DNA from: Phycisphaerales bacterium
Lineage (GTDB): Bacteria; Planctomycetota; Phycisphaerae; Phycisphaerales; UBA1924
Assembly (NCBI GenBank): GCA_007693785.1
Contig: RECY01000025.1
Coordinates: forward strand, 62,001-126,000
Reading direction: 5' to 3'
Length of the DNA stretch: 64,000 nt
Below are positions 1-64,000 of the stretch, piece by piece. Within the stretch, counting starts at the first letter, position 1; the number at the start of each line of letters is the position of its first letter. The notes beneath the pieces were generated by a model. The model saw nothing but the letters and a program-made list of their open reading frames with translations. It searched no databases and was not told where the DNA came from. The position numbers and the translations under genes were made by a program.

Positions 1-2620
1 TGAACAGCTGCATCGACGCGTCGCGATACTCCAGAGACTCTCCGAGGTAGTTGACCGACGCGCCCGGGGGCAGGTCATCGCGGACGATCTCGTCGAGCCG
101 GTCGAGAGCCGCGCCGAGGGAGGAGCCGGGGGCGACCGAGCCGGTGAGCACGACCGAGGGGACGCGGTTGATGCGTGTCAGGTCGCGGACGGTGCCGGAC
201 TCTTCGAGTCGGACCAGCGTAGAGAGGAGGATGAGCGATCCGGAATCCGAGCGGATGTAGATGTTGGAAAGATCCGTCGGGCCGACGCGGGCCTCGGGGC
301 GTGCCTGGAGCAGGACTTTGTAAAGTTCGCCGCGATCGAAGAACTCGGTGACCTCGCGCCCGCCGAGGAAGGTCTGGAGCGTGCGCCCGATGGTGCGGAC
401 ATCGATGCCGAGGTCGATAGCGCGTTCGCGGTCGATCTTGATGGACAGTTGGGGCTGCGTCTGCGCAAAGTCGAGGCGTAGACCCTCGAAGATGGGGTCC
501 GCACCGGCGCGATCGGCGACGATCTGGGCCCACTGGAGCGCGGACTCGAAGTCGGGGCCGCCGATCGCGTAGTTGATCGGCTCGCCCGCGCCGCGGATCC
601 CGAAGCCGGCGGGGTTGATGGGAATGATGCGGGCGCCCGGGATGGCGCGGAGGCGGGGCCCAACCTTGGCGACCAGATCCTGCTGCGTGATATCGCGTTC
701 GGACCAGTCGACGAGGCGCACGATGATGCGTGCGGTATTGACCTGGTTCGCGCCGCCGAAGCCGGGGGCGACGATCGAGATGACACGATCGATCGGCTGA
801 CCTTCGCCTCGGAATTCGGCGAGGATCTCTTCCACGCGCTCGGTTTGTCGTTTCGTGTACTGCAGCGAGGACCCCTCGGGCGCTTCGAGGGCGACGATGA
901 ACCGCCCCTGGTCCTCGACGGGGGTGAGCTCGCGTGGGAGGCGGTTGTAGAAGAACGAGGCCGCGAGGGTGATCGCGATCGCGACGATGACGCTCGCCCA
1001 CCGGAACCGGATCGCGACGCCGACGGCCGCGCCGTAGAGATCCAGTGCGGTGCGCCGGGGGCGCGCGGGCACTCGGGCCTCGGGCTTGCCTTTGTGCCCC
1101 TTGCGCTGCTTGACAGGCTTCGCGGGCTTTGGGGCCTTCTTTCTACGGGGGCGGATGACCTGGCTGCTGAGCATGACGCCGAGCGTGAGCGCGGTGAAGC
1201 TGGAGATCACCACCGCGCCGGCGAGCGTGAGCCCGAACTCGGTGAACAGCCGCCCGACGCGCCCGGTCAGGAACGCGAGGGGGACGAACACCGCGACCAG
1301 CACGATCGTCGTCGCGATGACCGCAAAGCCGACCTCGCTCGCCCCGCGGGCGGCCGCCGCCAGTCGCGGCTCACCGTTGCTGATCCGGCGCTCGATGTTC
1401 TCCAGCACCACGATCGAGTCGTCGACCACCAGCCCGATCGCGAGCACCGCCGCGAGGAGCGTGAGCACGTTGATCGAGAACCCGGCGGCGTAGAGCATCG
1501 TCACCGTGCCGAGCACCGAAACCGGGATCGCCAGCGCCGGGACCAGCGTCGCCCGCACCGACCGCAGGAACCCGATGATCACCAGCACGACCAGGCCCAT
1601 CGCGATCGCCAGCGTCTTGCCCACCTCGCGGATCGAGGCGCGGATGAAGATCGAGTCGTCCGAGGCGATGCGGATATCGACCCCGTCCGGGAGCGTCGCC
1701 CGCACGACCTCCACTTCCGCGCGCACCGCGCGGGTCACGTCCACCGTGTTCGCGTTGGACTGGCGGATGATGCCGAGCGAGACTGACGTCTGGCTGTTGA
1801 CGCTGAACGCGCTCCGGTCGTCCTCGGCCTCGATGTCGACCCGCGCCACGTCGCCCAGGCGGATCGGGCCCGTCGGCGTCCGACGGATAATCAACTGGCG
1901 GAACTCGTCCGCGTCCTGCAGACGCGTCACCGAACGCACCGAAAGCTCCCGGAGACGCGACTCCAGACGCCCCGAGGGCAGCTCGATATTCTCGGCCTCC
2001 AGACGGGACTCGATATCCGCAACCGTCAGCCCGCGGGCCGCCATCGCGTCCGGGTCGAGCCAGATCCGCATCGCGTACCGACGCTCCCCGCCGATGCGCA
2101 CGCGCGAGACCCCGTCGAGCAGCGACAAACGCTCCTCCAGCCGGCGGCTCGCGAAATCGGTCAATTCGAGGCTGTTGAGCCGGTCGCTCGTCAGGCTCAA
2201 CCACATGATCGGCGAGGAATCGCTGCTCGCTTTACGCACGATCGGCTCGTCGGCGTCGAGCGGGAGATCGTCCCTGGCCCGGTTCACCTCGTCGCGCACG
2301 TCCGCCGCGGCGAGGTCCAGGTCGCGGCTCAGCACAAACTCGATGTTGATCCGGCTGTTGCCGTCGCTGCTATTGGACTCGATCGTGCGGATCCCCTCGA
2401 TCCCGCTCAGGCGATCGAGCAACCGCTTGGTGACCTCCGCGTCAACGACGGCCGCCGACGCACCGCGGTAGCTCGTGCTGATCGAGACCACGGGCGCGTC
2501 GACGTCCGGGTATTGGCGGACCTCGAGTCGCAGAAAGGAGATCAGCCCGAAAACGAGGATGACGGTGCTGCACACCGCCGCGACCACGGGCCTGCGGACC
2601 GAGAGCGTGGAGATCAGCAT
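1..2620 (-). CDS. RND-family efflux transporter, inner-membrane permease (3' end cut by window edge)
   Basis: This is a proton-driven inner-membrane pump of the AcrB/MexB type that would work with the adaptor encoded just upstream. The reading frame is open from the ATG at 2620 to the left edge, giving about 873 of the roughly 1,040 residues usual for the family. The N-terminus (MLISTLSVRRPVVAAV) is the first transmembrane helix. The segment VVDDSIVV near residues 395-405 is the paired-Asp proton-relay motif of TM4. The last visible residues (GESLEYRDASMQLF) precede the second membrane domain. A Lys/Arg-rich cytoplasmic loop lies at about residues 490-527. The start overlaps the adaptor stop codon (TGATG), so the two genes are translationally coupled. 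The substrate is unknown. Confidence 0.93.
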   Translation of the reverse strand, partial: MLISTLSVRRPVVAAVCSTVILVFGLISFLRLEVRQYPDVDAPVVSISTSYRGASAAVVDAEVTKRLLDRLSGIEGIRTIESNSSDGNSRINIEFVLSRDLDLAAADVRDEVNRARDDLPLDADEPIVRKASSDSSPIMWLSLTSDRLNSLELTDFASRRLEERLSLLDGVSRVRIGGERRYAMRIWLDPDAMAARGLTVADIESRLEAENIELPSGRLESRLRELSVRSVTRLQDADEFRQLIIRRTPTGPIRLGDVARVDIEAEDDRSAFSVNSQTSVSLGIIRQSNANTVDVTRAVRAEVEVVRATLPDGVDIRIASDDSIFIRASIREVGKTLAIAMGLVVLVIIGFLRSVRATLVPALAIPVSVLGTVTMLYAAGFSINVLTLLAAVLAIGLVVDDSIVVLENIERRISNGEPRLAAAARGASEVGFAVIATTIVLVAVFVPLAFLTGRVGRLFTEFGLTLAGAVVISSFTALTLGVMLSSQVIRPRRKKAPKPAKPVKQRKGHKGKPEARVPARPRRTALDLYGAAVGVAIRFRWASVIVAIAITLAASFFYNRLPRELTPVEDQGRFIVALEAPEGSSLQYTKRQTERVEEILAEFRGEGQPIDRVISIVAPGFGGANQVNTARIIVRLVDWSERDITQQDLVAKVGPRLRAIPGARIIPINPAGFGIRGAGEPINYAIGGPDFESALQWAQIVADRAGADPIFEGLRLDFAQTQPQLSIKIDRERAIDLGIDVRTIGRTLQTFLGGREVTEFFDRGELYKVLLQARPEARVGPTDLSNIYIRSDSGSLILLSTLVRLEESGTVRDLTRINRVPSVVLTGSVAPGSSLGAALDRLDEIVRDDLPPGASVNYLGESLEYRDASMQLF

Positions 2621-3867
2621 CAGCCGCCGCCGCCCTGGGCCGGGGCGACGTCCAGCGTCGCGTCGCGCTTGCCTCGGGCACGCGGGGTGACGTCGGCGGC
2701 GAGCACCGCCGGCTGAGCCGAGAGCGGCGCGCCCGCGATCACGCCCAGCGACTCCAGGTCCGGATCCGGAATCGTCGTGACCAGCGTTCCGGTGCGGATC
2801 TTCTGGAGCCCGCTGGTGACCACCGTCTCGCCCGGCGCCACGCCCTCGACGATCTCGACCAGGCCGGGGAACCGGGAGCCGATGCGGACGCGCCGGCGCT
2901 CGATTTTGCCGTCTTCCACGACGAACACCTCGACCCGGTTGCCCTCGGTGACCAGCGCCGACTCGGGCACGAGCAGCGCGTCGCTCGCCGAATCGAGCAC
3001 GAGCATGACCGTCATAAACAGGCCCGGGCGGAGCAGCCCGTCGGCGTTGTCGAGACGAGCGAAAACCTCCGCCGAGCGGGAGGCGACGTCGACCTCAGCA
3101 CCGATCGCCGCCAGTTCGCCCTCGAACTCGCGGTCCCCGAACGCCACGCTGGTCGCCCGAACGGGCAGCCCCGTCCGCAGACGCGACAGCAGCCCCTCGG
3201 GCACGCCGAACGCGACCTCGATCGGATCCACCGTGTTCAGCACCGCGACCGCGTCGCCCGGGCTGACCAGCGCCCCCAGGCTCACCAGACGGCGGGTCAC
3301 CCGACCCGTGAACGGGGCCCGCACTTGGTGGTCGGAGAGGATCACCCGGAACCGCTCGGCCTCGGCCTCGGCTTCGGTCACCGCGGTCCGCACGTCGTCC
3401 AGTTCCGTCTGGTTCCCAGCCCCGCGGTTGTAGGCTTCCTCCGTCCGCGTCAGACGGAGCGTGAGGCGGTCGAGACGGGCCTCAAAAGCCCGCAAATCGG
3501 CCGCCGCCCGGCGCTCGTCGAGGCGGACCAGCAGTTCTCCTTCTTCGACGAACGCCTCGTCTTCGAAGCCGACCCAGGAGACCGTGCCGGTGACCTGAGC
3601 CGTGACCTCGACGGTGTCCGTCGCGCGTGTGGAGCCGATGAGCCGGACAGTCCGGTCCACCGGGCTCTGCCACGCCTGTACGACGCCGACCTCGACCAGC
3701 GCGGGCGTCGATGCCTGCGACACGCTCGCCCCGTCCGACTCGTCACCCCCACACCCGGAAAGCAGCAAACCCGCGCAAGCCATGATGAAGGCGGCGGATG
3801 CACACGCCCTGCAACGCCGGGCGGGCGCTGGATGATGAAGTGATTTTGCCGTGATGAGGCTCCGCAT
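2620..3867 (-). CDS. RND efflux periplasmic adaptor (HlyD/MFP family lipoprotein)
   Basis: This 415-residue membrane-fusion protein bridges the RND permease to an outer-membrane channel. The N-terminus is a lipoprotein signal with the lipobox LSGC (Cys39), so it should be anchored by lipid on the periplasmic face. A biotinyl-lipoyl-like half follows (VTAQVTGTVSWVGF and RAPFTGRV), flanking a helical hairpin at about residues 115-165, and then beta-barrel and membrane-proximal domains. It is first in a two-gene operon with the permease. No outer-membrane factor gene is visible, though one could lie beyond the left edge. The family is clear; the exported compound is not. Confidence 0.92.
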   Translation of the reverse strand: MRSLITAKSLHHPAPARRCRACASAAFIMACAGLLLSGCGGDESDGASVSQASTPALVEVGVVQAWQSPVDRTVRLIGSTRATDTVEVTAQVTGTVSWVGFEDEAFVEEGELLVRLDERRAAADLRAFEARLDRLTLRLTRTEEAYNRGAGNQTELDDVRTAVTEAEAEAERFRVILSDHQVRAPFTGRVTRRLVSLGALVSPGDAVAVLNTVDPIEVAFGVPEGLLSRLRTGLPVRATSVAFGDREFEGELAAIGAEVDVASRSAEVFARLDNADGLLRPGLFMTVMLVLDSASDALLVPESALVTEGNRVEVFVVEDGKIERRRVRIGSRFPGLVEIVEGVAPGETVVTSGLQKIRTGTLVTTIPDPDLESLGVIAGAPLSAQPAVLAADVTPRARGKRDATLDVAPAQGGGG

Positions 3868-4012
3868 TTCGCTGCACGCTCACGCGTGGATGCCACCGGT
3901 GGCTACCGAGATCGGCCCAAACCGTTGCGAGGGGCCTGTTTGAACCAGCGGATTGTTCATCGGCTTGCGGCCCCGGGCGAGGTCAGGGGCGAGTGACGAG
4001 GGGGTTCTCCCC
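3868..4012. other. intergenic region upstream of efflux operon
   Basis: There is no open frame of coding character here. A short stem AGGGG/CCCCT (3999-4003 with 4009-4013) followed by AATTTTT could be a weak terminator or simply the promoter region of the adjacent RNA candidate. No convincing promoter for the leftward efflux operon was found. Confidence 0.4.
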
Positions 4013-4203
4013 TAATTTTTGTCCCGTGCGTTGGTCTCTAGGACGGCGCACCTCGAGCAGGCCGCCATGACCATGCCCCACCTGTGAGCCAGAAGGTTGA
4101 GCTTCGCGCGACCGGTCGGCGCTGAGTCAACCCGCTTCACTTCGCCCGGGTATCCGCTTGCCTTCACCTACAAACCCGGCTGCGATGCCCGCAGCCGGGT
4201 TTT
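4013..4203 (+). ncRNA. candidate structured small RNA with its own terminator
   Basis: This stretch lies between two divergent genes, where a terminator has no obvious protein-coding client. It contains a -10-like TAATTT (4013-4018). Next is a hairpin GTGCG...CGCAC (4026-4030 with 4047-4051), then a stem GGTTGA...TCAACC (4095-4100 with 4127-4132) enclosing further self-complementary sequence. It ends at a perfect 13-bp terminator-like stem. A transcript of about 180 nt is implied. The size is like 6S RNA, but I recognise no diagnostic 6S, SRP, tmRNA or RNase P motif. The assignment as an RNA gene is inference from structure and context. Confidence 0.4.
4172..4203 (+). terminator. perfect 13-bp hairpin with T-run
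   Basis: AAACCCGGCTGCG (4172-4184) pairs exactly with its complement at 4190-4202 around the 5-nt loop ATGCC and is followed by T residues. The A-run on the other side gives the opposite strand a short T-run too. It lies upstream of metF and of the divergent efflux operon, so it most plausibly ends a small RNA transcribed rightwards. Confidence 0.75.
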
Positions 4204-4324
4204 CGCGCGCAGAGCCGATTCACGGCTCGCATTCATCCGTTTATCCGGATAGAGTGATATTCTCTAGGTCAACGGCGGGGCCCCGGACGGCCCGCCTCGG
4301 GACGCGGGTACAGGACGCCAGCAG

Positions 4325-5239
4325 ATGCACATCGCCGACATCATCCGACGCGACGGGACGACGGCTTCGTTCGAGTTCTTCCCGCCGAAAAACCCGGAGT
4401 CATCCGAATCGCTCTTCGGCTCGATCGCGGACCTGGAGCCGCTGCGCCCAAGCTTTGTCAGCGTGACCTACGGCGCCGGCGGCGGAACGCGGGAACTCAC
4501 CCGCGACCTGGTCGTGCGTCTGAAGGACCAGACGCCGCTGGACCCGATCCCGCACCTGACCTGCGTCTGCCACGACGAGCGGGACATCCGCAGCATTTTG
4601 GAGAAGTACGCCGAGCACGGGATCAGCAACCTGCTGGCGTTGCGGGGTGACCCGCCGCGGGACTTCAACGGGGGCGACCCGTACGCCGGGTTTGCCCAGG
4701 CGGCCGACCTGGTGCGCCTGATCCGCCGGTTCAACGACGAGCGCGGGGCCCACCCGGACCCGCGCGGCTTCGGGATCGGCATCGCCGGCTTCCCCGAGGG
4801 GCACCCGGGGACGCCGAACCGGCTCGTGGAGATGGAGCACCTCAAGGCGAAGGTGGACGCGGGGGCGGACTACATCGTCACGCAGTTGTTCTTTGACAAC
4901 CGCGATTTTTACGACTTCCGCGACCGCTGCCGCCTGGCGGGGATCCAGGTGCCGATCATCGCGGGCGTGATGCCAATCACGAGCGGGAAGGGGATGCGGA
5001 AGATGGCGGAGCTGGCGCTCGGCGCCCGCTACCCGGCGCCGCTGCTGCGTTCGATCGCGCGTGCGGGCGACGACGACGCGGCCGTGCGGCGCGTGGGTTG
5101 CCACTGGGCGACCGAGCAGTGCCGCGACTTGCTGGATCACAACGTGGACGGGATCCATTTGTACACGCTGAACAAGTCCAACGCAACACGCGAGATCTAC
5201 GCGACGCTGGGCGTGCGGGATTCGAGCCAATTCAGCTGA
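4325..5239 (+). CDS. metF: 5,10-methylenetetrahydrofolate reductase
   Basis: This FAD-dependent cytosolic enzyme reduces methylene-THF to 5-methyl-THF for methionine synthesis. The 304-residue product matches the usual bacterial length. The TIM-barrel hallmarks are present: SFEFFPPK near the N-terminus with the catalytic Glu17, VSVTYGAGGG at about residue 45, LALRGDPP at about 100, GIAGFPEGHP at about 155, and DYIVTQLFFD at about 180. The ATG at 4325 has only a weak AGGA upstream. The gene stands alone on the plus strand and converges on the amidotransferase gene with an 8-bp overlap of their ends. No SAM riboswitch is recognisable in the leader. Confidence 0.95.
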   Translation: MHIADIIRRDGTTASFEFFPPKNPESSESLFGSIADLEPLRPSFVSVTYGAGGGTRELTRDLVVRLKDQTPLDPIPHLTCVCHDERDIRSILEKYAEHGISNLLALRGDPPRDFNGGDPYAGFAQAADLVRLIRRFNDERGAHPDPRGFGIGIAGFPEGHPGTPNRLVEMEHLKAKVDAGADYIVTQLFFDNRDFYDFRDRCRLAGIQVPIIAGVMPITSGKGMRKMAELALGARYPAPLLRSIARAGDDDAAVRRVGCHWATEQCRDLLDHNVDGIHLYTLNKSNATREIYATLGVRDSSQFS

Positions 5240-5930
5240 TCGCGGCCTGGACTAATTTCTGAAAAAGCTCGTCGCCCAGCGGGGCGGAGGGTGTGCGCTC
5301 GGGGTGCCATTGGACGCCGAGATAGAACGCGCGGGCGGGGTCGTCGATCGCTTCGATGACGCCGTCATGTGCGCGCGCGAGGACTCGGAGCGAGCCGGGG
5401 TGTTCGACGCGTTGGCGGTGCTTGCTCTGGACCTCGCCCGTGGGGATGGGGTTGGGCTCGACGCGGGGCTCGGGTTGGATCTGGTGCGGCTGCTCCCAGT
5501 GATCTTTCGCGGTGCGGGGGATGGTGTCCGGCATGTGCTGGTCAAGCGAGCCGCCGGCGGCGAGGGCCATGAGCTGCATACCGAGGCAGACACCGAGAAC
5601 GGGCGTTTCGGGGCGTTCGTTCTTCAGGATGTCGATGAGCTCGAGTTCGAAGGCCTGGCGGTCCGGGTGAATCGGGACGGCCTTGGGGTGGGTGGGGACG
5701 CCGAAGGGCTCGGTGCGCGGGTCGTCGCCGCCGGTGAGGACGAGGGCGTCGCAGGCGTCGAGCAGTTCTCGGGCGAGGGCCGGCACGGGGGGGAGGAGGA
5801 CGGGGACACCCCCGGCTCGGGCGACGGCGTGGACGTAGGGCGTGGGAGCGGCGGACCGTTGGAGGTTGTTGTGCGGGATGAGGTCGCAGGTGATGCCGAC
5901 GCGCGGTCGATGTGGGTGTGGGGTGGTCAT
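5232..5930 (-). CDS. class I glutamine amidotransferase, gamma-glutamyl-GABA hydrolase (PuuD) family
   Basis: This 232-residue hydrolase has the full class I amidotransferase triad: nucleophile Cys115 in GVCLGMQ, and His209 and Glu211 in QWHPE. The N-terminus RVGITCD and the LTGGDDP segment are typical of the PuuD/peptidase C26 group, which cleaves gamma-glutamyl bonds, for example gamma-glutamyl-GABA in putrescine breakdown. No other putrescine genes are nearby, so the substrate is uncertain. The ATG at 5930 was chosen because the family homology begins there, although the frame is open 50 codons further. A TAGCAT hexamer sits 10 nt upstream and no Shine-Dalgarno sequence is seen. Confidence 0.85.
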   Translation of the reverse strand: MTTPHPHRPRVGITCDLIPHNNLQRSAAPTPYVHAVARAGGVPVLLPPVPALARELLDACDALVLTGGDDPRTEPFGVPTHPKAVPIHPDRQAFELELIDILKNERPETPVLGVCLGMQLMALAAGGSLDQHMPDTIPRTAKDHWEQPHQIQPEPRVEPNPIPTGEVQSKHRQRVEHPGSLRVLARAHDGVIEAIDDPARAFYLGVQWHPERTPSAPLGDELFQKLVQAAIS

Positions 5931-5940
5931 GGCGGTGGGG

Positions 5941-5946
5941 ATGCTA
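5941..5946 (-). promoter_or_regulatory. TAGCAT -10-like element, amidotransferase gene
   Basis: TAGCAT on the minus strand lies 10 nt before the ATG at 5930, predicting a leader of only a few nucleotides. It belongs to the recurrent TAnnnT set described in the findings. Confidence 0.5.
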
Positions 5947-6072
5947 TCGGACGCGGGCCGCACAGACGGGCCGAGCGAGGGTGCGGACGGGCGATGCACC
6001 GAGGCGGTGTGATGCCGCGTGGTGCAGGAACCGATACCCCTCTGGCTGCGCGACGCGGTGGAGGACGCCCGA

Positions 6073-6480
6073 ATGGACACGGAATCGATGTTGAATGCGC
6101 CGACGGTGCTGCTCGTGGACGACGAGCGTCACGTGACGGAGATCGTGGGCCGGCGTCTGACGGCAGCGGGCTGCCACGTGCAGACGGCGTGCGACGGTCA
6201 GGCGGGGCTTGAAGCGGCGGCCCGGTGCCAGCCGGCGTTGATTATCACGGACCTGGACATGCCGCGGATGACCGGGTTTGAGTTCGCGTGCGCCGTCCAG
6301 GGCGACAAGGGACTGAGCGGGACGCCGATCATTCTTCTGAGCGCCCGCGGGTTCACGATCTCCCCGGCCCAGCTCGCGCAGGGGAACATTCAGCGCGTGA
6401 TCGAGAAGCCGTTCAGCGCGCGCAAGGTGGTCGAGGCGGCGTTGTCACAGCTCGGTCTGCAAGGGAAGGCGGCGGCATGA
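6073..6480 (+). CDS. single-domain response regulator (CheY-like receiver)
   Basis: This is a 135-residue stand-alone receiver domain. The acidic pair Asp16-Asp17 (LLVDDE), phospho-acceptor Asp60 (IITDLDMP) and the conserved Lys112 (EKPFS) are all present, so it should be phosphorylatable. No output domain follows. The ATG at 6073 has a good GGAGG 8 nt upstream; an upstream in-frame start at 6019 is less likely. Its stop overlaps the start of the HD-GYP gene (ATGA), so the two are coupled and probably act together, the receiver modulating or partnering the HD-GYP protein. The cognate kinase is not adjacent. Confidence 0.9.
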   Translation: MDTESMLNAPTVLLVDDERHVTEIVGRRLTAAGCHVQTACDGQAGLEAAARCQPALIITDLDMPRMTGFEFACAVQGDKGLSGTPIILLSARGFTISPAQLAQGNIQRVIEKPFSARKVVEAALSQLGLQGKAAA

Positions 6481-8027
6481 GTCGGATCCCGAGCACCGTG
6501 GCGTCGGCCGCCGATCGGCGGGCGACCCTACTTGGCATGTTGCCCGCGACCGGCGAGGATGCGCAGGGGCGTGTTCTCGCGACGGCGCTCGGGTGGGCCG
6601 GCTGCTCGCACGTGCCCAACGAGCGTCAGGCGGGCTTCACGCCGATCGCCGAGGGGGCCGCGATGATCGCGGTGACGTGCGGGCGGATGCCGAGCGTGCA
6701 GTTCCACGCGTTGCACATCGCGCACGACTCGGCGGCTCTACGCGACGCGTGTGCCCGGGCGAACGTGCCGATCGCCGGCGTGCCGACGCTCCGGGGCGAG
6801 ACGTCCCCGATGGGGCTCGAAGCCGCGGGCGAGCTGTTCCGCCTGACCGTGCGCGACCTGGTCGCGGCGTACGAGGCCGAGAACGCGCTCTCGGATTGCT
6901 CCGAGGCTCTCGAACAGAGCTACGACACGATCGACCTGCTCTACACGCTCGGGCAGGCGACCGGGCGACCGCACGAGCCGAACAAATTTCTGATGATGGT
7001 GCTCGATGAGCTGCTCGCGGGGATGCGGTTCCGCTGGCTGGCGGCGGTCTTCCACGTGGACCGCGCGCTCGCGACGGGCCTCAACGATTCGGTGTTCATC
7101 CGCTCGCACGACACGTCGATTTCGCGTGCGGCCGACCAGGCGGTGCGCGTCTGGCGCGAGCAGGACGAGCTGCCGATCGCGGGCTCGGTGGTGGATTTGA
7201 GCGAGCGATGGTCGATCTTCGGCGCACAAACGATCGTCGAGCCCGTGATGGTCGAGGGCGAGCCGGTGGGCGTGCTGCTGGCGGGGGACCTCGCGCCGGG
7301 CGAGCCGCCGGTGCGGACGTTCGACTGCCGGATGCTCGCGGCGGCCGCGGCACAACTGGGGCCGATGCTCCGAGCGGCGGAGTTCGTCAGCGGGCAGCGG
7401 GAATTGTTCCTCGGCACGGTCCGCAGCCTCACCAGCGCGATTGATGCGAAGGACCCGTACACCCGCGGCCACTCCGACCGCGTGGCGCACCTGGCGGCCG
7501 AAACGGCCCGACGCCTGGGCTGGCCCGAGGACGCGGTCGAGACCGTGCACCTCGCGGGCGTTGTGCACGACGTAGGCAAGATCGGCGTGCCCGAACGCGT
7601 GCTGCTCAAGAGCAGCGGGCTGACGGATGAAGAGTTCGAGATGATGAAAAAGCACCCCGAGATCGGCCACCGGATCCTGGAAGGGATCCCCGGGCTCGAG
7701 GCCGCCCTGCCCGGCGTGCTGCACCACCACGAACGCTGGGACGGACGCGGCTACCCACACAAGCTGGGCGGCGAAAACATCCCCGCGATCGGGCGCGTCC
7801 TGGCGATCGCCGACACGTTCGACGCGATGAGTTCGAGCCGTGCCTATCGCAAGAAGCTGGAGCGGGACGTGGTGCTGAAGGAAATCCGCGATTGCACGGG
7901 CAAGCAGTTCGACCCGGACATGGTGCCGGCGTTCCTTAGCCAAGACTTCGACGTCTACGACGCGATGGTCGCCGACGGGGTTGAGCAGATCACCCACGAG
8001 AGCCTCGAGCGCAACCTGGCAGCCTGA
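6477..8027 (+). CDS. HD-GYP domain protein, probable cyclic-di-GMP phosphodiesterase
   Basis: This 516-residue protein has an unassigned N-terminal half, including a coiled segment near residues 140-165 and a GAF-like region at about 170-310. A C-terminal HD-GYP domain occupies about 325-490. The metal-binding HD is at His364-Asp365 (VVHDVGKIG), and the signature HHERWDGRGYP at about 417-427 is intact, so hydrolysis of cyclic di-GMP is expected. It is translated from an ATG overlapping the stop of the receiver gene. The preceding receiver probably provides signal input. Such pairs often control motility or surface attachment, which would fit the pilus operon that converges on it, but that link is inference. 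Confidence 0.9.
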   Translation: MSRIPSTVASAADRRATLLGMLPATGEDAQGRVLATALGWAGCSHVPNERQAGFTPIAEGAAMIAVTCGRMPSVQFHALHIAHDSAALRDACARANVPIAGVPTLRGETSPMGLEAAGELFRLTVRDLVAAYEAENALSDCSEALEQSYDTIDLLYTLGQATGRPHEPNKFLMMVLDELLAGMRFRWLAAVFHVDRALATGLNDSVFIRSHDTSISRAADQAVRVWREQDELPIAGSVVDLSERWSIFGAQTIVEPVMVEGEPVGVLLAGDLAPGEPPVRTFDCRMLAAAAAQLGPMLRAAEFVSGQRELFLGTVRSLTSAIDAKDPYTRGHSDRVAHLAAETARRLGWPEDAVETVHLAGVVHDVGKIGVPERVLLKSSGLTDEEFEMMKKHPEIGHRILEGIPGLEAALPGVLHHHERWDGRGYPHKLGGENIPAIGRVLAIADTFDAMSSSRAYRKKLERDVVLKEIRDCTGKQFDPDMVPAFLSQDFDVYDAMVADGVEQITHESLERNLAA

Positions 8028-8113
8028 ATCAGGATCGACCACACAACGCGGCGCGGGCGGATCGCTCGTGCCGTTTTCGTATGCGCTCAGCGCTTGATTG
8101 CTCGCCCTCGGCG

Positions 8114-9463
8114 TCAGTCCTGGATCACTCGGGCGACGCCGAGCTGATCAAGGGAGGCCTGGATGCCGACGCGGAAGGCCGGCGGGGGGAACTCGGCGAT
8201 GGTGTCGGACACCGTGATCCGCGTGGCCCCGTTGGTCAGGCGGATGCGACGGTGCGAGAGCACGGGGCCGTCGACCCGCACGTTCTCGAGCTCGATTTCC
8301 CGTGTCGCGTAGACGAGCCCGCCGATGCGGGAGGCATAGCTATCGAGCATCGTGTGGTTGCTCACCCCCTCGAAGGGCGCGTCGGGTGGGTTGAAGTTCG
8401 TGCTCGTTGCGCTCTCGCTCAGCGGCCCGCCGTGGAGTTCGATCTCCAGTTCGCCCTGCACAAGCAACGCCGGCCAGTCCGGCGTGATCGGCTCCATCAG
8501 CACGGCTCCTTTGATCTCAACTTCATCGGCGTTGATGATCACGAGCGTGCCGACGATGCGGGCGTCTTCAATGAGCACATCGCCGCCCTGGGCGTCCAGG
8601 ACGATCACGGTCTCGTCGGGATAGGCGGTGAGCCAGCCCACGCCGGGTGCGAGCACGGTGCGCCGGATCTCGAACTCGAATTGCCCGAAATCGCTGGGCG
8701 TGAATCGCGGGCCGAGGGTTCGGTAGGTGCTGATGATGTCGGTGGGCAGCCAGGCCGGAGTGTCTTGGGAGCTGAGGAGAGCGTTGAGCAGGTTTTGTAA
8801 GCCGCCGAGGATGCTGCCGATGCCTCCGATGATCCCACCGAGCGAACCGCCGATGAGGCCGCCCCCACCGCCGCCGCCCCCGCTCGTGGAGTCGGCGTAA
8901 TTCCCGCCGTCGGGTGTCGGGCCGTCGATGGTTGAGGAGCTGTGGGCGGCGTAGCTGTTGGCTTTGATCGGCCTGTTCGTGATCAGGGAGGTTGCGCTGT
9001 CGATACGGAACTCGCTCTCGGTGTACACCGAGTGCGAGAGGGCCTCGTGGGGGATGTAGCGGAAAACGATGGGCGCCTGGACAGCGAAGGTCGCCTCACC
9101 GACCCGGGCGGTTGCGGTGAGGATAATCGGATCGCCGTCGCCGACGGCGGGGTCGTCGTCCATCGGGTCTTCGACGGTCACGGCGAGCGTGCCGCGTGCG
9201 TGCGTGTGGGCCGGGAGCAGCGCACCGGCGGTGATGGTGTTCCGCCAGTTGCTGTTCTCAACGATGCGGGCGGCCGCGATCTCGAGCCCGGTTTGCGCGA
9301 GCGCTCTCGCGTCGGCCGCGTCGGCCGCATCGAGCGCATCCTCGAGCTGGGCGCCGCGGAGGACGACGCTGGTGAGCGCGACGCCCGCGGCGAGCGAGGT
9401 CACGCTGATCGTGAGCAGGTAGGCCGTGCCGCGCCGGGCGTGAGGCTTCGCGGGCGCGTTCAT
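8114..9463 (-). CDS. GspK/PilX-like minor pseudopilin, last gene of pilus/secretion operon
   Basis: This 449-residue protein begins with a short basic leader and a prepilin-like hydrophobic helix (RRGTAYLLTISVTSLAAG). It has Gly before the presumed cleavage site and no Glu at +5, as in GspK-type tip pseudopilins. A polyglycine stretch (about residues 196-205) and a Gly/Leu/Ile-rich linker lie in the middle, followed by a probably beta-rich C-terminal half. The start overlaps the stop of the GspI-like gene (ATGA). As the largest pilin-like protein at the operon end it probably caps the pseudopilus. Sequence similarity to known GspK is not obvious, so the assignment rests on the N-terminus and position. 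Confidence 0.6.
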   Translation of the reverse strand: MNAPAKPHARRGTAYLLTISVTSLAAGVALTSVVLRGAQLEDALDAADAADARALAQTGLEIAAARIVENSNWRNTITAGALLPAHTHARGTLAVTVEDPMDDDPAVGDGDPIILTATARVGEATFAVQAPIVFRYIPHEALSHSVYTESEFRIDSATSLITNRPIKANSYAAHSSSTIDGPTPDGGNYADSTSGGGGGGGGLIGGSLGGIIGGIGSILGGLQNLLNALLSSQDTPAWLPTDIISTYRTLGPRFTPSDFGQFEFEIRRTVLAPGVGWLTAYPDETVIVLDAQGGDVLIEDARIVGTLVIINADEVEIKGAVLMEPITPDWPALLVQGELEIELHGGPLSESATSTNFNPPDAPFEGVSNHTMLDSYASRIGGLVYATREIELENVRVDGPVLSHRRIRLTNGATRITVSDTIAEFPPPAFRVGIQASLDQLGVARVIQD

Positions 9464-10077
9464 CGGTCTTCCTCCCGGCTTGTGATCTGATCCCAGGCGT
9501 CGGTGCGGATGATCTCCCTGCTCGCGAGCAGGCGTCCGTGGCTGGTCACCTCAACGCGGACGAAATAGGCGCGCGGGTTAGAACTCCCGGTCGGACTCAA
9601 GTTCAGCGGATGAATGCCTTGCACGCTGACTGCGCGTCGCCACGCCGCGGGGAAGCCCTCCATCGGCTCGCCGTTGCGATGCCGGGGCGGGTTCTCGACC
9701 CAGTCGGCGTAGTCGCGCACGCTCGCGAACCGCAAGCGCCCCTCGGACGGGATCGACGAGCCGGTGATCAGGCTTTGCACCGCCGGATCGATCGCGGCGG
9801 GCTCCATGACCGCCGGGGCGCTGGTGCTCTCGCCGGTGCCCGTGATCGGGATACCGAGAATCGCGTCGCTGCCGGAGATGGTCTGGCGTGCGACGGGCAC
9901 GGCCGAGATTTCCGCGATCATGTCCTCAACGAGCGTCTGGGCGAGTCGTCGCTCGCGGGCGCCGGCGTCGGTGCGTGCGGCCGCGCCGATCGCCGAGAGC
10001 ACCGCAACGCCCATCCCCGCGACCATCGCGAGCGCGAGGACCGTCTCGATCAGGGTGAGCGCGCGTCTCTTGTTCAC
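9460..10077 (-). CDS. prepilin-like protein, GspI/PilV type
   Basis: This 205-residue minor pseudopilin has the leader MNKRRALTLIETVLALAM. The +5 Glu is present (LTLIE), but Ala replaces Gly before the cleavage point. A single membrane helix follows, then a soluble domain of mixed composition. Translation starts at a GTG at 10077 inside a GTGA overlap with the GspJ-like stop, although the frame stays open upstream. It would be inserted in the inner membrane, processed by a prepilin peptidase and assembled in the pseudopilus tip. The exact class (GspI against PilV) is inferred from length and order. Confidence 0.75.
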   Translation of the reverse strand: MNKRRALTLIETVLALAMVAGMGVAVLSAIGAAARTDAGARERRLAQTLVEDMIAEISAVPVARQTISGSDAILGIPITGTGESTSAPAVMEPAAIDPAVQSLITGSSIPSEGRLRFASVRDYADWVENPPRHRNGEPMEGFPAAWRRAVSVQGIHPLNLSPTGSSNPRAYFVRVEVTSHGRLLASREIIRTDAWDQITSREEDR

Positions 10078-10577
10078 GACCCGAACTCCGGTCGGCTGGT
10101 GATGCCGACGCCGCGCCGGAACGTGACGCCGGGCATCGCGTCGATCTCGTATTCCACGCTGACGCGCGCGATCTGCCCGAGGTCGGTGCCGAAGGGCATG
10201 TACTCGAACCGCCAGGATCGCACGCCCTCGACGTAGCGCGACGACCCGTCGTGCGTCGTGCGGACCAGCGGATCCCCCGCGACACCCGACCATGCGTATT
10301 GCACAAGCCGGGCCGAGCTCCCGCTCGTATCGGACGCGACGGCAAACACCACAAGATCGGCGCGCGCACGCCGGAAGCCGATCGCGACCTGGAGCTCGGC
10401 ACACATGCGATCGATCGCGTCGTTCACCTCGGCGACCGCGGTCAGGCGATCGCCTTCGACGGGCGTGGCGCGGGTCGCAGCCGCCGAGAGCCCCGTCGCG
10501 GCAAGCATCACGATCACCAGCAGCGCCAGGCTGACGACCAGTTCATAGACGGTGAAGCCCTCGCGCGCGCGTGCCAT
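10074..10577 (-). CDS. prepilin-like protein, GspJ/PilW type
   Basis: This 167-residue pseudopilin has the canonical N-terminus REGFTVYELVVSLALLV: Gly at -1, Phe at +1, Glu at +5, then the transmembrane helix. It is the only one of the four standard pilins here with the consensus Gly. The ATG at 10577 is chosen because it places the leader peptide at the normal length. It lies 4 nt after the GspH-like stop. It probably forms part of the pseudopilus tip with its two neighbours. Confidence 0.78.
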   Translation of the reverse strand: MARAREGFTVYELVVSLALLVIVMLAATGLSAAATRATPVEGDRLTAVAEVNDAIDRMCAELQVAIGFRRARADLVVFAVASDTSGSSARLVQYAWSGVAGDPLVRTTHDGSSRYVEGVRSWRFEYMPFGTDLGQIARVSVEYEIDAMPGVTFRRGVGITSRPEFGS

Positions 10578-10581
10578 CGTG

Positions 10582-11223
10582 TTACATCCCTCCGGCGCCG
10601 AACGCGCCGGCGCCCATGCCGGCCCCGCCGTCACCGTTTCGTGGCGGTGGCTCGGTGCCGTCGGCAGCGGCCAGGCGGGACTTGCTGAGTTCGCCGGCGA
10701 ACCCCGGGCTGAGCGCGGCGTTGAGCGGGACCGGGCTCGCGGTGAACATCGGGCCGAACGTGACCGTCCGCACCTGCCCGCGACGCTCAAGCGTGACGAT
10801 CCCGCCGGCGTTGGCACGGGTGTTCGGGGCGATCTCGTACTTGTTTTCCGGGCCGACGCTCACGCTGGCGATCTCGATCTCGAACGGCGGCTGGCTGAGA
10901 TCGAGCACCCACTGCTCGCTCCCGGCGTCGAAATGAATCTGGTTCTGCGTCGGGCGGAAGGTGACGGTGATGGTCTCGCCGCGTCGGAAGGCCCGCTGCT
11001 CGGCCGACGCCATCGCCGCGTGGATCTGGCGCTCGCCGGCGCTCAGCCGCGAGCGTTCCGCGGCTCCGGCCATCTTCGGCATCGCGAGGACCGCCATCAA
11101 TCCCAAGATCGTGATCACGATCACGACCTCGATCATGCTGAAGGCGCGATGGCAACGAGCCGCCGCAATCGCGGCGGCTCGCCCGGAACGTTCAAGACCC
11201 CTGCATCGGACGTGGCTTGACAT
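10582..11223 (-). CDS. prepilin-like protein, GspH type
   Basis: This 213-residue pseudopilin has the hydrophobic helix beginning AFSMIEVVIVITILGLMAV, with Glu at +5 and Ala instead of Gly at -1. The presumed leader is long (about 27 residues, basic) if the first ATG at 11223 is used. No internal ATG or GTG fits better. The body resembles GspH/FimT proteins, and the C-terminus is rich in Gly and Ala. A 15-nt C tract (G on this strand) lies between the upstream pilin stop and this start and could affect expression. Confidence 0.75.
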   Translation of the reverse strand: MSSHVRCRGLERSGRAAAIAAARCHRAFSMIEVVIVITILGLMAVLAMPKMAGAAERSRLSAGERQIHAAMASAEQRAFRRGETITVTFRPTQNQIHFDAGSEQWVLDLSQPPFEIEIASVSVGPENKYEIAPNTRANAGGIVTLERRGQVRTVTFGPMFTASPVPLNAALSPGFAGELSKSRLAAADGTEPPPRNGDGGAGMGAGAFGAGGM

Positions 11224-11262
11224 CGCGTCGGTGCTCGGCGAGAAGGTCGCGGGGCGGGGGCG

Positions 11263-11277
11263 CCCCCCCCCCCCCCC
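11263..11277. repeat. homopolymeric C15/G15 tract
   Basis: Fifteen consecutive C residues on the plus strand lie in the 64-bp gap between the major pilin stop (11288) and the GspH-like start (11223). The adjoining sequence on one side is GGGGCGGGGGCG, so the transcribed strand could fold G15 against the following C-rich segment. Tracts of this length are prone to slipped-strand changes and also to sequencing error. Confidence 0.9.
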
Positions 11278-11287
11278 ACCTCTCGGG

Positions 11288-11752
11288 TCAATAGTCGCTG
11301 TACAGCACGCCCGCGTCGTCGGTCAGCGTGCCGGTGTTCGCCGAGATCCGCCCGCTCGTCGCGTTGTAGATCCAGGCGATGCCCGCGCCGGCGGCAGTCC
11401 CGACCCCGTTGCTCCCGGCCTCTTCCCCGATCTGGAGCACGGGGATCGCCTCGAGATACGGGCCGTAGATGAACGGCGCCGTCCGGGTCGCGTTGGTATC
11501 GCCGCCCAGGTCGCTGTAGAGCGTCATCTGGTCCACAAAGTCCGTCGCGGAGGGATAGTTCCCGTTGTGCTCGGCGGCGAACATGTTGATCGCCGCACGC
11601 AGGACAGCCAGGTCGGCCTTGAGCTTGGAGTCCACCGCACCGCGGGCGCCGCGGCTCATACGCGGGATCGCGATCGCCGCGATGATCCCCAGGATCACGA
11701 CCACGATCACCAGTTCAACGAGCGTGAAGGCTCGGGCACGCTTCAACACCAT
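11288..11752 (-). CDS. major pseudopilin/type IV pilin, GspG type
   Basis: This 154-residue protein has a short leader MVLKRARA followed by FTLVELVIVVVILGIIAAIAIP. That is the classic pilin helix with Glu at +5 and Pro22, but with Ala rather than Gly at -1. The segment LKADLAVLRAAINMFAAEHNGNYPS is the GspG-like alpha-domain, where alternating residues contact the substrate-free core. The ATG at 11752 has GGAG 8 nt upstream and starts the second half of the operon after a 179-bp gap. By length and first position it should be the main subunit of the fibre. Confidence 0.88.
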   Translation of the reverse strand: MVLKRARAFTLVELVIVVVILGIIAAIAIPRMSRGARGAVDSKLKADLAVLRAAINMFAAEHNGNYPSATDFVDQMTLYSDLGGDTNATRTAPFIYGPYLEAIPVLQIGEEAGSNGVGTAAGAGIAWIYNATSGRISANTGTLTDDAGVLYSDY

Positions 11753-11931
11753 GACGCGGTACTCCAGAAACAATGAAGGTCCGTTCCGCGAGGCCGCCCG
11801 GCCCCGTCCGCGTGTGCATCGGCCACCCAAGACTCGAACTCGATGGTGTACGGTGCTTCACCCGTTCGTCGGGCATTCTGTACCGATTGGGTACCCGGCG
11901 ATACTCCACACCACCGACGATGAGCGTCCGA
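11753..11931. other. intergenic gap inside the pilus operon
   Basis: No gene is seen in these 179 bp, between the GspC-like stop and the major pilin start. The gap may hold a promoter for the pilin genes, which usually need higher expression. TACAGA in GGTACAGAATGC on the minus strand is a possible -10, but no -35 is evident. Part of it resembles a tRNA T-arm but does not fold as a tRNA (see rejected items). Confidence 0.35.
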
Positions 11932-12483
11932 TCACTCGCGCCCGACGACCGAGAACCCGAGCAACGCCTCGGCCCCGTCCTCCCGCCGCAGCAGCACGCC
12001 GTCGAGACGGATCTCGACCACGCGCCACCCCCGGACCTCATCCCCCGGGCGCACGACCCGCCCATCGATCAACGCTCGCCCGCCCCGTGAGCCCCGGCGC
12101 TCGGCAGCCACCGCGGAGATGCGCACCCCGGCGAGTTCCTTTCGCGGGTCCACATCGGTCGTGCCGCGCGACACCTCCTCCACACGCTGCGGATCCGTCT
12201 CCGGCTCCCGGGAGACGAACACGTCCCGCACGGGCCCCTCGTGCGAAACGCGGAGCTCGCTCATGAGCTGCGCCAGCGCGCGCTGCTGGCCGCCCGATGC
12301 GCGTGCTTGCGTTGCAGATTCGCCCGGTGTGGCCGCCCGCTCCGGCACCACTTCGGCCGAGGACTGCAGTTTCGCGCCATTGGCCGATGCGGACTGCGGA
12401 CCGGGCAGATTGTCCAGCACGAGTGCCGCAACCGCCACGCCGAGCACGCCCAACGCCACCTTACGACTCGTAGACATCCCCAT
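11932..12483 (-). CDS. GspC/PilP-like inner-membrane component
   Basis: This 183-residue protein has one N-terminal membrane helix (KVALGVLGVAVAALVLDNLP), a low-complexity periplasmic linker, and a small C-terminal domain. That domain (RALIDGRVVRPGDEVRGWRVVEIRLDG) has the HR-domain pattern of GspC/PilP, which contacts the secretin. An alternative start two codons downstream (12477) is possible. It follows the PilO-like gene after a 57-bp gap. The assignment is by the C-terminal pattern and operon position, not by strong identity. Confidence 0.65.
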   Translation of the reverse strand: MGMSTSRKVALGVLGVAVAALVLDNLPGPQSASANGAKLQSSAEVVPERAATPGESATQARASGGQQRALAQLMSELRVSHEGPVRDVFVSREPETDPQRVEEVSRGTTDVDPRKELAGVRISAVAAERRGSRGGRALIDGRVVRPGDEVRGWRVVEIRLDGVLLRREDGAEALLGFSVVGRE

Positions 12484-12540
12484 AGAACCCAGCGTTGCAT
12501 TCGTCGCGTGCGTTGACCAGCGATCCGCGGGTTTGCGGGT

Positions 12541-13089
12541 TCAGCCGCCTTGTCCAGCCGGCGCATTCCACAGGACCCGCACGCTGAAGCGCGCCCCACC
12601 GCTCTGCCCGCGCTGGATGCTGAACCGCTCGATCACGCAGTCCGGCGAGCGGTCGTGGACCTCCGCGAGGAACTGTGTCAGGCCGGGGAAAGTCCCCTCG
12701 CCTTCAAGCTCGATGACGCGTCGGGAGCCGCCGCCCGCCCGCGGATCGGCCGCCGCCGCATCCATGCGGGTCAGACGCAGCCCGTGTCCCTCGGCCTGGC
12801 GTCCGAGGCTCGCGATCCGCTCGTTCAGAGATTTGCTCGTCGCTTCACTCTGCTCGCTGCGCTCCAGTTCCGCCCGGAGGCGGGCGACGGTCGCGGTCTG
12901 AGCCGCGATCTCCGCGTTCTGCTGCTGAACGGCGAACTGACGCTCGCTCGCCTCCCGTTGAAGGCTCGCCACCGTCGCCGCCCCGCTCATCGCGGGCGAG
13001 AGGCGCATGCTCCACCCGATCGCGATCACCGCCAGCAACACGACGACGCCGATCCCGTGATCGCGCCAACGGGGATTGATCCGCTTCAT
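12541..13089 (-). CDS. PilO/GspM-like inner-membrane alignment protein
   Basis: This 182-residue protein has a short cytoplasmic start, one transmembrane helix (IGVVVLLAVIAIGWSM), a long coiled coil at about residues 40-95, and a small ferredoxin-like periplasmic domain. This is the layout of PilO/GspM, which pairs with PilN/GspL to link the cytoplasmic motor to the secretin. Its start codon overlaps the PilN-like stop (ATGA). Confidence 0.75.
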   Translation of the reverse strand: MKRINPRWRDHGIGVVVLLAVIAIGWSMRLSPAMSGAATVASLQREASERQFAVQQQNAEIAAQTATVARLRAELERSEQSEATSKSLNERIASLGRQAEGHGLRLTRMDAAAADPRAGGGSRRVIELEGEGTFPGLTQFLAEVHDRSPDCVIERFSIQRGQSGGARFSVRVLWNAPAGQGG

Positions 13090-13700
13090 CGTGCGCCCTC
13101 CGGCATCCCGACCTCGCAGACCAGCACGAACCGCACACGGGCCTCGCCGCGCTCTTCAACACGGTCGGCTCGACGCAACGCGACCGAACGCATCGCCGGG
13201 ATCCGCTCCAAGCCCAGCGTCAACGCCGAAACCGTCGCGTGCGACTCTTCCGAGCCGCTGATCGTCAGCCTGTGAAACTGCCCATCCCGCTCCGGCGGCA
13301 CCAGGTCGAGCGCGCTCAGCGCGGTCTTTGGCGTGCAGGCGTTCGCCACCGCGTGCAGCAGCCCGCTCCAGTCCAGACGACCGGCCGCCCGGTCCCACGC
13401 CGTCAGCGAAGCCTCCAGCCGCCGCTGCTCAGCGACCAACGCGGCGTGGCGTTGCTCGAGCTCGCGCAACTCCTTCGCGGCCTCGTCGCGCTCGATGGTC
13501 GTCGCCGCGATGACGCGCCCATGGTCCGGCGCCAGCAGGCTCAGGATCGTGAGCAGAGCGCCCGCCGCGACGATCACGCGGAGCCAGATCATCACCCGCG
13601 CGCGGGTCGCACGCTTGGCGAGGATCGGACCCGGGAGCAGGTCCAAGCCGAGCACGGTCGGCCCTGGGCCGTCGCTTGTGTGTGTGCCGATCGCGCTCAT
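13086..13700 (-). CDS. PilN-like inner-membrane alignment protein
   Basis: This 204-residue protein opens with VLGLDLLPG, similar to the conserved INLLP motif by which PilN binds PilM. A membrane helix (VMIWLRVIVAAGALLTILSLL), a coiled coil and a small periplasmic domain follow. The ATG at 13700 overlaps the PilM-like stop in an ATGA; the frame is open further upstream, but only inside the pilM gene. It should form the PilM-PilN-PilO platform with its neighbours. Confidence 0.8.
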   Translation of the reverse strand: MSAIGTHTSDGPGPTVLGLDLLPGPILAKRATRARVMIWLRVIVAAGALLTILSLLAPDHGRVIAATTIERDEAAKELRELEQRHAALVAEQRRLEASLTAWDRAAGRLDWSGLLHAVANACTPKTALSALDLVPPERDGQFHRLTISGSEESHATVSALTLGLERIPAMRSVALRRADRVEERGEARVRFVLVCEVGMPEGAR

Positions 13701-14683
13701 GCCGCGACGCCCTCCCCGCTTGAACGCGTCAGCGCTTCCCGGATCGACGCCCCGCGCAGGGCGAACGATCGGCGTGCCCCCAGCGACAACCCGACGGCCC
13801 GCGCGAAGCGACCCGAGCACTCCCCCTGCCCGAGGCGGAGCGTGGGACGCACCGCCAGCGCGGCCGTGCCCGACTCGCCCAGGCGGGAAACCATCTCGAT
13901 CAACGGGCCCAGGGCCCTCGGCGGCGTCGCGAGCAGCGTCGGCACGGGTCCCGCGCCGCCGGCTTCGCGCACGCCGTAGACCGCTGAACGCTCCAACTCC
14001 TCGCTCAATCGGTCAAAGAACGCGCCGACCGACGACGCCCCGCCCCTCGCCTCGTCGAGGCGGGAGAGCCCGAGTTCTTCAAGCACACGAACGAAGATCG
14101 GCACGCCGCCGACGCTGGCAGAGACCGTCAGGCGTGACCAGCCGAACTCGATCGCGCAAGCCGCCCCCGGGCCCCACGCGAACGCGAGCGCCCGCGCCAT
14201 CGCGACAGGCCCGGCCTCCACACGCACGACGCGGAGCGAGCCCGTGCCGTGCTCGAGCGCCGCGACGTCCGCCATCACATCGTCGCCCTCGACCGCGAAC
14301 ACGTACGCCGGCGCACCGCGCCCGGGGCGTGTGTCCGCGGGCGCATCGCGGTAGACCACCGTCGTCTCGAGCCCCTTCGCCTCCCGACCGTGCAGTCGCG
14401 CCAGTTCGGCCGCCGCGATCGTTCGCACGGGCGCGCCGGTTTCCGGGCGGGGCAGTTCCACCGTCGCCTGCAAAGCGGTGTGTTCCGACGCGCTCGCGAC
14501 CACGGTGCGCCCGCGGAAACCCCGCCGCCAGAGCGTGGATCCCACGCGTTCCAGGTCTTCTGCCAGACCCAGCTCGCTCCGCGTCACCAGGGCCGTCAGC
14601 ACACGCCCGTCCGGCAGGCACTGCGCAGCCTTGAGCACCCGACGCCCCACGTCCAGCCCGATCGGCGCGATCGCCCGCTTCAT
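13697..14683 (-). CDS. PilM-like actin-fold ATPase of the pilus/secretion platform
   Basis: This 328-residue cytosolic protein starts APIGLDVGRRVLKAAQ, the phosphate-1 loop of the actin/FtsA fold used by PilM and GspL. Later segments (ACAIEFGWSRLTVSASVGGVPIF) match the second phosphate-binding region. It should bind ATP and the N-terminal peptide of PilN. The ATG at 14683 lies inside an ATGA overlap with the PilC-like stop, fixing the start. Confidence 0.82.
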   Translation of the reverse strand: MKRAIAPIGLDVGRRVLKAAQCLPDGRVLTALVTRSELGLAEDLERVGSTLWRRGFRGRTVVASASEHTALQATVELPRPETGAPVRTIAAAELARLHGREAKGLETTVVYRDAPADTRPGRGAPAYVFAVEGDDVMADVAALEHGTGSLRVVRVEAGPVAMARALAFAWGPGAACAIEFGWSRLTVSASVGGVPIFVRVLEELGLSRLDEARGGASSVGAFFDRLSEELERSAVYGVREAGGAGPVPTLLATPPRALGPLIEMVSRLGESGTAALAVRPTLRLGQGECSGRFARAVGLSLGARRSFALRGASIREALTRSSGEGVAA

Positions 14684-15912
14684 GGCCCACCCCCGGCGCT
14701 CGCGGTCAGGTCGAACAACGGCAGGAACATGCTGATCGCCACCCCGCCCACCAGCAGGCCCATCACCGTCAGGATCATCGGCTCGAGCATCTTGGTCATC
14801 TGTTTCGCGAGCGCCTCGTTCTCGATCTCCATGAAGTCCGCCGCGCTGGTCAGCACCTCCCCGAGACGCCCCGACTCCTCGCCGGTCTGCACGAGCTCGC
14901 AGAAGCTCGGCGGCATCAGCTCGCTCTCGATCATCACGCGGTTCATCGGCTCGCCCCGCTCCACCGCCTCCTCGACACGCGCGACCAGCTCGGTGTACAG
15001 TGTGTTCCCCGCCGCCGAGCGCACCAGCGAGAGCGCGTCGCTCAGCGGGACACGGTTTTCCACCAGCAAGCCGAGCACGCGCGCCACCTTCGCCGTCATA
15101 AACGCCTGGTTTATAGGCCCGAACCGCGGGGCGCGCACGACGGCCATGTCCGTCCACCGACGCCCGCTCGGCGTCCGCAGCCACCACGCCGCCGAGCCCA
15201 CGCTCACGATCAACGCGAGGCTCACACCCCACCAGTACGCCTGCAGAAACGCGCTCATGTCCAGCAGCACCTGCGTCGAGGCCGGCAGCGGCACACTCAG
15301 ACTCCCGAACAGCTCGCCGAACCGCGGCAGCACGACGACGATCACCATCACCAGCACCGCGAGGCACACCGTCACGAGCGTGAGCGGGTAGATCATCGCC
15401 CCGACCATCGCCGCGCGGAGCTGCGCTTGACGGTCGATCATCGCCGAGACGCGGACAAGGATGTCGCGCATGTCCGCGCCGTTCTCACCCGCTTCGATCA
15501 GCGTGCAGACCACCGCGTCGAACCGACGCGGGTGGGCCGCGAGACTCTCGCTGAAGGACGCGCCCTCTTCCACGCGACGCCGGATGTCGGTCAGCGTCGG
15601 CTTCAGCTTGATATCCGCACATTGCCGCTCCACCGCGGCGAGCGCGTCGGCCAGCGGCGTGCCCGCGTTCACAAGCAGCGCCATCTGCTTCAAAAAGCCG
15701 GCCGTGCGGCGCGGATCACCAGTGCGCACCTGCGGCGTGCCCATCGTGCGCGGGGCGCGGTCCTCGGCGTCCGTGCTCGTCTCGCGCAGCTGCGTGACGA
15801 ACACGCCCTGATCGCGGAGCTTCGCCTCCGCTTCGGACTTGCTCTCCCCCTCCGCTAGCCCGCGCACGCGCGCCCCGGACATGTCGTAGCCGTCGTATCG
15901 CCACTTGCTCAC
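14680..15912 (-). CDS. PilC/GspF inner-membrane platform protein
   Basis: This 410-residue polytopic protein is built from two T2SSF domains, at about residues 70-190 and 275-395. Transmembrane helices lie at about 175-195 (AMIYPLTLVTVCLAVLVMVIVVVL), 225-240 and the C-terminus. The repeat signatures FLKQMALLVNAGTPLADAL and the paired GE.S..L features are present. It transmits motion from the ATPase to the pilin assembly platform. The start overlaps the ATPase stop (ATGA). Confidence 0.92.
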   Translation of the reverse strand: MSKWRYDGYDMSGARVRGLAEGESKSEAEAKLRDQGVFVTQLRETSTDAEDRAPRTMGTPQVRTGDPRRTAGFLKQMALLVNAGTPLADALAAVERQCADIKLKPTLTDIRRRVEEGASFSESLAAHPRRFDAVVCTLIEAGENGADMRDILVRVSAMIDRQAQLRAAMVGAMIYPLTLVTVCLAVLVMVIVVVLPRFGELFGSLSVPLPASTQVLLDMSAFLQAYWWGVSLALIVSVGSAAWWLRTPSGRRWTDMAVVRAPRFGPINQAFMTAKVARVLGLLVENRVPLSDALSLVRSAAGNTLYTELVARVEEAVERGEPMNRVMIESELMPPSFCELVQTGEESGRLGEVLTSAADFMEIENEALAKQMTKMLEPMILTVMGLLVGGVAISMFLPLFDLTASAGGGP

Positions 15913-17798
15913 GCCGCGGCCCTCCCGTCCGAGGGCTCATCCGGCGAGCCGACCAACCGCTTCGGCGGCAGTTCCTCCTCGAGATCCGGCGTGTCGTCAC
16001 GCGTCACGCGCAGCACCTCTTCGAGCGTGCTCCGCCCATCCAGCGCCAGCAGCACGCCCTCCCGACGCAGGTCCGCGTGACCGTGCCGCCGGAGCTCGTC
16101 GCGGATCTCGTGGCTCGCCGCCCCGCGGTGCACCATCCGGCGCACCTCCGGTGTCACTTCCATCACCTCATAAATCCCCGTCCGCCCGTGGTACCCCGAG
16201 TCGTGGCACTGCTGGCAGCCAGCGCCCTTCGCAAACGGACGACCCGCGTGATCGCTCAGCCCAGCGTCGCGCAGCACTTCCTCGCTCGGGTAGTACCGCG
16301 TGCGGCAGCTCGGGCAGATCGTGCGCGCCAAGCGCTGCGCGGCCGCCCCGTTGAGCGCGCTGCTCAGCAAGTACGGCTCGATCCCCATATCCAGCAGGCG
16401 CGCCACCGCCCCCGGCGCGTCGTTGGTGTGCAGCGTCGCGAGCACGAGGTGCCCGGTCAGCGCCGCCTGCACGCCGACGCGTGCCGTCTCCTCGTCGCGG
16501 ATCTCCCCCACCATGATCACGTCCGGATCCTGACGCAGAATCGACCGCAGCGCCCGCGCGAACGTCATCCCGATCTGGTCCCGCACCTGGATCTGGTTCA
16601 CCAGATCCAGCTGATACTCGACCGGGTCTTCGACGGTGACCAGATTGCGCTCCGGGCTGCGCAAGAGATCGAGCGCCGAGTAGAGCGTCGTCGTCTTGCC
16701 GCTCCCCGTCGGCCCCGTCACCAGCACGAGCCCGTGCGACGCGCTCAGCACGCGCCGGAACGTCTGCTCGCACTCGGCTCGCAACCCCAGGTCGCTCAGC
16801 CGCGCCCGCAGATTCGCCTTGTCCAGGATGCGCACCACCATCTTCTCACCCAGCAGCGTCGGGATCGAGCTCACGCGAAGGTCGATCTCACGCCCCTCGG
16901 CGACGATCCGTACGCGGCCTTCCTGCGGCAAGCGCCGCTCGGCGATATCCATCTTCCCGATCACCTTCACCCGGCTCGTGATCGACTGGTGCAGGCCCGG
17001 CGGCGGGGTCATCAGGTCGCGCAGCACCCCGTCGATGCGGTAGCGGATCCGTGTCCCGCGACGGCTCGGCTCGATGTGGATATCGCTCGCCCGATCACGC
17101 ACGGCCGTCAGGAACGCGACGTTCACCAGGTTGACGATCGGGCTGCCCTCGATCATCTTGTCGAGGTTCGCGCTCAGGTCTTCCTCGACGTTCTCCTTGT
17201 CGATCACCTCCACGTCGCTCACCGCGAGCGAGGTCAGGAACGAGTCGATGTTGACCTCGCCCTCGGCGTACTTCTCGATGAACTCCTTGATCTCCACCGG
17301 CAAGGCCAGCACCGGGCGGATCCGCAGCCCCGTCAGACGACGCAGCCGATCGACCACGGGCAGACTCTGCGGCTCGGCCATCGCCACCGTCAGCTCGTCG
17401 CGCACCTTGAACAGCGGGATCGCGCGAAGCCGCTCGCACTCGTCTTTGCCGATGAGCTTCAGCAGCGCCGGATCGATCAGGCCGTGGCGGAGCTGCACGC
17501 CGCGAACACCCAGCACCTTTGCGAGCGTGCGCACAAGCACGCGCTGCGAGATCACGCCCTGCTGCACAAGCATCTCGCCCAGCATCGCGTTGGTCGAACG
17601 CTGCTCCGCGAGCGCACGGCTGAGCTGCTCAGCCGTCAGGTGACCGTCCGACACCAGCGCCTCGCCGAACCGCGGACGACCGTGCTCCGCTTTCGTCACA
17701 GGCGTCGCGCCCGCCTCGGGCGGCGTCGGCGCGGGCGTCTCCGGCGCGCCGCCTTCGCGCCGCGGCTCGCGCGGGTTGTTGTCGGCACCGGGGCTCAT
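15909..17798 (-). CDS. PilB/GspE assembly ATPase
   Basis: This 629-residue hexameric ATPase powers pseudopilus assembly. The order is a disordered Pro-rich N-terminus, an MshEN-like domain (about residues 40-180), a linker, then the N2 and catalytic domains. Walker A GPTGSGKTT lies at about 361-370. The Asp box, Walker B and His box follow (RSILRQDPDVIMVGEIRD, ALTGHLVLATLHTND). The two CxxC pairs of the metal-binding subdomain are intact (CPSC and CQQC), as in GspE/PilB and unlike PilT. The ATG at 17798 overlaps the STAS gene stop. Confidence 0.95.
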   Translation of the reverse strand: MSPGADNNPREPRREGGAPETPAPTPPEAGATPVTKAEHGRPRFGEALVSDGHLTAEQLSRALAEQRSTNAMLGEMLVQQGVISQRVLVRTLAKVLGVRGVQLRHGLIDPALLKLIGKDECERLRAIPLFKVRDELTVAMAEPQSLPVVDRLRRLTGLRIRPVLALPVEIKEFIEKYAEGEVNIDSFLTSLAVSDVEVIDKENVEEDLSANLDKMIEGSPIVNLVNVAFLTAVRDRASDIHIEPSRRGTRIRYRIDGVLRDLMTPPPGLHQSITSRVKVIGKMDIAERRLPQEGRVRIVAEGREIDLRVSSIPTLLGEKMVVRILDKANLRARLSDLGLRAECEQTFRRVLSASHGLVLVTGPTGSGKTTTLYSALDLLRSPERNLVTVEDPVEYQLDLVNQIQVRDQIGMTFARALRSILRQDPDVIMVGEIRDEETARVGVQAALTGHLVLATLHTNDAPGAVARLLDMGIEPYLLSSALNGAAAQRLARTICPSCRTRYYPSEEVLRDAGLSDHAGRPFAKGAGCQQCHDSGYHGRTGIYEVMEVTPEVRRMVHRGAASHEIRDELRRHGHADLRREGVLLALDGRSTLEEVLRVTRDDTPDLEEELPPKRLVGSPDEPSDGRAAA

Positions 17799-18130
17799 CC
17801 GAAACTCCTCACCGCGCTCGACACGTCCTCGAAATGCTCGAACCGCGGGCCCACGCCCGTCAGGTCCAGCACCTCGCGGATGGTTTCGTTCGCCGCGCAC
17901 ACCTTCAGCGTCAGGCCGACTTTTTCGAACTCGTCCGCGAGATCGACCAGCGATTCCAGCCCGACCGAGTCCATAAACGGCAGCGCGCTCGCGTCCAGCA
18001 CGACGCGACCCAGCGCACGCTCAAGCTCGCCCCGCACGCGGGACAGCAGCGCCGGCGCGGCCGCCGCGTCCAGCGAGCCCTCGGGCTTCAGCACCGTCAC
18101 CGCGCCGTGCTGTCGAGAAGTGACTTCCAT
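17795..18130 (-). CDS. STAS-domain protein (anti-sigma-factor antagonist-like)
   Basis: This 111-residue protein consists of one STAS domain of the SpoIIAA/RsbV type. The segment VLDASALPFMDSVGLESLVDL contains the conserved loop with Ser at the usual phosphorylation position (DSVG). Proteins of this kind take part in partner switching with a serine kinase and an anti-sigma factor, neither of which is nearby. It is coupled to the PilB/GspE gene by an ATGA overlap and sits directly after the histidine kinase gene. It may therefore link kinase input to pilus or secretion genes, which is inference. Confidence 0.85.
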   Translation of the reverse strand: MEVTSRQHGAVTVLKPEGSLDAAAAPALLSRVRGELERALGRVVLDASALPFMDSVGLESLVDLADEFEKVGLTLKVCAANETIREVLDLTGVGPRFEHFEDVSSAVRSFG

Positions 18131-18150
18131 GATCGATCCGCGTGCGCGAC

Positions 18151-19671
18151 TCAGGCCGCCGCCCGCTCCTCCTGCTGCATCCGCGTGGGGATGGTCATCG
18201 TGAACGTGCTCCCGCGCCCGAGCTGGCTTTCCACGGTCACGTCGCCGCCGTGCAGGCGCACGACTTCGCGTGCCAGCGTCAGGCCGAGCCCCGTGCCGAC
18301 GATCTCGCTCGTCGCCTCGTTCTTCGCTCTGTAGAACCGGTCAAAAATACGCTCCGCGTCTTCCGGCGAGATCCCTACCCCCGTGTCGCTCACCGCGACG
18401 GTCAGCATCGTGCCGTCGGAGTTCACACGGATGCGCACCGAGCCGCCGCTCGGCGTGTACTTGATCGCGTTGCCCACCAGGTTGTGCAGCGCCAGCTTCA
18501 GCTTGTCCCGATCGCCACGCACCAACGGGAACTTCGGCGGCAGCTCGAACGCCAGCGTCAGGCCCTTGCCCTCGGCCTGCACCGCGAACTCCTGCTTCAA
18601 CTCCTCGATCAGGTGCTCGGCGTTCAATTCCGCCATCGTCAGCGACATCGCCCCGCTCTCGATCTCGCTCGCGCTCAGCATGTCGCTCACGATCCGCTCC
18701 AGACGCGTCACCTCCTGGCTGATGACGTTGATCGCCCGCCCGCGCTCGCTCGCGTCCGCGCTCCCGCCGTCGCTCTCCAGATCGATCAACTCCTCGACGT
18801 ACAGCCGCACATTGGTCAGCGGGGTCCGCAGCTCGTGCGTCGCGTGCTCGACAAACTTCGTCCGCGCCTCGTCCGCGACGACCTGCCGCGTCACGTCTTC
18901 GAGCAGGACAAGCGCCCGGCGACCGTTCGGCCCGTCCCCCATGCCCCGCGCCGAAATCCGGAGGCTCGACCGCACGCCCGCCCGGTCGCGGCTCACCGTT
19001 TCCGACCAGCGCCGACGCCCGCCCTCGACCGCGAGTTCCATCACCGCCGACGCGACGCCGTCCTCGGTGATCAGCGACTCCAGAGCCTGCCCCACGACTT
19101 CCGCGCCGCCCTTGCCGAGCAGCACGCCCGCCGACGGGTTCGCCAGCTCGACCTTGCCCGACGAGCCCACGACCAGAACACCCATCCAGAGTGATTCCAC
19201 GACGCCCGGATCGCCGCGCCCCGTCTGCTTCGCCTTGCTCGGGCGCGACGAGCCCCCCGTCTCGCCCACGTCCGTGCGGTCCCGGCGTTCCAGGTCCGAC
19301 CGGATCGCGGCCGCCGCCTGGGTCACCAGCGTGTTCCAAGCGGCCGCCTCCGGCGAAAGGCCCGCGTCGAGCAGGACGCTCTCCGGCTCCTGCAGCCCGC
19401 TCCGCGAGGCGCGCACCGCGTCCCGCAGCGCGACCATCGAAACGATCGCCGGCTTCGCCCACGACCAGCCCAGCACCGCCGCCGTCGCCGCCAACGCGCC
19501 CACGATCACCGGCGGCGCCCACGCGGGGGCCGACACGTTCCCGTAGTGCATCCATGCCCCGACGATCGCCCCGACCCCGAGCGAGGCGGCCGCGACCAGC
19601 ACGCCGGGCCCGATGAACCGTGTGTCCGACTTCAAGATGGAGCCGCTGGGCGGCCAGGATCCGGCTGGCAT
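18151..19671 (-). CDS. membrane-bound PAS sensor histidine kinase
   Basis: This 506-residue kinase has two N-terminal membrane helices (about residues 20-40 and 50-70) with almost no periplasmic loop, then a linker. A PAS domain follows (MGVLVVGSSGKVELANPSAG, about 170-260), then HisKA with phospho-acceptor His279 (HATHELRTPL), and a HATPase domain with N, G1 and G2 boxes (LVGNAIKYTPSG, DTGVGI, GTGLGL). The small extracellular part suggests sensing in the membrane or cytoplasm. The ATG at 19671 has GGGAG 8 nt upstream. It heads the operon; no response regulator is adjacent. Confidence 0.92.
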   Translation of the reverse strand: MPAGSWPPSGSILKSDTRFIGPGVLVAAASLGVGAIVGAWMHYGNVSAPAWAPPVIVGALAATAAVLGWSWAKPAIVSMVALRDAVRASRSGLQEPESVLLDAGLSPEAAAWNTLVTQAAAAIRSDLERRDRTDVGETGGSSRPSKAKQTGRGDPGVVESLWMGVLVVGSSGKVELANPSAGVLLGKGGAEVVGQALESLITEDGVASAVMELAVEGGRRRWSETVSRDRAGVRSSLRISARGMGDGPNGRRALVLLEDVTRQVVADEARTKFVEHATHELRTPLTNVRLYVEELIDLESDGGSADASERGRAINVISQEVTRLERIVSDMLSASEIESGAMSLTMAELNAEHLIEELKQEFAVQAEGKGLTLAFELPPKFPLVRGDRDKLKLALHNLVGNAIKYTPSGGSVRIRVNSDGTMLTVAVSDTGVGISPEDAERIFDRFYRAKNEATSEIVGTGLGLTLAREVVRLHGGDVTVESQLGRGSTFTMTIPTRMQQEERAAA

Positions 19672-19851
19672 CGGCGTCGCTCCCGGCAAAATGCCTTCTG
19701 CGAACCAAGGGTTCGACCCGCGCCGACGAGGCCCCGAAACGCCCCGGCGCCGCCGCGATCGTGCGCATCGCGGGCGTCCTTGCCCGCACATCCCCTATCG
19801 GCGGCCCCCCACCCCGCCTGAAGCTTCCCCCACAACCCGCCCGCCATCCCC
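19672..19851. other. divergent intergenic region
   Basis: The region separates the kinase-pilus operon from the DUF4340-like gene. No gene or strong palindrome is seen. The promoter for the leftward operon must lie here but was not identified. Confidence 0.4.
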
Positions 19852-19857
19852 TACTCT
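19852..19857 (+). promoter_or_regulatory. TACTCT -10-like element, leaderless start
   Basis: TACTCT ends exactly 6 nt before the GTG at 19864, which would place the transcription start on the start codon. There is no Shine-Dalgarno sequence in between. Confidence 0.55.
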
Positions 19858-19863
19858 CACGAC

Positions 19864-21315
19864 GTGCGCACTCGAACCTTGCTTATCGCCGGCACCCTCG
19901 GGCTGACCCTCGGCATCGTCGCTGCGGTCACCCTCCTCGCGCCACCACCCCCCGAAACAGATGGGAATACGCCCCTCTTGCACACCGAAATCGGTGGTGT
20001 CACCGCGATGCGCCGCCGTGCCGATGGACACGAGGAGGTGCTCCGGCGCACCGGCGACCCGGCCCGCCCGATCTGGGTGCTTGAATGGGCAGACGCTACA
20101 GGCCGCACGCATCTCTGGCCCGTCGCCACCGATCGCGTCCGCGCCGCCCTCCGCGTCCTCTCCACCACCACGGGCGAAACCGGGACCGCGCGGACGGACG
20201 CACCCCCGGATCCGGCGTGGCCGCGTCTGGTGTTGGTCTCGAACGATGCAGAGCGCGAGCTGGTGTTCGAGCCGGGCTCGCTCGGCGGCCGCGCCCGCGT
20301 CTGGGTGGACGGGCGCCCGCGCATGGTCACGAGCGACACCAGCGACGCCTTCGGGCGTCAGTCGCTGACCGCCTGGCTCGATCGCCGGCTTCTACCCCCG
20401 ATCCCGGCGGACCCCGAGACGCCCGGGCGCGGCGGCATCCAGCGGCTGACCTTCGAAGCCGAGACGGGCGCGGGACGCGCCCGCCTCGCGCTGATGCGCG
20501 GCCCTCGGGGTTGGTCCATCCTCGAACCGCTCGTCGCCCCCGCCAGCAGCGAGCGTGTCGGCGAGGCCCTGCGGGCGGTGCAGCAACTCGAATGGACCCG
20601 CGTCGCGGTCGGCGTGGAGGCCTCCGAGGCCGGGCTCGACCGCCCCACCGCCGTGCTCACCATGACCGCGCCGGGCGGCGGGACGCGCCGGGCCGTGGTC
20701 GGCTCGGCGGTTCCGGGACGGGGGACCGTCTTCGTGCGTCTCGAGCGCGAGGGCGGCGACCTGCTGGTCGAAGCGCCCCGCGAGGGGCTCGAGCGACTCC
20801 CGCTCGATCCCGGTGCGTACGCCGACCGACGCGCGACCGAGGCCGCCAGCGCGGACGTGCGCACACTCCGCCTGCGGTGGCTCGCAACGGGCAACGGCAT
20901 GCCGACCGAGCCCACTGAAGGCCCTGATGCAGGGCGCGGGGCAGACCCGAACCGAGCCGCCGACCTGACGCTGACGCGGGCGATGGACGCCTGGCGGATC
21001 GGCGTCGCGCCGAACGACGCCCCGGGCGACGCCGACACGCGAGCCGCGATCAACGCGCTGGTGCGGCTGCTGACCGCGTCCGAAGCCGATCGCGTCTCGG
21101 CCTCGCCCATCGTCGGAGCCGCCCCGCTCGTCGGCGTTGAGCTTGCGGGGAGCGACGGGCTCGCGATCGGGGTGGCGACGGTGTATGTCACGGAATCAAG
21201 CGTCATCGTCCGCACGGGGGAGCTGTGGCGCAGCTACGACCCGCAGCCACTGGTGCCGATGATCGCCTGGCTCGCGAGCCAAACGGGCGAGCCCGAGAGC
21301 ACGCCCGACGAGTAG
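19864..21315 (+). CDS. DUF4340-like membrane-anchored protein
   Basis: This 483-residue protein has one N-terminal membrane helix (TLLIAGTLGLTLGIVAAVTLLA) and a large predicted extracytoplasmic part. That part contains repeated domains pairing a beta-strand with a Trp turn (WSILEPLVAPASSERVGEAL, AWRIGVAPND). The layout resembles DUF4340 proteins that accompany GldG/ABC-type genes, but no such exporter is next to it. It begins with GTG at 19864 after a TACTCT hexamer. Its function is not known. The family call is moderate, made from overall pattern only. Confidence 0.6.
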   Translation: MRTRTLLIAGTLGLTLGIVAAVTLLAPPPPETDGNTPLLHTEIGGVTAMRRRADGHEEVLRRTGDPARPIWVLEWADATGRTHLWPVATDRVRAALRVLSTTTGETGTARTDAPPDPAWPRLVLVSNDAERELVFEPGSLGGRARVWVDGRPRMVTSDTSDAFGRQSLTAWLDRRLLPPIPADPETPGRGGIQRLTFEAETGAGRARLALMRGPRGWSILEPLVAPASSERVGEALRAVQQLEWTRVAVGVEASEAGLDRPTAVLTMTAPGGGTRRAVVGSAVPGRGTVFVRLEREGGDLLVEAPREGLERLPLDPGAYADRRATEAASADVRTLRLRWLATGNGMPTEPTEGPDAGRGADPNRAADLTLTRAMDAWRIGVAPNDAPGDADTRAAINALVRLLTASEADRVSASPIVGAAPLVGVELAGSDGLAIGVATVYVTESSVIVRTGELWRSYDPQPLVPMIAWLASQTGEPESTPDE

Positions 21316-21363
21316 CCAGCGCCCTCGCGCGGGGCAACCGACACGCCGAGCGTGGCACGGGGC

Positions 21364-22062
21364 TTACGCCGAGGGCGACGCGGGCTCGCGTTCGCCGACG
21401 CCCGGCTCCCGCATCAGAAAAACCAGCAGCACCACGATCCCGACGAGCAGGAACGCGTCGGCGACGTTGCTCACGTACGGCCACACATCACGCCCCGACC
21501 AGGGCGTCGAGACGCCGAACGGCCATTGCACGCCTGGGAGCGGGTGCAGGAAATCACGCACGCACGCGAACACCACGCGGTCGTACAGATTTCCCACGCC
21601 GCCCGAGAGAATCATCGCCAACGCGCCGTGCGCCCACCAGTCCCGCGGGCTCGTCCACCGCGCAAACACGTAGAGCCCGAACGCGATCGCGACCAGGGTG
21701 AACGCGACGAAGAACCAGCGCCCGCCCGCCCCGAGCCCGAAGACCGCGCCGCGGTTCAGCACCAGCGTCAGCTCCAGCACGCTCGGGGCGACCTCCACCG
21801 GCCGGTGCGGCGGGATCAGCTCTCCCAGGGATCGCCCGGCTCGCGTCAGCTCGATGACCTCCCGGCGATCGACCGACACCGGCACCGGCGCGATCGAATG
21901 GAACGCCCACGACTTGGTCGCCAGGTCCGCGAAGAGCGCGACGATGAACACCCCGGCGAAGACCACCCAGGCGCGGCGGGAGCGCAGGGTCGCGGAGCCA
22001 CGCGCGTCTGCGGGCGGCCCGGGCGTGCGGGACACGGGCTTGGGATCGTTTGCGGGGCTCAC
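21364..22062 (-). CDS. lspA: lipoprotein signal peptidase (signal peptidase II)
   Basis: This 232-residue membrane aspartic protease removes lipoprotein signal peptides after lipidation, for example from the efflux adaptor in this window. Catalytic residues are Asp161 (GGVGNLYDRV) and Asp202 (SNVADAFLLVG), and the LVLNRGAVFGLG motif is intact. Four membrane helices are visible. It is longer than the usual 160-170 residues because of a basic N-terminal extension and a periplasmic insert of about 30 residues after TM1. The start is GTG at 22062, in a GTGA overlap with the DksA-like stop, so the pair is coupled. Confidence 0.95.
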   Translation of the reverse strand: MSPANDPKPVSRTPGPPADARGSATLRSRRAWVVFAGVFIVALFADLATKSWAFHSIAPVPVSVDRREVIELTRAGRSLGELIPPHRPVEVAPSVLELTLVLNRGAVFGLGAGGRWFFVAFTLVAIAFGLYVFARWTSPRDWWAHGALAMILSGGVGNLYDRVVFACVRDFLHPLPGVQWPFGVSTPWSGRDVWPYVSNVADAFLLVGIVVLLVFLMREPGVGEREPASPSA

Positions 22063-23045
22063 CGCGGGTCGGACCGACGCTCGAGATCTCGGGCGGCCTC
22101 GATCGAGTATCGCGCCCAGGGCAGCTCGTTCAGACGCGCCTTGCCGATCGGCTTGCCCGTGCGTTCGCAGATGCCGAACGTCCCGGCCTCGATGCGCCCG
22201 ATCGCGTCGTCGATCTCCTTGAGCAAGCGACGATCGGCCGCAGCCAAGTCGAGGCTCAGCGTCTGCTCATACGTCTCGGAGCCAAACTCGGCCATGTGCT
22301 GGGGAAGGTGGCTGAGCCCGCCGGACTGCCCCCGGAGCGCCCCCTCCTCGAGCCCCGAAACGTCGCCGATCAGCTCGCCCGCCTTCGCGACCAGAAGCTC
22401 GCGGAACTTCTTCAGTTCCGGCTTCTTGAACGGGCTCTTCCGCGGCTTGCCGCTCGTGTCCGTCGTCAGGTCGCCCGTCGCGTTCACGCTGGGCCCGGAG
22501 GGGATCAGGGGCTTGCGCTTCGGGGCGTTCGGGCCGAGCAGACCGCCGCCGGCGGCCGCCGGGAAGCTCACGCTCTTCTTCACCGGGGCGCGTCGCGTCG
22601 TCTTTTTGTTGACGATCGTGATGCCCTTGCGCGCGTTCTTCTTATCGTCGGCCGTCTCGTCTTCCGCCTTGGCGGCCTCGGGCTTGGACGCCTCGCCCGC
22701 CGGAGGGGGCGCGGCCTTTTTCGTCGTCGCGCGGGTGGTCTTCTTCGCGGGCTTGGAAGCGCCCTGAGCCGATGATTTCTTTGCGGACGCGGGTTTTTTC
22801 GCCCCGGTTTTCTTGGTCGGCGTCTTCTTCGCCGGGGCTTTGGCGCGCGACGCAGGGGACGTCTTCTTCGCGGACGCCTTCGCCCCGGTCGCCTTCTTCG
22901 TTCCCGACGCGGGTTTCTTCTTGGTCGCGGGCTTCTTCTTCGAGGTCGGCGACTTCGACGACGCGGGCTTCTTCACACCGGCTTTTTTGGCCGGGGTGGC
23001 ACGCGTCGCGGTCGTCTTTTTCGAGCTCCGAGTCTTCTTCGCCAC
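22059..23045 (-). CDS. DksA/TraR-like protein with long lysine-rich, histone-H1-like N-terminus
   Basis: The product is about 328 residues. Roughly the first 125 residues consist of Lys/Ala/Pro/Thr repeats (KKTAPKK-like), as in histone H1 tails, and should bind DNA or RNA. The C-terminal 120 residues resemble DksA, with a coiled-coil part and GICERTGKPIGKARL. Only the first Cys of the C4 zinc finger is kept, so zinc binding is probably lost. The start is uncertain: GTG at 23045 gives the typical VAKKT beginning with GAGG upstream, while an ATG at 23099 would add 18 residues. It is translationally coupled to lspA, and is probably a transcription or chromatin-associated regulator. Confidence 0.8.
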   Translation of the reverse strand: MAKKTRSSKKTTATRATPAKKAGVKKPASSKSPTSKKKPATKKKPASGTKKATGAKASAKKTSPASRAKAPAKKTPTKKTGAKKPASAKKSSAQGASKPAKKTTRATTKKAAPPPAGEASKPEAAKAEDETADDKKNARKGITIVNKKTTRRAPVKKSVSFPAAAGGGLLGPNAPKRKPLIPSGPSVNATGDLTTDTSGKPRKSPFKKPELKKFRELLVAKAGELIGDVSGLEEGALRGQSGGLSHLPQHMAEFGSETYEQTLSLDLAAADRRLLKEIDDAIGRIEAGTFGICERTGKPIGKARLNELPWARYSIEAARDLERRSDPR

Positions 23046-23233
23046 GCCGGTTGCCTCGGAGAAAGGCCCAGGGATCGCCCGGGGGCGCAGACCATCCACA
23101 CCCTCACGGCCCCGGACGGGACGCAGAGGCTATCCATCTTGACGCCACCGGTCAAAGGCCCCACCCCACAAAACGAAGCCCAAACGATCCGCCCTTCCAG
23201 GATCCGCCCCGGCGACAGGGCGGCCCGCGCGGT

Positions 23234-24295
23234 TCAGCCGACCGAGGGCGACGGGGTGTCCTCCCCCGCCTCCGCGGCGAGTTCTTCGTACGCCCCGAGC
23301 TTGCGGAACCGGTCGTAGCGCTCCTGAAGCAGCGTCTCGTTCGACTTGCCCACGAGTTCGTCGAGCTGCGCGACCACCCAGCGCTCGATCGCGCTGGCCG
23401 CACCCTTTGGATCGCGATGAGCCGCCCCGGCCGGCTCCTCGATCACCGCGTCCACGATGCCCAGCTCGAGGTTGTCGCTCGCGGTCAGCTTCAGCGCGTC
23501 GGCGGCCTGAGCGTTGGTCTGCTCGTTCGCCTGCTTCCACAGGATCGCCGCACACCCCTCCGGGCTGATCACCGAGTACCACGAGTTCCGCAGCATCGCG
23601 ACGCGGTCCGCGACCGCCAGACCGAGCGCCCCGCCCGAGCCCCCCTCGCCGATCACGATGCTCACGATCGGCGTCTCCAAGCGGCTCATCTCCATCAGGT
23701 TGACCGCGATCGCCTCGGCCTGCCCCCGCTGCTCGGCGCCGAGCCCGGGATAAGCCCCCGGCGTGTCCACCAGCGTCACGATCGGCACGCGGTACTTCGC
23801 CGCCAGGCGCATCTTCGCCAGCGCTTTGCGGTAGCCCTCCGGGTGCGCACACCCGAAGTGGCACCGGATCTTCTCAGTCGTGTCCTTGCCCTTCTGGTGC
23901 CCGACGACCAGGCACTTGTGCGGCCCGATCCGCCCGAACCCGGTCACGATCGCCGGGTCGTCACCGTAACGACGGTCCCCGTGCAACTCGCAGAAGTCGC
24001 GGCAGATCGCGCCGATGTAGTCCCGCGTCTGCGGGCGGTTCGGGTGACGCGCCACACGCACCACTTCCCACGGGCGCAGGTTCGCGTAGATCCGTGTCAG
24101 CGTCTCCGTCCGCTCGGCCTGCAGGCGGTCCAGCTCCGTGCGCACCGACGAGGCGTCCGGCGCGAGCGCGACGGCCTCTGGCGTCACGCCTGGAGGCGCG
24201 CCCGCCACACCCCCGCGATCCAGCTTCCGCTCCATCTCGCGGATACGGTCGTCGATTTCCGTCAGCGGCTTCTCGAATTCAAGCTGATAAAACAC
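23234..24295 (-). CDS. accA: acetyl-CoA carboxylase carboxyltransferase subunit alpha
   Basis: This 353-residue subunit transfers the carboxyl group from biotin to acetyl-CoA, making malonyl-CoA for fatty acid synthesis. The family N-terminus LEFEKPLTEIDDRI, the segment GFGRIGPHKCLVVGHQKGKDT, and the oxyanion-hole/crotonase-like core (VDTPGAYPG and GEGGSGGALGL) are all present. It starts at a GTG at 24295 with GGAGG 10 nt upstream; the open frame continues upstream only by overlapping proC. accB, accC and accD are not in the window. Confidence 0.95.
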   Translation of the reverse strand: MFYQLEFEKPLTEIDDRIREMERKLDRGGVAGAPPGVTPEAVALAPDASSVRTELDRLQAERTETLTRIYANLRPWEVVRVARHPNRPQTRDYIGAICRDFCELHGDRRYGDDPAIVTGFGRIGPHKCLVVGHQKGKDTTEKIRCHFGCAHPEGYRKALAKMRLAAKYRVPIVTLVDTPGAYPGLGAEQRGQAEAIAVNLMEMSRLETPIVSIVIGEGGSGGALGLAVADRVAMLRNSWYSVISPEGCAAILWKQANEQTNAQAADALKLTASDNLELGIVDAVIEEPAGAAHRDPKGAASAIERWVVAQLDELVGKSNETLLQERYDRFRKLGAYEELAAEAGEDTPSPSVG

Positions 24296-24325
24296 GGCTC
24301 GCGGACCTCCAGAATGTTCGCCCAA

Positions 24326-24331
24326 AGTGTA
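24326..24331 (-). promoter_or_regulatory. TACACT -10-like element upstream of accA
   Basis: TACACT on the minus strand lies 30 nt before the accA GTG, giving room for the GGAGG ribosome site. It is back to back with the proC element at 24340-24345. Confidence 0.4.
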
Positions 24332-24339
24332 CGCGGTCC

Positions 24340-24345
24340 TAGCCT
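24340..24345 (+). promoter_or_regulatory. TAGCCT -10-like element, leaderless proC
   Basis: TAGCCT ends 5 nt before the ATG at 24351 and no Shine-Dalgarno sequence is visible, consistent with a leaderless transcript. Confidence 0.5.
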
Positions 24346-24350
24346 CCCGC

Positions 24351-25208
24351 ATGCCCGAGCACCCACCAGCACGCCCCGACGGGGCACAGATCGATCGTTC
24401 GGTCGTCTCGATCGGCGCGGGGAACATGGCGCGAGCGATCCTGCTGGGCGCGGTGGAGCGGGGCGTGATCGAGCCCGGGCTGGTCACCGCGGCCGACCCG
24501 AACCCGCCGCAGCGGGCGGTGTTCGAAGCCGTCGGCGCGCGCACGGCCGAGACGGCGGCGGTCGCGGTCGCGTCCTGCCCGCCGGACGCCGCGGTGCTGC
24601 TCGCGGTGAAGCCGCAGATGCTCGCGGGCGTCGCGGAGGAGCTGCCTGCGGGGGCGATGGACGGGCGGCTGGTCATCTCGATTCTCGCGGGGACGACGGG
24701 CGAGGGCGTGCAACGGGCGTTCGGCGGGGGCTGCCGCGTGGTGCGGGTGATGCCGAACACGCCGGCGCGGGTCGGTCGCGGGATGTCGGCGGTCTGCGCC
24801 GGGCCGGGGGCGACCGAGGAGGACCTCGCGTTCGTGGAGCGCCTGTTCGGCGCGGTGGGCGAGGTCGTGCGGCTTGAGGAAGAGCTCATGGACGCCTTTA
24901 CGGGCGTCGCCGGCTCGGGGCCCGCGTACGTGTTCTACCTCGTCGAAGCGATGACGGCGGGTGCGATCGCGACGGGCATCGAGCCGGCGGATGCGGCGCG
25001 GATCGCGCGGGCGACGGTGATCGGGGCCGCACGCTTGCTGGAGGCTTCACCGGACGAATCAGCCGAGGCGCTTCGTGCGAGCGTGACGAGCAAGAACGGG
25101 ACCACGTTCGCCGCGACCGAATCCCTCGACCGCGACGGCGTGCGGGACGCGTTCGTCCGCGCGATCCTGGCGGCGCGGGATCGGGGGCGGGAGTTGGGGC
25201 AGGGGTGA
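24351..25208 (+). CDS. proC: pyrroline-5-carboxylate reductase
   Basis: This NAD(P)H-dependent enzyme makes the last step of proline synthesis. The product is 285 residues, within the normal range. The Rossmann motif is near the N-terminus (VSIGAGNMARAIL). AVKPQ at about residue 80 and VRVMPNTPARVGRG at about 130 are typical. The C-terminal helical signature lies around residues 225-265 (ASVTSKNGTTFAA), with the GSGPAYVF segment at about 185. The ATG at 24351 is preferred. A GTG at 24327 would add eight residues with no homology. Confidence 0.95.
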   Translation: MPEHPPARPDGAQIDRSVVSIGAGNMARAILLGAVERGVIEPGLVTAADPNPPQRAVFEAVGARTAETAAVAVASCPPDAAVLLAVKPQMLAGVAEELPAGAMDGRLVISILAGTTGEGVQRAFGGGCRVVRVMPNTPARVGRGMSAVCAGPGATEEDLAFVERLFGAVGEVVRLEEELMDAFTGVAGSGPAYVFYLVEAMTAGAIATGIEPADAARIARATVIGAARLLEASPDESAEALRASVTSKNGTTFAATESLDRDGVRDAFVRAILAARDRGRELGQG

Positions 25209-25222
25209 TGGGGCAGGGGAGA

Positions 25223-25241
25223 CACAGCTCGGAGAGCTGTG
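25223..25241. terminator. hairpin between convergent proC and ABC permease genes
   Basis: CACAGCTC and GAGCTGTG form a perfect 8-bp stem around GGA. A TTTT follows 7 nt later on the plus strand. Its place between two converging gene ends suggests a shared terminator. Confidence 0.55.
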
Positions 25242-25256
25242 CGACCAGTTTTGGGT

Positions 25257-26429
25257 TTAGAAGTCGCGCCGGGTGAACCGCCACGTCGCGAACGCGGTGA
25301 CGACGAAGACGAAGGTGAGGCTGGTGCCGAGCACCCAGAACGTCGAGCGGTCGCGGACCGCCTGCTGCGTGCGCCTTTGCGCCTCGGCCTCCGCGCCCGT
25401 GTCGCGCTCGCTCATCCGCTCCTGGATCGCTTTCGCTTGGTTGTCCATCGCCTGATCGAGCTCCGCCTGGCTGATGAGCACGCGGTTGAGGAACTCGGTC
25501 GTCTCGCTGGTCTTCGGCAGCGCGGTCTTGGCGATCAGCACGCCGCGGTGCCACGGGGCGAGCGATCGCGCCAGACGCTCGTTGCGGGCGACTTCCTCGC
25601 GGGTCTGCGTGATCCGGAGGTTACCCGCTTCGATCTCCTCGAGCGTGGGCTCCGGGATCTCGGCCGTCTCGCGCTCGTCTTCCGGCAATTGGGAGCGCCG
25701 GAGCGCGACGAGCTCTCGCGAGGTGCCCTGGACCATGCGCTCGACGCGGGCCGAGCCGCGTTCGGCCTCGACCTCCGCCTGCGTCTTGATCGCCAGCAGC
25801 GCCCCGTCGCCCGCGTTCAGCAGGAAGAGAAAAAACCAGAACAGGATCGTCACGAGCAACGCCGCGATCGTCGAGCGCGTCAGCAACCCCACCAGTGCGC
25901 ACACGCAGTAGAGATAGCTGAAGAACGCGACGACAATCGGGATCGCCCAGAACAGCCCGAGCTCCCACACCCCCGCGCGGAGCCCGATCACGAGGAACGA
26001 GGCCCCGGTGAAGACGCTCACCTGCAACGCCATGAACAGCAGGCCCGTGAGCAGCTTGGTCAGAAAGATGCGGGCCCGGCTGATCGGCTTGCTGAGCGTG
26101 AGCTCGACCGAGCCGCTGGCGACAAAATCCGGGATCAGCGGCGCCGTGGAGACCAGCCCGAGAATCGTCGCGATCCACGTCAGCCAGATCCCGACGCCGA
26201 AGCTGGAGAACAAGGTCTTGTAAAATCCCTCTTGGCTGACAAAACTGGTGTTGACGCCCGGGATCTCCATCGTGTAGGTCGCGATGGAGACGCCGCGTTC
26301 GTTGATCCCGAGCAGCGCAAAGAAGGCGACCACCAGCCCGCTCAGGAGCATTGTGATCCAGAACAGCTTCTTCGCGTTCAGCTCGCGGTACGCGTCGAGG
26401 AAGATCGCGGTCGTCTGGGTGAGGATCAT
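25257..26429 (-). CDS. ABC-2 type exporter permease
   Basis: This 390-residue membrane protein has an N-terminal helix (LFWITMLLSGLVVAFFALL) and four further helices in the middle (about residues 75-190). A long soluble segment with charged helices lies at about 200-350, and a last helix (STFWVLGTSLTFVFVVTAF) near the C-terminus. The segment ASGSVELTLSKPISRARIF is typical of ABC-2/NatB-like permeases. The ATG at 26429 overlaps the ATPase stop (ATGA). Together the two genes form a complete exporter of unknown substrate. Confidence 0.85.
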   Translation of the reverse strand: MILTQTTAIFLDAYRELNAKKLFWITMLLSGLVVAFFALLGINERGVSIATYTMEIPGVNTSFVSQEGFYKTLFSSFGVGIWLTWIATILGLVSTAPLIPDFVASGSVELTLSKPISRARIFLTKLLTGLLFMALQVSVFTGASFLVIGLRAGVWELGLFWAIPIVVAFFSYLYCVCALVGLLTRSTIAALLVTILFWFFLFLLNAGDGALLAIKTQAEVEAERGSARVERMVQGTSRELVALRRSQLPEDERETAEIPEPTLEEIEAGNLRITQTREEVARNERLARSLAPWHRGVLIAKTALPKTSETTEFLNRVLISQAELDQAMDNQAKAIQERMSERDTGAEAEAQRRTQQAVRDRSTFWVLGTSLTFVFVVTAFATWRFTRRDF

Positions 26430-27481
26430 TGCGCGCCCCCCTTCTTGCCCGTCTCGCGGCTCGCGCCCGGCTTGAACGCCTCGCCCGTCGCCGGGTCCGT
26501 CACCGCCCGCATGAACAGGTCCTCCAGGCTCGGGCGCACGGGGCGCACGCTCGCGATCACCGCGCCCCGCTGTAGCAGCTCCCGCAGCACCGCCTGCACG
26601 TCGTCGGCCTGGCTCGTCGCGACCCGCAGCGTCCGCCCCTCCAGCACGATCGCCTCCGGCGCGGGCAGCCCCTTGTGCTTCGCCTCGGCGAGGCGATCCT
26701 CGACATCCGCCGGGAGCACCGCCCGCAGGCGGGCGACCGCGTCGGGGGGGATCGCGTCGGTCAGCTCGATGTCGTAGCGCCGGTCCTGCGTGGTCAGCTC
26801 GTCGATGGTCCCCTGCGAAGCGACGACGCCCTGCACGAGAATCGCGACGCGGTCGCAGACCATCTCCAGTTCGCTCAGCAGGTGGCTGTTGACGAAGACG
26901 GTCTTGCCGCGGGATTTGAGCTCGGTGAGGACGTTGCGGATGTCGCGCCGTCCGACGGGGTCCACGCCGTCGGTGGGCTCGTCGAGAAGGACGAGGTCCG
27001 GGTCGTTCATGAGGGCCTGGGCGATGCCGAGGCGTTGGCGCATCCCCTTGGAGTAGCCGCCGACCTTTTTCTTGCGCCAATCGGTCATGCCGACGAGCTC
27101 AAGGAGTTCGGCCGAGCGTTTCTGACGCGCCGCACGCGGCACGCCGGCGAGGGCGCCGTAGTAGTCGAGCGCCTGCCCGCCGGTGAGGTAATCAGGGAAC
27201 TTGTGGTGCTCGGGCAGGTAGCCGACGTTCGCGAGGGTGCTCTTCTCCCCCACGCGCCGCCCGAGGACGGTCCCCTCGACGCGGGTCGGGCGGATGACGG
27301 TCATCAGGATCTTGACCAGCGTCGATTTTCCGGCCCCGTTGGGCCCGAGCAACCCGAAGACCTCGCCCCGGTGGACGCGCATCTCGATGCCGCGGAGGGC
27401 TTGGACCTTGCCCTTGTACGTCTTGGCGGCGTCGCGGATATCGATCGCGTTGTCGCTGTCTGGCTTGCTTGTGGCGACCAC
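26426..27481 (-). CDS. ABC exporter ATP-binding protein
   Basis: This 351-residue ATPase has Walker A GPNGAGKST at 46-54, the signature YSKGMRQRLG at about 150, and Walker B LVLLDEP with the H-loop SHLLSE. A C-terminal domain (about 220-330) of the DrrA/NatA type ends in PSLEDLF. The start is GTG at 27481 with a strong purine run GGGGGGA 8 nt upstream. A TAGCCT hexamer at 27531-27536 (minus) may be the promoter. The operon partner is the permease immediately downstream. Confidence 0.92.
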   Translation of the reverse strand: MVATSKPDSDNAIDIRDAAKTYKGKVQALRGIEMRVHRGEVFGLLGPNGAGKSTLVKILMTVIRPTRVEGTVLGRRVGEKSTLANVGYLPEHHKFPDYLTGGQALDYYGALAGVPRAARQKRSAELLELVGMTDWRKKKVGGYSKGMRQRLGIAQALMNDPDLVLLDEPTDGVDPVGRRDIRNVLTELKSRGKTVFVNSHLLSELEMVCDRVAILVQGVVASQGTIDELTTQDRRYDIELTDAIPPDAVARLRAVLPADVEDRLAEAKHKGLPAPEAIVLEGRTLRVATSQADDVQAVLRELLQRGAVIASVRPVRPSLEDLFMRAVTDPATGEAFKPGASRETGKKGGAQ

Positions 27482-27568
27482 GGCTTGTTCCCCCCGTCAA
27501 AACCTGCTCGGCACCGTCCCTATTGGGTGGAGGCTAGACGAACTTTCACCCCGGCGTGGCGATCCGGC

Positions 27569-28258
27569 TCAGGCGCATTTGCGGGCGACGACGTGGAAGA
27601 CGTGCCAGTGCTTGTCCTGCCCCTCGGCGTCGGCCGCGTCGTGCTCGTCCTCGTCGAAACGCTCCAGCTCGAAGCCCTTCAGCAACCGCTCGGCCTCCTC
27701 GCCCGTCTGGTGCGAGCGGTCGGGCAGGCTCGCCCACGTGTCCCGGTCGCCAAAAAGCTGCCCCGCGAACCGCCCGCCGGGCTCGATCGCGTCCACGATC
27801 GTGCGCCAGAGGCGGTCGAACGCGTCCGGTCGGCAGAACGGGAGCGTGAAGCTGGCGTTCACCAGGCGAACCCGGGGAAGCTCAAGGGCTTCGAGTTCCG
27901 CGAGCTGCATCCGCAGACGTGGCGTCGGGGCGAGGTCCTGGCGGAGGACCAATCGCCGGATCGCGTCCGGGTGTCCGTCGATCGCGAGGACCGACCAGCC
28001 GCGCCGGAGGAGTTCCATCGTGTCCCGCCCCTCGCCGCACCCGATGTCGACCGCCTGGGCGGTTTGAGCATCGAACGAGAGGTCGGCGTCGAACAGGTCG
28101 AGCGCCCGGACGAGCGTCTCGCGCGGGGGCTTTCCGGCGACGGCGTCGAAATAAGCGGGCCAGTCCCGCGTCCAGGCCGCCCGGAAGGCGGGGGCGGATG
28201 ATGAGGATGCAGGGGCGGCGGGATCGGTGCGGGCGGGGTTGGTCGCGGGGTTGGTCAT
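27569..28258 (-). CDS. class I SAM-dependent methyltransferase
   Basis: This 229-residue methyltransferase has the SAM-binding motif I VDIGCGEGRDT at about residue 70, followed by the acidic end of beta-2 (VLAIDGHP). A post-motif segment with VRLVNASFTLPFC is similar to tellurite-resistance/TehB-like and small-molecule methyltransferases. The first about 30 residues are low complexity. The ATG at 28258 is only 14 nt from the divergent UbiD start. The substrate is unknown. Confidence 0.82.
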   Translation of the reverse strand: MTNPATNPARTDPAAPASSSSAPAFRAAWTRDWPAYFDAVAGKPPRETLVRALDLFDADLSFDAQTAQAVDIGCGEGRDTMELLRRGWSVLAIDGHPDAIRRLVLRQDLAPTPRLRMQLAELEALELPRVRLVNASFTLPFCRPDAFDRLWRTIVDAIEPGGRFAGQLFGDRDTWASLPDRSHQTGEEAERLLKGFELERFDEDEHDAADAEGQDKHWHVFHVVARKCA

Positions 28259-28263
28259 AGGCT
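28258..28263 (+). promoter_or_regulatory. TAGGCT -10-like element for the UbiD gene
   Basis: TAGGCT ends 9 nt before the UbiD ATG and begins on the last base of the divergent methyltransferase start codon, so the promoter must lie inside that coding sequence. An AAGGA close to the ATG might also serve as a weak ribosome site. Confidence 0.4.
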
Positions 28264-28272
28264 AAGGACGAT

Positions 28273-30375
28273 ATGTACAAAGACCTGCGCACGATGGTGG
28301 CGGCGTTCGAAGCGAGCGGGGAGCTCGTCCGCGTCCGCGAGCCCGTCTCCCCAGTGCTCGAGATCACCGAAATCGCCGACCGCGCCAGCAAATCACCTGC
28401 CCCCAACCCGCCCAGCGCCTCGGCGCAACGCAACGACCCCCGCTTCCACCGCCTCGGCGGCCCCGCGCTGCTGTTCGAAAACGTCCGCGGCAGCGACACG
28501 CCCGTGCTCATCAACGCCTTCGGCAGCTACCGGCGGATGGAGATGGCCCTCGGGTGCGCCGAGGGTCAAGCCCGGTCGGGTCCGGACGGCAAGGGCGGGT
28601 TCGACGCGATCGGCGCGATCATCGGGGAACTGGTCAAGCCGCAGCCCCCGCGGTCGTTCGGCGAGGCTCTCGCGAAGGCGAAGCAGTTCGCCCCGCTGCT
28701 CAAGATCGGGCCCAAACGCCTCCGCGGGCTTGGCCCGTGCCAACAGGTCGTCGAGACCGGCGACGCGATCGACCTGACCCGCCTCCCGATCCTGCGGTGC
28801 TGGCCCTTAGACGGCGACTTCGCCTCGGTCGGCTACCCGGGCGGCATCAACGACGGTGTGCCGGGCCTCGGGCACCCCTCGATTAATGCGGAGACGTGGG
28901 AGCGCGATGTTCGCGGGCGGTACATCACCCTCGCGGGGATCCACACGGTCCACGCCGACGATCGGGATTCGCCCAAGCCCGCGAGCCACAACATCGGGAT
29001 GTACCGCGTGCAGCTGCTCGGCAAAGACCGCGTGGCGATGCACTGGCACGTCCACCACGACGGGGCGGCCCACTGGCGGAGCTGGAAGAAACTCGGGCAG
29101 CCGATGCCCGTCGCGATCGTGCTGGGCGGGCCCAGCGTGCTCCCCTACGGCGCGACAGCGCCCCTCCCGCCGGGGATCAGCGAACTGCTGATGGCGGGGT
29201 TCCTGAACGGCAAGGGGATCCGGCTCGTGCGCGCGAAGACGGTCCCGCTCTGGGTGCCGGCGGACGCGGAGATGGTGATCGAAGGGTGGGTGAGCCACGA
29301 GGCCGGGGTGATCGGATGGGACCCGCGCGAGACCGACGAGCCGCTCGGCGAAGGCGCGGTCTTCGAGGGCCCATTCGGCGACCACACCGGGTTCTACTCG
29401 ATGCCGGACCGCTACCCGGTCGTGCGCGTCAGCGCCGTCACGCGGCGCACGGACGCGGTGTATCCGACGACGGTCGTGGGGCTGCCGCCGCAGGAGGATT
29501 ACTACCTCGGCAAAGCGACCGAGCGTCTGTTCCTGCCGCTGCTGAAGGTGCTGGTGCCAGATATTGAGGACTACGACCTGCCGATGTTCGGCGCGTTCCA
29601 CAACTGCGCGTTTATTCGGATCAAGAAGCACTACCCGATGCAGGCACGCCGTGTGATGCACGCGATCTGGGGCGCGGGGCAGATGGCTTGGACGAAGACG
29701 ATCTTCGTGGTCGACGAATCGGTCGATGTGCACGACACGACGGCCGTGCTGCGAGCGGCCGCCGCCAACTGCCACCCGGTGCGCGACGTCGAGCGCGTCC
29801 TCGGCCCGCTGGACATCCTCGACCACGCCGCACCGCGACTCGGGAGCGGCACCAAGCTCGGCTTCGACGGCACGCCGCGATGGACCGGCGAGGACATCGA
29901 CGGCGAGCCGATCGCCCCGCCCCGCCCAGCGCTTTCCGGCGATGCGCGGGAGCGTTACCTCGCGGGCGTGCGCACGATCGAGGGCGTGCGCGAGACGGCG
30001 CTACCGGTCGAACTCGGCGGCTGGCTGCTGGTTTCGATCGAGAAAACCCGCCCCGGGCAGGGGCGCGAGGTGCTGGAGGCGGTCTGGCGTGTCGCGTGCG
30101 AGGGCGAGCCGCCGGCGTTTGTCGTGGTCGTGGACCGCAACGTGGACGTCGCGGATTTCGACCGCGTGCTCTTTCACTGGTGCGCCAACAGCGACGCCGG
30201 GCGGGACGCGGTGGTGGACCGCGAGCGCGGTCGCCTCGGCTTCGACGCGACGGGCAAGGACGCGGGGGATGCGCACGCGGGGCAGGCGGTGCGGGCGTGG
30301 CCGCCGATTATCGAGATGGATGTCGCAACGCGCGAGCTCGTCGATCGCAAGTGGTCGAGCTACGGGATCGGATGA
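28273..30375 (+). CDS. UbiD-family (de)carboxylase
   Basis: This 700-residue prenylated-FMN-dependent decarboxylase is well above the roughly 490-residue UbiD length. The size resembles the longer UbiD forms, with extra sequence after about residue 480. Conserved pieces include ENVRGSDTPVLINAFGS at about 75-90, the metal/prFMN-binding region around NIGMYRVQLLGKDRVAMHWH at about 235-255, and EAGVIGWDPRETDEPLGEGAVFEGPFGDHTGFY near 340, where the catalytic Glu/Arg network lies. It may act on a quinone precursor or another aromatic acid. No ubiX-like prenyltransferase is in the window. It converges on the carboxypeptidase gene with a 6-bp gap. Confidence 0.88.
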   Translation: MYKDLRTMVAAFEASGELVRVREPVSPVLEITEIADRASKSPAPNPPSASAQRNDPRFHRLGGPALLFENVRGSDTPVLINAFGSYRRMEMALGCAEGQARSGPDGKGGFDAIGAIIGELVKPQPPRSFGEALAKAKQFAPLLKIGPKRLRGLGPCQQVVETGDAIDLTRLPILRCWPLDGDFASVGYPGGINDGVPGLGHPSINAETWERDVRGRYITLAGIHTVHADDRDSPKPASHNIGMYRVQLLGKDRVAMHWHVHHDGAAHWRSWKKLGQPMPVAIVLGGPSVLPYGATAPLPPGISELLMAGFLNGKGIRLVRAKTVPLWVPADAEMVIEGWVSHEAGVIGWDPRETDEPLGEGAVFEGPFGDHTGFYSMPDRYPVVRVSAVTRRTDAVYPTTVVGLPPQEDYYLGKATERLFLPLLKVLVPDIEDYDLPMFGAFHNCAFIRIKKHYPMQARRVMHAIWGAGQMAWTKTIFVVDESVDVHDTTAVLRAAAANCHPVRDVERVLGPLDILDHAAPRLGSGTKLGFDGTPRWTGEDIDGEPIAPPRPALSGDARERYLAGVRTIEGVRETALPVELGGWLLVSIEKTRPGQGREVLEAVWRVACEGEPPAFVVVVDRNVDVADFDRVLFHWCANSDAGRDAVVDRERGRLGFDATGKDAGDAHAGQAVRAWPPIIEMDVATRELVDRKWSSYGIG

Positions 30376-30381
30376 TCGTGA

Positions 30382-31956
30382 TCACCCGCCCATCGCGGGT
30401 TCATCGGCGTGCGCGCGCGTGCGGAGCTCCCCCGGGTTTTCACTCAGCCAGCGATCGAGACGGAGCACGATCGACTCGTGGTAGTGGCGCGCGTTGCGTT
30501 CCTGGTTGCTGTCGCGGAGGTCGTTGCAGAGGATGCTGAAGGCGACGGTGCGCCCGGTCTCGGGATGGACGATGTACCCGCTGAGACAGCGAACGCCGCG
30601 GAGCGTGCCGCTCTTGGCGAGGACGACGTTGCGGAGCTCCGCGTCGCGGAAGCGGGAGCGGAGCGTGCCCTCGCTCGGCATGGGGAGCGAGGCGATGAAG
30701 TGCGGGGCGAGGCGCTGATCCTGGCGAACCACGCGGAGCCAGGCCGCCATCGTCGCGGGCGAGATCGCGTTGTCGCGGCTCATGCCCGAGCCGTCGGCGA
30801 TGCTCACGCTCGAGGCGTGGTCCGGCCCGAGGCGATCGCCCAGGACCATGCGCACGGCCGCCGCCCCGGACTCCCAACTCCCGCTGTCGCCCGTGAGCGC
30901 GTGCCCGGCGAGCTTGATCAGCGCTTCAGCGTAGAGGTTGTAGCTGTCGGCGTTGCACCGGCGGAGCACGTCGTGCAGGAGTGTCGTGACGACGACCAGC
31001 ACGCGATCGGGCTGGATCGGCTCGTCGCGCTCGGCGAGGCGGACGCTCGCGTCATGGGTCAGGGGTCGATCCGGGCCGATGACGATCCCGCGGGCGCGGA
31101 GGCGCTCGGCGAGGAGGGAGCCGAAGAACATCGAGGGGTTGTGGATCGAGACCCGGACGGGGACCTGCGCGGGCGTGCGCACGTCGCCGAAGAGGGTGAA
31201 GTCATTGGAGGCGGGTCGGCGTGCGACCCAGGGCGTGTTCTGCCCGGCGCCGACGGTGCGAGCGCGGTTCCGGACCTCGATCCAGTCGGCGCGGGGCTCG
31301 AGGCTGAACGTCGGCGGCGTGCCGGGCCCATCGGGGGCGGGGCGCGGGTAGATCGAAAGGACGTTGGTGTGGAAGTTGAGCCCGCTGACCTCGGCGCAGT
31401 ACCAGCGGTTGAGCTGCTCGTCGGGCCAGGAGGGGTGGGCGAGGTCGCGGTCGAAGACGCGGTCGTCGATGACGAGTTCGGTGAACCGCCGGACGCCGCT
31501 GCGTTCGACGGCGGTGATGATGCGTTCGAGCAGGTCTTCGACGCTCATCTGCGGATCGGCGGTGCCGAGCAGGGCGGGGTCGCCGAAGGCGGGATCGCCG
31601 GAGCCTCGGACGACGAGGCGGTCGCCCCAGAGGAGGACCTCGGTGCGGAAGACGTGATCCGGCCCGAGGAGGGCGAGCGCGACGCCGGAGCTGAGGAGCT
31701 TCTGGTTGCTCGCGGGGATCATGGGTTGGTGGGCGTCGAGGCTGATGAGCGTGCGCCCGGTCTGAACGTCGATCGCGGAGACGCCGATCGTGGAGCCGAG
31801 CAGGTGGTGCTCGCCGATCAGGTCCTGCGCCCGTTTGTCAAGAGCCCCGCTGCTCGCGAAGGCGGGGGCCACGAGGATCGCGATCGCGGCCGTCAGCACC
31901 GCCCACAGGTCGGGTCGTCGGAGAGTGGCGGCTCGGTGGCTGGCGGTCGGGGTCAT
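30382..31956 (-). CDS. dacB: D-alanyl-D-alanine carboxypeptidase/endopeptidase (PBP4, DacB type)
   Basis: This 524-residue penicillin-binding protein trims or cleaves peptidoglycan peptides in the periplasm. A signal peptide lies at residues 14-35. The nucleophile motif SNQK is at 83-86, the second motif (SIADGSGMSRDN) and the KSG triad (LAKSGTLRGV) follow, and the extra domain between motifs 1 and 2 is characteristic of PBP4. The ATG at 31956 has GAGG upstream. Its presence fits the finding that many planctomycetes do make peptidoglycan. Confidence 0.93.
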   Translation of the reverse strand: MTPTASHRAATLRRPDLWAVLTAAIAILVAPAFASSGALDKRAQDLIGEHHLLGSTIGVSAIDVQTGRTLISLDAHQPMIPASNQKLLSSGVALALLGPDHVFRTEVLLWGDRLVVRGSGDPAFGDPALLGTADPQMSVEDLLERIITAVERSGVRRFTELVIDDRVFDRDLAHPSWPDEQLNRWYCAEVSGLNFHTNVLSIYPRPAPDGPGTPPTFSLEPRADWIEVRNRARTVGAGQNTPWVARRPASNDFTLFGDVRTPAQVPVRVSIHNPSMFFGSLLAERLRARGIVIGPDRPLTHDASVRLAERDEPIQPDRVLVVVTTLLHDVLRRCNADSYNLYAEALIKLAGHALTGDSGSWESGAAAVRMVLGDRLGPDHASSVSIADGSGMSRDNAISPATMAAWLRVVRQDQRLAPHFIASLPMPSEGTLRSRFRDAELRNVVLAKSGTLRGVRCLSGYIVHPETGRTVAFSILCNDLRDSNQERNARHYHESIVLRLDRWLSENPGELRTRAHADEPAMGG

Positions 31957-32128
31957 CGGCACCTCGCAAGTCGTCGGGTTATCAACATCGGGCGGGCCGT
32001 GTCGGGTCACTTGTTCCCAAGCCACCGGGCACGGGCGTGCACGCCGGCAAACCGGCGACGCTCGTGCAACGGATCGGCATCCGGGGCCCGTCGCCTCCAG
32101 CCTCAGCCTGAAACACCATCGCGGGGGC

Positions 32129-32632
32129 TCAGCGCGCGGAAAGCTCATCGCCGGCTTCGAGGCGGAAGCGGATCAACGCGAGCAATTCCTCCGCCCCGGT
32201 CTTGGTCTGGAGGTGCCAGGTGGGCCAGAAGACCCCGTCGACCGGGCTCGACGCGAGGATGCCTTCGCGGACGGTTTTCGCGACCTGACGGGGCTTGAGG
32301 GCGGCGATGATCTCGGTGGGGAGCGGGACGCAGAGCTTGGGCTGCGCCGGCTCCGGCACGAGATACGCGAACGGAGGCGGCGAGGGCTGGGGTGCGCCCG
32401 GCGTGACGCCCCCTTCGGGCTCGGGGGGGACGATCCGGTAGCTCAGGCACCACCGCCAGGGGATGCCTTCCCATCCGAGGCGTTCCTCGCAGCGGTCGAT
32501 CGCGAGCAGGCCGGACCGGGTCATGTGAAAGGGCTCGGCGTCGGCCTTGGGCAGGCCGAGGAGCAGTTCTTCGGTGCTCGGCTCGCGGAACCGATCGCTC
32601 CAGATCGAGCGTTCGGGGTCAGGGCTGGACAT
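32129..32632 (-). CDS. hypothetical protein
   Basis: This 167-residue soluble protein of unknown function has no signal peptide or membrane helix. It is rich in Pro, Trp and Glu. A segment around residues 45-70 (LAIDRCEERLGWEGIPWRWCLSYR) and a C-terminal part (WPTWHLQTKTGAEELLALIRFRLEAG) look folded, separated by a Pro-rich linker. The ATG at 32632 has GGGAG 6 nt upstream, and coding character is good. It is divergent from the receiver protein. Confidence 0.6.
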   Translation of the reverse strand: MSSPDPERSIWSDRFREPSTEELLLGLPKADAEPFHMTRSGLLAIDRCEERLGWEGIPWRWCLSYRIVPPEPEGGVTPGAPQPSPPPFAYLVPEPAQPKLCVPLPTEIIAALKPRQVAKTVREGILASSPVDGVFWPTWHLQTKTGAEELLALIRFRLEAGDELSAR

Positions 32633-32740
32633 CGGCGGCTCCCTCGGGCTCGGCGAGCACGCACCCGGGGCACGCCGAGCGATTCCTAGCGTCTCGGGCG
32701 ACGGTTTTCCACCGCCGGCGCGGACGTGGAGCGAACCGGC

Positions 32741-32746
32741 TAGCAT
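32741..32746 (+). promoter_or_regulatory. TAGCAT -10-like element upstream of receiver gene
   Basis: TAGCAT ends 9 nt before the ATG at 32756, implying a leader of about 3 nt. An AGGA in between could alternatively be a ribosome site. Confidence 0.4.
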
Positions 32747-32755
32747 CAGGACCTC

Positions 32756-33220
32756 ATGGCCGACCCGAACAACGCCAACCCGAACGCCGCCGCCTCGGCA
32801 CCCGTGCTGATCGTCGATGACAACGAGCAGAACCTCGAACTTCTCGAGGCCTATCTCGAGGACCTGGGCGTCCCGATTGTCACCGCGACCGACGGGCAGC
32901 AGGCCCTCGATCTGGCGGCGAAGCACAAGCCGGCGGTCGTGCTGCTGGACGTGATGATGCCGCGGATGAGCGGCTTCCAGGCGTGCGAGCGCCTGAAAAA
33001 GAACGAGGCGACGCGGGACGTCCCGGTGATCCTGGTCACGGCTCTGAACGAGGTCGCCGATCAGGAGCGGGGCGTCGAGGCCGGGGCGGATGATTTCCTG
33101 ACCAAGCCCGTGAATCGCCTTGAGTTGCTGACGCGCGTCCGCTCGCTGATGAAAGTCAGCCGCCTGCAGACCGACCTGGACGCGGCTCAGGATGAGGTCC
33201 GTCGCCTTCGCGACGAGTGA
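32756..33220 (+). CDS. response regulator receiver protein
   Basis: This 154-residue receiver has the acidic pair at residues 21-22 (LIVDDNEQN), the phospho-acceptor Asp65 (VVLLDVMMPRMSG), Thr95 and Lys117 (FLTKPV). The N-terminal 15 residues are an Asn/Ala-rich tail, and the C-terminal 25 residues form a probable coiled coil (LQTDLDAAQDEVRRLRDE). It lacks an output domain and may act by protein contact, as in receivers that precede PP2C or GGDEF domains; here the protein ends. Confidence 0.9.
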   Translation: MADPNNANPNAAASAPVLIVDDNEQNLELLEAYLEDLGVPIVTATDGQQALDLAAKHKPAVVLLDVMMPRMSGFQACERLKKNEATRDVPVILVTALNEVADQERGVEAGADDFLTKPVNRLELLTRVRSLMKVSRLQTDLDAAQDEVRRLRDE

Positions 33221-33313
33221 CCCCCTGCGTTCGACAGATAAAGAACGATTGTCCGGGCGCTTGCAGGCGATGCCGTCTATTGCTGCGCCATCTGGATGGT
33301 GCCGCGGAAAAAG

Positions 33314-33341
33314 AACCGCCCCGCGAGCGAGCGGGGCGGTT
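33314..33341 (-). terminator. terminator of the nuclease-dockerin gene
   Basis: A perfect 11-bp stem (AACCGCCCCGC with its complement) has a 6-nt loop and is followed on the minus strand by CTTTTTCC. It lies 30 nt past the stop at 33371. Confidence 0.85.
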
Positions 33342-33370
33342 GAGGCGTGCGAGTGGTGCGGGATCGCGGG

Positions 33371-35092
33371 TTACGGGCAGGTCGAGGGGCTGCTGAGCCA
33401 CTCGGCGATGAAGAAGTTGAGATCGACCACGGAGACGACGCCATCAGGGATGCCGTCGAGGGCCGGGCCGGTCAGGTCGGCCGCGGGGTCGGTATCGAGC
33501 CAGAGGCCGAGATAGAAGTTGAGGTCCGCGACGGAGACAACGCCGTCGGGCACGCCGTCGAGCGCCGGGCCGGTCAGATCGGCCAGGGCCCGGGTGGTGA
33601 AGGCGACGGGCTGGTTGGCGGCCATTGTTTCGCCGGCGTCGTTGACGGCGGTCACGCCGACGTAATACGTCGTGCAGAACGCGAGCGTGCCCGCGGGGAC
33701 GTCGTAGCTGGTGCCCGCGAGTTCGCCCACGGTCACGACCGTGTCGAGCAGGTCGGCATCGGTCGCGATCACGACGTCGTAGGTCTCCGCGTCGTCGGCG
33801 GCGGTCCAGGTCACCGCGACCGACGCGGGGTCGGCCGCCTGAGCGCCGGGCGCGGGAGCGGTGATGTCGAACACGGCCGGGGGCTCGCCGATGCTGACCA
33901 GGGGGAGGATGTAGTCCACGACCACCGGGCGGTGGTCCGAAGCAATGCCGGTGAGCAGTTCGGGGCGGTTGCTGAGGAAGCCGAGGATCTCGGGCGGGTA
34001 CAGCCCGCTGGGGATGGTGTCGCTCCGGAAGATGAACTGGTTGCGGACGTCGGCGACCGAGTCCCACCACATGAGATAATCAAGCTTGGTGCTGCCGCTG
34101 CCGAAGGTGGCGCGGTTGTTGGTGAAGGGGCAGCGGGCGTCGTCGTGGGCGCTGTCGGAGTTATCTCGGTCGGTGCCGTTGTTCCCGCCGGCGGAAGGAC
34201 CTTCGGTCATCCAGGCGACCGGGCCGCGTCGCCCATTGGTCAGTTCGTCCTCATTAATGTCGCCGCCCCAGATCACGACGGTGTTCTCATCGAGGATGTT
34301 CGTGACGGGCGGGTTTGGGAACATCGTCGGCGTGGGGTCGGGCGTGCCGGTGCCGGCGCCGGCGTACATGTAGTAGATGTAGTACGCGATGTTCTGCGCG
34401 GCCACGAGGCGCTGGTTCCGGTCGCTCTGCGAGCCGCAGCATTTCAGGTGGCTGTTGCCGATCACCATATCCCCGGCGTACACGTCGTCGGGCAGGTCGA
34501 TCTCGGCGTGGACGAACCCGCGGATGCCGCCATCGCCCGCGGGGTACGGCCCGTCCTGAAAACGGATGGTCGGCATGGTGATGTAGGTCGACTTGCCGTC
34601 ACCGTTGATGTCGGCGAAAGGGAATCGGCTGAGGATCGCGTTGCGGTTGAACCCGTCCCCGGCACTGCCGCCGATGAAGATGTAGGGATAATCCAAGTCC
34701 GGGTCGTACGCCTGAATGTATTGTGAGACGGTGTCGCCCGGGCGGAAGGGGTCGGGCCCGCCGCCGATCAGCAATTCGAACGTCGTGGTCAGAACGGCGA
34801 CGGAGTCCATCCCGGAGCCGGTGCCGTTACCGGAGTTGTCCGCGGTCTCCTGGAAGATGATGACGTCCGGCTTGATTGCGGCGATCGTGCGCACGATCGC
34901 GCCCCAGTTGTTGAAATTCGAGTTTTTGAAGTTGGAAGAGCAGATCCCGTCGGCGACGTTCCAGGTCATCACGCGGACGTCGGTCGGCTCGGTCTTGCCC
35001 CACTGCCCGTTCGCGGGATCGAACGCGGCGGCGGGCGCCACACCGAGCCCGATCGCGAGCAGGACGGCTTGAACGCGGTTCATTCGCATCAT
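33371..35092 (-). CDS. secreted endonuclease/exonuclease/phosphatase-like protein with fibronectin-like domain and dockerin repeats
   Basis: This 573-residue exported protein has a signal peptide (VQAVLLAIGLGVAPAAA). An EEP-fold domain follows at about residues 25-340, with the motifs VMTWNVADG, DVIIFQETAD, NSHLKC, IWGGDINED and SDHRPVVVDY, so the metal and His/Asp catalytic residues are present. A fibronectin-III-like domain (about 360-450) precedes two dockerin-like repeats (GPALDGVPDGVVSVADLNFY and the variant with IPDGVVSVVDLNFF). It may degrade extracellular DNA or phosphoesters while docked on a surface. The ATG at 35092 has AAGGG upstream; 35083 is an alternative start. Confidence 0.87.
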   Translation of the reverse strand: MMRMNRVQAVLLAIGLGVAPAAAFDPANGQWGKTEPTDVRVMTWNVADGICSSNFKNSNFNNWGAIVRTIAAIKPDVIIFQETADNSGNGTGSGMDSVAVLTTTFELLIGGGPDPFRPGDTVSQYIQAYDPDLDYPYIFIGGSAGDGFNRNAILSRFPFADINGDGKSTYITMPTIRFQDGPYPAGDGGIRGFVHAEIDLPDDVYAGDMVIGNSHLKCCGSQSDRNQRLVAAQNIAYYIYYMYAGAGTGTPDPTPTMFPNPPVTNILDENTVVIWGGDINEDELTNGRRGPVAWMTEGPSAGGNNGTDRDNSDSAHDDARCPFTNNRATFGSGSTKLDYLMWWDSVADVRNQFIFRSDTIPSGLYPPEILGFLSNRPELLTGIASDHRPVVVDYILPLVSIGEPPAVFDITAPAPGAQAADPASVAVTWTAADDAETYDVVIATDADLLDTVVTVGELAGTSYDVPAGTLAFCTTYYVGVTAVNDAGETMAANQPVAFTTRALADLTGPALDGVPDGVVSVADLNFYLGLWLDTDPAADLTGPALDGIPDGVVSVVDLNFFIAEWLSSPSTCP

Positions 35093-35200
35093 TTCTTCAA
35101 TCCCTTCGCGAGCGCGGGCCTCGTGCGTGATCTTCGGCCGGTATGGGACCGGCGCGGTTTTCCCAGCGGCGGGTTGTGAGCCACGCCGCGAAATGCAAGG

Positions 35201-35228
35201 CGTGCCGCCGGGTTTCCCCGGCGGCACG
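35201..35228 (-). terminator. hairpin after the second dockerin gene
   Basis: CGTGCCGCCGGG pairs perfectly (12 bp) with 35217-35228 around TTTC, 31 nt past the stop at 35259. The T-run after it on the minus strand is weak. Confidence 0.6.
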
Positions 35229-35258
35229 GATGATGATCAGACTATCCGATCCTGCGGA

Positions 35259-37622
35259 TCACTCGCACCCGTTGAGCCAGGCGGAGATGAAGAAGTTGAG
35301 GTCGGCGACGGTGACCACGCCGTCGGGAACCCCGTCGAGGGCCGGGCCGGTGATGTCGGCGACGATGTCGCCGTCGAGCCAGCGAGAGATGAAGAAGTTA
35401 AGGTCAGCGACGCTGACGACCTCGTCGGGGATGCCGTCGAGCGCGGGGCCGGTGACGTCGGCGACGCAGGGGATGTAGCCGATGTAGAGCAGGGCGTTGT
35501 AGCCCTCGTCGAGGCTAGCGGGATCGCCGTTGGCGCTGGTCGGGTTGCTGAAGGTGCCGTTGCCTTCCGCGTCGTAGACGATGCTGGCGTTGACGACGAG
35601 CCCGCCGAAGGCGCGGTTGTCCTTGGCGCGGGTGAAGGCGACGCTGGGGCTGGCGTTGCTCTGGACGCCGAGGTTGTTGTAGGCGATGCCGTTGAAGTTC
35701 TGGGGCAGGACGTAGTTGCTGAAGAACGCGCCGGGGTTCAGCCCGCCGCCGCCGCTGGCGATGCCCATGAACTGGATCTGCCAGGGGGTGCGGCTGTTGC
35801 GCCCGAGGAAGGTGTCGCCGAGCTCGGTGATCAGCTCGAGGCGGTAGCCGGTGGTGCTCCCGCAGCTCACGCGGTGGGCCTTGAGCAGGGCCGAGTCGGG
35901 ATCGACGAAGACGGACTCGGTCTGGGAATCCCACTTGTTGAGCTCGACGGCGGCGATGAAGTAGAGGTTGCCGGCGGCGTCGAAGGCGGGCGGGCTGAGG
36001 CTCGGGCCGGCGGGGCTGCCGCCGGTGACCTGGCGGAGCTCGATGACGGTGCCGATGGGGGCGTCGTAGGTGGGGCTGGCGGGGTTGAGGTCGAGCACGC
36101 CGTCGAACTCGCCGGGCGCGCCGCTGAAGGCGGCGCCGTCGTTGCCGAAGTCGCCGTGGATGGGCTGCCAGGTGCTCTGGTCGCCGGCGAGGCCGAACGG
36201 ATCGACCTGAGCGGCGACTTCCCAGGTGTAGTCGCTGGGGTTGTTCGGATCGAAGCGGCAGACGACGATCGCCTGGGTGAAGTCCAGGTCGAGGTCGAAG
36301 AGGTAGAGGGTGGCGGCGAGGAGGCCCTCGCCGGTCTCGTTGTCACGCCCGATCGCGACGTGCCCGTTGCCGCCACGGAAGGCGATCGCGCCGCGGTAGC
36401 CGGCGAAGGCCGGGTCACCGATGGGGTTGACCGGGTCGTTGGCGGTGGGATAGGTGCTGAGTTGGGGGTAGCAGGGGTGCTGGAGGAAGGGGGTGGTCTG
36501 GGGGGCGCCCTGACCGGGAAGGAAGAAGGTCGCGGTGCCGGTGACGGCGCCGGTGCTATCAGCGCTCCAGATGCTGAGCGAGTCGGTCCCGCCCTCGCTA
36601 TCGCGGCTGATGATGCCGTAGGTCATGACGGCGGAGTTCATCGGGTCGAGGCCCGGGAACGTCAGCGTGCTGGAGCCGATGAGCCCGCGCTGATCACCCG
36701 CGCCGGGGCGGTGGGCGCTGCCGACGTTGACGACGCTGCCGACGTCGCCGTAGACGCCTTCGCCGTCGAAGTTAGCGCCCCAGTAGAGCCCGTTGGGGGC
36801 GCTGGCGAGCGACTGCGGGAGGTTGCTGGGGGTGATAAGCGTGACCGTGCTGTTCACGACGATGTGGTCGCTCGCATCACGGAAGGCGGCGTCGGGGCTG
36901 GCGAGGTTGAACGCGTTGGTCCGGTCGGCGGTGCGGATGCGGAAGATGTTGTTGCCTGCGAGCGCGGGGACGACGCCCGCGGAGCCGTTGAAGCTGTCAG
37001 CCCGGACGTAGGCGTTGCCGTGGGCGTCGATGGTGCCGAAGCCGATCGAGCCGGTGTTGTTGGTGACGTTGTTGGTGGTGCTGATCGCCAGGGTGCGCCG
37101 GACGAAGAGCTGACGGGCGTTGGTGGGATCCTGGTTCACGATGCCGGTGACGAGCCCGTTGTACTGCCCGGTCGAGACGGTGGCGAACTCGCTGATGCCG
37201 ACGGCGAACTGGTTGGTCGGGACGCCTTCGATGTTCTTGAAGCGGGTCGGGGCGGTGTTGTTGTTCGGGTTGATGCCGACGCCGGGGGCGTACCAGACGG
37301 GGAAGTCCACGCTCGGGCCGGGGACGTTGCGGAGCAGGTCGGGGCTGATGCTCGAACTGCTGTTGAGGTTGTTGAAGAACTGCCCGGGCTGGGCGGCGGT
37401 GGTCTTGAGGATCGGCGCGATGCCGAAGCGGGTGTTCGGCCAGGAGCCGAAACGACGGGTCAGGTCCAGCGTGTACGCCTGGGTCTGCTGGTTCGCGGCG
37501 AAGGGGCTGAGCGCGTCACCGGGCAGGCCGGTGTTGAGCGAGCTCACGCTGTCTTGGGCGGCTGCGCTGAACGCGAGGCCTGCGGTCGCGAGGACGACCG
37601 CTGCACGGGTCATGATCTGCAT
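35259..37622 (-). CDS. large secreted protein with C-terminal dockerin-like repeats
   Basis: This 787-residue protein of unknown function has a signal peptide (TRAAVVLATAGLAFSAAAQ). A long extracellular region has beta-propeller-like character, with recurring N-x-T and Gly-rich strands. Two tandem dockerin-like repeats (ITGPALDGVPDGVVTVADLNFF and a homologue) end in AWLNGCE. The ATG at 37622 has a strong AAGGAG 6 nt upstream, suggesting high expression. It is encoded next to the nuclease-dockerin gene with the same orientation and repeat type, so the two may attach to the same cell-surface or matrix partner. No cohesin-like gene is seen. Confidence 0.8.
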   Translation of the reverse strand: MQIMTRAAVVLATAGLAFSAAAQDSVSSLNTGLPGDALSPFAANQQTQAYTLDLTRRFGSWPNTRFGIAPILKTTAAQPGQFFNNLNSSSSISPDLLRNVPGPSVDFPVWYAPGVGINPNNNTAPTRFKNIEGVPTNQFAVGISEFATVSTGQYNGLVTGIVNQDPTNARQLFVRRTLAISTTNNVTNNTGSIGFGTIDAHGNAYVRADSFNGSAGVVPALAGNNIFRIRTADRTNAFNLASPDAAFRDASDHIVVNSTVTLITPSNLPQSLASAPNGLYWGANFDGEGVYGDVGSVVNVGSAHRPGAGDQRGLIGSSTLTFPGLDPMNSAVMTYGIISRDSEGGTDSLSIWSADSTGAVTGTATFFLPGQGAPQTTPFLQHPCYPQLSTYPTANDPVNPIGDPAFAGYRGAIAFRGGNGHVAIGRDNETGEGLLAATLYLFDLDLDFTQAIVVCRFDPNNPSDYTWEVAAQVDPFGLAGDQSTWQPIHGDFGNDGAAFSGAPGEFDGVLDLNPASPTYDAPIGTVIELRQVTGGSPAGPSLSPPAFDAAGNLYFIAAVELNKWDSQTESVFVDPDSALLKAHRVSCGSTTGYRLELITELGDTFLGRNSRTPWQIQFMGIASGGGGLNPGAFFSNYVLPQNFNGIAYNNLGVQSNASPSVAFTRAKDNRAFGGLVVNASIVYDAEGNGTFSNPTSANGDPASLDEGYNALLYIGYIPCVADVTGPALDGIPDEVVSVADLNFFISRWLDGDIVADITGPALDGVPDGVVTVADLNFFISAWLNGCE

Positions 37623-38084
37623 CTGCTTCTCCTTGTTCCGATTCGGGTTCGGATGATGCCGACACCACGGTCGGCGTGTTCCTGTTGCGGGAAAACGGAT
37701 CTCTCCAACGGTTGCCGCTCGCTGCCCCCACCCCCACGACCGCGGGGGTGGAACCGGGCAATCGAGACCTTCAACGCACACTCGACAGAGGCCGAGAGGT
37801 CAAACACTCGCGGTCAAGACCAAGGCTTTCCCGCGATCAGGCCCGCGCCTGCACACATCAGAATCGATCAGCTCCGACGCTGAAGAACGCCCACCGCGAC
37901 GGAGCAATCCATGCTAGACGACCCCCCCGCGCCGGTGCGCTCCGCCCCGGTGTTGTGAGTGTGAAGTTTGTGTTCAATGACCGCGGGAAACCGAGCAAAC
38001 TGGCTGGTTTGCACACTCCGGGCAATTTGGAGAATCCATCCGCCACTCCCGGTACCGGATCCTGCCCGAAGCAACGCCAGCGGC
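37623..38084. other. 462-bp intergenic region upstream of the large dockerin gene
   Basis: No credible gene is seen. A TAGCAT hexamer on the minus strand (37911-37916) may be the -10 of the dockerin gene, giving a leader of about 280 nt. The half nearest the start holds self-complementary GC-rich pieces (CCCCCACCCCC and CGCGGGGGTGG around 37720-37750) that could form a leader hairpin. The right half contains AT-richer sequence with no recognised motif. Confidence 0.4.
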
Positions 38085-38525
38085 TTACCAGATCGTGAAC
38101 CCGCCGGCCCGGCAGAACGCGATGAACCGGCGGAACCCGTCCTTGTTCGGCCCGCCGAAGACCTCGAACGGGCTGATTGACGCGCCCGACTCCATGTGAC
38201 GCCAAACCGGGAACGCCGGCGCCTGAAGCGGCGGGATCCCCTTCTCCGCCAACGCGTCGTGGTTCGGCAGGTCGTCCACGCACCGCTCGAGAGCCTCGGC
38301 GAGGTTCCGGGCGTCGTCCTCGCGAACCCGCTGCCCCCGCCCGGTCACATAGTCGGCACGCGGCCAATCGCCCGGGACCGCGCCCGGCTCGTGCATCCCC
38401 CAGTGCGTGGGCGGGAGCGTCCCCACGGGACGCCACCCATGGTCCCACGCGAGGTGCACCAGCATGGCCCACCCGCGGTTGTTCCAAACGAAATCGCCCC
38501 CGGCGCCACGGAGAAAAACTGCCAT
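38085..38525 (-). CDS. hypothetical protein
   Basis: This 146-residue soluble protein is rich in Trp, His and Gly (FVWNNRGWAMLVHLAWDHGW near the N-terminus; SPFEVFGGPNKDGFRRFIAFCRAGGF at the C-terminus). No signal peptide or membrane helix is present, and I do not recognise the family. Coding potential is supported by strong third-position GC and a compact fold-like composition. It lies 87 bp downstream of psuG in the same direction, so it may be co-transcribed. Confidence 0.6.
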   Translation of the reverse strand: MAVFLRGAGGDFVWNNRGWAMLVHLAWDHGWRPVGTLPPTHWGMHEPGAVPGDWPRADYVTGRGQRVREDDARNLAEALERCVDDLPNHDALAEKGIPPLQAPAFPVWRHMESGASISPFEVFGGPNKDGFRRFIAFCRAGGFTIW

Positions 38526-38612
38526 GCGGGCATCGTTGGCCGCCCGTCGCCCCGGGGCGCACTGCGCCGCGCAATCCGTGTGTGCCCCAGGCCCACCCGT
38601 TGACGCTGCCCT

Positions 38613-39500
38613 TCAACCCGGCGTAATGGGCGACATCGCGACCGCCAGCTCGCCCGCGAGGGCCGCGTTGGCGCGAACGAGCGCGAGGTTGGCTTCCAGC
38701 GTCCGCCCGCCGGACGCTTCGTGCAGGGCGCCGAGCACCGCGGGGGTGACGGCTCGCCCGGTGGCGCCCGCGTCGCTCGCCCTCCGCTCGGCCTCCGCGA
38801 GCCAGAGCGACCACGCCCCCGCGTCCAGTTCCTCGCGTTCCGGGATCGGGTTGCAGATGAGCACGCCGCGGCCCGTGCGATCGAGTTCCATCGAGACGTA
38901 GGACGCGAGCGTGCGCACATCGTCGAACCGTTCATCCACCGTGGCTTCGCTCTCGCGCCTGTAGAACGCAGGGAAACGGTCGCACCGGAAGCCGACCACG
39001 GGCACGCCGAGCGTTTCGAGGGCTTCGCGTGTCGCTTCGACGTCGAGGATGCTCTTGACCCCGCTCGCGACGACGGCGACGGGGAATCGGGTGAAAGCGG
39101 CAAGGTCGGCTGAGATATCGAGTCGGTCGGCATAGCCCCGGTGGACGCCGCCGAGCCCACCGGTGGCGAACGTGCGCACGCCCGCGCCCGCCGCGAGTTC
39201 CATCGTCGTGCTGACCGTCGTCGCCGCGTGTCGCCCGGCGGCGATCGCGAGCCCGAGCGTCGCGGTGTTGGTCTTGACCGGGTTGGCGTCGAGCAGTTCG
39301 GCGAGTTGCGATGGGCTGAGCCCGACCGTGGGCACGCCGGCGAGGACGGCGCAGACCGCGGGGGTCGCGCCTTTCGTGCGCACGATCGCGTCGAGTTGGT
39401 CGGCGAGGGGGCGGGCAGCCCCGCGAGGGACGCCGTGGGCGAGGAGGGTGGATTCCAGCGCCACGGGTGCCGGGCCGAGCTCTGGGTGCCGCACGCGCAT
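38613..39500 (-). CDS. psuG: pseudouridine-5'-phosphate glycosidase
   Basis: This 295-residue enzyme reversibly cleaves pseudouridine 5'-phosphate to uracil and ribose 5-phosphate, feeding pseudouridine from RNA turnover into the cell. Typical segments are present: PVALESTLLAHGVPRG near the N-terminus (the usual EST-x-x-HG motif), KTNTATLGLAIAAGRHAATTVSTTM around residues 75-100, the glycine-rich FATGGLGGVHRG, and VVASGVKSILDVEATRE. The ATG at 39500 has GGAG 8 nt upstream. No psuK kinase is adjacent. Confidence 0.93.
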   Translation of the reverse strand: MRVRHPELGPAPVALESTLLAHGVPRGAARPLADQLDAIVRTKGATPAVCAVLAGVPTVGLSPSQLAELLDANPVKTNTATLGLAIAAGRHAATTVSTTMELAAGAGVRTFATGGLGGVHRGYADRLDISADLAAFTRFPVAVVASGVKSILDVEATREALETLGVPVVGFRCDRFPAFYRRESEATVDERFDDVRTLASYVSMELDRTGRGVLICNPIPEREELDAGAWSLWLAEAERRASDAGATGRAVTPAVLGALHEASGGRTLEANLALVRANAALAGELAVAMSPITPG

Positions 39501-39545
39501 GGCTGAAACTCCACATCAGACCCAAGGCCACGTCGCCCCGGGTCG

Positions 39546-40916
39546 ATGCACAGGGTACCGATGCCGAGCGAGTCGAAACCATCCCCGAGGCGAACCTCTC
39601 CCGCGAGGGCCCGTATGCCGAGGATGCTCGGCAAGGCCCCGGTGAACCCGCGTCGCGACCGACCCCGGGGGCGGCTCTGGAGGCGGCTCCGGGCGTGGGC
39701 CGCGGGGGCTCTGGCACTGAGCGCGTTCGTGCTCGGCGCGTCGATGGTGCAGTCCCTCGCGTGGCAGCCCACAAACATCTGGGGGCGGGGGTGGATCGAG
39801 CCGGTCACGAATCTGCTCCACGCGATGAACGCTCCCGGGTGGGGGGTGACGCTCGCGACGATCGGGCTCCCCTCCCGCTACCCGTTCTCGCTCCTGCTGA
39901 TGGTGACGCTGATCTCCTGCGTGTGCTACACGGTCGGGATCGGCGCGGCCTTCTGGGGCGCCCGCACCATCCAACGCCGGCGGCTCGTGCGCCCCCGCGC
40001 GACCAAGACTGAAAACGCAACACCCGAGCCGGACCCGACGCGACGCCGCCTGGCGTTCGGGGGCATCGCGGTTGTCTGCGCGGCCCCTGCGGTCGGCCTG
40101 ATGTACTCGACGCTCGCGGAGCCGTTCGACCTCCGCGTGCGTCGGTACCGCGTGCCGATCCGCGGCCTTGGGGCGGCGTGGCACGGGCTGCGGGTCGTGC
40201 AGCTCACCGACACGCACCTCGGCCCGCGCGTGCCGGCTTGGCACATCCGGGCGGCGGTCGAGCGAGCGATCGCCCTGCGCCCCGGCCTGGTCGTCCTCAC
40301 AGGGGATTACGTTCACCAGGGCGGGGCACGGATTGGCGAAGCGGGCGAACTGCTCGCGCCGCTCGCGAGCGCGGGTCTGCCTGTCGCGGGGGTGCTCGGG
40401 AACCATGATCACTACAGCGGCAACCCGCGGGCCGTGCGCCGCGCGATGGAGCGTGCCGGCGTCCGGATGCTCGACAACACGAGAACGTTTCTCCACCCCG
40501 GCGGACGTCTGAGCCCTGAACCGGGGCGTGAATCCGGGGCGATCTGTCTCGCGGGCGTCGGCGACCTGGAGACGGATCGCGTGGACCTCGCCCGGGCGCT
40601 CGGGGGCGTCTCACCGGAGACGCCGCGTCTGCTGCTCAGCCACAACCCCGACGTCGCCGAGCACCGGAACCTGACCGCCCCGGGCTCGGCACGGGTCGAT
40701 CTGATGCTGTCCGGGCACACGCACGGCGGGCATATCGCGCTCCCGCTGCTTGGACGCCCCGGCGTGCGGAGCCGCTACGGGCAGAAGTACGCGCACGGCC
40801 TTGTGCCCGGGCCGGCGTGCCCGGTGGTGATCTCGGCGGGTGTGGGGATGTCGATCCTGCCGGTGCGGTTCGGTGTGCCGCCGGAGGTGGTGCTGGTGGA
40901 GTTGGTGCCGGGGTAA
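39546..40916 (+). CDS. membrane-anchored metallophosphoesterase (YkuE-like)
   Basis: This protein of up to 456 residues has two to four N-terminal membrane helices (about residues 50-75, 105-145 and 170-190). A calcineurin-like phosphoesterase domain facing the extracytoplasmic side follows. The metal-binding motifs are in order: QLTDTHLG, LTGDYVHQGG, GVLGNHDHY and MLSGHTHGGH. It resembles YkuE/YaeI phosphodiesterases, some of which act on lipid or cell-wall intermediates. The start is uncertain: ATG at 39546, 39561 (with AGGG upstream) or 39615 could serve. Confidence 0.88.
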   Translation: MHRVPMPSESKPSPRRTSPARARMPRMLGKAPVNPRRDRPRGRLWRRLRAWAAGALALSAFVLGASMVQSLAWQPTNIWGRGWIEPVTNLLHAMNAPGWGVTLATIGLPSRYPFSLLLMVTLISCVCYTVGIGAAFWGARTIQRRRLVRPRATKTENATPEPDPTRRRLAFGGIAVVCAAPAVGLMYSTLAEPFDLRVRRYRVPIRGLGAAWHGLRVVQLTDTHLGPRVPAWHIRAAVERAIALRPGLVVLTGDYVHQGGARIGEAGELLAPLASAGLPVAGVLGNHDHYSGNPRAVRRAMERAGVRMLDNTRTFLHPGGRLSPEPGRESGAICLAGVGDLETDRVDLARALGGVSPETPRLLLSHNPDVAEHRNLTAPGSARVDLMLSGHTHGGHIALPLLGRPGVRSRYGQKYAHGLVPGPACPVVISAGVGMSILPVRFGVPPEVVLVELVPG

Positions 40917-40921
40917 GCAAA

Positions 40922-40944
40922 CACCCGGCCGCGTGGGCCGGGTG
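40922..40944 (-). terminator. terminator of the rpsL-rpsG operon
   Basis: CACCCGGCC and GGCCGGGTG form a perfect 9-bp stem with a 5-nt loop. On the minus strand TTTGCTT follows, and the stem lies 53 nt beyond the rpsG stop. It also lies just after the metallophosphoesterase stop (40916) on the other strand, so it may serve both. Confidence 0.75.
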
Positions 40945-40997
40945 CGGGTGGTTGCTGGGTTGGTCGCGGCCCCGATGAGCGGGGCTTGTACGCCGGC

Positions 40998-41489
40998 TCA
41001 GGCGAAGTGAGCGAAGGCCTTGTTCGCCTCGGCCATGCGGTGGACCTGCTCGCGGGTCTGCATCGCCTTGCCCTCGTTGCGGGCGGCGTTCCAGAGCTCT
41101 TCGGCCAGTCGCCGGTGCATGGGTCGCCCGGACTCGCTGCGGGCCGAGGTGATCAGCCAGCGGAACGCCAGCGACTGCTGGCGGCGCTTGTTGACGGGCA
41201 TGGGGACCTGGTAGTTCGCGCCGCCGATCCGCTTGCTGCGGACCTCGACGTAGGGCTTGAGGTTCTCGATCGCGCGACGGAAGACCTCGATCGCCTCCTT
41301 GGGGGCATCGGGGTCGGTTTCCTCGCCGAGCTTCTCCTGGATCAGGTCCAGGGCGTCGTACACGACGCGGATCGCGACGCTCTTCTTGCCGTCGCGCATG
41401 ACGCAGTTGATGAATTTGGCGAGCACGAGGTCCCCGTGACGCGGGTCGGCCCGCAACTGGTCCTCGCTCATCGTGATCCGACCGGCCAT
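40998..41489 (-). CDS. rpsG: 30S ribosomal protein S7
   Basis: This 163-residue assembly protein of the 30S head binds the 3' major domain of 16S rRNA. Conserved pieces such as LVLAKFINCVMRDGKKSVA, NLKPYVEVRSKRIGGANYQVPMPV and RPMHRRLAEELWNAA identify it. AAAGGA 8 nt before the ATG at 41489 is a good ribosome site. It is encoded with rpsL, but elongation factor genes fusA and tuf do not follow, so the str operon is shortened here. Confidence 0.98.
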   Translation of the reverse strand: MAGRITMSEDQLRADPRHGDLVLAKFINCVMRDGKKSVAIRVVYDALDLIQEKLGEETDPDAPKEAIEVFRRAIENLKPYVEVRSKRIGGANYQVPMPVNKRRQQSLAFRWLITSARSESGRPMHRRLAEELWNAARNEGKAMQTREQVHRMAEANKAFAHFA

Positions 41490-41604
41490 CGTTCCGTTCC
41501 TTTCGGCTCATCTGTCGCGGGCGATTGGAGCCGCCGCGACGCTGTTCACCTCGACGCCGAGCGGGCGACGGGTTACTTGCCTCAGACACATTCGGGAAAG
41601 CACG

Positions 41605-41629
41605 CGGGCCGCGGACGTTCCGCGGCCCG
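41605..41629 (-). promoter_or_regulatory. 10-bp hairpin in the rpsL-rpsG intercistronic region
   Basis: CGGGCCGCGG pairs perfectly with CCGCGGCCCG around ACGTT, in the 163-nt gap between rpsL and rpsG. There is no T-run. In E. coli, S7 represses its own synthesis through the rpsL-rpsG spacer, so this may be a feedback site; that role is inferred. Confidence 0.5.
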
Positions 41630-41652
41630 TCCATGCGGACAAACAGAATCGT

Positions 41653-42027
41653 TTACTTGCTGGCCTTTTTGGCGCCGTACTTGGAGCGGGCCTGCTTGCG
41701 ACCGTCGACGCCGAGGGTGTCGAGCGACCCGCGGACGATGTGGTAGCGCACGCCGGGGAGGTCTCGCACACGCCCGCCCCGGACGAGGACGATCGAGTGC
41801 TCCTGGAGGTTGTGCCCCTCGCCGCCGATGTAGGCGGTGATCTCGCGTCCGTTGCTGAGCCGCACGCGGGCGATCTTCCGGAGGGCCGAGTTCGGCTTCT
41901 TCGGGGTCGTGGTGCGGACGTTGAGGCAGACGCCGCGACGCTGCGGGCAGGAGTCCAGGTCGCGGACCTTGGACTTGGCGACCGGGGAGCGTCGGGGCTT
42001 GCGGATGAGTTGATTGATCGTCGGCAT
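41653..42027 (-). CDS. rpsL: 30S ribosomal protein S12
   Basis: This 124-residue decoding-centre protein begins [21 protein letters not shown]. The characteristic segments [25 protein letters not shown] (the Lys positions linked to streptomycin resistance) and [29 protein letters not shown] are intact. KPNSAL has the wild-type sensitive Lys. The gene has its own promoter-like TTGCCC-16-TAGCAT upstream. Confidence 0.98.
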
Positions 42028-42060
42028 GCGGGTTCGGTCCTCGTCCTGTTCTGGGCCCCA

Positions 42061-42088
42061 ATGCTAGCGTCCTAAGCCCCCGGGGCAA
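42061..42088 (-). promoter_or_regulatory. rpsL promoter candidate
   Basis: On the minus strand TTGCCC (42088-42083) is separated by 16 nt from TAGCAT (42066-42061), predicting a start about 27 nt before the rpsL ATG. It is the best -35/-10 pair seen in the window and supports TAGCAT as a local -10 consensus. Confidence 0.6.
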
Positions 42089-42122
42089 GTCGCGACGGGG
42101 CATCAAGTCTGCTTGGCGGGCG

Positions 42123-42128
42123 TACCCT
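42123..42128 (+). promoter_or_regulatory. TACCCT -10-like element, leaderless start
   Basis: TACCCT ends 6 nt before the ATG at 42135, with only pyrimidines and one G in between. No ribosome site is visible. Confidence 0.5.
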
Positions 42129-42134
42129 CCGCCC

Positions 42135-42491
42135 ATGCCCGACACCCCCAGCCCCCCCACGACGCCCGAGACCGGCACGCCGAAGACCCCGGACCTCTCC
42201 TTCCGGACCTTTCAGACGCTGATCCGGGAGCGGTATTTCGAGACCGACGCCGCCCGCGGCCCGGCGGGGACGTTCCTCCTGCTCATGGAGGAAGTCGGCG
42301 AGCTCGCGACGGCCCTGCACGACAACCGCCCGGGCAAAAGCCCGACCGAGGCTCAACGGGCGAACCTCGGGGAGGAGTTCGCCGACGTGATCGCCTGGCT
42401 GGCGACGCTGGCGAACATCCATGGCGTCGACCTGGCCGAGGCGCTCGCGAAGTACACAGAGCCCGGACGGGTCGAGGGCGTCAAGGACTGA
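42135..42491 (+). CDS. MazG-like nucleotide pyrophosphohydrolase
   Basis: This 118-residue all-alpha NTP pyrophosphohydrolase has the Mg-binding pattern EEVGEL (about residues 53-58) and EEFADVIAWL (about 81-90). These are the paired E-E-x-x-E and E-x-x-D motifs of the MazG family. The short, single-domain form suggests house-cleaning of noncanonical nucleotides or dCTP/dUTP pyrophosphatase activity. The first 20 residues are Pro/Thr-rich and probably disordered. It stands alone, convergent to the thiolase gene. Confidence 0.88.
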   Translation: MPDTPSPPTTPETGTPKTPDLSFRTFQTLIRERYFETDAARGPAGTFLLLMEEVGELATALHDNRPGKSPTEAQRANLGEEFADVIAWLATLANIHGVDLAEALAKYTEPGRVEGVKD

Positions 42492-42523
42492 CGCCCCGGC
42501 GGGCGAGGTGCGTGTGATCGACG

Positions 42524-43720
42524 TCAGACCGCCTCGATGACCATCGCGACCGAGTTGCCGCCGCCGAGGCAGAGCCCGGCGAGGCCGGTCTTCTTGTTGA
42601 GACGATGCATCTGGTGGACGAGGGTGGTGAGGACGCGGGCGCCGCTGGCGCCGATGGGGTGCCCGAGGGCGATGCCGCCGCCGCAGAGGTTGAGCTTGTC
42701 CTCGCCGATGCCGAGTTCCTGGATGTTGCACAGGACCTGGGCGGCGAACGCCTCGTTGAGCTCGTAGAGGTCGATGTCGTCGACGCTCATGCCGGCCTTC
42801 TTCAGCGTCTGCTGCACGCCGGAGATCGGGGCGGCGAAGATGTCCTTGGGCTCGACGCCGCTGGTGCCGTAGGCGAGGATTTTCGCGAGCGGCTTCAGCC
42901 CGAGGCTGTTCGCCTTGCTCTCGCTCATCACGATGACGGCGGCCGCGCCGTCGTTGATCTGGCTCGCGTTGCCGGCCGTCACCGTGCCGTCCTTCGTGAA
43001 CGCGGCTCGCAGCTTCGCAAGCCCCTCGGCGGTCGAGTCCGCGCGGATACCCTCGTCGGCCTGCACGCCGCCGTCGGGGCCGGGGTTCTTGCGGTTGCCC
43101 ACCTGCTCGCCCGTCAGCGTGACCATCTCGTTCTTGAAGTAACCCTTGCTGGTCGCCTCGGCCGCACGCTGGTGGCTCTGCGCGGCGAAGCGGTCCTGCT
43201 CCTCGCGGGAGATGTTGTACTTCTGCGCGATGTGGTCGGCCGCGTTGCCCATCGCCCAGTGCTCAAACGCGCACGTCAGCCCGTCGTGGGCCATCACGTC
43301 CTTGAACTCCGTCGGTCCGTACTTCACCCCGGCGCGCACGTGCGCGAAGTGCGGCGAGCCGGTCATGTTCTCGAACCCGCCCGCGATGACGCACTCGTTG
43401 TCCCCAGCCTTGATCGACTGGGCCGCCATCATGACCGCCTCAAGACCCGACCCGCAGACCTTGTTGATGGTCTTGGCGCTGAGCGTCGAGGGGAGCCCGG
43501 CCTTCAGCCCCGCCTGACGGGCCGGGTTCTGGCCCAGCCCCGCCTGGAGCACGCACCCCATCACGCACTCGTCGACGTGATCCTTCGCGCCGGACGCGGC
43601 TTCGAGAACCGCCTGGATCGCGATCGCGCCGAGCTGCGGCGCGGGCACGCCGGCGAGACCGCCGAAGAACCTCCCGATCGGGGTGCGTTTCGCGGCGACG
43701 ATGACGGGCTGATTCGACAT
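42524..43720 (-). CDS. thiolase, probable acetyl-CoA C-acetyltransferase
   Basis: This 398-residue thiolase has the acyl-enzyme Cys89 (INKVCGSGLEAV). The His motif GGGIALGHPIGASGAR and the C-terminal second Cys (LAGLCLGGGNS) are both complete, so the enzyme should condense or cleave acetoacetyl-CoA. The specificity is probably for short chains, but a longer-chain beta-oxidation role cannot be excluded. The ATG at 43720 has GGGAG 8 nt upstream. No acyl-CoA dehydrogenase or enoyl-CoA hydratase is near. Confidence 0.93.
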   Translation of the reverse strand: MSNQPVIVAAKRTPIGRFFGGLAGVPAPQLGAIAIQAVLEAASGAKDHVDECVMGCVLQAGLGQNPARQAGLKAGLPSTLSAKTINKVCGSGLEAVMMAAQSIKAGDNECVIAGGFENMTGSPHFAHVRAGVKYGPTEFKDVMAHDGLTCAFEHWAMGNAADHIAQKYNISREEQDRFAAQSHQRAAEATSKGYFKNEMVTLTGEQVGNRKNPGPDGGVQADEGIRADSTAEGLAKLRAAFTKDGTVTAGNASQINDGAAAVIVMSESKANSLGLKPLAKILAYGTSGVEPKDIFAAPISGVQQTLKKAGMSVDDIDLYELNEAFAAQVLCNIQELGIGEDKLNLCGGGIALGHPIGASGARVLTTLVHQMHRLNKKTGLAGLCLGGGNSVAMVIEAV

Positions 43721-43862
43721 ATAGCTGGCTCCCAACAACGCCCGGTACGCGTCGCGCCGGGCGGATCGATCTGAGATACCCGTGCTCGGCCGCGTCGCCG
43801 GGTCGGGGTTAAAACGATAGCCCGATACCGCCCGCACGAGCCGCCCGCCCTTCCCCGAGCCC

Positions 43863-43868
43863 TAGCAT
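43863..43868 (+). promoter_or_regulatory. TAGCAT -10-like element, leaderless MscS
   Basis: TAGCAT ends 6 nt before the ATG at 43875, without a Shine-Dalgarno sequence. This is the clearest example of the window-wide pattern. Confidence 0.55.
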
Positions 43869-43874
43869 CGCCCG

Positions 43875-45122
43875 ATGGCGCCCGTTCCCCCCACCGATGC
43901 ACCGGCGGCCCCCGCCAATGAGCCCGCCCGCCCCGAGGGCGACGCCCCGGCGATCGACGCGGCCGAGGTGCTCGACGACCCGGTCGGTGCGTTCCAGGCC
44001 ATCACAGCCCCCATTGTCAGCGACTGGCAGACCTACGCCCTCGGGCTCGTCGTGCTGGTCACGACGATCCTCGCCGGGCTCATCCTGTCGTGGCTGCTGA
44101 GCCGCGGGCTGCGGGCGCTGGTCAAGCGGGCCGGGGATCGGCGGGTCGGGCGTGTCGTCGACCGCCTGCGCGGGCCGATCCGCCCCGTCGGCCCGCTCAT
44201 TCTCCTGCTGATCGTGCTCCCGAGCTTGCAGACGCTCGCGCCCTCGCTCGTCGGGTTTGCACGACACCTGGTCAGCCTGCTGCTGATCGCTTCGCTCGCG
44301 TGGACGCTGCTGGTCGCGATGAACGCGGCCGAGAAGTTCATGCTCAGCAAGCACCGTGTTGACGTCGCCGACAACCTTGAAGCGCGCCGGATGCACACCC
44401 AGCTCCGCTTCATCACCCGCACGCTCGGGCTGCTCGTCATCGTGCTCGGCGCGTCGGCCGCCCTCATGACCTTCGACGGCGTCCGCCAGATCGGCACCAG
44501 CCTGCTCGCCAGCGCCGGCGTCGCGGGGCTGGTCATCGGGCTGGCCGCCAAGCCGGCGGTCGAGAACATCATCAGCGGGCTCCAGATCTCGCTCGCCCAG
44601 CCGATCCGCATCGACGACGTGGTCGTGATCGACGGCGAATGGGGACGCGTCGAGGAGATCACCGCGACGTACGTTGTCGTGCGCATCTGGGACGAACGCC
44701 GCCAGATCGTGCCCTTCAGCCGCATCATCGGAGAGTCGTTCACCAACTGGACCCGCTCCAGCAGCCAGATCCTCGGCTGGGCGATGATCTACACCGACTA
44801 CACCGCGCCCGTCGACGAGCTGCGCCGTGTGCTGCAGGACGTCTGCGAGAAGAGTGCCCACTGGGACAAGCGTGTCTGCGGGCTTCAGGTCACCGAGGCG
44901 AGCGAGCAGACCATGGGACTGCGGGCGCTGGTCAGCGCGGTCGACGCGGGCAAGGCGTGGGACCTGCGGTGCGAGGTCCGCGAAGCGCTCATCACGCATC
45001 TTCAGCAGCATCACCCGAACTGCCTGCCCAAGTCGCGCGTCCGCCTCGAAGGTGCGGGGCCCGATGGCTTCGTGCCCGTCCCGACGGAAGGCTCACCCGG
45101 TGAGACACTCCCCGCCGGCTGA
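43875..45122 (+). CDS. MscS-family mechanosensitive ion channel
   Basis: This 415-residue channel has a Pro/Ala-rich cytoplasmic start. Four predicted membrane helices lie at about residues 55-80, 95-125, 130-150 and 185-215. The pore-lining helix is at about 205-240 (LLASAGVAGLVIGLAAKPAVENIISGL), with the characteristic Gly/Ala packing. It is followed by the MscS beta-domain (IRIDDVVVIDGEWGRVEEI) and the C-terminal alpha-beta domain. It releases solutes upon hypo-osmotic shock. The N-terminal extension and four helices make it larger than E. coli MscS. Confidence 0.93.
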   Translation: MAPVPPTDAPAAPANEPARPEGDAPAIDAAEVLDDPVGAFQAITAPIVSDWQTYALGLVVLVTTILAGLILSWLLSRGLRALVKRAGDRRVGRVVDRLRGPIRPVGPLILLLIVLPSLQTLAPSLVGFARHLVSLLLIASLAWTLLVAMNAAEKFMLSKHRVDVADNLEARRMHTQLRFITRTLGLLVIVLGASAALMTFDGVRQIGTSLLASAGVAGLVIGLAAKPAVENIISGLQISLAQPIRIDDVVVIDGEWGRVEEITATYVVVRIWDERRQIVPFSRIIGESFTNWTRSSSQILGWAMIYTDYTAPVDELRRVLQDVCEKSAHWDKRVCGLQVTEASEQTMGLRALVSAVDAGKAWDLRCEVREALITHLQQHHPNCLPKSRVRLEGAGPDGFVPVPTEGSPGETLPAG

Positions 45123-45158
45123 AGTGCGCAGCTGAAAGACGGTCGCTCAAAGGAAGGG

Positions 45159-45626
45159 TTAACGCCGCCCCGTCGGGTGCTTCGGGTCGTGCCCGAGCCG
45201 CTTTTCGACCTGATCCCGGTCTTCCTTGCGGTTGAGCCCCGCAACCCAGGCCGGGGCCTGCCCGAGCAGGAAGAAGCCGACCACAATCGCCGCACCGATG
45301 ATCACCGCCAGCGGGCCGCCGATGATGAACAGCGGGACCATCAGCAGCACGGACGCCGCGATGATCACGACAGTCAGCACCATTTTGCTTGCGCGCCGGT
45401 TGCTCGGCTCCGGCGGCGCGCCGTCGGGGGACTCCGCCTCCATGCCGTGACGGACGGCGGGATCGTCTTCCGGGTGCTCCTCGTGCTCGGGCGCGCCGTG
45501 CGCGTGCGCTTGGGCCATGGGGCGTGTGTCGGGCGGCGCGCGGTGCATGCGATGCGCATCTTCGCCCGGGCTCAAGAGCGGGGCGTCGTCGGAGGTGCCG
45601 GTGGTCTGGTGAGGGGAGCGGGTCAT
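45159..45626 (-). CDS. small membrane protein of unknown function
   Basis: This 155-residue protein has a His/Pro/Glu-rich hydrophilic N-terminal half (about residues 1-88), then two closely spaced membrane helices (VLTVVIIAASVLLMVPLFII and PLAVIIGAAIVVGFFLLG). A charged C-terminus follows (NRKEDRDQVEKRLGHDPKHP). The ATG at 45626 has GAGGAAGG 8 nt upstream. I do not recognise the family. The His-rich start could bind metal, which is only a guess. Confidence 0.65.
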   Translation of the reverse strand: MTRSPHQTTGTSDDAPLLSPGEDAHRMHRAPPDTRPMAQAHAHGAPEHEEHPEDDPAVRHGMEAESPDGAPPEPSNRRASKMVLTVVIIAASVLLMVPLFIIGGPLAVIIGAAIVVGFFLLGQAPAWVAGLNRKEDRDQVEKRLGHDPKHPTGRR

Positions 45627-45852
45627 GGCGTGTCCTTCCTCGGGGAGCCGCCCCCGAACCGCGTGGGGCGACCGACGAACAACACCCGCCAACCCTCCGC
45701 GTCGCCCGGGCGGCCCGGGCCTGCGTACGCTTCGCCCCCGGTTCGCGGCGACCGCCGAGCCGGGGTCGAAACCCTTGCTTTTCAAGCAAACAATGCCCGC
45801 CGCCCGCCTATTCCACCGGGCAGCGCCCAAACAAGTTGACGAAAGGTCCGAC
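45627..45852. other. divergent intergenic region upstream of prpD
   Basis: No gene is seen. TTGCTTTTCAAGCAAACA (45776-45793) contains a small palindrome (TTGCTTTTCAAGCAA), a possible operator for the propionate locus. A TATTCC occurs 35 nt before the prpD ATG. Confidence 0.4.
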
Positions 45853-47469
45853 ATGAGCGACGCGACGCGCGTGACCCTGCCCGCCGACACCAATCAGGCC
45901 CTCGGCATCGCACAGTTCGCGGTCGATTTCATGTCGAGCGATCACGCGAAACAGGGCGACCCCGGCGCGGCCGTCCTCGAACGCACCAACCTCTTCCACA
46001 CCGACGCCTGCCTCTGCGGCGTCAGCGCGCTCGCCCTCGGCACCAACGCCCCCACCATCCTCCGCGACGAAGCCCTCCGCTACCCGCTCGCCAAGGGCGA
46101 GACCGGCGCGACCGTCTTCGGCAGCGCCGAACGCGTTAAGCCCGAGAAGGCGATCGTCGCCAACAGCTCCGCCGTCCGCGAGTGGGACAGCAACGGCACC
46201 AACTTCGGCTTCCGCCCCGAGCTCGGGCACACCGCCGGCGAGTTCGGGCACAACGACTTCTACCCCGTCGCGATCGCTGCGGCCCAGGTCGCCGGGCTCG
46301 ACGGGGCGGCCGCCCTCCGCGGCATGGTCCTGCTCGACGAGATCCGCGGTCGCCTCGCCGAGGTCTTCAGCCTCAAGACCTACAAGATCGACCACGTCGT
46401 CCACGGCGCCGTCGCGAGCGCCGCGACCTACGGCGCGATGCTCGGCGCGACCGCCGAGCAGATCGAGAGCGCCATCGGCATGGCGATCGCCCACTACATC
46501 CCCTTCCGCGCGATCCGCGCCGGCAAGCAGCTCTCCGACAGCAAGGGCGCCAGCGCCGCGATCAGCACCGAGGCCGCGGTCCTGAGCGTGCAGCGCTCGA
46601 TGGCCGGCTTCATGGGCCCGCGCGACATCTTCCGCAACCCCGAGGCGATCTTCCGCATCTTCGAAGGCCCCGGGCAGATGTTCAAAGCCGTCAATGCGGT
46701 GAATGCCAACACGGAGAAGCGCGACGCGAGCCCGTTCGAGCTGGTCCTGAGCCGCGCCGGCGACGACTTCGCCGTCATGGGCATGCACTTCAAGCTCGGG
46801 CTCTACGAGCACCAGTCGGCCGGCGCGCTCCAGGCCGCGATCGACCTCGCCGCCAAGAGCCCCGCCCTGCTCGACAACAACGGCGAGAACATCAAGAACA
46901 TCAAGATCGTCGCCTACGAGCCCGCGTTCGGCATCATCGGCGACCCGGCGAAGAAAGACCCGCGCACACGCCAGTCCGCCGACCACTCCATGGCGTACAT
47001 CGTCGCCACGCTCCTCCGCAAAGCGATCGAGCAGCGCGCCAAGCTCCCCGCCCCCAGCGGCGAGAGCAACGATTCGTGGTGGAAGGCCCTCATCCTCGAG
47101 CCGCACGACTACAACGAGAGCGCCATCTTCCACCCGCTCACCCGCAAGCTCATGGCGAAGATCGACTTCACCCACGGCGGCCCCGACTACGACGCCAAGT
47201 ACCCCGACGGCATCCCCACCGGCATGGTCATCACCGCCGCCGACGGCTCGACGCACGACTCCGGGCTGGTCATGTACCCCGCCGGGCACGCGAGAAACAT
47301 CAGCGCCGACCTGCGCGACATCCTGAACAACAAGTTCCGCGTCCTCGGCGCGATCTCCGGCGACGCCGACGCGATCGTCGCCAAGCTCAGCAACATCGAA
47401 CAAAAATCCGCCGCCGACATCGCGAGCCTGACCGACTTCCACATCCACAACCACGGCAAGTTCGAGTAA
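45853..47469 (+). CDS. prpD: 2-methylcitrate dehydratase (MmgE/PrpD family)
   Basis: This 538-residue enzyme dehydrates 2-methylcitrate in the methylcitrate cycle that oxidises propionyl-CoA to pyruvate and succinate. MmgE/PrpD family segments are present: the substrate-site region NSSAVREWDSNGTNFGF, GHTAGEFGHNDFYPVAIAAAQ, and the helical part VVHGAVASAATYGAMLG. It is longer than E. coli PrpD (about 480 residues), as in the variant clade. The ATG at 45853 has GAAAGG upstream. It is followed by prpB and, after a foreign gene, prpC. Confidence 0.9.
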   Translation: MSDATRVTLPADTNQALGIAQFAVDFMSSDHAKQGDPGAAVLERTNLFHTDACLCGVSALALGTNAPTILRDEALRYPLAKGETGATVFGSAERVKPEKAIVANSSAVREWDSNGTNFGFRPELGHTAGEFGHNDFYPVAIAAAQVAGLDGAAALRGMVLLDEIRGRLAEVFSLKTYKIDHVVHGAVASAATYGAMLGATAEQIESAIGMAIAHYIPFRAIRAGKQLSDSKGASAAISTEAAVLSVQRSMAGFMGPRDIFRNPEAIFRIFEGPGQMFKAVNAVNANTEKRDASPFELVLSRAGDDFAVMGMHFKLGLYEHQSAGALQAAIDLAAKSPALLDNNGENIKNIKIVAYEPAFGIIGDPAKKDPRTRQSADHSMAYIVATLLRKAIEQRAKLPAPSGESNDSWWKALILEPHDYNESAIFHPLTRKLMAKIDFTHGGPDYDAKYPDGIPTGMVITAADGSTHDSGLVMYPAGHARNISADLRDILNNKFRVLGAISGDADAIVAKLSNIEQKSAADIASLTDFHIHNHGKFE

Positions 47470-47479
47470 ACAGGCACCA

Positions 47480-47538
47480 GGAGCCGGTGACCAGGCACCA
47501 GTATGGCTCCATCCGACCGGTGCCCGGTGCCTGGCTCC
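47480..47538. repeat. imperfect inverted repeat between prpD and prpB
   Basis: The 20-nt arms at 47480-47499 and 47519-47538 match at 16 of 20 positions when folded, and the unit CAGGCACC recurs at 47471, 47492 and (inverted) 47526. It may be a transcription-attenuating hairpin or a dispersed repeat. There is no T-run. Confidence 0.55.
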
Positions 47539-47553
47539 CGATGCCTTCTCCCC

Positions 47554-47559
47554 TAGCAT
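47554..47559 (+). promoter_or_regulatory. TAGCAT -10-like element, leaderless prpB
   Basis: TAGCAT ends 5 nt before the prpB ATG, with CCCCC between. prpB may thus be transcribed apart from prpD. Confidence 0.5.
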
Positions 47560-47564
47560 CCCCC

Positions 47565-48476
47565 ATGCCAGACGCCCTCCCCCACCCCGGCACCCAGCTC
47601 CGCCGCCTCATGGACGCCGCCTGCGTCCCCATCCCCGGCGCGTTCAACGGGCTCGTCGCCCGCGCCGTCCGAGACGCCGGCTTCCAGGCCGCCTACCTCT
47701 CCGGCGGCGCGACCAGCGCCGCCGCCGGCGTCCCCGACGTCGGGCTGCTCACGCTCGACCGCTTCGCCCAGGCGATCCGCGAGGTCGTCGACGGCTCGCG
47801 CCTCCCCGTCCTCGCCGACGCCGACACCGGCTTCGGCGAAGCCGAGATGACCCGGCGCACCGTCATCACCTACCACCGCGCCGGCGCCGCCGGGCTCCAC
47901 ATCGAGGACCAGGTCTTCCCCAAACGCTGCGGGCACCTCGACGGCAAGGCCCTCGTCCCCACCGACCACATGACCGAAAAAGTCGCCTGGGCCCGCAAAG
48001 CGAGCGACGACTGCTCCGGGGGCGCGTTCATCATCTGCGCCAGGACCGACGCCGCCGGCGTCGAGAGCGTCGAAGCCGCGATCGAGCGAGCCGCCGCCTA
48101 CGTCCAAGCCGGGGCGGACATGATCTTCCCCGAAGGCCTCCGCACCGAGCAGGACTTCGCCCGCGTCGCCGAAGCCGTCCGCACGCTCCGCACCCACGTC
48201 GGCACGCGCCCCTACCTGCTCGCCAACATGACCGAGTTCGGCAAAACCCCGATGCTCCCCGTCGCCCGCTTCGCCGAGCTCGGCTACGACGCGGTGATCT
48301 TCCCGGTCACCACCCTCCGCATCGCGATGCACGCCGTGACCGAGGCTCTGAAAGAACTCCACGACACCGGCACGGCCGAAGGGCTGCTGGATCGGATGCA
48401 GACGCGGCAGGAGTTGTACCGACTGCTGGAGTACACGCCGAGCAAGCCGTGGGAGATGCCGACAACTAGCTATTGA
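47565..48476 (+). CDS. prpB: methylisocitrate lyase
   Basis: This 303-residue member of the isocitrate lyase/PEP mutase superfamily splits 2-methylisocitrate into pyruvate and succinate. The loop KRCGHLDGK with catalytic Cys122 is the signature of methylisocitrate lyase, and ADADTGFG (Asp85, Asp87) binds magnesium. The TIM-barrel pieces AYLSGGATSAAAG and YLLANMTEFGKTP fit too. The stop overlaps the end of the convergent AT-rich gene by 7 nt. The C-terminus KPWEMPTTSY may have been altered by that insertion, though the length is normal. Confidence 0.94.
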   Translation: MPDALPHPGTQLRRLMDAACVPIPGAFNGLVARAVRDAGFQAAYLSGGATSAAAGVPDVGLLTLDRFAQAIREVVDGSRLPVLADADTGFGEAEMTRRTVITYHRAGAAGLHIEDQVFPKRCGHLDGKALVPTDHMTEKVAWARKASDDCSGGAFIICARTDAAGVESVEAAIERAAAYVQAGADMIFPEGLRTEQDFARVAEAVRTLRTHVGTRPYLLANMTEFGKTPMLPVARFAELGYDAVIFPVTTLRIAMHAVTEALKELHDTGTAEGLLDRMQTRQELYRLLEYTPSKPWEMPTTSY

Positions 48477-49282
48477 AACTCCACCCCAAGCAGAGACATC
48501 GCGCGTGAGAATTCTTTTAGTCTTTCATCGTACTTGCCCATCCACGCATCCCCGTCTTCAAATGTCGCCACTCGCGAAAACCCTCGCATGTACAATATGC
48601 GTGAAAAATCCATGCCAAGCAGTGCATTGTGTAAAACGACTTCTGGTCTAATCATCGATATGATTTTAATATTTCCGTGTATAATTCGGTGATAATTTAC
48701 CGAATGAACAGCATTAATATATTTTGAAATATAATTTGCATTTTTCTCGCTACTAGACATTATTTTTACACAATACTCAATAGCCTGTTTAATGCTACCA
48801 TCTTCATGATACATCTGGATATCTTCGAGTCCGAGCAGCGATTCGTTTGCCAAATTTCGCATTGCACTCGCCGGCTCACTTGCACCCGCACCAGCCATCG
48901 CCTTGGATGCTTCGAGAATATCATTTGCCTCACGTCTAATAAGCGATAAAAATCCTCGATCTATGTTTGCCGCATGCACAAACTTTGTCGCAGACTCTAC
49001 CGCAGGTCTTGCAATCATCGATAAACAAACTATATTTCCTGACCTGCACACAGCCGATGACGCTTCGGCACACGCCGCAATCCAATTGCAATGGTTTGAA
49101 AGATACTGACCAATTGCCATTCTGACTCGATCGCGTTCGCGATCTTTTACTTTTGCAAATAGCTCACTCTTTAGATAAAATGAATTTTGAACTGCCTCCC
49201 GGTAGAATCCACGCACACTGTCTGAAATGGCACGAAAGGCTTTTCCGGAAGCATTCGCTTGGTCGTCAATGGTAACTGGCAT
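48470..49282 (-). CDS. AT-rich hypothetical protein, probable horizontal acquisition
   Basis: This 270-residue, mostly helical cytosolic protein has no recognised domain. The central segment (NWIAACAEASSAVCRSGNIV and LSMIARPAVESATKFVHAAN) has the pattern of the DUF5677/HEPN-like helical proteins often found near defence genes, at low confidence. Two hand-counted 60-base blocks inside (48661-48780) are 27% and 23% G+C against 67% just beyond (49381-49440). It is rich in AAT, ATA and TTT codons, unlike its neighbours. It sits on the opposite strand between prpB and prpC. No flanking repeats or transposase remain. Confidence 0.75.
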   Translation of the reverse strand: MPVTIDDQANASGKAFRAISDSVRGFYREAVQNSFYLKSELFAKVKDRERDRVRMAIGQYLSNHCNWIAACAEASSAVCRSGNIVCLSMIARPAVESATKFVHAANIDRGFLSLIRREANDILEASKAMAGAGASEPASAMRNLANESLLGLEDIQMYHEDGSIKQAIEYCVKIMSSSEKNANYISKYINAVHSVNYHRIIHGNIKIISMIRPEVVLHNALLGMDFSRILYMRGFSRVATFEDGDAWMGKYDERLKEFSRAMSLLGVEFQ

Positions 49283-49343
49283 ATCATTCGACCCTTTCCC
49301 GAGTCACCTTGGCATCTGCAGTTCACACGCACGGAGCGATCAT

Positions 49344-50498
49344 ATGCCTGACAAACCCCACGCCCGCGGCCTCGAGGGCGTCATCGCCGGTGAAACCGCC
49401 ATCTGCTCGGTCGAGCAGGGGGCCCTGATCTACCGCGGGTACGAGATCCACGACCTCGCCGAGCACGCCACGTTCGAGGGCGTCGCCCACCTGCTGCTCC
49501 ACGGCGAGAAGCCGAGCGACGCGCAGCTCAAGACCTTCCGCGAGCGCGTCGCCGCCGAGCGACCCGTGCCCGCGCCGGTGATCGACTACCTGCGTGCGAG
49601 CAAGGGCCCGCTCGCCGAGGGCTCGGCCGTCCCGATGGACGTGCTCCGCACCTGCGTGAGCATCCTCGCCAACCTCGACGCGGAGAGCCAGTCGATCGAC
49701 CACGACGCCAACCTGCGCAAGGCTGAACGCCTGCTCGCGAAGATCCCGACCATCATCGGGCACATGCAGCGGATCATCGACGGGAAGGACCTCGTCGAGC
49801 CCGAACGCGGCGGGGACCCGGCCCTCTCCCACGCGGCGAACCTGATGTACCTGATGACCGGCGAGAAGCCCTCGCCCGAGGCCGAGAAGGTCATGGACGT
49901 CAGCCTGATCCTCTACGCCGAGCACGACTACAACGCGAGCACGTTCGCTAGCCGCGTCATCGCGGGCACGCTCAGCGACATGCACGGCGCCGTCACCGGC
50001 GCGATCGCCGCCCTCAAGGGCCCGCTCCACGGCGGCGCCAACGAGGCCGCGATGGAGATGCTCAAAGAAATCCGCGAGCACCTGGACAAGGGCGGCACCG
50101 TCCGCGACTTCATGGACAACGCCTTCGCCACCAAGCGCAAGCTCATGGGCTTCGGGCACCGCGTCTACAAGAACGGCGACCACCGCGCCCCCATCCTGCA
50201 CAAGCTCGGGCGCAAGATGGCCGAGGCGAAGGGGGCCGACGCCGTCAAGTGGTTCGAGATCGGCGAAGAGGTCCAGCAGATCATGCTGAAAGACAAGCAG
50301 ATCCACCCGAACGTCGACTTCCCGTGCGGCTTGACGTACTACACGATGGGCATCCCGGTGCCGCAGTACACGCCGATTTTTGTGGCGAGCCGCATCACCG
50401 GCTGGGCCGCCCACATCATCGAGCAGCACGACAACAACCGCCTGATCCGCCCGATCGCGCAGTACACCGGGCCAGGCCCGCGCCAGTGGAACGGGTGA
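49344..50498 (+). CDS. prpC: 2-methylcitrate synthase (citrate synthase family)
   Basis: This 384-residue enzyme condenses propionyl-CoA (or acetyl-CoA) with oxaloacetate. The catalytic His of PLHGGANEAAMEML and the His in FGHRVYKNGDHRAPIL are in place, and the Asp near HPNVDFPCGLTYYTMG is present. The choice of methylcitrate over citrate synthase rests on the prpD-prpB context, since sequence alone does not separate the two. The ATG at 49344 has GGAG 7 nt upstream. A strong terminator follows 67 nt downstream of the stop. Confidence 0.92.
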   Translation: MPDKPHARGLEGVIAGETAICSVEQGALIYRGYEIHDLAEHATFEGVAHLLLHGEKPSDAQLKTFRERVAAERPVPAPVIDYLRASKGPLAEGSAVPMDVLRTCVSILANLDAESQSIDHDANLRKAERLLAKIPTIIGHMQRIIDGKDLVEPERGGDPALSHAANLMYLMTGEKPSPEAEKVMDVSLILYAEHDYNASTFASRVIAGTLSDMHGAVTGAIAALKGPLHGGANEAAMEMLKEIREHLDKGGTVRDFMDNAFATKRKLMGFGHRVYKNGDHRAPILHKLGRKMAEAKGADAVKWFEIGEEVQQIMLKDKQIHPNVDFPCGLTYYTMGIPVPQYTPIFVASRITGWAAHIIEQHDNNRLIRPIAQYTGPGPRQWNG

Positions 50499-50557
50499 GG
50501 AATGCAATGGGCATAAGGCACTAGGCAGAGCGGATTGTGGTGCCGAGCCTGTTGAAC

Positions 50558-52324
50558 TTAGCGAGCCCCCAGCGCCGGCTGGGGGTTTTTCGTTGTGTCG
50601 TTCGTGGTGAACGCTTCCGGCACGCCCTCCCCGGCCAGCACAGAGCGGTACACCGTCTCCACGTTCGCCACGTGCGACGGATAATCGCACAAGTGCGGCG
50701 TCATCGCATGGACCTCGGCCCCGCTCGGCACTGGAACTTCGCCCGACACCACGCGACCGATCGCCGACGCGAGCGAATCCGGATCGCCCCCCTCGCACAT
50801 CAGCATGTTCCCGGCGCGCCCATCCCCCGCCTCCACCGCCCACTCGACCGGCCCCCCCAGACGGCTCGCGATCACCATCTTTCCCGCGTGCAGGTGCTCC
50901 AGCAGCACCAGCGGCGAGTTCTCGAACCACACGTGCGGCAGGACCCCGACGTCGTACTCCCCCGCGATCGACGCGATCGCCCACGGCTCAAACCCGCCCG
51001 CGAACGAGACCTCGGGGAACCGCGAGAGCCTCTTCCGAAACGCCCAGTCGTTCCCGAACGCGCGCACGATGAAGTGGCACCCCGCGCGCACGCCCGCGGG
51101 CATCCGCTCGATCGCGCTCGCGAACACCTCCAGCCCCTTGTTCGGACGCACGGTGCCGAGAAACGCGAGGCGCAGCGGTCGCGTCGCGGTGCGGGCGTAC
51201 CAAGAGCGTGTCGCATAATGCGGCCCGCGCCTCGTTCGCCGATGAATCACGTCAAAGTGCGGCTGCCCGAGACGAACCACCCCGCCGCGCGACGGGTCGA
51301 GCCCCATCGCCTCGTACGTCTTCAGCACAAACGCGCTCGGCGGCGTCACCGCGTCGGCCGCGTTCAGCGCCGCGATCCCCGCCAAACGACGCCGCGCATA
51401 GATGTTGCCTTTCAGCACACGCAGATGCACGTCACGATTCGCGAGCATCCGCTCGTTCGCATCCATGGGCGCGATGCCCGGCACCTTCGGCGCTTCAATC
51501 TCGCGCAAGTCGAATCCCGGCTCGATCACCGTCTCCCTGCGATCGCCGACATCGAACCCAGCCCCAGCCTCCGGATCCGTCTGCGCGACATCTCCCGAAA
51601 ACGGCACGTCCTTCGGGTCCATCCCGTGCAGACGGCGCTGCACGGCCCGCGCCGCGTGCCAACCCAGCCCGACGGCGAACGTCCCGAAACGACGCTGCGC
51701 GGACTGCTCGGCTTTCCGCAGACGCCGATGAAACACCGGCGTGCGCGCGCTCAGACACCCCTCGCACCGACGCCCGCCGTCGTAATCGAAGCAGATCTCC
51801 CGCTCCGCGTGCAACAGGTCCACCTGCGGGCACGCATACCAGTAATTATGCGGCGTCACCACGACGCGCAACCCGGCCGCACGCAACGCCGTGATCAGGT
51901 CGAGCCCGTACCCCTCCATCGAATGGATATGCGCGACCTGCACGCGCTGCGCGCGCAAAAAGTCCACCACAAGCCGCGAATGCTCGGGCGACTTGATCTC
52001 GCACGCCATGTTGCGAAAGTTCGCCGACGCCGGGGCAACGTTCGGGCTATTGACGACGTGGTGGCAGTCCACCCCGCGCCATCGCTCGACGAAGCCGATG
52101 CGTATACCTGGGCGCACCGAATAGTCCATCCCCGAGCGCACGTACAGCGCCTTGTGCCCCGACCGCGCCAGCCCAGCCGCCAACTCCGACGCGTTCAGGT
52201 TGTACCCGCTCCCCTCGCGTTGCTGCAGGCTGAGCCGCGCCCAGCCGAGCAGCGCGATACGTAACGGCTGGTCCGTCTTCGGCCAGTGCTCGATCTCCTG
52301 CGGCTCGGCGTGCTCGGCAAACAT
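50558..52324 (-). CDS. glycosyltransferase family 4 protein
   Basis: This 588-residue GT-B enzyme would transfer sugar from a nucleotide-sugar donor to a surface polysaccharide or glycolipid. The N-terminal domain has ALLGWARLSLQQREGSGYNL. A Cys-containing segment (YWYACPQVDLL, RRCEGCL) is shared with the paralogue at 53970-55673. The C-terminal donor domain has LAFLGTVRPNKGLEVF and the acidic motif VLPHVWFENSPLVLLEHLHAG. It is translated 6 nt after the GT2 stop with no strong ribosome site, so is coupled to it. The acceptor is unknown. Confidence 0.9.
   Translation of the reverse strand: MFAEHAEPQEIEHWPKTDQPLRIALLGWARLSLQQREGSGYNLNASELAAGLARSGHKALYVRSGMDYSVRPGIRIGFVERWRGVDCHHVVNSPNVAPASANFRNMACEIKSPEHSRLVVDFLRAQRVQVAHIHSMEGYGLDLITALRAAGLRVVVTPHNYWYACPQVDLLHAEREICFDYDGGRRCEGCLSARTPVFHRRLRKAEQSAQRRFGTFAVGLGWHAARAVQRRLHGMDPKDVPFSGDVAQTDPEAGAGFDVGDRRETVIEPGFDLREIEAPKVPGIAPMDANERMLANRDVHLRVLKGNIYARRRLAGIAALNAADAVTPPSAFVLKTYEAMGLDPSRGGVVRLGQPHFDVIHRRTRRGPHYATRSWYARTATRPLRLAFLGTVRPNKGLEVFASAIERMPAGVRAGCHFIVRAFGNDWAFRKRLSRFPEVSFAGGFEPWAIASIAGEYDVGVLPHVWFENSPLVLLEHLHAGKMVIASRLGGPVEWAVEAGDGRAGNMLMCEGGDPDSLASAIGRVVSGEVPVPSGAEVHAMTPHLCDYPSHVANVETVYRSVLAGEGVPEAFTTNDTTKNPQPALGAR
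50566..50590 (+). terminator. terminator of prpC, overlapping the end of a convergent gene
   Basis: CCCCCAGC (50566-50573) pairs perfectly with GCTGGGGG (50578-50585) around GCCG and is followed by TTTTT. The hairpin also encodes the last residues of the glycosyltransferase on the other strand (KNPQPAL). Confidence 0.92.
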
Positions 52325-52330
52325 ATGGGC

Positions 52331-53977
52331 TCAACCGTAGCGGGTCCGCGAGCGGTGCGGGCGAACCGCGAATCCAAAGACCAAGCCCCGCCCCAGCGTG
52401 CCCAGCCAGCGGGCCATGATGCCGAGCCGAGCAAACAAGCCGCACGCCTCGGTCGTGATGCGATCGGGCCCGGCGCTGCCGACGTGCAGCGTCCATCGCC
52501 CGCTGACCATCGGCACATCGCACGCATGATCAAAGACAACCACGCCCGCCGGGCGGTGCTTGAGCAAGCCGAACTGGCGGAACAGGCGGCTGCGAAGGTG
52601 CGGCGCGTACACAATCCGGTCGTCCGAGGCCCGGTCGTGTACGCCCGGCACGTCATTGCGCACAAAATCGATCAGCCGCGGCCGCTCGGTCTCGGGGATC
52701 GCCTTCAAAACGTGCGCACGAAAAGCGTCCGCAGCGGCCATCGAATCAGGCGTCGGAATCACCAGCACCAGCGTTCGACCGGACGCGCCGATCCGCTGCA
52801 GACACGCCGATGTTGCCTCAGAGGGCGAGGGCTCCATGTCCAGTTTCCCACCACGCCCGCGCATCGCGTCGCGTGCCGCCCGCAGGTAAACCTCCGCATG
52901 GAACCCACGCCGGCACAGCCCAGCGTGCAGGCTTTCACGGAGCAGGTGCCGCAGGCGTGCGCGCACCGTGCACCGGAGCGATCTGCCATCGAGCGCTTTC
53001 TGGTTCATCCAGATCAGGTTCCGCTCGGCGTAATAGATCCGCGCGGGCGTGAGTTTGTGGTGCCACGGCGTGTGGAAGACCACCGCGTCCAGATTCAGCA
53101 CCACCCGCCGCCCGGCACGCTTGAACCGCAGGCACCAGTCCGCGTCATCGCAATAGATGAAGTACCGAGCGTCCCAGAGCCCGACGGCTTCGGTGTCGCT
53201 CCACCGCGCGAGCATAGAGCAAGCGCTGACGACGTCCACGTCGCGCGTGCCGTGGTAGCCGTGCCCGTACTTCGCCCCGCCGAACGCCTCGGCCCAGCGC
53301 CGGTGCTCCTCGAGCCTCGGGTCGCCCGCTTCCGGCTCATCGCCCATGATGCCGAGTGTCGGGTGGTGATAGATCGTCGTCTCGATCGTCGTCTCCCGGT
53401 CGCGGATATCGACCGTCCGCGAGCCGACGAGCCCGATCGCCCGGTCGCTCTCCGCGACGCGCACGAGCTGTGCGCACACATCGGGTTCCAGGTCCACGTC
53501 GTCGTCCACGAGCCAGACGTAGTCCGGCGCACCCGCTTCGCCCGGCTCGCCGACCGCGTGGGCGACGATATTGAACCCGGTGTTGAACCCGCCGCACCCG
53601 CCGAGGTTGTGCGTGTTGCGGACGACCGAGAGCGTGCGCACGCCGAGCGAGTTTCGGGCTTGTTTTCCAGGGTTTTCCCGACGCTCGAACGCCGGAGCCT
53701 CGGCCCGCTCGGTCGGGTTGTCATAGACCGCTTCCGGTGCGAATCGCTCGATGAGATGCTCGAGCGTGCCGTCGGTCGAGGCGTTGTCGATGACGAACAC
53801 GTCGAGCGAGGCGAGCGGCACGTCCTGCTTCGCGATTGCTTCGAGCACAGACGCGACCATCTCGCGCCGGTTCCACGTCACGATGACCGCAGCCACACGG
53901 GGCGTGCGCACGCCATCGGGTGAAGCCCGTGCTCTGCCTTGCGCGGCCTCGTGCTGGACCTCGGCCGACTCAGGCAT
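52331..53977 (-). CDS. glycosyltransferase family 2 protein (GlfT2-like)
   Basis: This 548-residue GT-A enzyme has AAVIVTWNRREMVASVLEAI at the start of the nucleotide-binding fold. The metal-binding DxD-like motif lies in YVWLVDDDVDLEPD, and WDARYFIYCDDADWCLRFKRAG is typical of the galactofuranosyl/rhamnosyltransferase group. A C-terminal half of about 200 residues is uncharacterised. The ATG at 53977 has GGGGGAG close upstream, inside the 8-bp overlap with the preceding gene; a GTG at 53995 is less likely. It is the middle gene of the cluster. Confidence 0.9.
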   Translation of the reverse strand: MPESAEVQHEAAQGRARASPDGVRTPRVAAVIVTWNRREMVASVLEAIAKQDVPLASLDVFVIDNASTDGTLEHLIERFAPEAVYDNPTERAEAPAFERRENPGKQARNSLGVRTLSVVRNTHNLGGCGGFNTGFNIVAHAVGEPGEAGAPDYVWLVDDDVDLEPDVCAQLVRVAESDRAIGLVGSRTVDIRDRETTIETTIYHHPTLGIMGDEPEAGDPRLEEHRRWAEAFGGAKYGHGYHGTRDVDVVSACSMLARWSDTEAVGLWDARYFIYCDDADWCLRFKRAGRRVVLNLDAVVFHTPWHHKLTPARIYYAERNLIWMNQKALDGRSLRCTVRARLRHLLRESLHAGLCRRGFHAEVYLRAARDAMRGRGGKLDMEPSPSEATSACLQRIGASGRTLVLVIPTPDSMAAADAFRAHVLKAIPETERPRLIDFVRNDVPGVHDRASDDRIVYAPHLRSRLFRQFGLLKHRPAGVVVFDHACDVPMVSGRWTLHVGSAGPDRITTEACGLFARLGIMARWLGTLGRGLVFGFAVRPHRSRTRYG

Positions 53978-55673
53978 ATCGCTCCCCCGTCGCACGGGGG
54001 TCGGCGGCCGCTGCAGGCTCGCCTTCCACCAGCAACCCGTACAGGTCTTCGATCTCCGCCGCGTGCCCCTCGATCGACTTCGGCGGGCGCCCGCCGCGCC
54101 TGAGTTCGTTCAGCACCGTTGGCGTGCGCACGATTTCTCGCAGCGTCCGCGCCAAATCTTCCCGGTCGTTGCCCCGGAAGAGCAGCCCGTTCTCGCCGTG
54201 ACGCACGAGGTCCGGGATCCCGCCGAGCTCGGCCCCCACCACCGGCAAACCGCACGCGAGAAACTCCATCACCGTCTGCGGCCCGTTGTCCCACCACACG
54301 CTCGGCACGAGCCCGAAGTCTTTCCCGCCGCACATCCACGGCACGTCGTGCGGCTTGTACACGTCGTGAAAGTGCAGCCTCGCCAGCCGCGGCTCCAGGC
54401 GACGGAACCGCCACTCGATCACGCGACCCTCGAACGCGTACACGCTCAGATCAATCTGCGCAAGCTCCTCCGGTGAGAGCATCTCAAGCGCGTCGCACAG
54501 CATCGGCAGCCCCTTCTGCCAGTTGTTGTATCCCATGAAGACTGCGCGCACGGGTCGTTGCTCGCGCCAGCTCAGCCCTTCGACGAACGCCGGCGGATCG
54601 AAGAGCAGCTCGCGCTGCCAGGCGGCGATCCTCGTCATCCGCGTGCCGATCCCCATCACCCGCATCGGCGGCGACGCCACGCCCAGCGAGGCGTACCGCG
54701 CGCGCACGTACTCGCTCACCGCCAGCACCGCGTCGCAGGCGTTGAGCGTGCGCAGCATGGCCTCCCGCCGACGCCCGTACGCGTTCGCCTCCAGGCCTTC
54801 GTGCTCCGGCTCCGAGATGATCTCGTTGGTGATCGGCATCAGGGCCGGGTCGCCCGGAGGCGTTGTCTCGCACGGCTCTCGCTCGGCGAGCAGTCGCGGC
54901 GTCTCGCCGCGCGGGTCGTCGGGGACCCGGGGCGTGGCGCGAGCGAGCGCGGCGAAGTCCGAGACCGGGACCGCCATCGGGATCGCTTCCCCCCCCTCAC
55001 CCGACGGCGACGGCACGCACCGCGCGGCGTCGGCAGTGGTCTCGGAAGTTGCGAGACGCTTCAGCACGCCCGGTCCGACGGTCGCGGCCTTTGGCACGGG
55101 CAGGCGACGCCGAAGCTCGGTGCGCTTCGGTGTCGTAGGGATACACCCGGCGCACGCGTGCCCACGCCGGTTGTCGTGGCACGGGACGCGGTGCCCTTGG
55201 GTCAAGTAGACCTGCGGGCAGATGGTGTGGTAATTGTGCAGGCTGAAGACGACGCGCGATCCCAGCTCTCGCGCCACGTCCAGGCAGCCCAGGCTCCACC
55301 CTTCCAAGGTCTGCACATGCAAAACGTCCGGACGGATCGCCCCGAACACCCGTCGGCACAGCGCTTCCAGGGCTGGGGCCTCGACCTCGCTCAGCGGATC
55401 TTCGAATTGGGCCATGCTGGGGGCGAGCACCGGGCTGTTGACGACCTCGAGCACGCGGACGCCGAGCCAATCGGGGTGACGGGCGAGGTAGGGCTCGCCG
55501 GGGCGGGAGGGGTCGTCCGGGCTGGGGGCGTACTCGCTCCCGGCGCAGAGCCAGGTCAGCTCGTGCCCGCGTTCGCGGAGTTCAAGTGCGAGGGCGGCGG
55601 CGTAGCCGTTGACCCCGCCCCCGCGAGCGGCCCCGTCCCACGGGCGGGCCCAGTTGAGAAACGCGATGCGCAT
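53970..55673 (-). CDS. glycosyltransferase family 4 protein with a long insert
   Basis: This 567-residue GT-B enzyme starts MRIAFLNWARPWDGAARGGG. It has the same motif as its neighbour (HNYHTICPQVYLT, ACAGCIPTTP). The donor site has AVFMGYNNWQKGLPML and VPSVWWDNGPQTVMEFLACG. An insert of about 100 low-complexity residues (around positions 195-300) lies between the two Rossmann domains and is absent from most relatives. The ATG at 55673 is preceded at 9 nt by TACGCT, a possible short-leader promoter. It begins the three-gene operon. Confidence 0.88.
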   Translation of the reverse strand: MRIAFLNWARPWDGAARGGGVNGYAAALALELRERGHELTWLCAGSEYAPSPDDPSRPGEPYLARHPDWLGVRVLEVVNSPVLAPSMAQFEDPLSEVEAPALEALCRRVFGAIRPDVLHVQTLEGWSLGCLDVARELGSRVVFSLHNYHTICPQVYLTQGHRVPCHDNRRGHACAGCIPTTPKRTELRRRLPVPKAATVGPGVLKRLATSETTADAARCVPSPSGEGGEAIPMAVPVSDFAALARATPRVPDDPRGETPRLLAEREPCETTPPGDPALMPITNEIISEPEHEGLEANAYGRRREAMLRTLNACDAVLAVSEYVRARYASLGVASPPMRVMGIGTRMTRIAAWQRELLFDPPAFVEGLSWREQRPVRAVFMGYNNWQKGLPMLCDALEMLSPEELAQIDLSVYAFEGRVIEWRFRRLEPRLARLHFHDVYKPHDVPWMCGGKDFGLVPSVWWDNGPQTVMEFLACGLPVVGAELGGIPDLVRHGENGLLFRGNDREDLARTLREIVRTPTVLNELRRGGRPPKSIEGHAAEIEDLYGLLVEGEPAAAADPRATGERYA

Positions 55674-55682
55674 ACCGCCCAG

Positions 55683-55688
55683 AGCGTA
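55683..55688 (-). promoter_or_regulatory. TACGCT -10-like element of the glycosyltransferase operon
   Basis: TACGCT ends 9 nt before the ATG at 55673. There is no ribosome site of note between them. Confidence 0.4.
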
Positions 55689-55836
55689 GGAGCGAGGCGT
55701 GCGGGCGTCGGTCGGTTCTCTCCCACCGATCCAGAGACTGGCGGCGGAATCCGGCGACACCCGATCCAAAAAAGGCGCTGATAAACTCATGGTGGGCGGA
55801 TCTCGCCCGAGCCGACGAGGGGATGGAGAGCAACCG

Positions 55837-56394
55837 ATGCCACCAGATGAAGCGGAGCAGAACAAGCCCAGGGCCGCCGAAGAGGGCGTCGCGAACCGGG
55901 CGAAGGAGGCCGGACTCCCGCCGGACACCGGGCCGGAGATCCGCGTGATCCTCGTCCGTCGATCAATGTTCCGGACACGCCCGATGCTCTACACGGCCCA
56001 CGTGCTCGCGATCCTCGGGCTGCTCGGGGGCGCGGTATATTACGGGCCCATCCGCACCGGCTACGACGGGCTCGCGTGGCTGATGGCTCTCGGGGCGGTC
56101 GCTGTCCTCGGCTCCCTCTTCGTCTGGTGGCTCCGCTGCTTCGCCCACGCCCTGGATATCACCAACAAGCGCACCGTTCAACGCGTCGGCATCATCAGCC
56201 GAAACTCCAGCGAGGTGCTGCACGACAACATCCGCAACATCCGCGTTGATCAGAGCTTCTACGAACGCATCTTCCGAGTCGGCAAGCTGGGCATCGCCAG
56301 CGCCGGGCACGGCGGGCTCGAAATCGAGATGGAAGGCGTCCCCGATCCCGACCGCGTCCGACGCATCATCGACGTCTACCGCTCGCTCGGATAG
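55837..56394 (+). CDS. bacterial PH-domain (YdbS/bPH2) membrane protein
   Basis: This 185-residue protein has two membrane helices (about residues 48-70 and 80-105) followed by a bacterial pleckstrin-homology domain. The conserved piece DITNKRTVQRVGIISRNSSEVLHDNIRNI marks the YdbS/YvbH-type PH fold, and IASAGHGGLEIEMEGVPDPDRV its second half. The role of such proteins is unclear (membrane homeostasis). The ATG at 55837 has GGAGAG 6-8 nt upstream. A zinc-ribbon membrane protein follows in the same direction. Confidence 0.85.
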   Translation: MPPDEAEQNKPRAAEEGVANRAKEAGLPPDTGPEIRVILVRRSMFRTRPMLYTAHVLAILGLLGGAVYYGPIRTGYDGLAWLMALGAVAVLGSLFVWWLRCFAHALDITNKRTVQRVGIISRNSSEVLHDNIRNIRVDQSFYERIFRVGKLGIASAGHGGLEIEMEGVPDPDRVRRIIDVYRSLG

Positions 56395-56547
56395 TTCAAC
56401 TCTCGCCGATGAGCGTTGTTTGTTCGGTTCTATTCCGATTACTGACGACTGGACCACGATCACCCGGGGGGCTTGAATCCGGCCCCCTTTGCGACACGTA
56501 CCGATCGCCGAGGCACGGCACCCGTTCTCACCCCGGCAAGGCGGCCC

Positions 56548-56952
56548 ATGCAGAACACCGATCGCGAACTCATGACACGCACACAACAGACGATCGAGGA
56601 CGGGAAGATCTGGTTCCGTCGCATCCGTCTCCGTGTGCTGGCGGTCGCAACGGGCGTGGCGCTCGCCGCGTTCGCCCTGGTGGGGTGGGCGAGTCTCCCG
56701 GCCTGGCCGGTCATCGGCGTCGCCGTCGCCGCCGTCGCCGTTGCCGTCAACACCATCGGATCCCGCCTGGCGCACTCCACCTGCCTGGGGTGCGGGCGGG
56801 ACCTCGCCGGGCTCCCTGCCGGGACCTACGGCGTCGCCTGCCCGGACTGCGGGACCATCAACCAGCGCTACGGCGATCACGCCGGCGAGCAGCTCGCGTT
56901 CATCCATGACGACGATACCGAGGACGCCGACGAGCAGGAACGCCACGCCTGA
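56548..56952 (+). CDS. small membrane protein with C4 zinc ribbon
   Basis: This 134-residue protein has two adjacent membrane helices (LAVATGVALAAFALVGW and WPVIGVAVAAVAVAVNTIG). A cytoplasmic or periplasmic zinc ribbon follows, with the CxxC pairs CLGC and CPDC at about residues 83-107, and an acidic tail (DDDTEDADEQE). The family is unknown. The start at 56548 has AAGG upstream; an ATG at 56572 is possible. Confidence 0.7.
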   Translation: MQNTDRELMTRTQQTIEDGKIWFRRIRLRVLAVATGVALAAFALVGWASLPAWPVIGVAVAAVAVAVNTIGSRLAHSTCLGCGRDLAGLPAGTYGVACPDCGTINQRYGDHAGEQLAFIHDDDTEDADEQERHA

Positions 56953-57000
56953 CACCCGCCGAGCCGTCCCGCTGATCCGGAGAAGGAACCACAAAAACAG

Positions 57001-57031
57001 CACGGCCCCGAGCGGGAAGCTCGGGGCCGTG
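57001..57031. terminator. bidirectional terminator between zinc-ribbon gene and tig
   Basis: A 13-bp perfect stem (57001-57013 with 57019-57031) encloses GGGAA. On the minus strand CTGTTTTTG follows, serving tig, and on the plus strand TGTGTGTTT follows. Confidence 0.88.
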
Positions 57032-57064
57032 TGTGTGTTTCTCTGATCGCCGAGAGCGAACGAC

Positions 57065-58441
57065 TCAGGCGGACGTCTCGTCGGCGGGCTTGTAATCCTC
57101 CGGCTTGACGTCGGTGATGTCGGCCTTGCTCAGGATCGCGTCCATCGTCTTGTGCTCGCGGAGCTGCTGGTAGAGGCTCGCGATGCGGTTGTTCTGGATC
57201 AGCTCCTGGCGGAACTGCTCCGGGCGCTGCCCGCGCTCGATCGCCAGACGCGCGATCTGCCCGTTCAGCTCGCTCTCGCTCACCTGCACCTCGAGCTGCT
57301 CGGCGGCCTTGTTGAGAATGAAGAACAGCTTGAGCTCGCGCTGGCTGGCGTCGGTGCTCGCGGCCCGCAGCTCGGCGATGTGCTCCTCGATCTGCGCCGG
57401 GTCGGCCCCGCGGTACATCAGCTCCATGCGCCGGCGCTCGAAGGTGCGCTGGGCCTGCTGGGCGCTCAGGCGCTCCGGCAGCTGGAAATCCGCGCCATTG
57501 AGCATGTGCTGGGCGATCTGCTGACGCATCGCGGATTGCTGATCGATCGCGGCCCGCTGCTCAAGGCGACCGCGGATCGCGCCCTTGAACCCGTCCAGGT
57601 CCTCGAAGCCGTAGCGTCCGGCAAGCTCGTTCGCGTCGGCCTTGATGATACGCTGGACGGTTTCGACCTCGAAGGTGATCGTGAGGTCCTCGCCGCGGAC
57701 GGCCTCGATCTCGTGGTTCTCGGGGCCCTTGGTCTTAATGGTCACCTTCTCGCCGGGCTTGGGCAGGCCGAGCTGCTTGGCGAAGTCCTCGACGAGCACG
57801 CCGAGGACCATGCCCTTGCCGTCCTTGTCGGGCGTGGGCACCTGCACGACGGCGCCCGGGATGTTGTGGTGCTCGGCGCCCTTGCTGTCCAGCATGATGC
57901 CGTGCCCGGTCAGGTAATCGCCGGGCTCGGCGGCGTCGCGTTCCTCGAGCTCGCCCTCGTTCACGCAGAGCTTGTCCAGCTCGCGCCCGACGAGCTCGTC
58001 GTCCACCTCGAACAGCGGCTTCTGGACCTTGATGTCGTCCAGGCCCGGCATCTCGAACTCGGGCATCACCTCGACTTCAACGGTGAAGGAGATGGGCTGG
58101 CCCGCGACGACCTCGAGGTCGGCGAGCTCGTTTGCCTGCGGGTCGCCGACAACCTTGAGCTCGTGCTTCTCGATCGCTTCCTGGTAGGCCTGGGCGACGA
58201 GGCGGTTCTTGGTCTCCTCGCGGACGGCCGGGCCGAACTTCTTCTCGACCAGGCGACGCGGGGCCCGCCCCTTGCGGAAGCCGGGCATGTTCGCCTCGGC
58301 CGCGACGGTGTCGATCGACTCGCCGATGTGGGCATCGACGGCTTCGGGGGTGATCTCGATCGTGATCTTCTTGAGGCACGCGCCCGCGTCCTCGACCTTG
58401 ATGTCGCTGGTGATACTGGTCTTCGTGTCGGCGTCAGCCAT
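57065..58441 (-). CDS. tig: trigger factor
   Basis: This 458-residue ribosome-associated chaperone has the N-terminal ribosome-binding domain with GFRKGRAPRRLVEKKFG at about residues 54-70. A PPIase (FKBP-like) domain at about 155-255 carries several substitutions and insertions relative to E. coli. A long helical substrate-cradle domain completes it. The PPIase part looks degenerate: the canonical hydrophobic core residues are sparse. The ATG at 58441 has GGAG 8 nt upstream. clpP and clpX do not follow. Confidence 0.94.
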   Translation of the reverse strand: MADADTKTSITSDIKVEDAGACLKKITIEITPEAVDAHIGESIDTVAAEANMPGFRKGRAPRRLVEKKFGPAVREETKNRLVAQAYQEAIEKHELKVVGDPQANELADLEVVAGQPISFTVEVEVMPEFEMPGLDDIKVQKPLFEVDDELVGRELDKLCVNEGELEERDAAEPGDYLTGHGIMLDSKGAEHHNIPGAVVQVPTPDKDGKGMVLGVLVEDFAKQLGLPKPGEKVTIKTKGPENHEIEAVRGEDLTITFEVETVQRIIKADANELAGRYGFEDLDGFKGAIRGRLEQRAAIDQQSAMRQQIAQHMLNGADFQLPERLSAQQAQRTFERRRMELMYRGADPAQIEEHIAELRAASTDASQRELKLFFILNKAAEQLEVQVSESELNGQIARLAIERGQRPEQFRQELIQNNRIASLYQQLREHKTMDAILSKADITDVKPEDYKPADETSA

Positions 58442-58533
58442 GGCAAAAACTCCGTCGAGCGGGGCCCGCCCGCTCGGCCACACGCCGGCGGGGTCCACCC
58501 CGAACCAACCGCGATCAAAGAATCGCGAGGAGT

Positions 58534-58539
58534 AGTCTA
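58534..58539 (-). promoter_or_regulatory. TAGACT -10-like element upstream of tig
   Basis: TAGACT on the minus strand lies about 92 nt before the tig ATG. The leader contains a small hairpin (CGCGAT...ATCGCG). Confidence 0.4.
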
Positions 58540-58591
58540 GACGCCGCATACACATCGGGGATGAGGATCACCAACCCCACAAGACCACCGC

Positions 58592-58654
58592 ACTCCCGAG
58601 GCAAGTGGAGCCACGCCTTTCCTAGGAGAGGCGTGGCCCACCCTGATCGGGACT
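58592..58654. repeat. extended inverted repeat (REP/MITE-like) between tig and the Gly-rich gene
   Basis: The core GCCACGCCT...AGGCGTGGC (58610-58618 with 58629-58637) has the central palindrome TCCTAGGA. Outer arms continue the symmetry with one indel (TCCCGA...TCGGGA, to 58592 and 58654). Without a T-run it is a poor terminator, and it looks like a dispersed palindromic element. It also ends the Gly-rich gene. Confidence 0.55.
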
Positions 58655-58705
58655 CTGAAAATCAGCCCCGGCGGCTGTTCGCCACCGGGTGCTGCAAGGC
58701 TGCTA

Positions 58706-60124
58706 TTAGAGATTTTCGAGGATTGCTTCGATCGTCTGGTTGACGTCTTCAATATCAACAACGCCGTCCTGGTTGACATCGCCCTCGTACGGCGCCAACG
58801 CGCCGACAGTGCCGAGGTTCTGGATCACGATGTCAAGGTCTGCCCAATCGATCGTGCCATCGAAATTCAGGTCGCCGACCATCCCGGCATCGCTCGCACC
58901 GATCAGGCGAACCTCGACGTTGCGATAGGTCATGAAGAGCAGGTCCGCGATCCCGGCGTTCACCGGCTCGCCCGGGTTGTCGCGGACCGCGAAGACCGGC
59001 AGCGCCCGCCAGCCGTCCGGAAGGATCAACGCCTCGGCGGCCGTGCGGATCACGCCGTTACCAAGTTGCATCGTGAGTTCTGAGTCTTGACCGAGCATTT
59101 GGAACTCGACGATCGCCATGATGTGTTCGGCATCGAGGGATTCCGGGTGCAGCACGATCTCACAGTCGTAGCCGCCGGTGGTGTTTGGCTCGACGAAGTG
59201 GACGCGAGTATCGATGTTGGTGCCGTCGAGGGGCGCCCAGCCGTCCGCCAGGCCCGCGGGATCGCGCAGTTGCAGGGCGAGCACTTGCCATGACCACAGA
59301 AAATCGATGATCGCATCCTGAAAAGCGGGGATCGGGGCCCCGGTGCTTCGACCATCGTCGCCGTCTTCGCCATCTACACCGTGTGGCGCGGCGCCGCCAT
59401 CACCGCCTCGGCCACCACCACCACCGGAACGCCCTTCACCGCCATGGCCGCCATCGCCGCCACGACGATCCCGGGAATCACCACCGTCGCCGCCGTCGCC
59501 ACCTCGGGCTCCCCCATTGCCCCCATTGCCCCCATCGCCGCCGTCGCGCCGTCCATCGCCGCCGTCGCCACCATCACCACCATTGCCGTTGCCATCAGGC
59601 GTCGAGTTGCCGCCATCACCGCCATCGCCGCCATCTCGACCTTTGCCACCATCGCCCCCATCGCCGCCATTGCCAGAGTCCCCCCCTCCATGGCCACCGT
59701 CGCCTCCATCACCTCCGTTGCCCGAGGACCCTCCGTCTCCACCGTCACCCCCATTGCCACCGTTGCTATCCGGGCTATTTCCGCCCTTACCGCCATTCCC
59801 CCCGTTCCCGGAACCGCTCCCGTCCCCACCGTCCCCACCGTTGCCGCCGGCGTCACCGCCGTTGCCGCCATCGCCGCCGTTCCCACCGTCGAACCCGTCC
59901 CCGCCCTTGCCGCCTGCACCGGGGCCCCAGCCGTCGCCGCCGCGTCCGCCGTCCGGGTTGTTCGCATCGCCCGGGCGGCCGTCGTACCCGTTAGGATGCT
60001 CCGGCGTGCCCGGCTCGCCGAACGGATAGTCCGGCGGATACGTCTGTCCGATCGCGAAACTCGACATCGCGACGACAGCAAACAAGATCGCGAGCCAGCG
60101 GCTCGGTGTCCACACCCTTGGCAT
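58706..60124 (-). CDS. secreted Gly-Asp-rich repeat protein with C-terminal dockerin-like domain
   Basis: This 472-residue exported protein has a signal peptide at residues 1-27 (ILFAVVAMSSFAIGQ). Residues about 55-260 are dominated by GGDGGNGG-type repeats, superficially like PE-PGRS proteins. A globular domain follows at about 270-410, then a double dockerin-like EF-hand motif (GDLNFDGTIDWADLDIVIQNL and GDVNQDGVVDIEDVNQTIEAI). It is probably a calcium-binding surface or matrix protein. The ATG at 60124 has AGAGGAG upstream. The repeat region could vary by recombination. Confidence 0.85.
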   Translation of the reverse strand: MPRVWTPSRWLAILFAVVAMSSFAIGQTYPPDYPFGEPGTPEHPNGYDGRPGDANNPDGGRGGDGWGPGAGGKGGDGFDGGNGGDGGNGGDAGGNGGDGGDGSGSGNGGNGGKGGNSPDSNGGNGGDGGDGGSSGNGGDGGDGGHGGGDSGNGGDGGDGGKGRDGGDGGDGGNSTPDGNGNGGDGGDGGDGRRDGGDGGNGGNGGARGGDGGDGGDSRDRRGGDGGHGGEGRSGGGGGRGGDGGAAPHGVDGEDGDDGRSTGAPIPAFQDAIIDFLWSWQVLALQLRDPAGLADGWAPLDGTNIDTRVHFVEPNTTGGYDCEIVLHPESLDAEHIMAIVEFQMLGQDSELTMQLGNGVIRTAAEALILPDGWRALPVFAVRDNPGEPVNAGIADLLFMTYRNVEVRLIGASDAGMVGDLNFDGTIDWADLDIVIQNLGTVGALAPYEGDVNQDGVVDIEDVNQTIEAILENL

Positions 60125-60200
60125 GTGACATCTCCTCTGCGGACGCGGCCCATCCCCGGGCCCCGCCAATCCGTACCGTCACCCGATTCGCACCACGTCC

Positions 60201-60241
60201 GTCGTGGGCAAGAGCGGGCAAGAGCGGGCAAGAGCGGGCAA
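60201..60241. repeat. 10-bp tandem repeat upstream of the Gly-rich gene
   Basis: The unit AGAGCGGGCA occurs three times (60211-60240) after a partial copy GTCGTGGGCA. On the coding strand of the downstream gene it reads TTGCCCGCTC, repeated in phase with the DNA helix about 80-115 nt before the ATG. Confidence 0.75.
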
Positions 60242-60357
60242 TATACCAAAAAAGACCGCATAATGAGCCCCATAGCGGTTAAAGATTCGTAAAACAGTCG
60301 GTTCCACCCGGGGGTCTGTGCGGCGTCATCGCCCGGCGACGGCAGGCACAAGCCGGC

Positions 60358-60363
60358 TACGAT
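60358..60363 (+). promoter_or_regulatory. TACGAT -10-like element of tRNA-Leu
   Basis: TACGAT lies 11 nt upstream of the mature tRNA 5' end and has the same TAnnnT form as the other elements. Confidence 0.45.
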
Positions 60364-60374
60364 CTTCGCCCAAA

Positions 60375-60457
<83 letters not shown>

Positions 60458-60474
60458 TTGATCCCCATGCAAAC

Positions 60475-60511
60475 GCCCGTGCCCGCCGAGGACATGTCCG
60501 CGGGCACGGGC
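60475..60511 (-). terminator. terminator of hflK-hflC
   Basis: GCCCGTGCCCGC (60475-60486) pairs perfectly with 60500-60511. The 13-nt loop holds a further palindrome. On the minus strand GTTTGC follows. It lies 30 nt past the hflC stop and 17 nt after the tRNA. Confidence 0.7.
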
Positions 60512-60540
60512 ACTCCTGGCCTGCGGGCCGATGCGGTCAG

Positions 60541-61524
60541 TTAGGGCCCGCCCGGGCCCGCACGCCCGATCTCTTTCAGGAACCGGAAGTATTCCGAGTC
60601 CGTGTTCAGGATCAGCGTCACGTCTCGCCCCAGCGTCTGCGTGTAGCTCTCCAGCGTGCGGAAGAAGACGTAGAACTCCGGGTCGGCCCCGAACGCCTCG
60701 TTGTAGATCCGCGTCGCCTCGGCGTCGGCGTCGCCGCGGATGACCTCCGCCTGACGCCGGGCCTCCGAGCGGATCTCGGCGCGCATCCGCTCGGTCTGCC
60801 CGTCGATCTCGCTCGCCCGCCCTTCGCCCTCGGCCCGGAACTGCTCGGCGATCCGCTGGCGTTCCGCGATCATCCGCTCGAACACGCGCTGCTGCACCTC
60901 GCGGACGTAGTCCACCCGCTTCATGCGGATGTCCACCAGTTCGATGCCGTACTGCGGCATCTGCGTCTGCGCCTGCGCCAACACCGACGCGAAGATCTCC
61001 GACCGCCCGCGCGTGACCTCCTGCAGCAGGATCTCCTCGTCCCCCTCGCCCACGATCTGCGCGCGCTGGAGGTCTTCCTCGGAGATCGCCCAATCCTTGG
61101 ACCGCACGATCTCCACGAGGTCGCTCGCCGAGATCTGGTCGCGGACGACCGAATCGAGGATGTCGTTGAGCCGGAGCTGAGCGCCCCGCTCGTCGCCGAC
61201 GCTCTGGAGAAACTTCAACGGGTCGACGATGCGCCAGCGGGCGGTGGTGTCGACGGAGATGAACTGCTCGCCGCGGGTCGGGATCTGGTTCGGGTCGCCG
61301 TCCCAGGAGAGCAGGCGTTTGTCGAACCGGCGGATCTCCTGAATGAATGGGAGTTTGAAGTGGAACCCAGGCTCCACCACCGGCTCCCCCACCGGCGCAC
61401 CGAATTGCACGACGATCGCCTGCTCGGTCTCGTCCAGCGTGTAGAACGACGCCGAGGCGACGATCGCCACGATCACCAGCAGCACACCGGCAGCCACCGC
61501 AAATTTCGCAGCCAGACCGCTCAT
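60541..61524 (-). CDS. hflC: HflC, SPFH-domain regulator of FtsH
   Basis: This 327-residue protein has one N-terminal membrane helix (VAAGVLLVIVAIVASASFY) and a periplasmic SPFH/band-7 domain (FYTLDETEQAIVVQFGAPVG). A long charged coiled coil precedes a C-terminal strand (FFRTLESYTQTLGRDVTLILN). It forms the HflKC cage around the FtsH protease. The ATG at 61524 overlaps the hflK stop (ATGA). FtsH itself is outside the window. Confidence 0.95.
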   Translation of the reverse strand: MSGLAAKFAVAAGVLLVIVAIVASASFYTLDETEQAIVVQFGAPVGEPVVEPGFHFKLPFIQEIRRFDKRLLSWDGDPNQIPTRGEQFISVDTTARWRIVDPLKFLQSVGDERGAQLRLNDILDSVVRDQISASDLVEIVRSKDWAISEEDLQRAQIVGEGDEEILLQEVTRGRSEIFASVLAQAQTQMPQYGIELVDIRMKRVDYVREVQQRVFERMIAERQRIAEQFRAEGEGRASEIDGQTERMRAEIRSEARRQAEVIRGDADAEATRIYNEAFGADPEFYVFFRTLESYTQTLGRDVTLILNTDSEYFRFLKEIGRAGPGGP

Positions 61525-62570
61525 CGCGCACCTCCCGCCGGGCGAGCCGGAGCCGCCGCCGGACGGGCCTCGTCCAGGTTCAACAGCGGGATCGGCGACA
61601 TCGCCCCCTCCTCGGTCACGATCACCCGCCCGAGCTTCGGCATCACCTGATCGATCATTTCGAGATACAAACGCTGGCGCGTCACGTCCGGCGAGTTCGC
61701 GTATTCAGCCAGGATCGCCGAGAAACGCGCCGCCTCGCCGAGCGCACGGTTCACACGCTCGGCGGCGTAGCCCTGAGCCGACTCGATCATCTGGCGCGCC
61801 TCGCCCTCGGCACGCGGGATCACCTGGTTCCGACGCTTCTCGGCCTCATTAATCATCCGCTCCCGCTCCTGCTCCGCCTGGTTCACCTCGTTGAACGCCG
61901 GCTTCACCGGGTCCGGCGGCGTCACGTCCTGCAGCTCCACCGTGCTGATCGCGATCCCCGAATCAAAACTGTTCAGGATCTCCTGCAGCTCGTCCCGCGC
62001 CTGCGTCGACACGGCCACGCGCTTCTCCGTCAGCACGTCGCTGCCCAGGTTGTTCCCCACGATCCGGCGCATCACCGATTCGGACACGTCCCGCAGCGTC
62101 TTCGACGGCTCCCGCACACGGTGCAGATACTTCTCCGGATCCTCGATCCGGTACTGCACCACCCACTCCACGTCGATCACCTTCAGGTCGCCGGTCAGCA
62201 TCAGCGACTCGCCCAGGTGCTGGGCGTCCTTCTGATACTGCCCGCGGTTGCGCTGAGCGACGGTGCGGAAGCCGAACTCTTCTTTCAGCACCCGGCGCGT
62301 CGGCACAAAATACGCCCGGTCGATCCCGTAGGGAAGCTTGAAGTGCAACCCCGGCTGCTGCACGCCGGTCACCCGCCCGAACCGCTTGACGACCGATTCG
62401 CCCTCCGGCTGCACGGTGTAAACGCTGGTCCACACGCCGGAGACCACCAGCAGCAGCAAGAGCACGCCCGCGACCGCGAGGATGGTCTTTTTCGGATCGA
62501 ACTGATCCGGATCGAACCGGAACGAGAGGGGATCCTGCGGACCGGACATGCCGATCGAACGTTTGGCCAT
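61521..62570 (-). CDS. hflK: HflK, SPFH-domain regulator of FtsH
   Basis: This 349-residue partner of HflC has a cytoplasmic N-terminus, one membrane helix (TILAVAGVLLLLLVVSGVW), an SPFH domain (VQPEGESVVKRFGRVTG; PGLHFKLPYGID) and a long coiled coil ending in EYANSPDVTRQRLYLEMID. The Gly-rich N-terminal tail of E. coli HflK is missing, as in many non-proteobacteria. The ATG at 62570 has GAGGAG 9 nt upstream. Confidence 0.95.
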   Translation of the reverse strand: MAKRSIGMSGPQDPLSFRFDPDQFDPKKTILAVAGVLLLLLVVSGVWTSVYTVQPEGESVVKRFGRVTGVQQPGLHFKLPYGIDRAYFVPTRRVLKEEFGFRTVAQRNRGQYQKDAQHLGESLMLTGDLKVIDVEWVVQYRIEDPEKYLHRVREPSKTLRDVSESVMRRIVGNNLGSDVLTEKRVAVSTQARDELQEILNSFDSGIAISTVELQDVTPPDPVKPAFNEVNQAEQERERMINEAEKRRNQVIPRAEGEARQMIESAQGYAAERVNRALGEAARFSAILAEYANSPDVTRQRLYLEMIDQVMPKLGRVIVTEEGAMSPIPLLNLDEARPAAAPARPAGGAR

Positions 62571-62909
62571 CGGAACAAGCTCCTCATGCCCGCAAGGGGC
62601 CCCCAAAGACCTCGGCCGCAGCCCCGCTGAACGGCGAGACACTGGCGGACCGGGATTGCCATTCTTTTTATAGCGGATCACGCCCCCGAGACGCGCGGCA
62701 GCCGTCGGCACCCTGTTCGGAACACGCTCCGGGCAATTTCACACCAGACGCGACGCATCACGCGTGCCGGGCGGGTTTTGGCGATGACCACCTCGGATTG
62801 ACACGATCTTCACGCGAGCACGGGGACCGGGGGATGGCTCGCTGAATAGGGTCGAACCCGCGCCCTTCATGGGCGAACACGCGCGAAACCAACCGCAGGA
62901 GGCCCTCTC
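62571..62909. other. divergent intergenic region, hflK and phosphatase genes
   Basis: This 339-bp stretch holds the TATAAA element of hflKC. A TTGACA at 62798-62803 lacks a -10 at the proper distance, so its role as a promoter of the rightward gene is doubtful. No gene is seen. Confidence 0.4.
62667..62672 (-). promoter_or_regulatory. TATAAA -10-like element of hflK-hflC
   Basis: TATAAA on the minus strand (TATAAAAAG) lies about 97 nt before the hflK ATG in an otherwise GC-rich leader. A -35 match is weak. Confidence 0.4.
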
Positions 62910-64000
62910 ATGCCGATTCGTTCTCTTCTCTCCCGGTGCCTCCTGGCCGTGATCGTGAGCTGCACGCTGTCCGGCGTTCCCGCGAACGGCACCACCGGCA
63001 ACTCCAGCGAACTCCCCGATGACGGGCTCGTCGTGATCGATTTCGCCGATCGCTGGCGATATCACGACCTGGGCACCGATCTCGGGGATGCGTGGCGGGA
63101 GCCGGGCTATGACGACCGCGAATGGGCGATCGGACCGGGCCTGCTCGGGTACGACACCGCCGACCGTCGCGACCGCTGGCCCGAGCCGGGGCTGCAAACA
63201 GAGCTTCAGTCCAATCACATAACTTATTATTTCCGAACCGAATTCCGGTACGACGGCCCGCTCGAGGGCGTTACGCTCCGCCTCGACCAGATCATCGACG
63301 ACGCGGCCGTCTACTACCTCAACGGGCACGAGATCGGCCGCAGCGAGCTGATGCCCGACGGCGAGGTCACGTTCCGCACCCGCGCGACCACATGGACCAA
63401 CCCTTCGCTTGAAGGGGACGCGATCGTCGCGCCATCCGACGCCCTCCGGCGCGGGCGGAACGTGCTCGCGGTTTCGGTGCACAATCAATCGGAGCGGAGC
63501 TCGGACATCTGCCTCGGCGTGCGCCTGCGCGTCACAGAGGCCGAAGTCCGCCCGAACGCGCTGTACCTGACCTGGCAGCGCGACCCGACGACGACGATGA
63601 CGGTGCAGTGGCACGGGGACGAGGGCGAGCCCGAGCCGGAGAGCGAGCGGGGCACACGCCTCGAGTATCGCGTGAGCGACTCGGAGCGGTGGCGATCGGC
63701 CGCGCCGACCGTGCGTGCGATGGCGTACACGGGCCGCCCGGTCTACGCCGCGGAACTCACCGGGCTGGAGCCGGGCTCGACGAACGCGTTCCGCATCCGC
63801 CACGCCGAGGGACGCGGGCGGAGTGCGTCCTACACCTTCCGCACGATGCCAAAGCGGGCCGAGGCGTCCCGCCCGGTCCGGATCGCGATCGGCGGGGACG
63901 TGCGCCACCGTCAGGAATGGATGGAGCGGACGAACCGAGAAGCCGTGCGGTTCGATCCGGACTTCATCGTCTGGGGTGGCGACCTCGCCTACGCCGACGG
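62910..64000 (+). CDS. purple-acid-phosphatase-like metallophosphoesterase (3' end cut by window edge)
   Basis: At least 363 residues of an exported protein are visible. A signal peptide (LLSRCLLAVIVSCTLSGVPANG) is followed by a jelly-roll/carbohydrate-binding-like domain at about residues 30-205. A fibronectin-like purple acid phosphatase N-terminal domain follows at about 210-320, with LTWQRDPTTTMTVQWHGDEG. The start of the metallophosphoesterase core is next (IAIGGDVRH; IVWGGDLAYADG), whose Asp residues bind the dimetal site. The frame is open at the right edge. AGGAGG 7 nt before the ATG is a very good ribosome site. Confidence 0.9.
   Translation, partial: MPIRSLLSRCLLAVIVSCTLSGVPANGTTGNSSELPDDGLVVIDFADRWRYHDLGTDLGDAWREPGYDDREWAIGPGLLGYDTADRRDRWPEPGLQTELQSNHITYYFRTEFRYDGPLEGVTLRLDQIIDDAAVYYLNGHEIGRSELMPDGEVTFRTRATTWTNPSLEGDAIVAPSDALRRGRNVLAVSVHNQSERSSDICLGVRLRVTEAEVRPNALYLTWQRDPTTTMTVQWHGDEGEPEPESERGTRLEYRVSDSERWRSAAPTVRAMAYTGRPVYAAELTGLEPGSTNAFRIRHAEGRGRSASYTFRTMPKRAEASRPVRIAIGGDVRHRQEWMERTNREAVRFDPDFIVWGGDLAYAD

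Follow-up and report, generated by a model that had tools for sequence, protein, structure and literature searches.

Horizontal transfer quite probably brought one protein-coding gene, from a source richer in AT, into the prpB–prpC junction of a GC-rich member of the Phycisphaerales; the gene has not adopted the composition of its host. The gene (the orphan; its protein, P0001) lies in a window of 64 kb, that is, the whole stretch of DNA analysed. Its coordinates and translation confirmed the antisense 270-residue ORF between prpB and prpC that had been noticed by an earlier reader of the letters (the sequence-only reading), with an ATG start and an unbroken frame (Table 1). The G+C content of the ORF was 43.3%, as against a mean of 68.9% elsewhere (sd 2.3%, minimum 61.8%), the baseline being the other 77 blocks of 800 nt in the window, which neither overlap each other nor touch the ORF; the whole window averaged 68.6%. 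At third codon positions, the orphan had 38% G+C, compared with 85–96% in prpB, prpC, prpD, and the next glycosyltransferase gene. In 600-nt blocks, the orphan was the sole patch below 55% G+C within the window (minimum, 40%), and the two blocks counted by hand in the sequence-only reading were exact, with 26.7% at 48660–48719 and 23.3% at 48720–48779. Elsewhere in the source genome, 20 stretches (298,881 bases) were sampled, one of which consisted only of N; 2 of the 19 readable stretches dipped below 55% G+C in a 600-nt block, to 52% and 54% at the lowest.

Table 1 The orphan gene and its surroundings in the window
Feature	Coordinates	Strand	Basis
prpD (MmgE/PrpD family), upstream member of the prp locus	45847–47469	+	Pfam
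prpB (2-methylisocitrate lyase type; PEP_mutase/ICL families)	47565–48476	+	Pfam
AT-rich 270-codon orphan gene, protein P0001	48470–49282	-	ORF call, composition, shuffle test
Divergent gap from orphan start to prpC start, 61 nt, 54% G+C	49283–49343		Size and G+C computed
prpC (2-methylcitrate synthase type; citrate synthase family)	49344–50498	+	Pfam

The ORF is not a chance frame, because none of 1000 dinucleotide shuffles of 48470–49343 reached 270 codons (longest ORF, 228 codons). Its intactness, previously taken to suggest selection, would equally be expected of a recent arrival. The orphan stands tail-to-tail with prpB, the stop of which is overlapped by the end of the ORF by 7 nt, as had been claimed, and head-to-head with prpC, which has about 60 nt of leader left upstream of its start. 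The C-terminus of prpB is of the usual length and matches those of relatives. In the promoter scan, no sigma-70-like site was found on either strand of the 61-nt gap, nor any on the minus strand. The scan did return four such sites within the insert, all of them plus-strand, where 1.2 were expected, as well as two terminator-like sites against an expectation of 0.8; one of the latter lies past the orphan stop on the minus strand (48375–48359). None of these sites was counted as evidence. The orphan and prpC share, in their start contexts, an inverted near-repeat of 10 nt. The gap is likely to contain start signals for the two genes. The absence of mobile-element scars also held up: a very permissive flanking-repeat search, which returned 9 families of direct repeats and 12 pairs of inverted ones, revealed by eye no target-site duplication bracketing the insert, and none of the 10 neighbours scanned was assigned by Pfam to a transposase or integrase family; 2 of these 10 had no match at all. 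The matched neighbours (8 of 10) include thiolase, mechanosensitive channel, PrpD, and glycosyltransferases.

The junction was then compared among relatives. Matches to prpB were present in 97 of 100 family genomes and to prpC in 61 of 61 (E ≤ 1e-30, source genome included in both). Of 585 confirmed prpC loci, the survey covered the best 80, which had identities up to 73% and were mostly titled Phycisphaerales, Phycisphaerae, Phycisphaeraceae, or Planctomycetota. A same-strand prpB lay upstream of prpC in 34 of these 80 loci; it was not shown in the other 46, partly through contig ends. Among the 34, the gap was about zero in 3 (outgroup loci with Latescibacterota and Hydrogenedentota titles), 49–197 nt in 15, and 874–3202 nt with other ORFs in 16, one of them from Hydrogenedentota. 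The longest ORFs of these 16 long gaps had 143 to 754 codons, the shortest (L202) being a doubtful gene. A second set of genomes, picked after the distances had been seen and partly the same as in the 80-locus survey, showed the same two states of the junction, with 12 long gaps and 10 short ones, besides 1 locus in which prpB and prpC occupy different strands.

No orphan-like protein was found in the best 80 of the 585 prpC loci by tblastn at E ≤ 1e-10. Likewise, the best blastp match between P0001 and the spacer ORFs had an E value of 0.46; each locus contributed at most three ORFs, all 120 aa or longer. The comparison of prpB–prpC spacing, which the sequence-only reading had proposed, gave short or differently filled gaps and supports the reading of the orphan as a foreign gene. 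Extra ORFs at this junction are common, and it is the AT-rich composition that sets the orphan apart: the other gap ORFs share the junction, and some are antisense, whereas their spacers (55–74% G+C) differ from the flanking DNA by no more than about 11 points, compared with about 25 points for the orphan, and their sequences are unrelated.

Within each of two groups of gap ORFs, similar features were seen by eye. In the filled gaps of L039, L067, L070, L071, L073, L075, and L212, proteins of 250–316 aa, oriented as prp, have by eye a hydrophobic stretch at the N-terminus and, at the C-terminus, a CxxC...CxECG pattern resembling a zinc ribbon; the pairs L067/L149, L070/L178, and L073/L164 were judged from identical ORFs to come from the same genome. 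Similar-looking antisense ORFs of 230–247 aa occur on the minus strand at L204:3227–3967, L206:1752–2441, L207:4123–4812, and L209:1016–1705, with a lipoprotein-like N-terminus by eye, a spacer G+C near that of the flanks, and no blastp match to P0001.

These data also bear on the idea that a fragment of another organism was joined into the contig during assembly. The genome is in 45 contigs and the composition of the insert is sharply different, as such an artefact might produce; against this, prpD, prpB, and prpC are complete and in order around the insert, which comprises just one gene, the junction is filled by other ORFs in 16 of 34 loci, and the contamination estimate was 0.33. We therefore regard an artefact as highly improbable.

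Relatives of P0001 were sought in three sets of genomes, which were overlapping draws. The orphan itself was the sole match among 101 related genomes at E ≤ 0.001; at E ≤ 0.01, 392 genomes of the phylum yielded the orphan and four short pieces, and 400 genomes of the order yielded the orphan and one short piece. All five pieces (L002–L005 and L115; E values, 0.0013 to 0.0063) were judged to be non-relatives. The strongest, L002, showed 29% identity over 94 residues (E = 1.6e-6 within the five preselected loci), and was rejected on inspection: it falls at a stretch that looks membrane-spanning by eye, in a very long protein frame that Pfam did not recognise. For L003, tblastn returned no alignment at all. 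P0001 had no significant match in Pfam, NCBIfam, PADLOC, or PDB; DnaB_2 of Pfam (E = 0.11, under its cut-off) and eS25 of PDB (E = 0.84) were not accepted as matches. The DUF6988 profile (PF22491), unlisted in the Pfam scans of P0001, matched none of 61 genomes, including the source genome, and likewise none of 14 control genomes. No account of this gene or of the prpB–prpC junction was found in the papers searched on DUF5677, on methylcitrate in Phycisphaer- taxa, or on ORFan/HEPN. Because no donor or relative was found in any set searched, it is composition and absence that carry the case for transfer.

A viral origin was considered in particular, according to which the orphan is a remnant of phage or other mobile-element DNA that had a former viral role and is a passive passenger today. 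Small AT-rich genes without relatives have been linked to integrated elements (Cortez, Forterre and Gribaldo 2009; PMC2718499), and P0001 gave one weak PHROG match, to phrog_34623 of unknown function (E = 0.012, residues 137–266), the profile of which matched the source genome alone among the 101 genomes (E = 0.0043). This match was non-significant, given that 2 of 14 control genomes also matched the profile at E ≤ 0.01 and that one shuffled copy of P0001 hit another PHROG at 0.093 (reversed P0001 hit none). Moreover, no match at E ≤ 1 came from tblastn searches of 72,556 plasmids and of 50,697 phages, pattern scans of viral contigs and genome contigs, with a reach limited to close relatives, found no relative, and the window has no other patch below 55% G+C. 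Such a remnant is thus rather unlikely, though the most serious of the alternatives.

The sequence-only reading had also seen a DUF5677/HEPN-like look in the protein, for which the sequence comparisons gave no support. A profile was built from the cores (more than 110 residues) of 31 of 33 DUF5677 proteins of the phylum. P0001 scored 1.1 bits against it and was equalled or beaten by 217 of 2000 shuffles, whereas all 31 members, when left out in turn, scored 20.9–83 bits, a control biased in their favour by their having been chosen with Pfam's own profile. With the full-length profile, the score was 0.3 bits, and 168 of 2000 shuffles did as well. Consistently, hhalign of P0001 against a six-member DUF5677 alignment gave a probability of 0.1%, the curated cut-off of DUF5677 (PF18928; 27.1 bits) was not reached by P0001 in the Pfam scans, and the source genome had no DUF5677 match in the genome profile searches. 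Membership of P0001 in DUF5677 is rejected on the profile test with its leave-one-out and shuffle controls. A failed profile match leaves room for a distant common fold, because a search with the lone sequence of one DUF5677 member itself found just one plasmid match.

HEPN RNases carry an R-x4-6-H motif within a helical bundle. P0001 contains one R-x5-H (RPEVVLH, residues 212–218), which was rejected as evidence for HEPN, at least one such motif being expected by chance, as found in 80% of 5000 shuffles. By eye, ARPxxE (residues 91–96) and YHRIIHG (197–203) recall the RSxxE and SxxxH positions of the DUF5677 members of the phylum, and the full-length profile aligns RPavE of P0001 to the RSxxE position, at the above-mentioned 0.3 bits; this likeness may serve as a lead only. 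The single-sequence AlphaFold2 model of P0001 (mean pLDDT, 37.8) was too poor for use, and hints weakly that the protein is probably helical.

The DUF5677 proteins of Planctomycetota resemble P0001 in length (mostly about 240–350 aa), with no sequence relation detectable by profile. Their distribution is sporadic, with matches in 7 of 101 genomes (E ≤ 0.001) and in 23 of 294 (E ≤ 0.0001), and, like the orphan, their genes are often below their surroundings in G+C (26 of 33). Seven of these genes, from family- and order-level relatives (L086–L092), have G+C contents of 0.41–0.61 against 0.58–0.68 for their loci, and may also have been singly acquired; among the 26 further members in the phylum, 19 were lower than their loci, 1 equal, and 6 higher.

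We weighed whether P0001 is a very divergent, stand-alone RNase-type effector of abortive infection or defence with a HEPN fold (DUF5677-like) that arrived as cargo. The helices of the low-confidence model, the by-eye likeness at ARPxxE and YHRIIHG, and the low G+C of the DUF5677 genes in seven relatives would fit such an effector; the shuffles that equal its 1.1 bits while left-out members score far higher, the hhalign result, the lack of a significant Pfam or PADLOC match, and the R-x5-H expected by chance speak against it, and make it improbable. The defence or accessory role suggested in the sequence-only reading found no evidence as regards defence: PADLOC gave no match for P0001 at E ≤ 1 and none for its 10 neighbours at E ≤ 0.001. 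A defence function of P0001 is possible, and no result points to it; a role in either defence or nucleic-acid binding is one option to which we give limited credence. It is a long shot that P0001 founds a new family of single-gene helical effectors, with a HEPN-like fold past sequence recognition, that settle in non-damaging gaps of metabolic operons and prefer the prpB–prpC junction of Phycisphaerales.

The foreign, intact single gene proposed in the sequence-only reading is thus supported by its composition, its absence from the relatives searched, and the short or differently filled gaps at their junctions. With an intact frame, an atypical composition, and no relatives in the sets searched, the orphan fits the description of an AT-rich, horizontally acquired ORFan. 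The recently acquired AT-rich ORFans of bacterial genomes (PMC2718499) are alike in being atypical in composition, intact, and without a relative in the sets searched, whereas the orphan differs from the genes described there in standing alone in a metabolic gene cluster with no atypical genes around. A priori, such genes are expected to be accessory or phage-derived cargo (PMC2718499), and our guess is that P0001 is accessory cargo of a phage or another mobile element.

We infer horizontal transfer, its recency, and expression from a promoter of the orphan's own in the 61-nt gap. Most likely, the orphan would have come by itself or be all that is left of a larger element, and its insertion would have taken place at a spot sparing both prpB and prpC. 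If expressed at all, it would probably be expressed from the divergent gap; the scan showed no promoter-like site on the minus strand.

Overall, the orphan is an ordinary kind of AT-rich gene at a site where it does no harm and, at present, a further example of orphan genes marked by their composition. That relatives fill the prpB–prpC gap time and again with different ORFs, in 16 of the 34 loci with prpB upstream, is a small, testable observation on harmless landing places in an operon. Relatives that reveal a mobile single-gene family, if found, would make the orphan matter.
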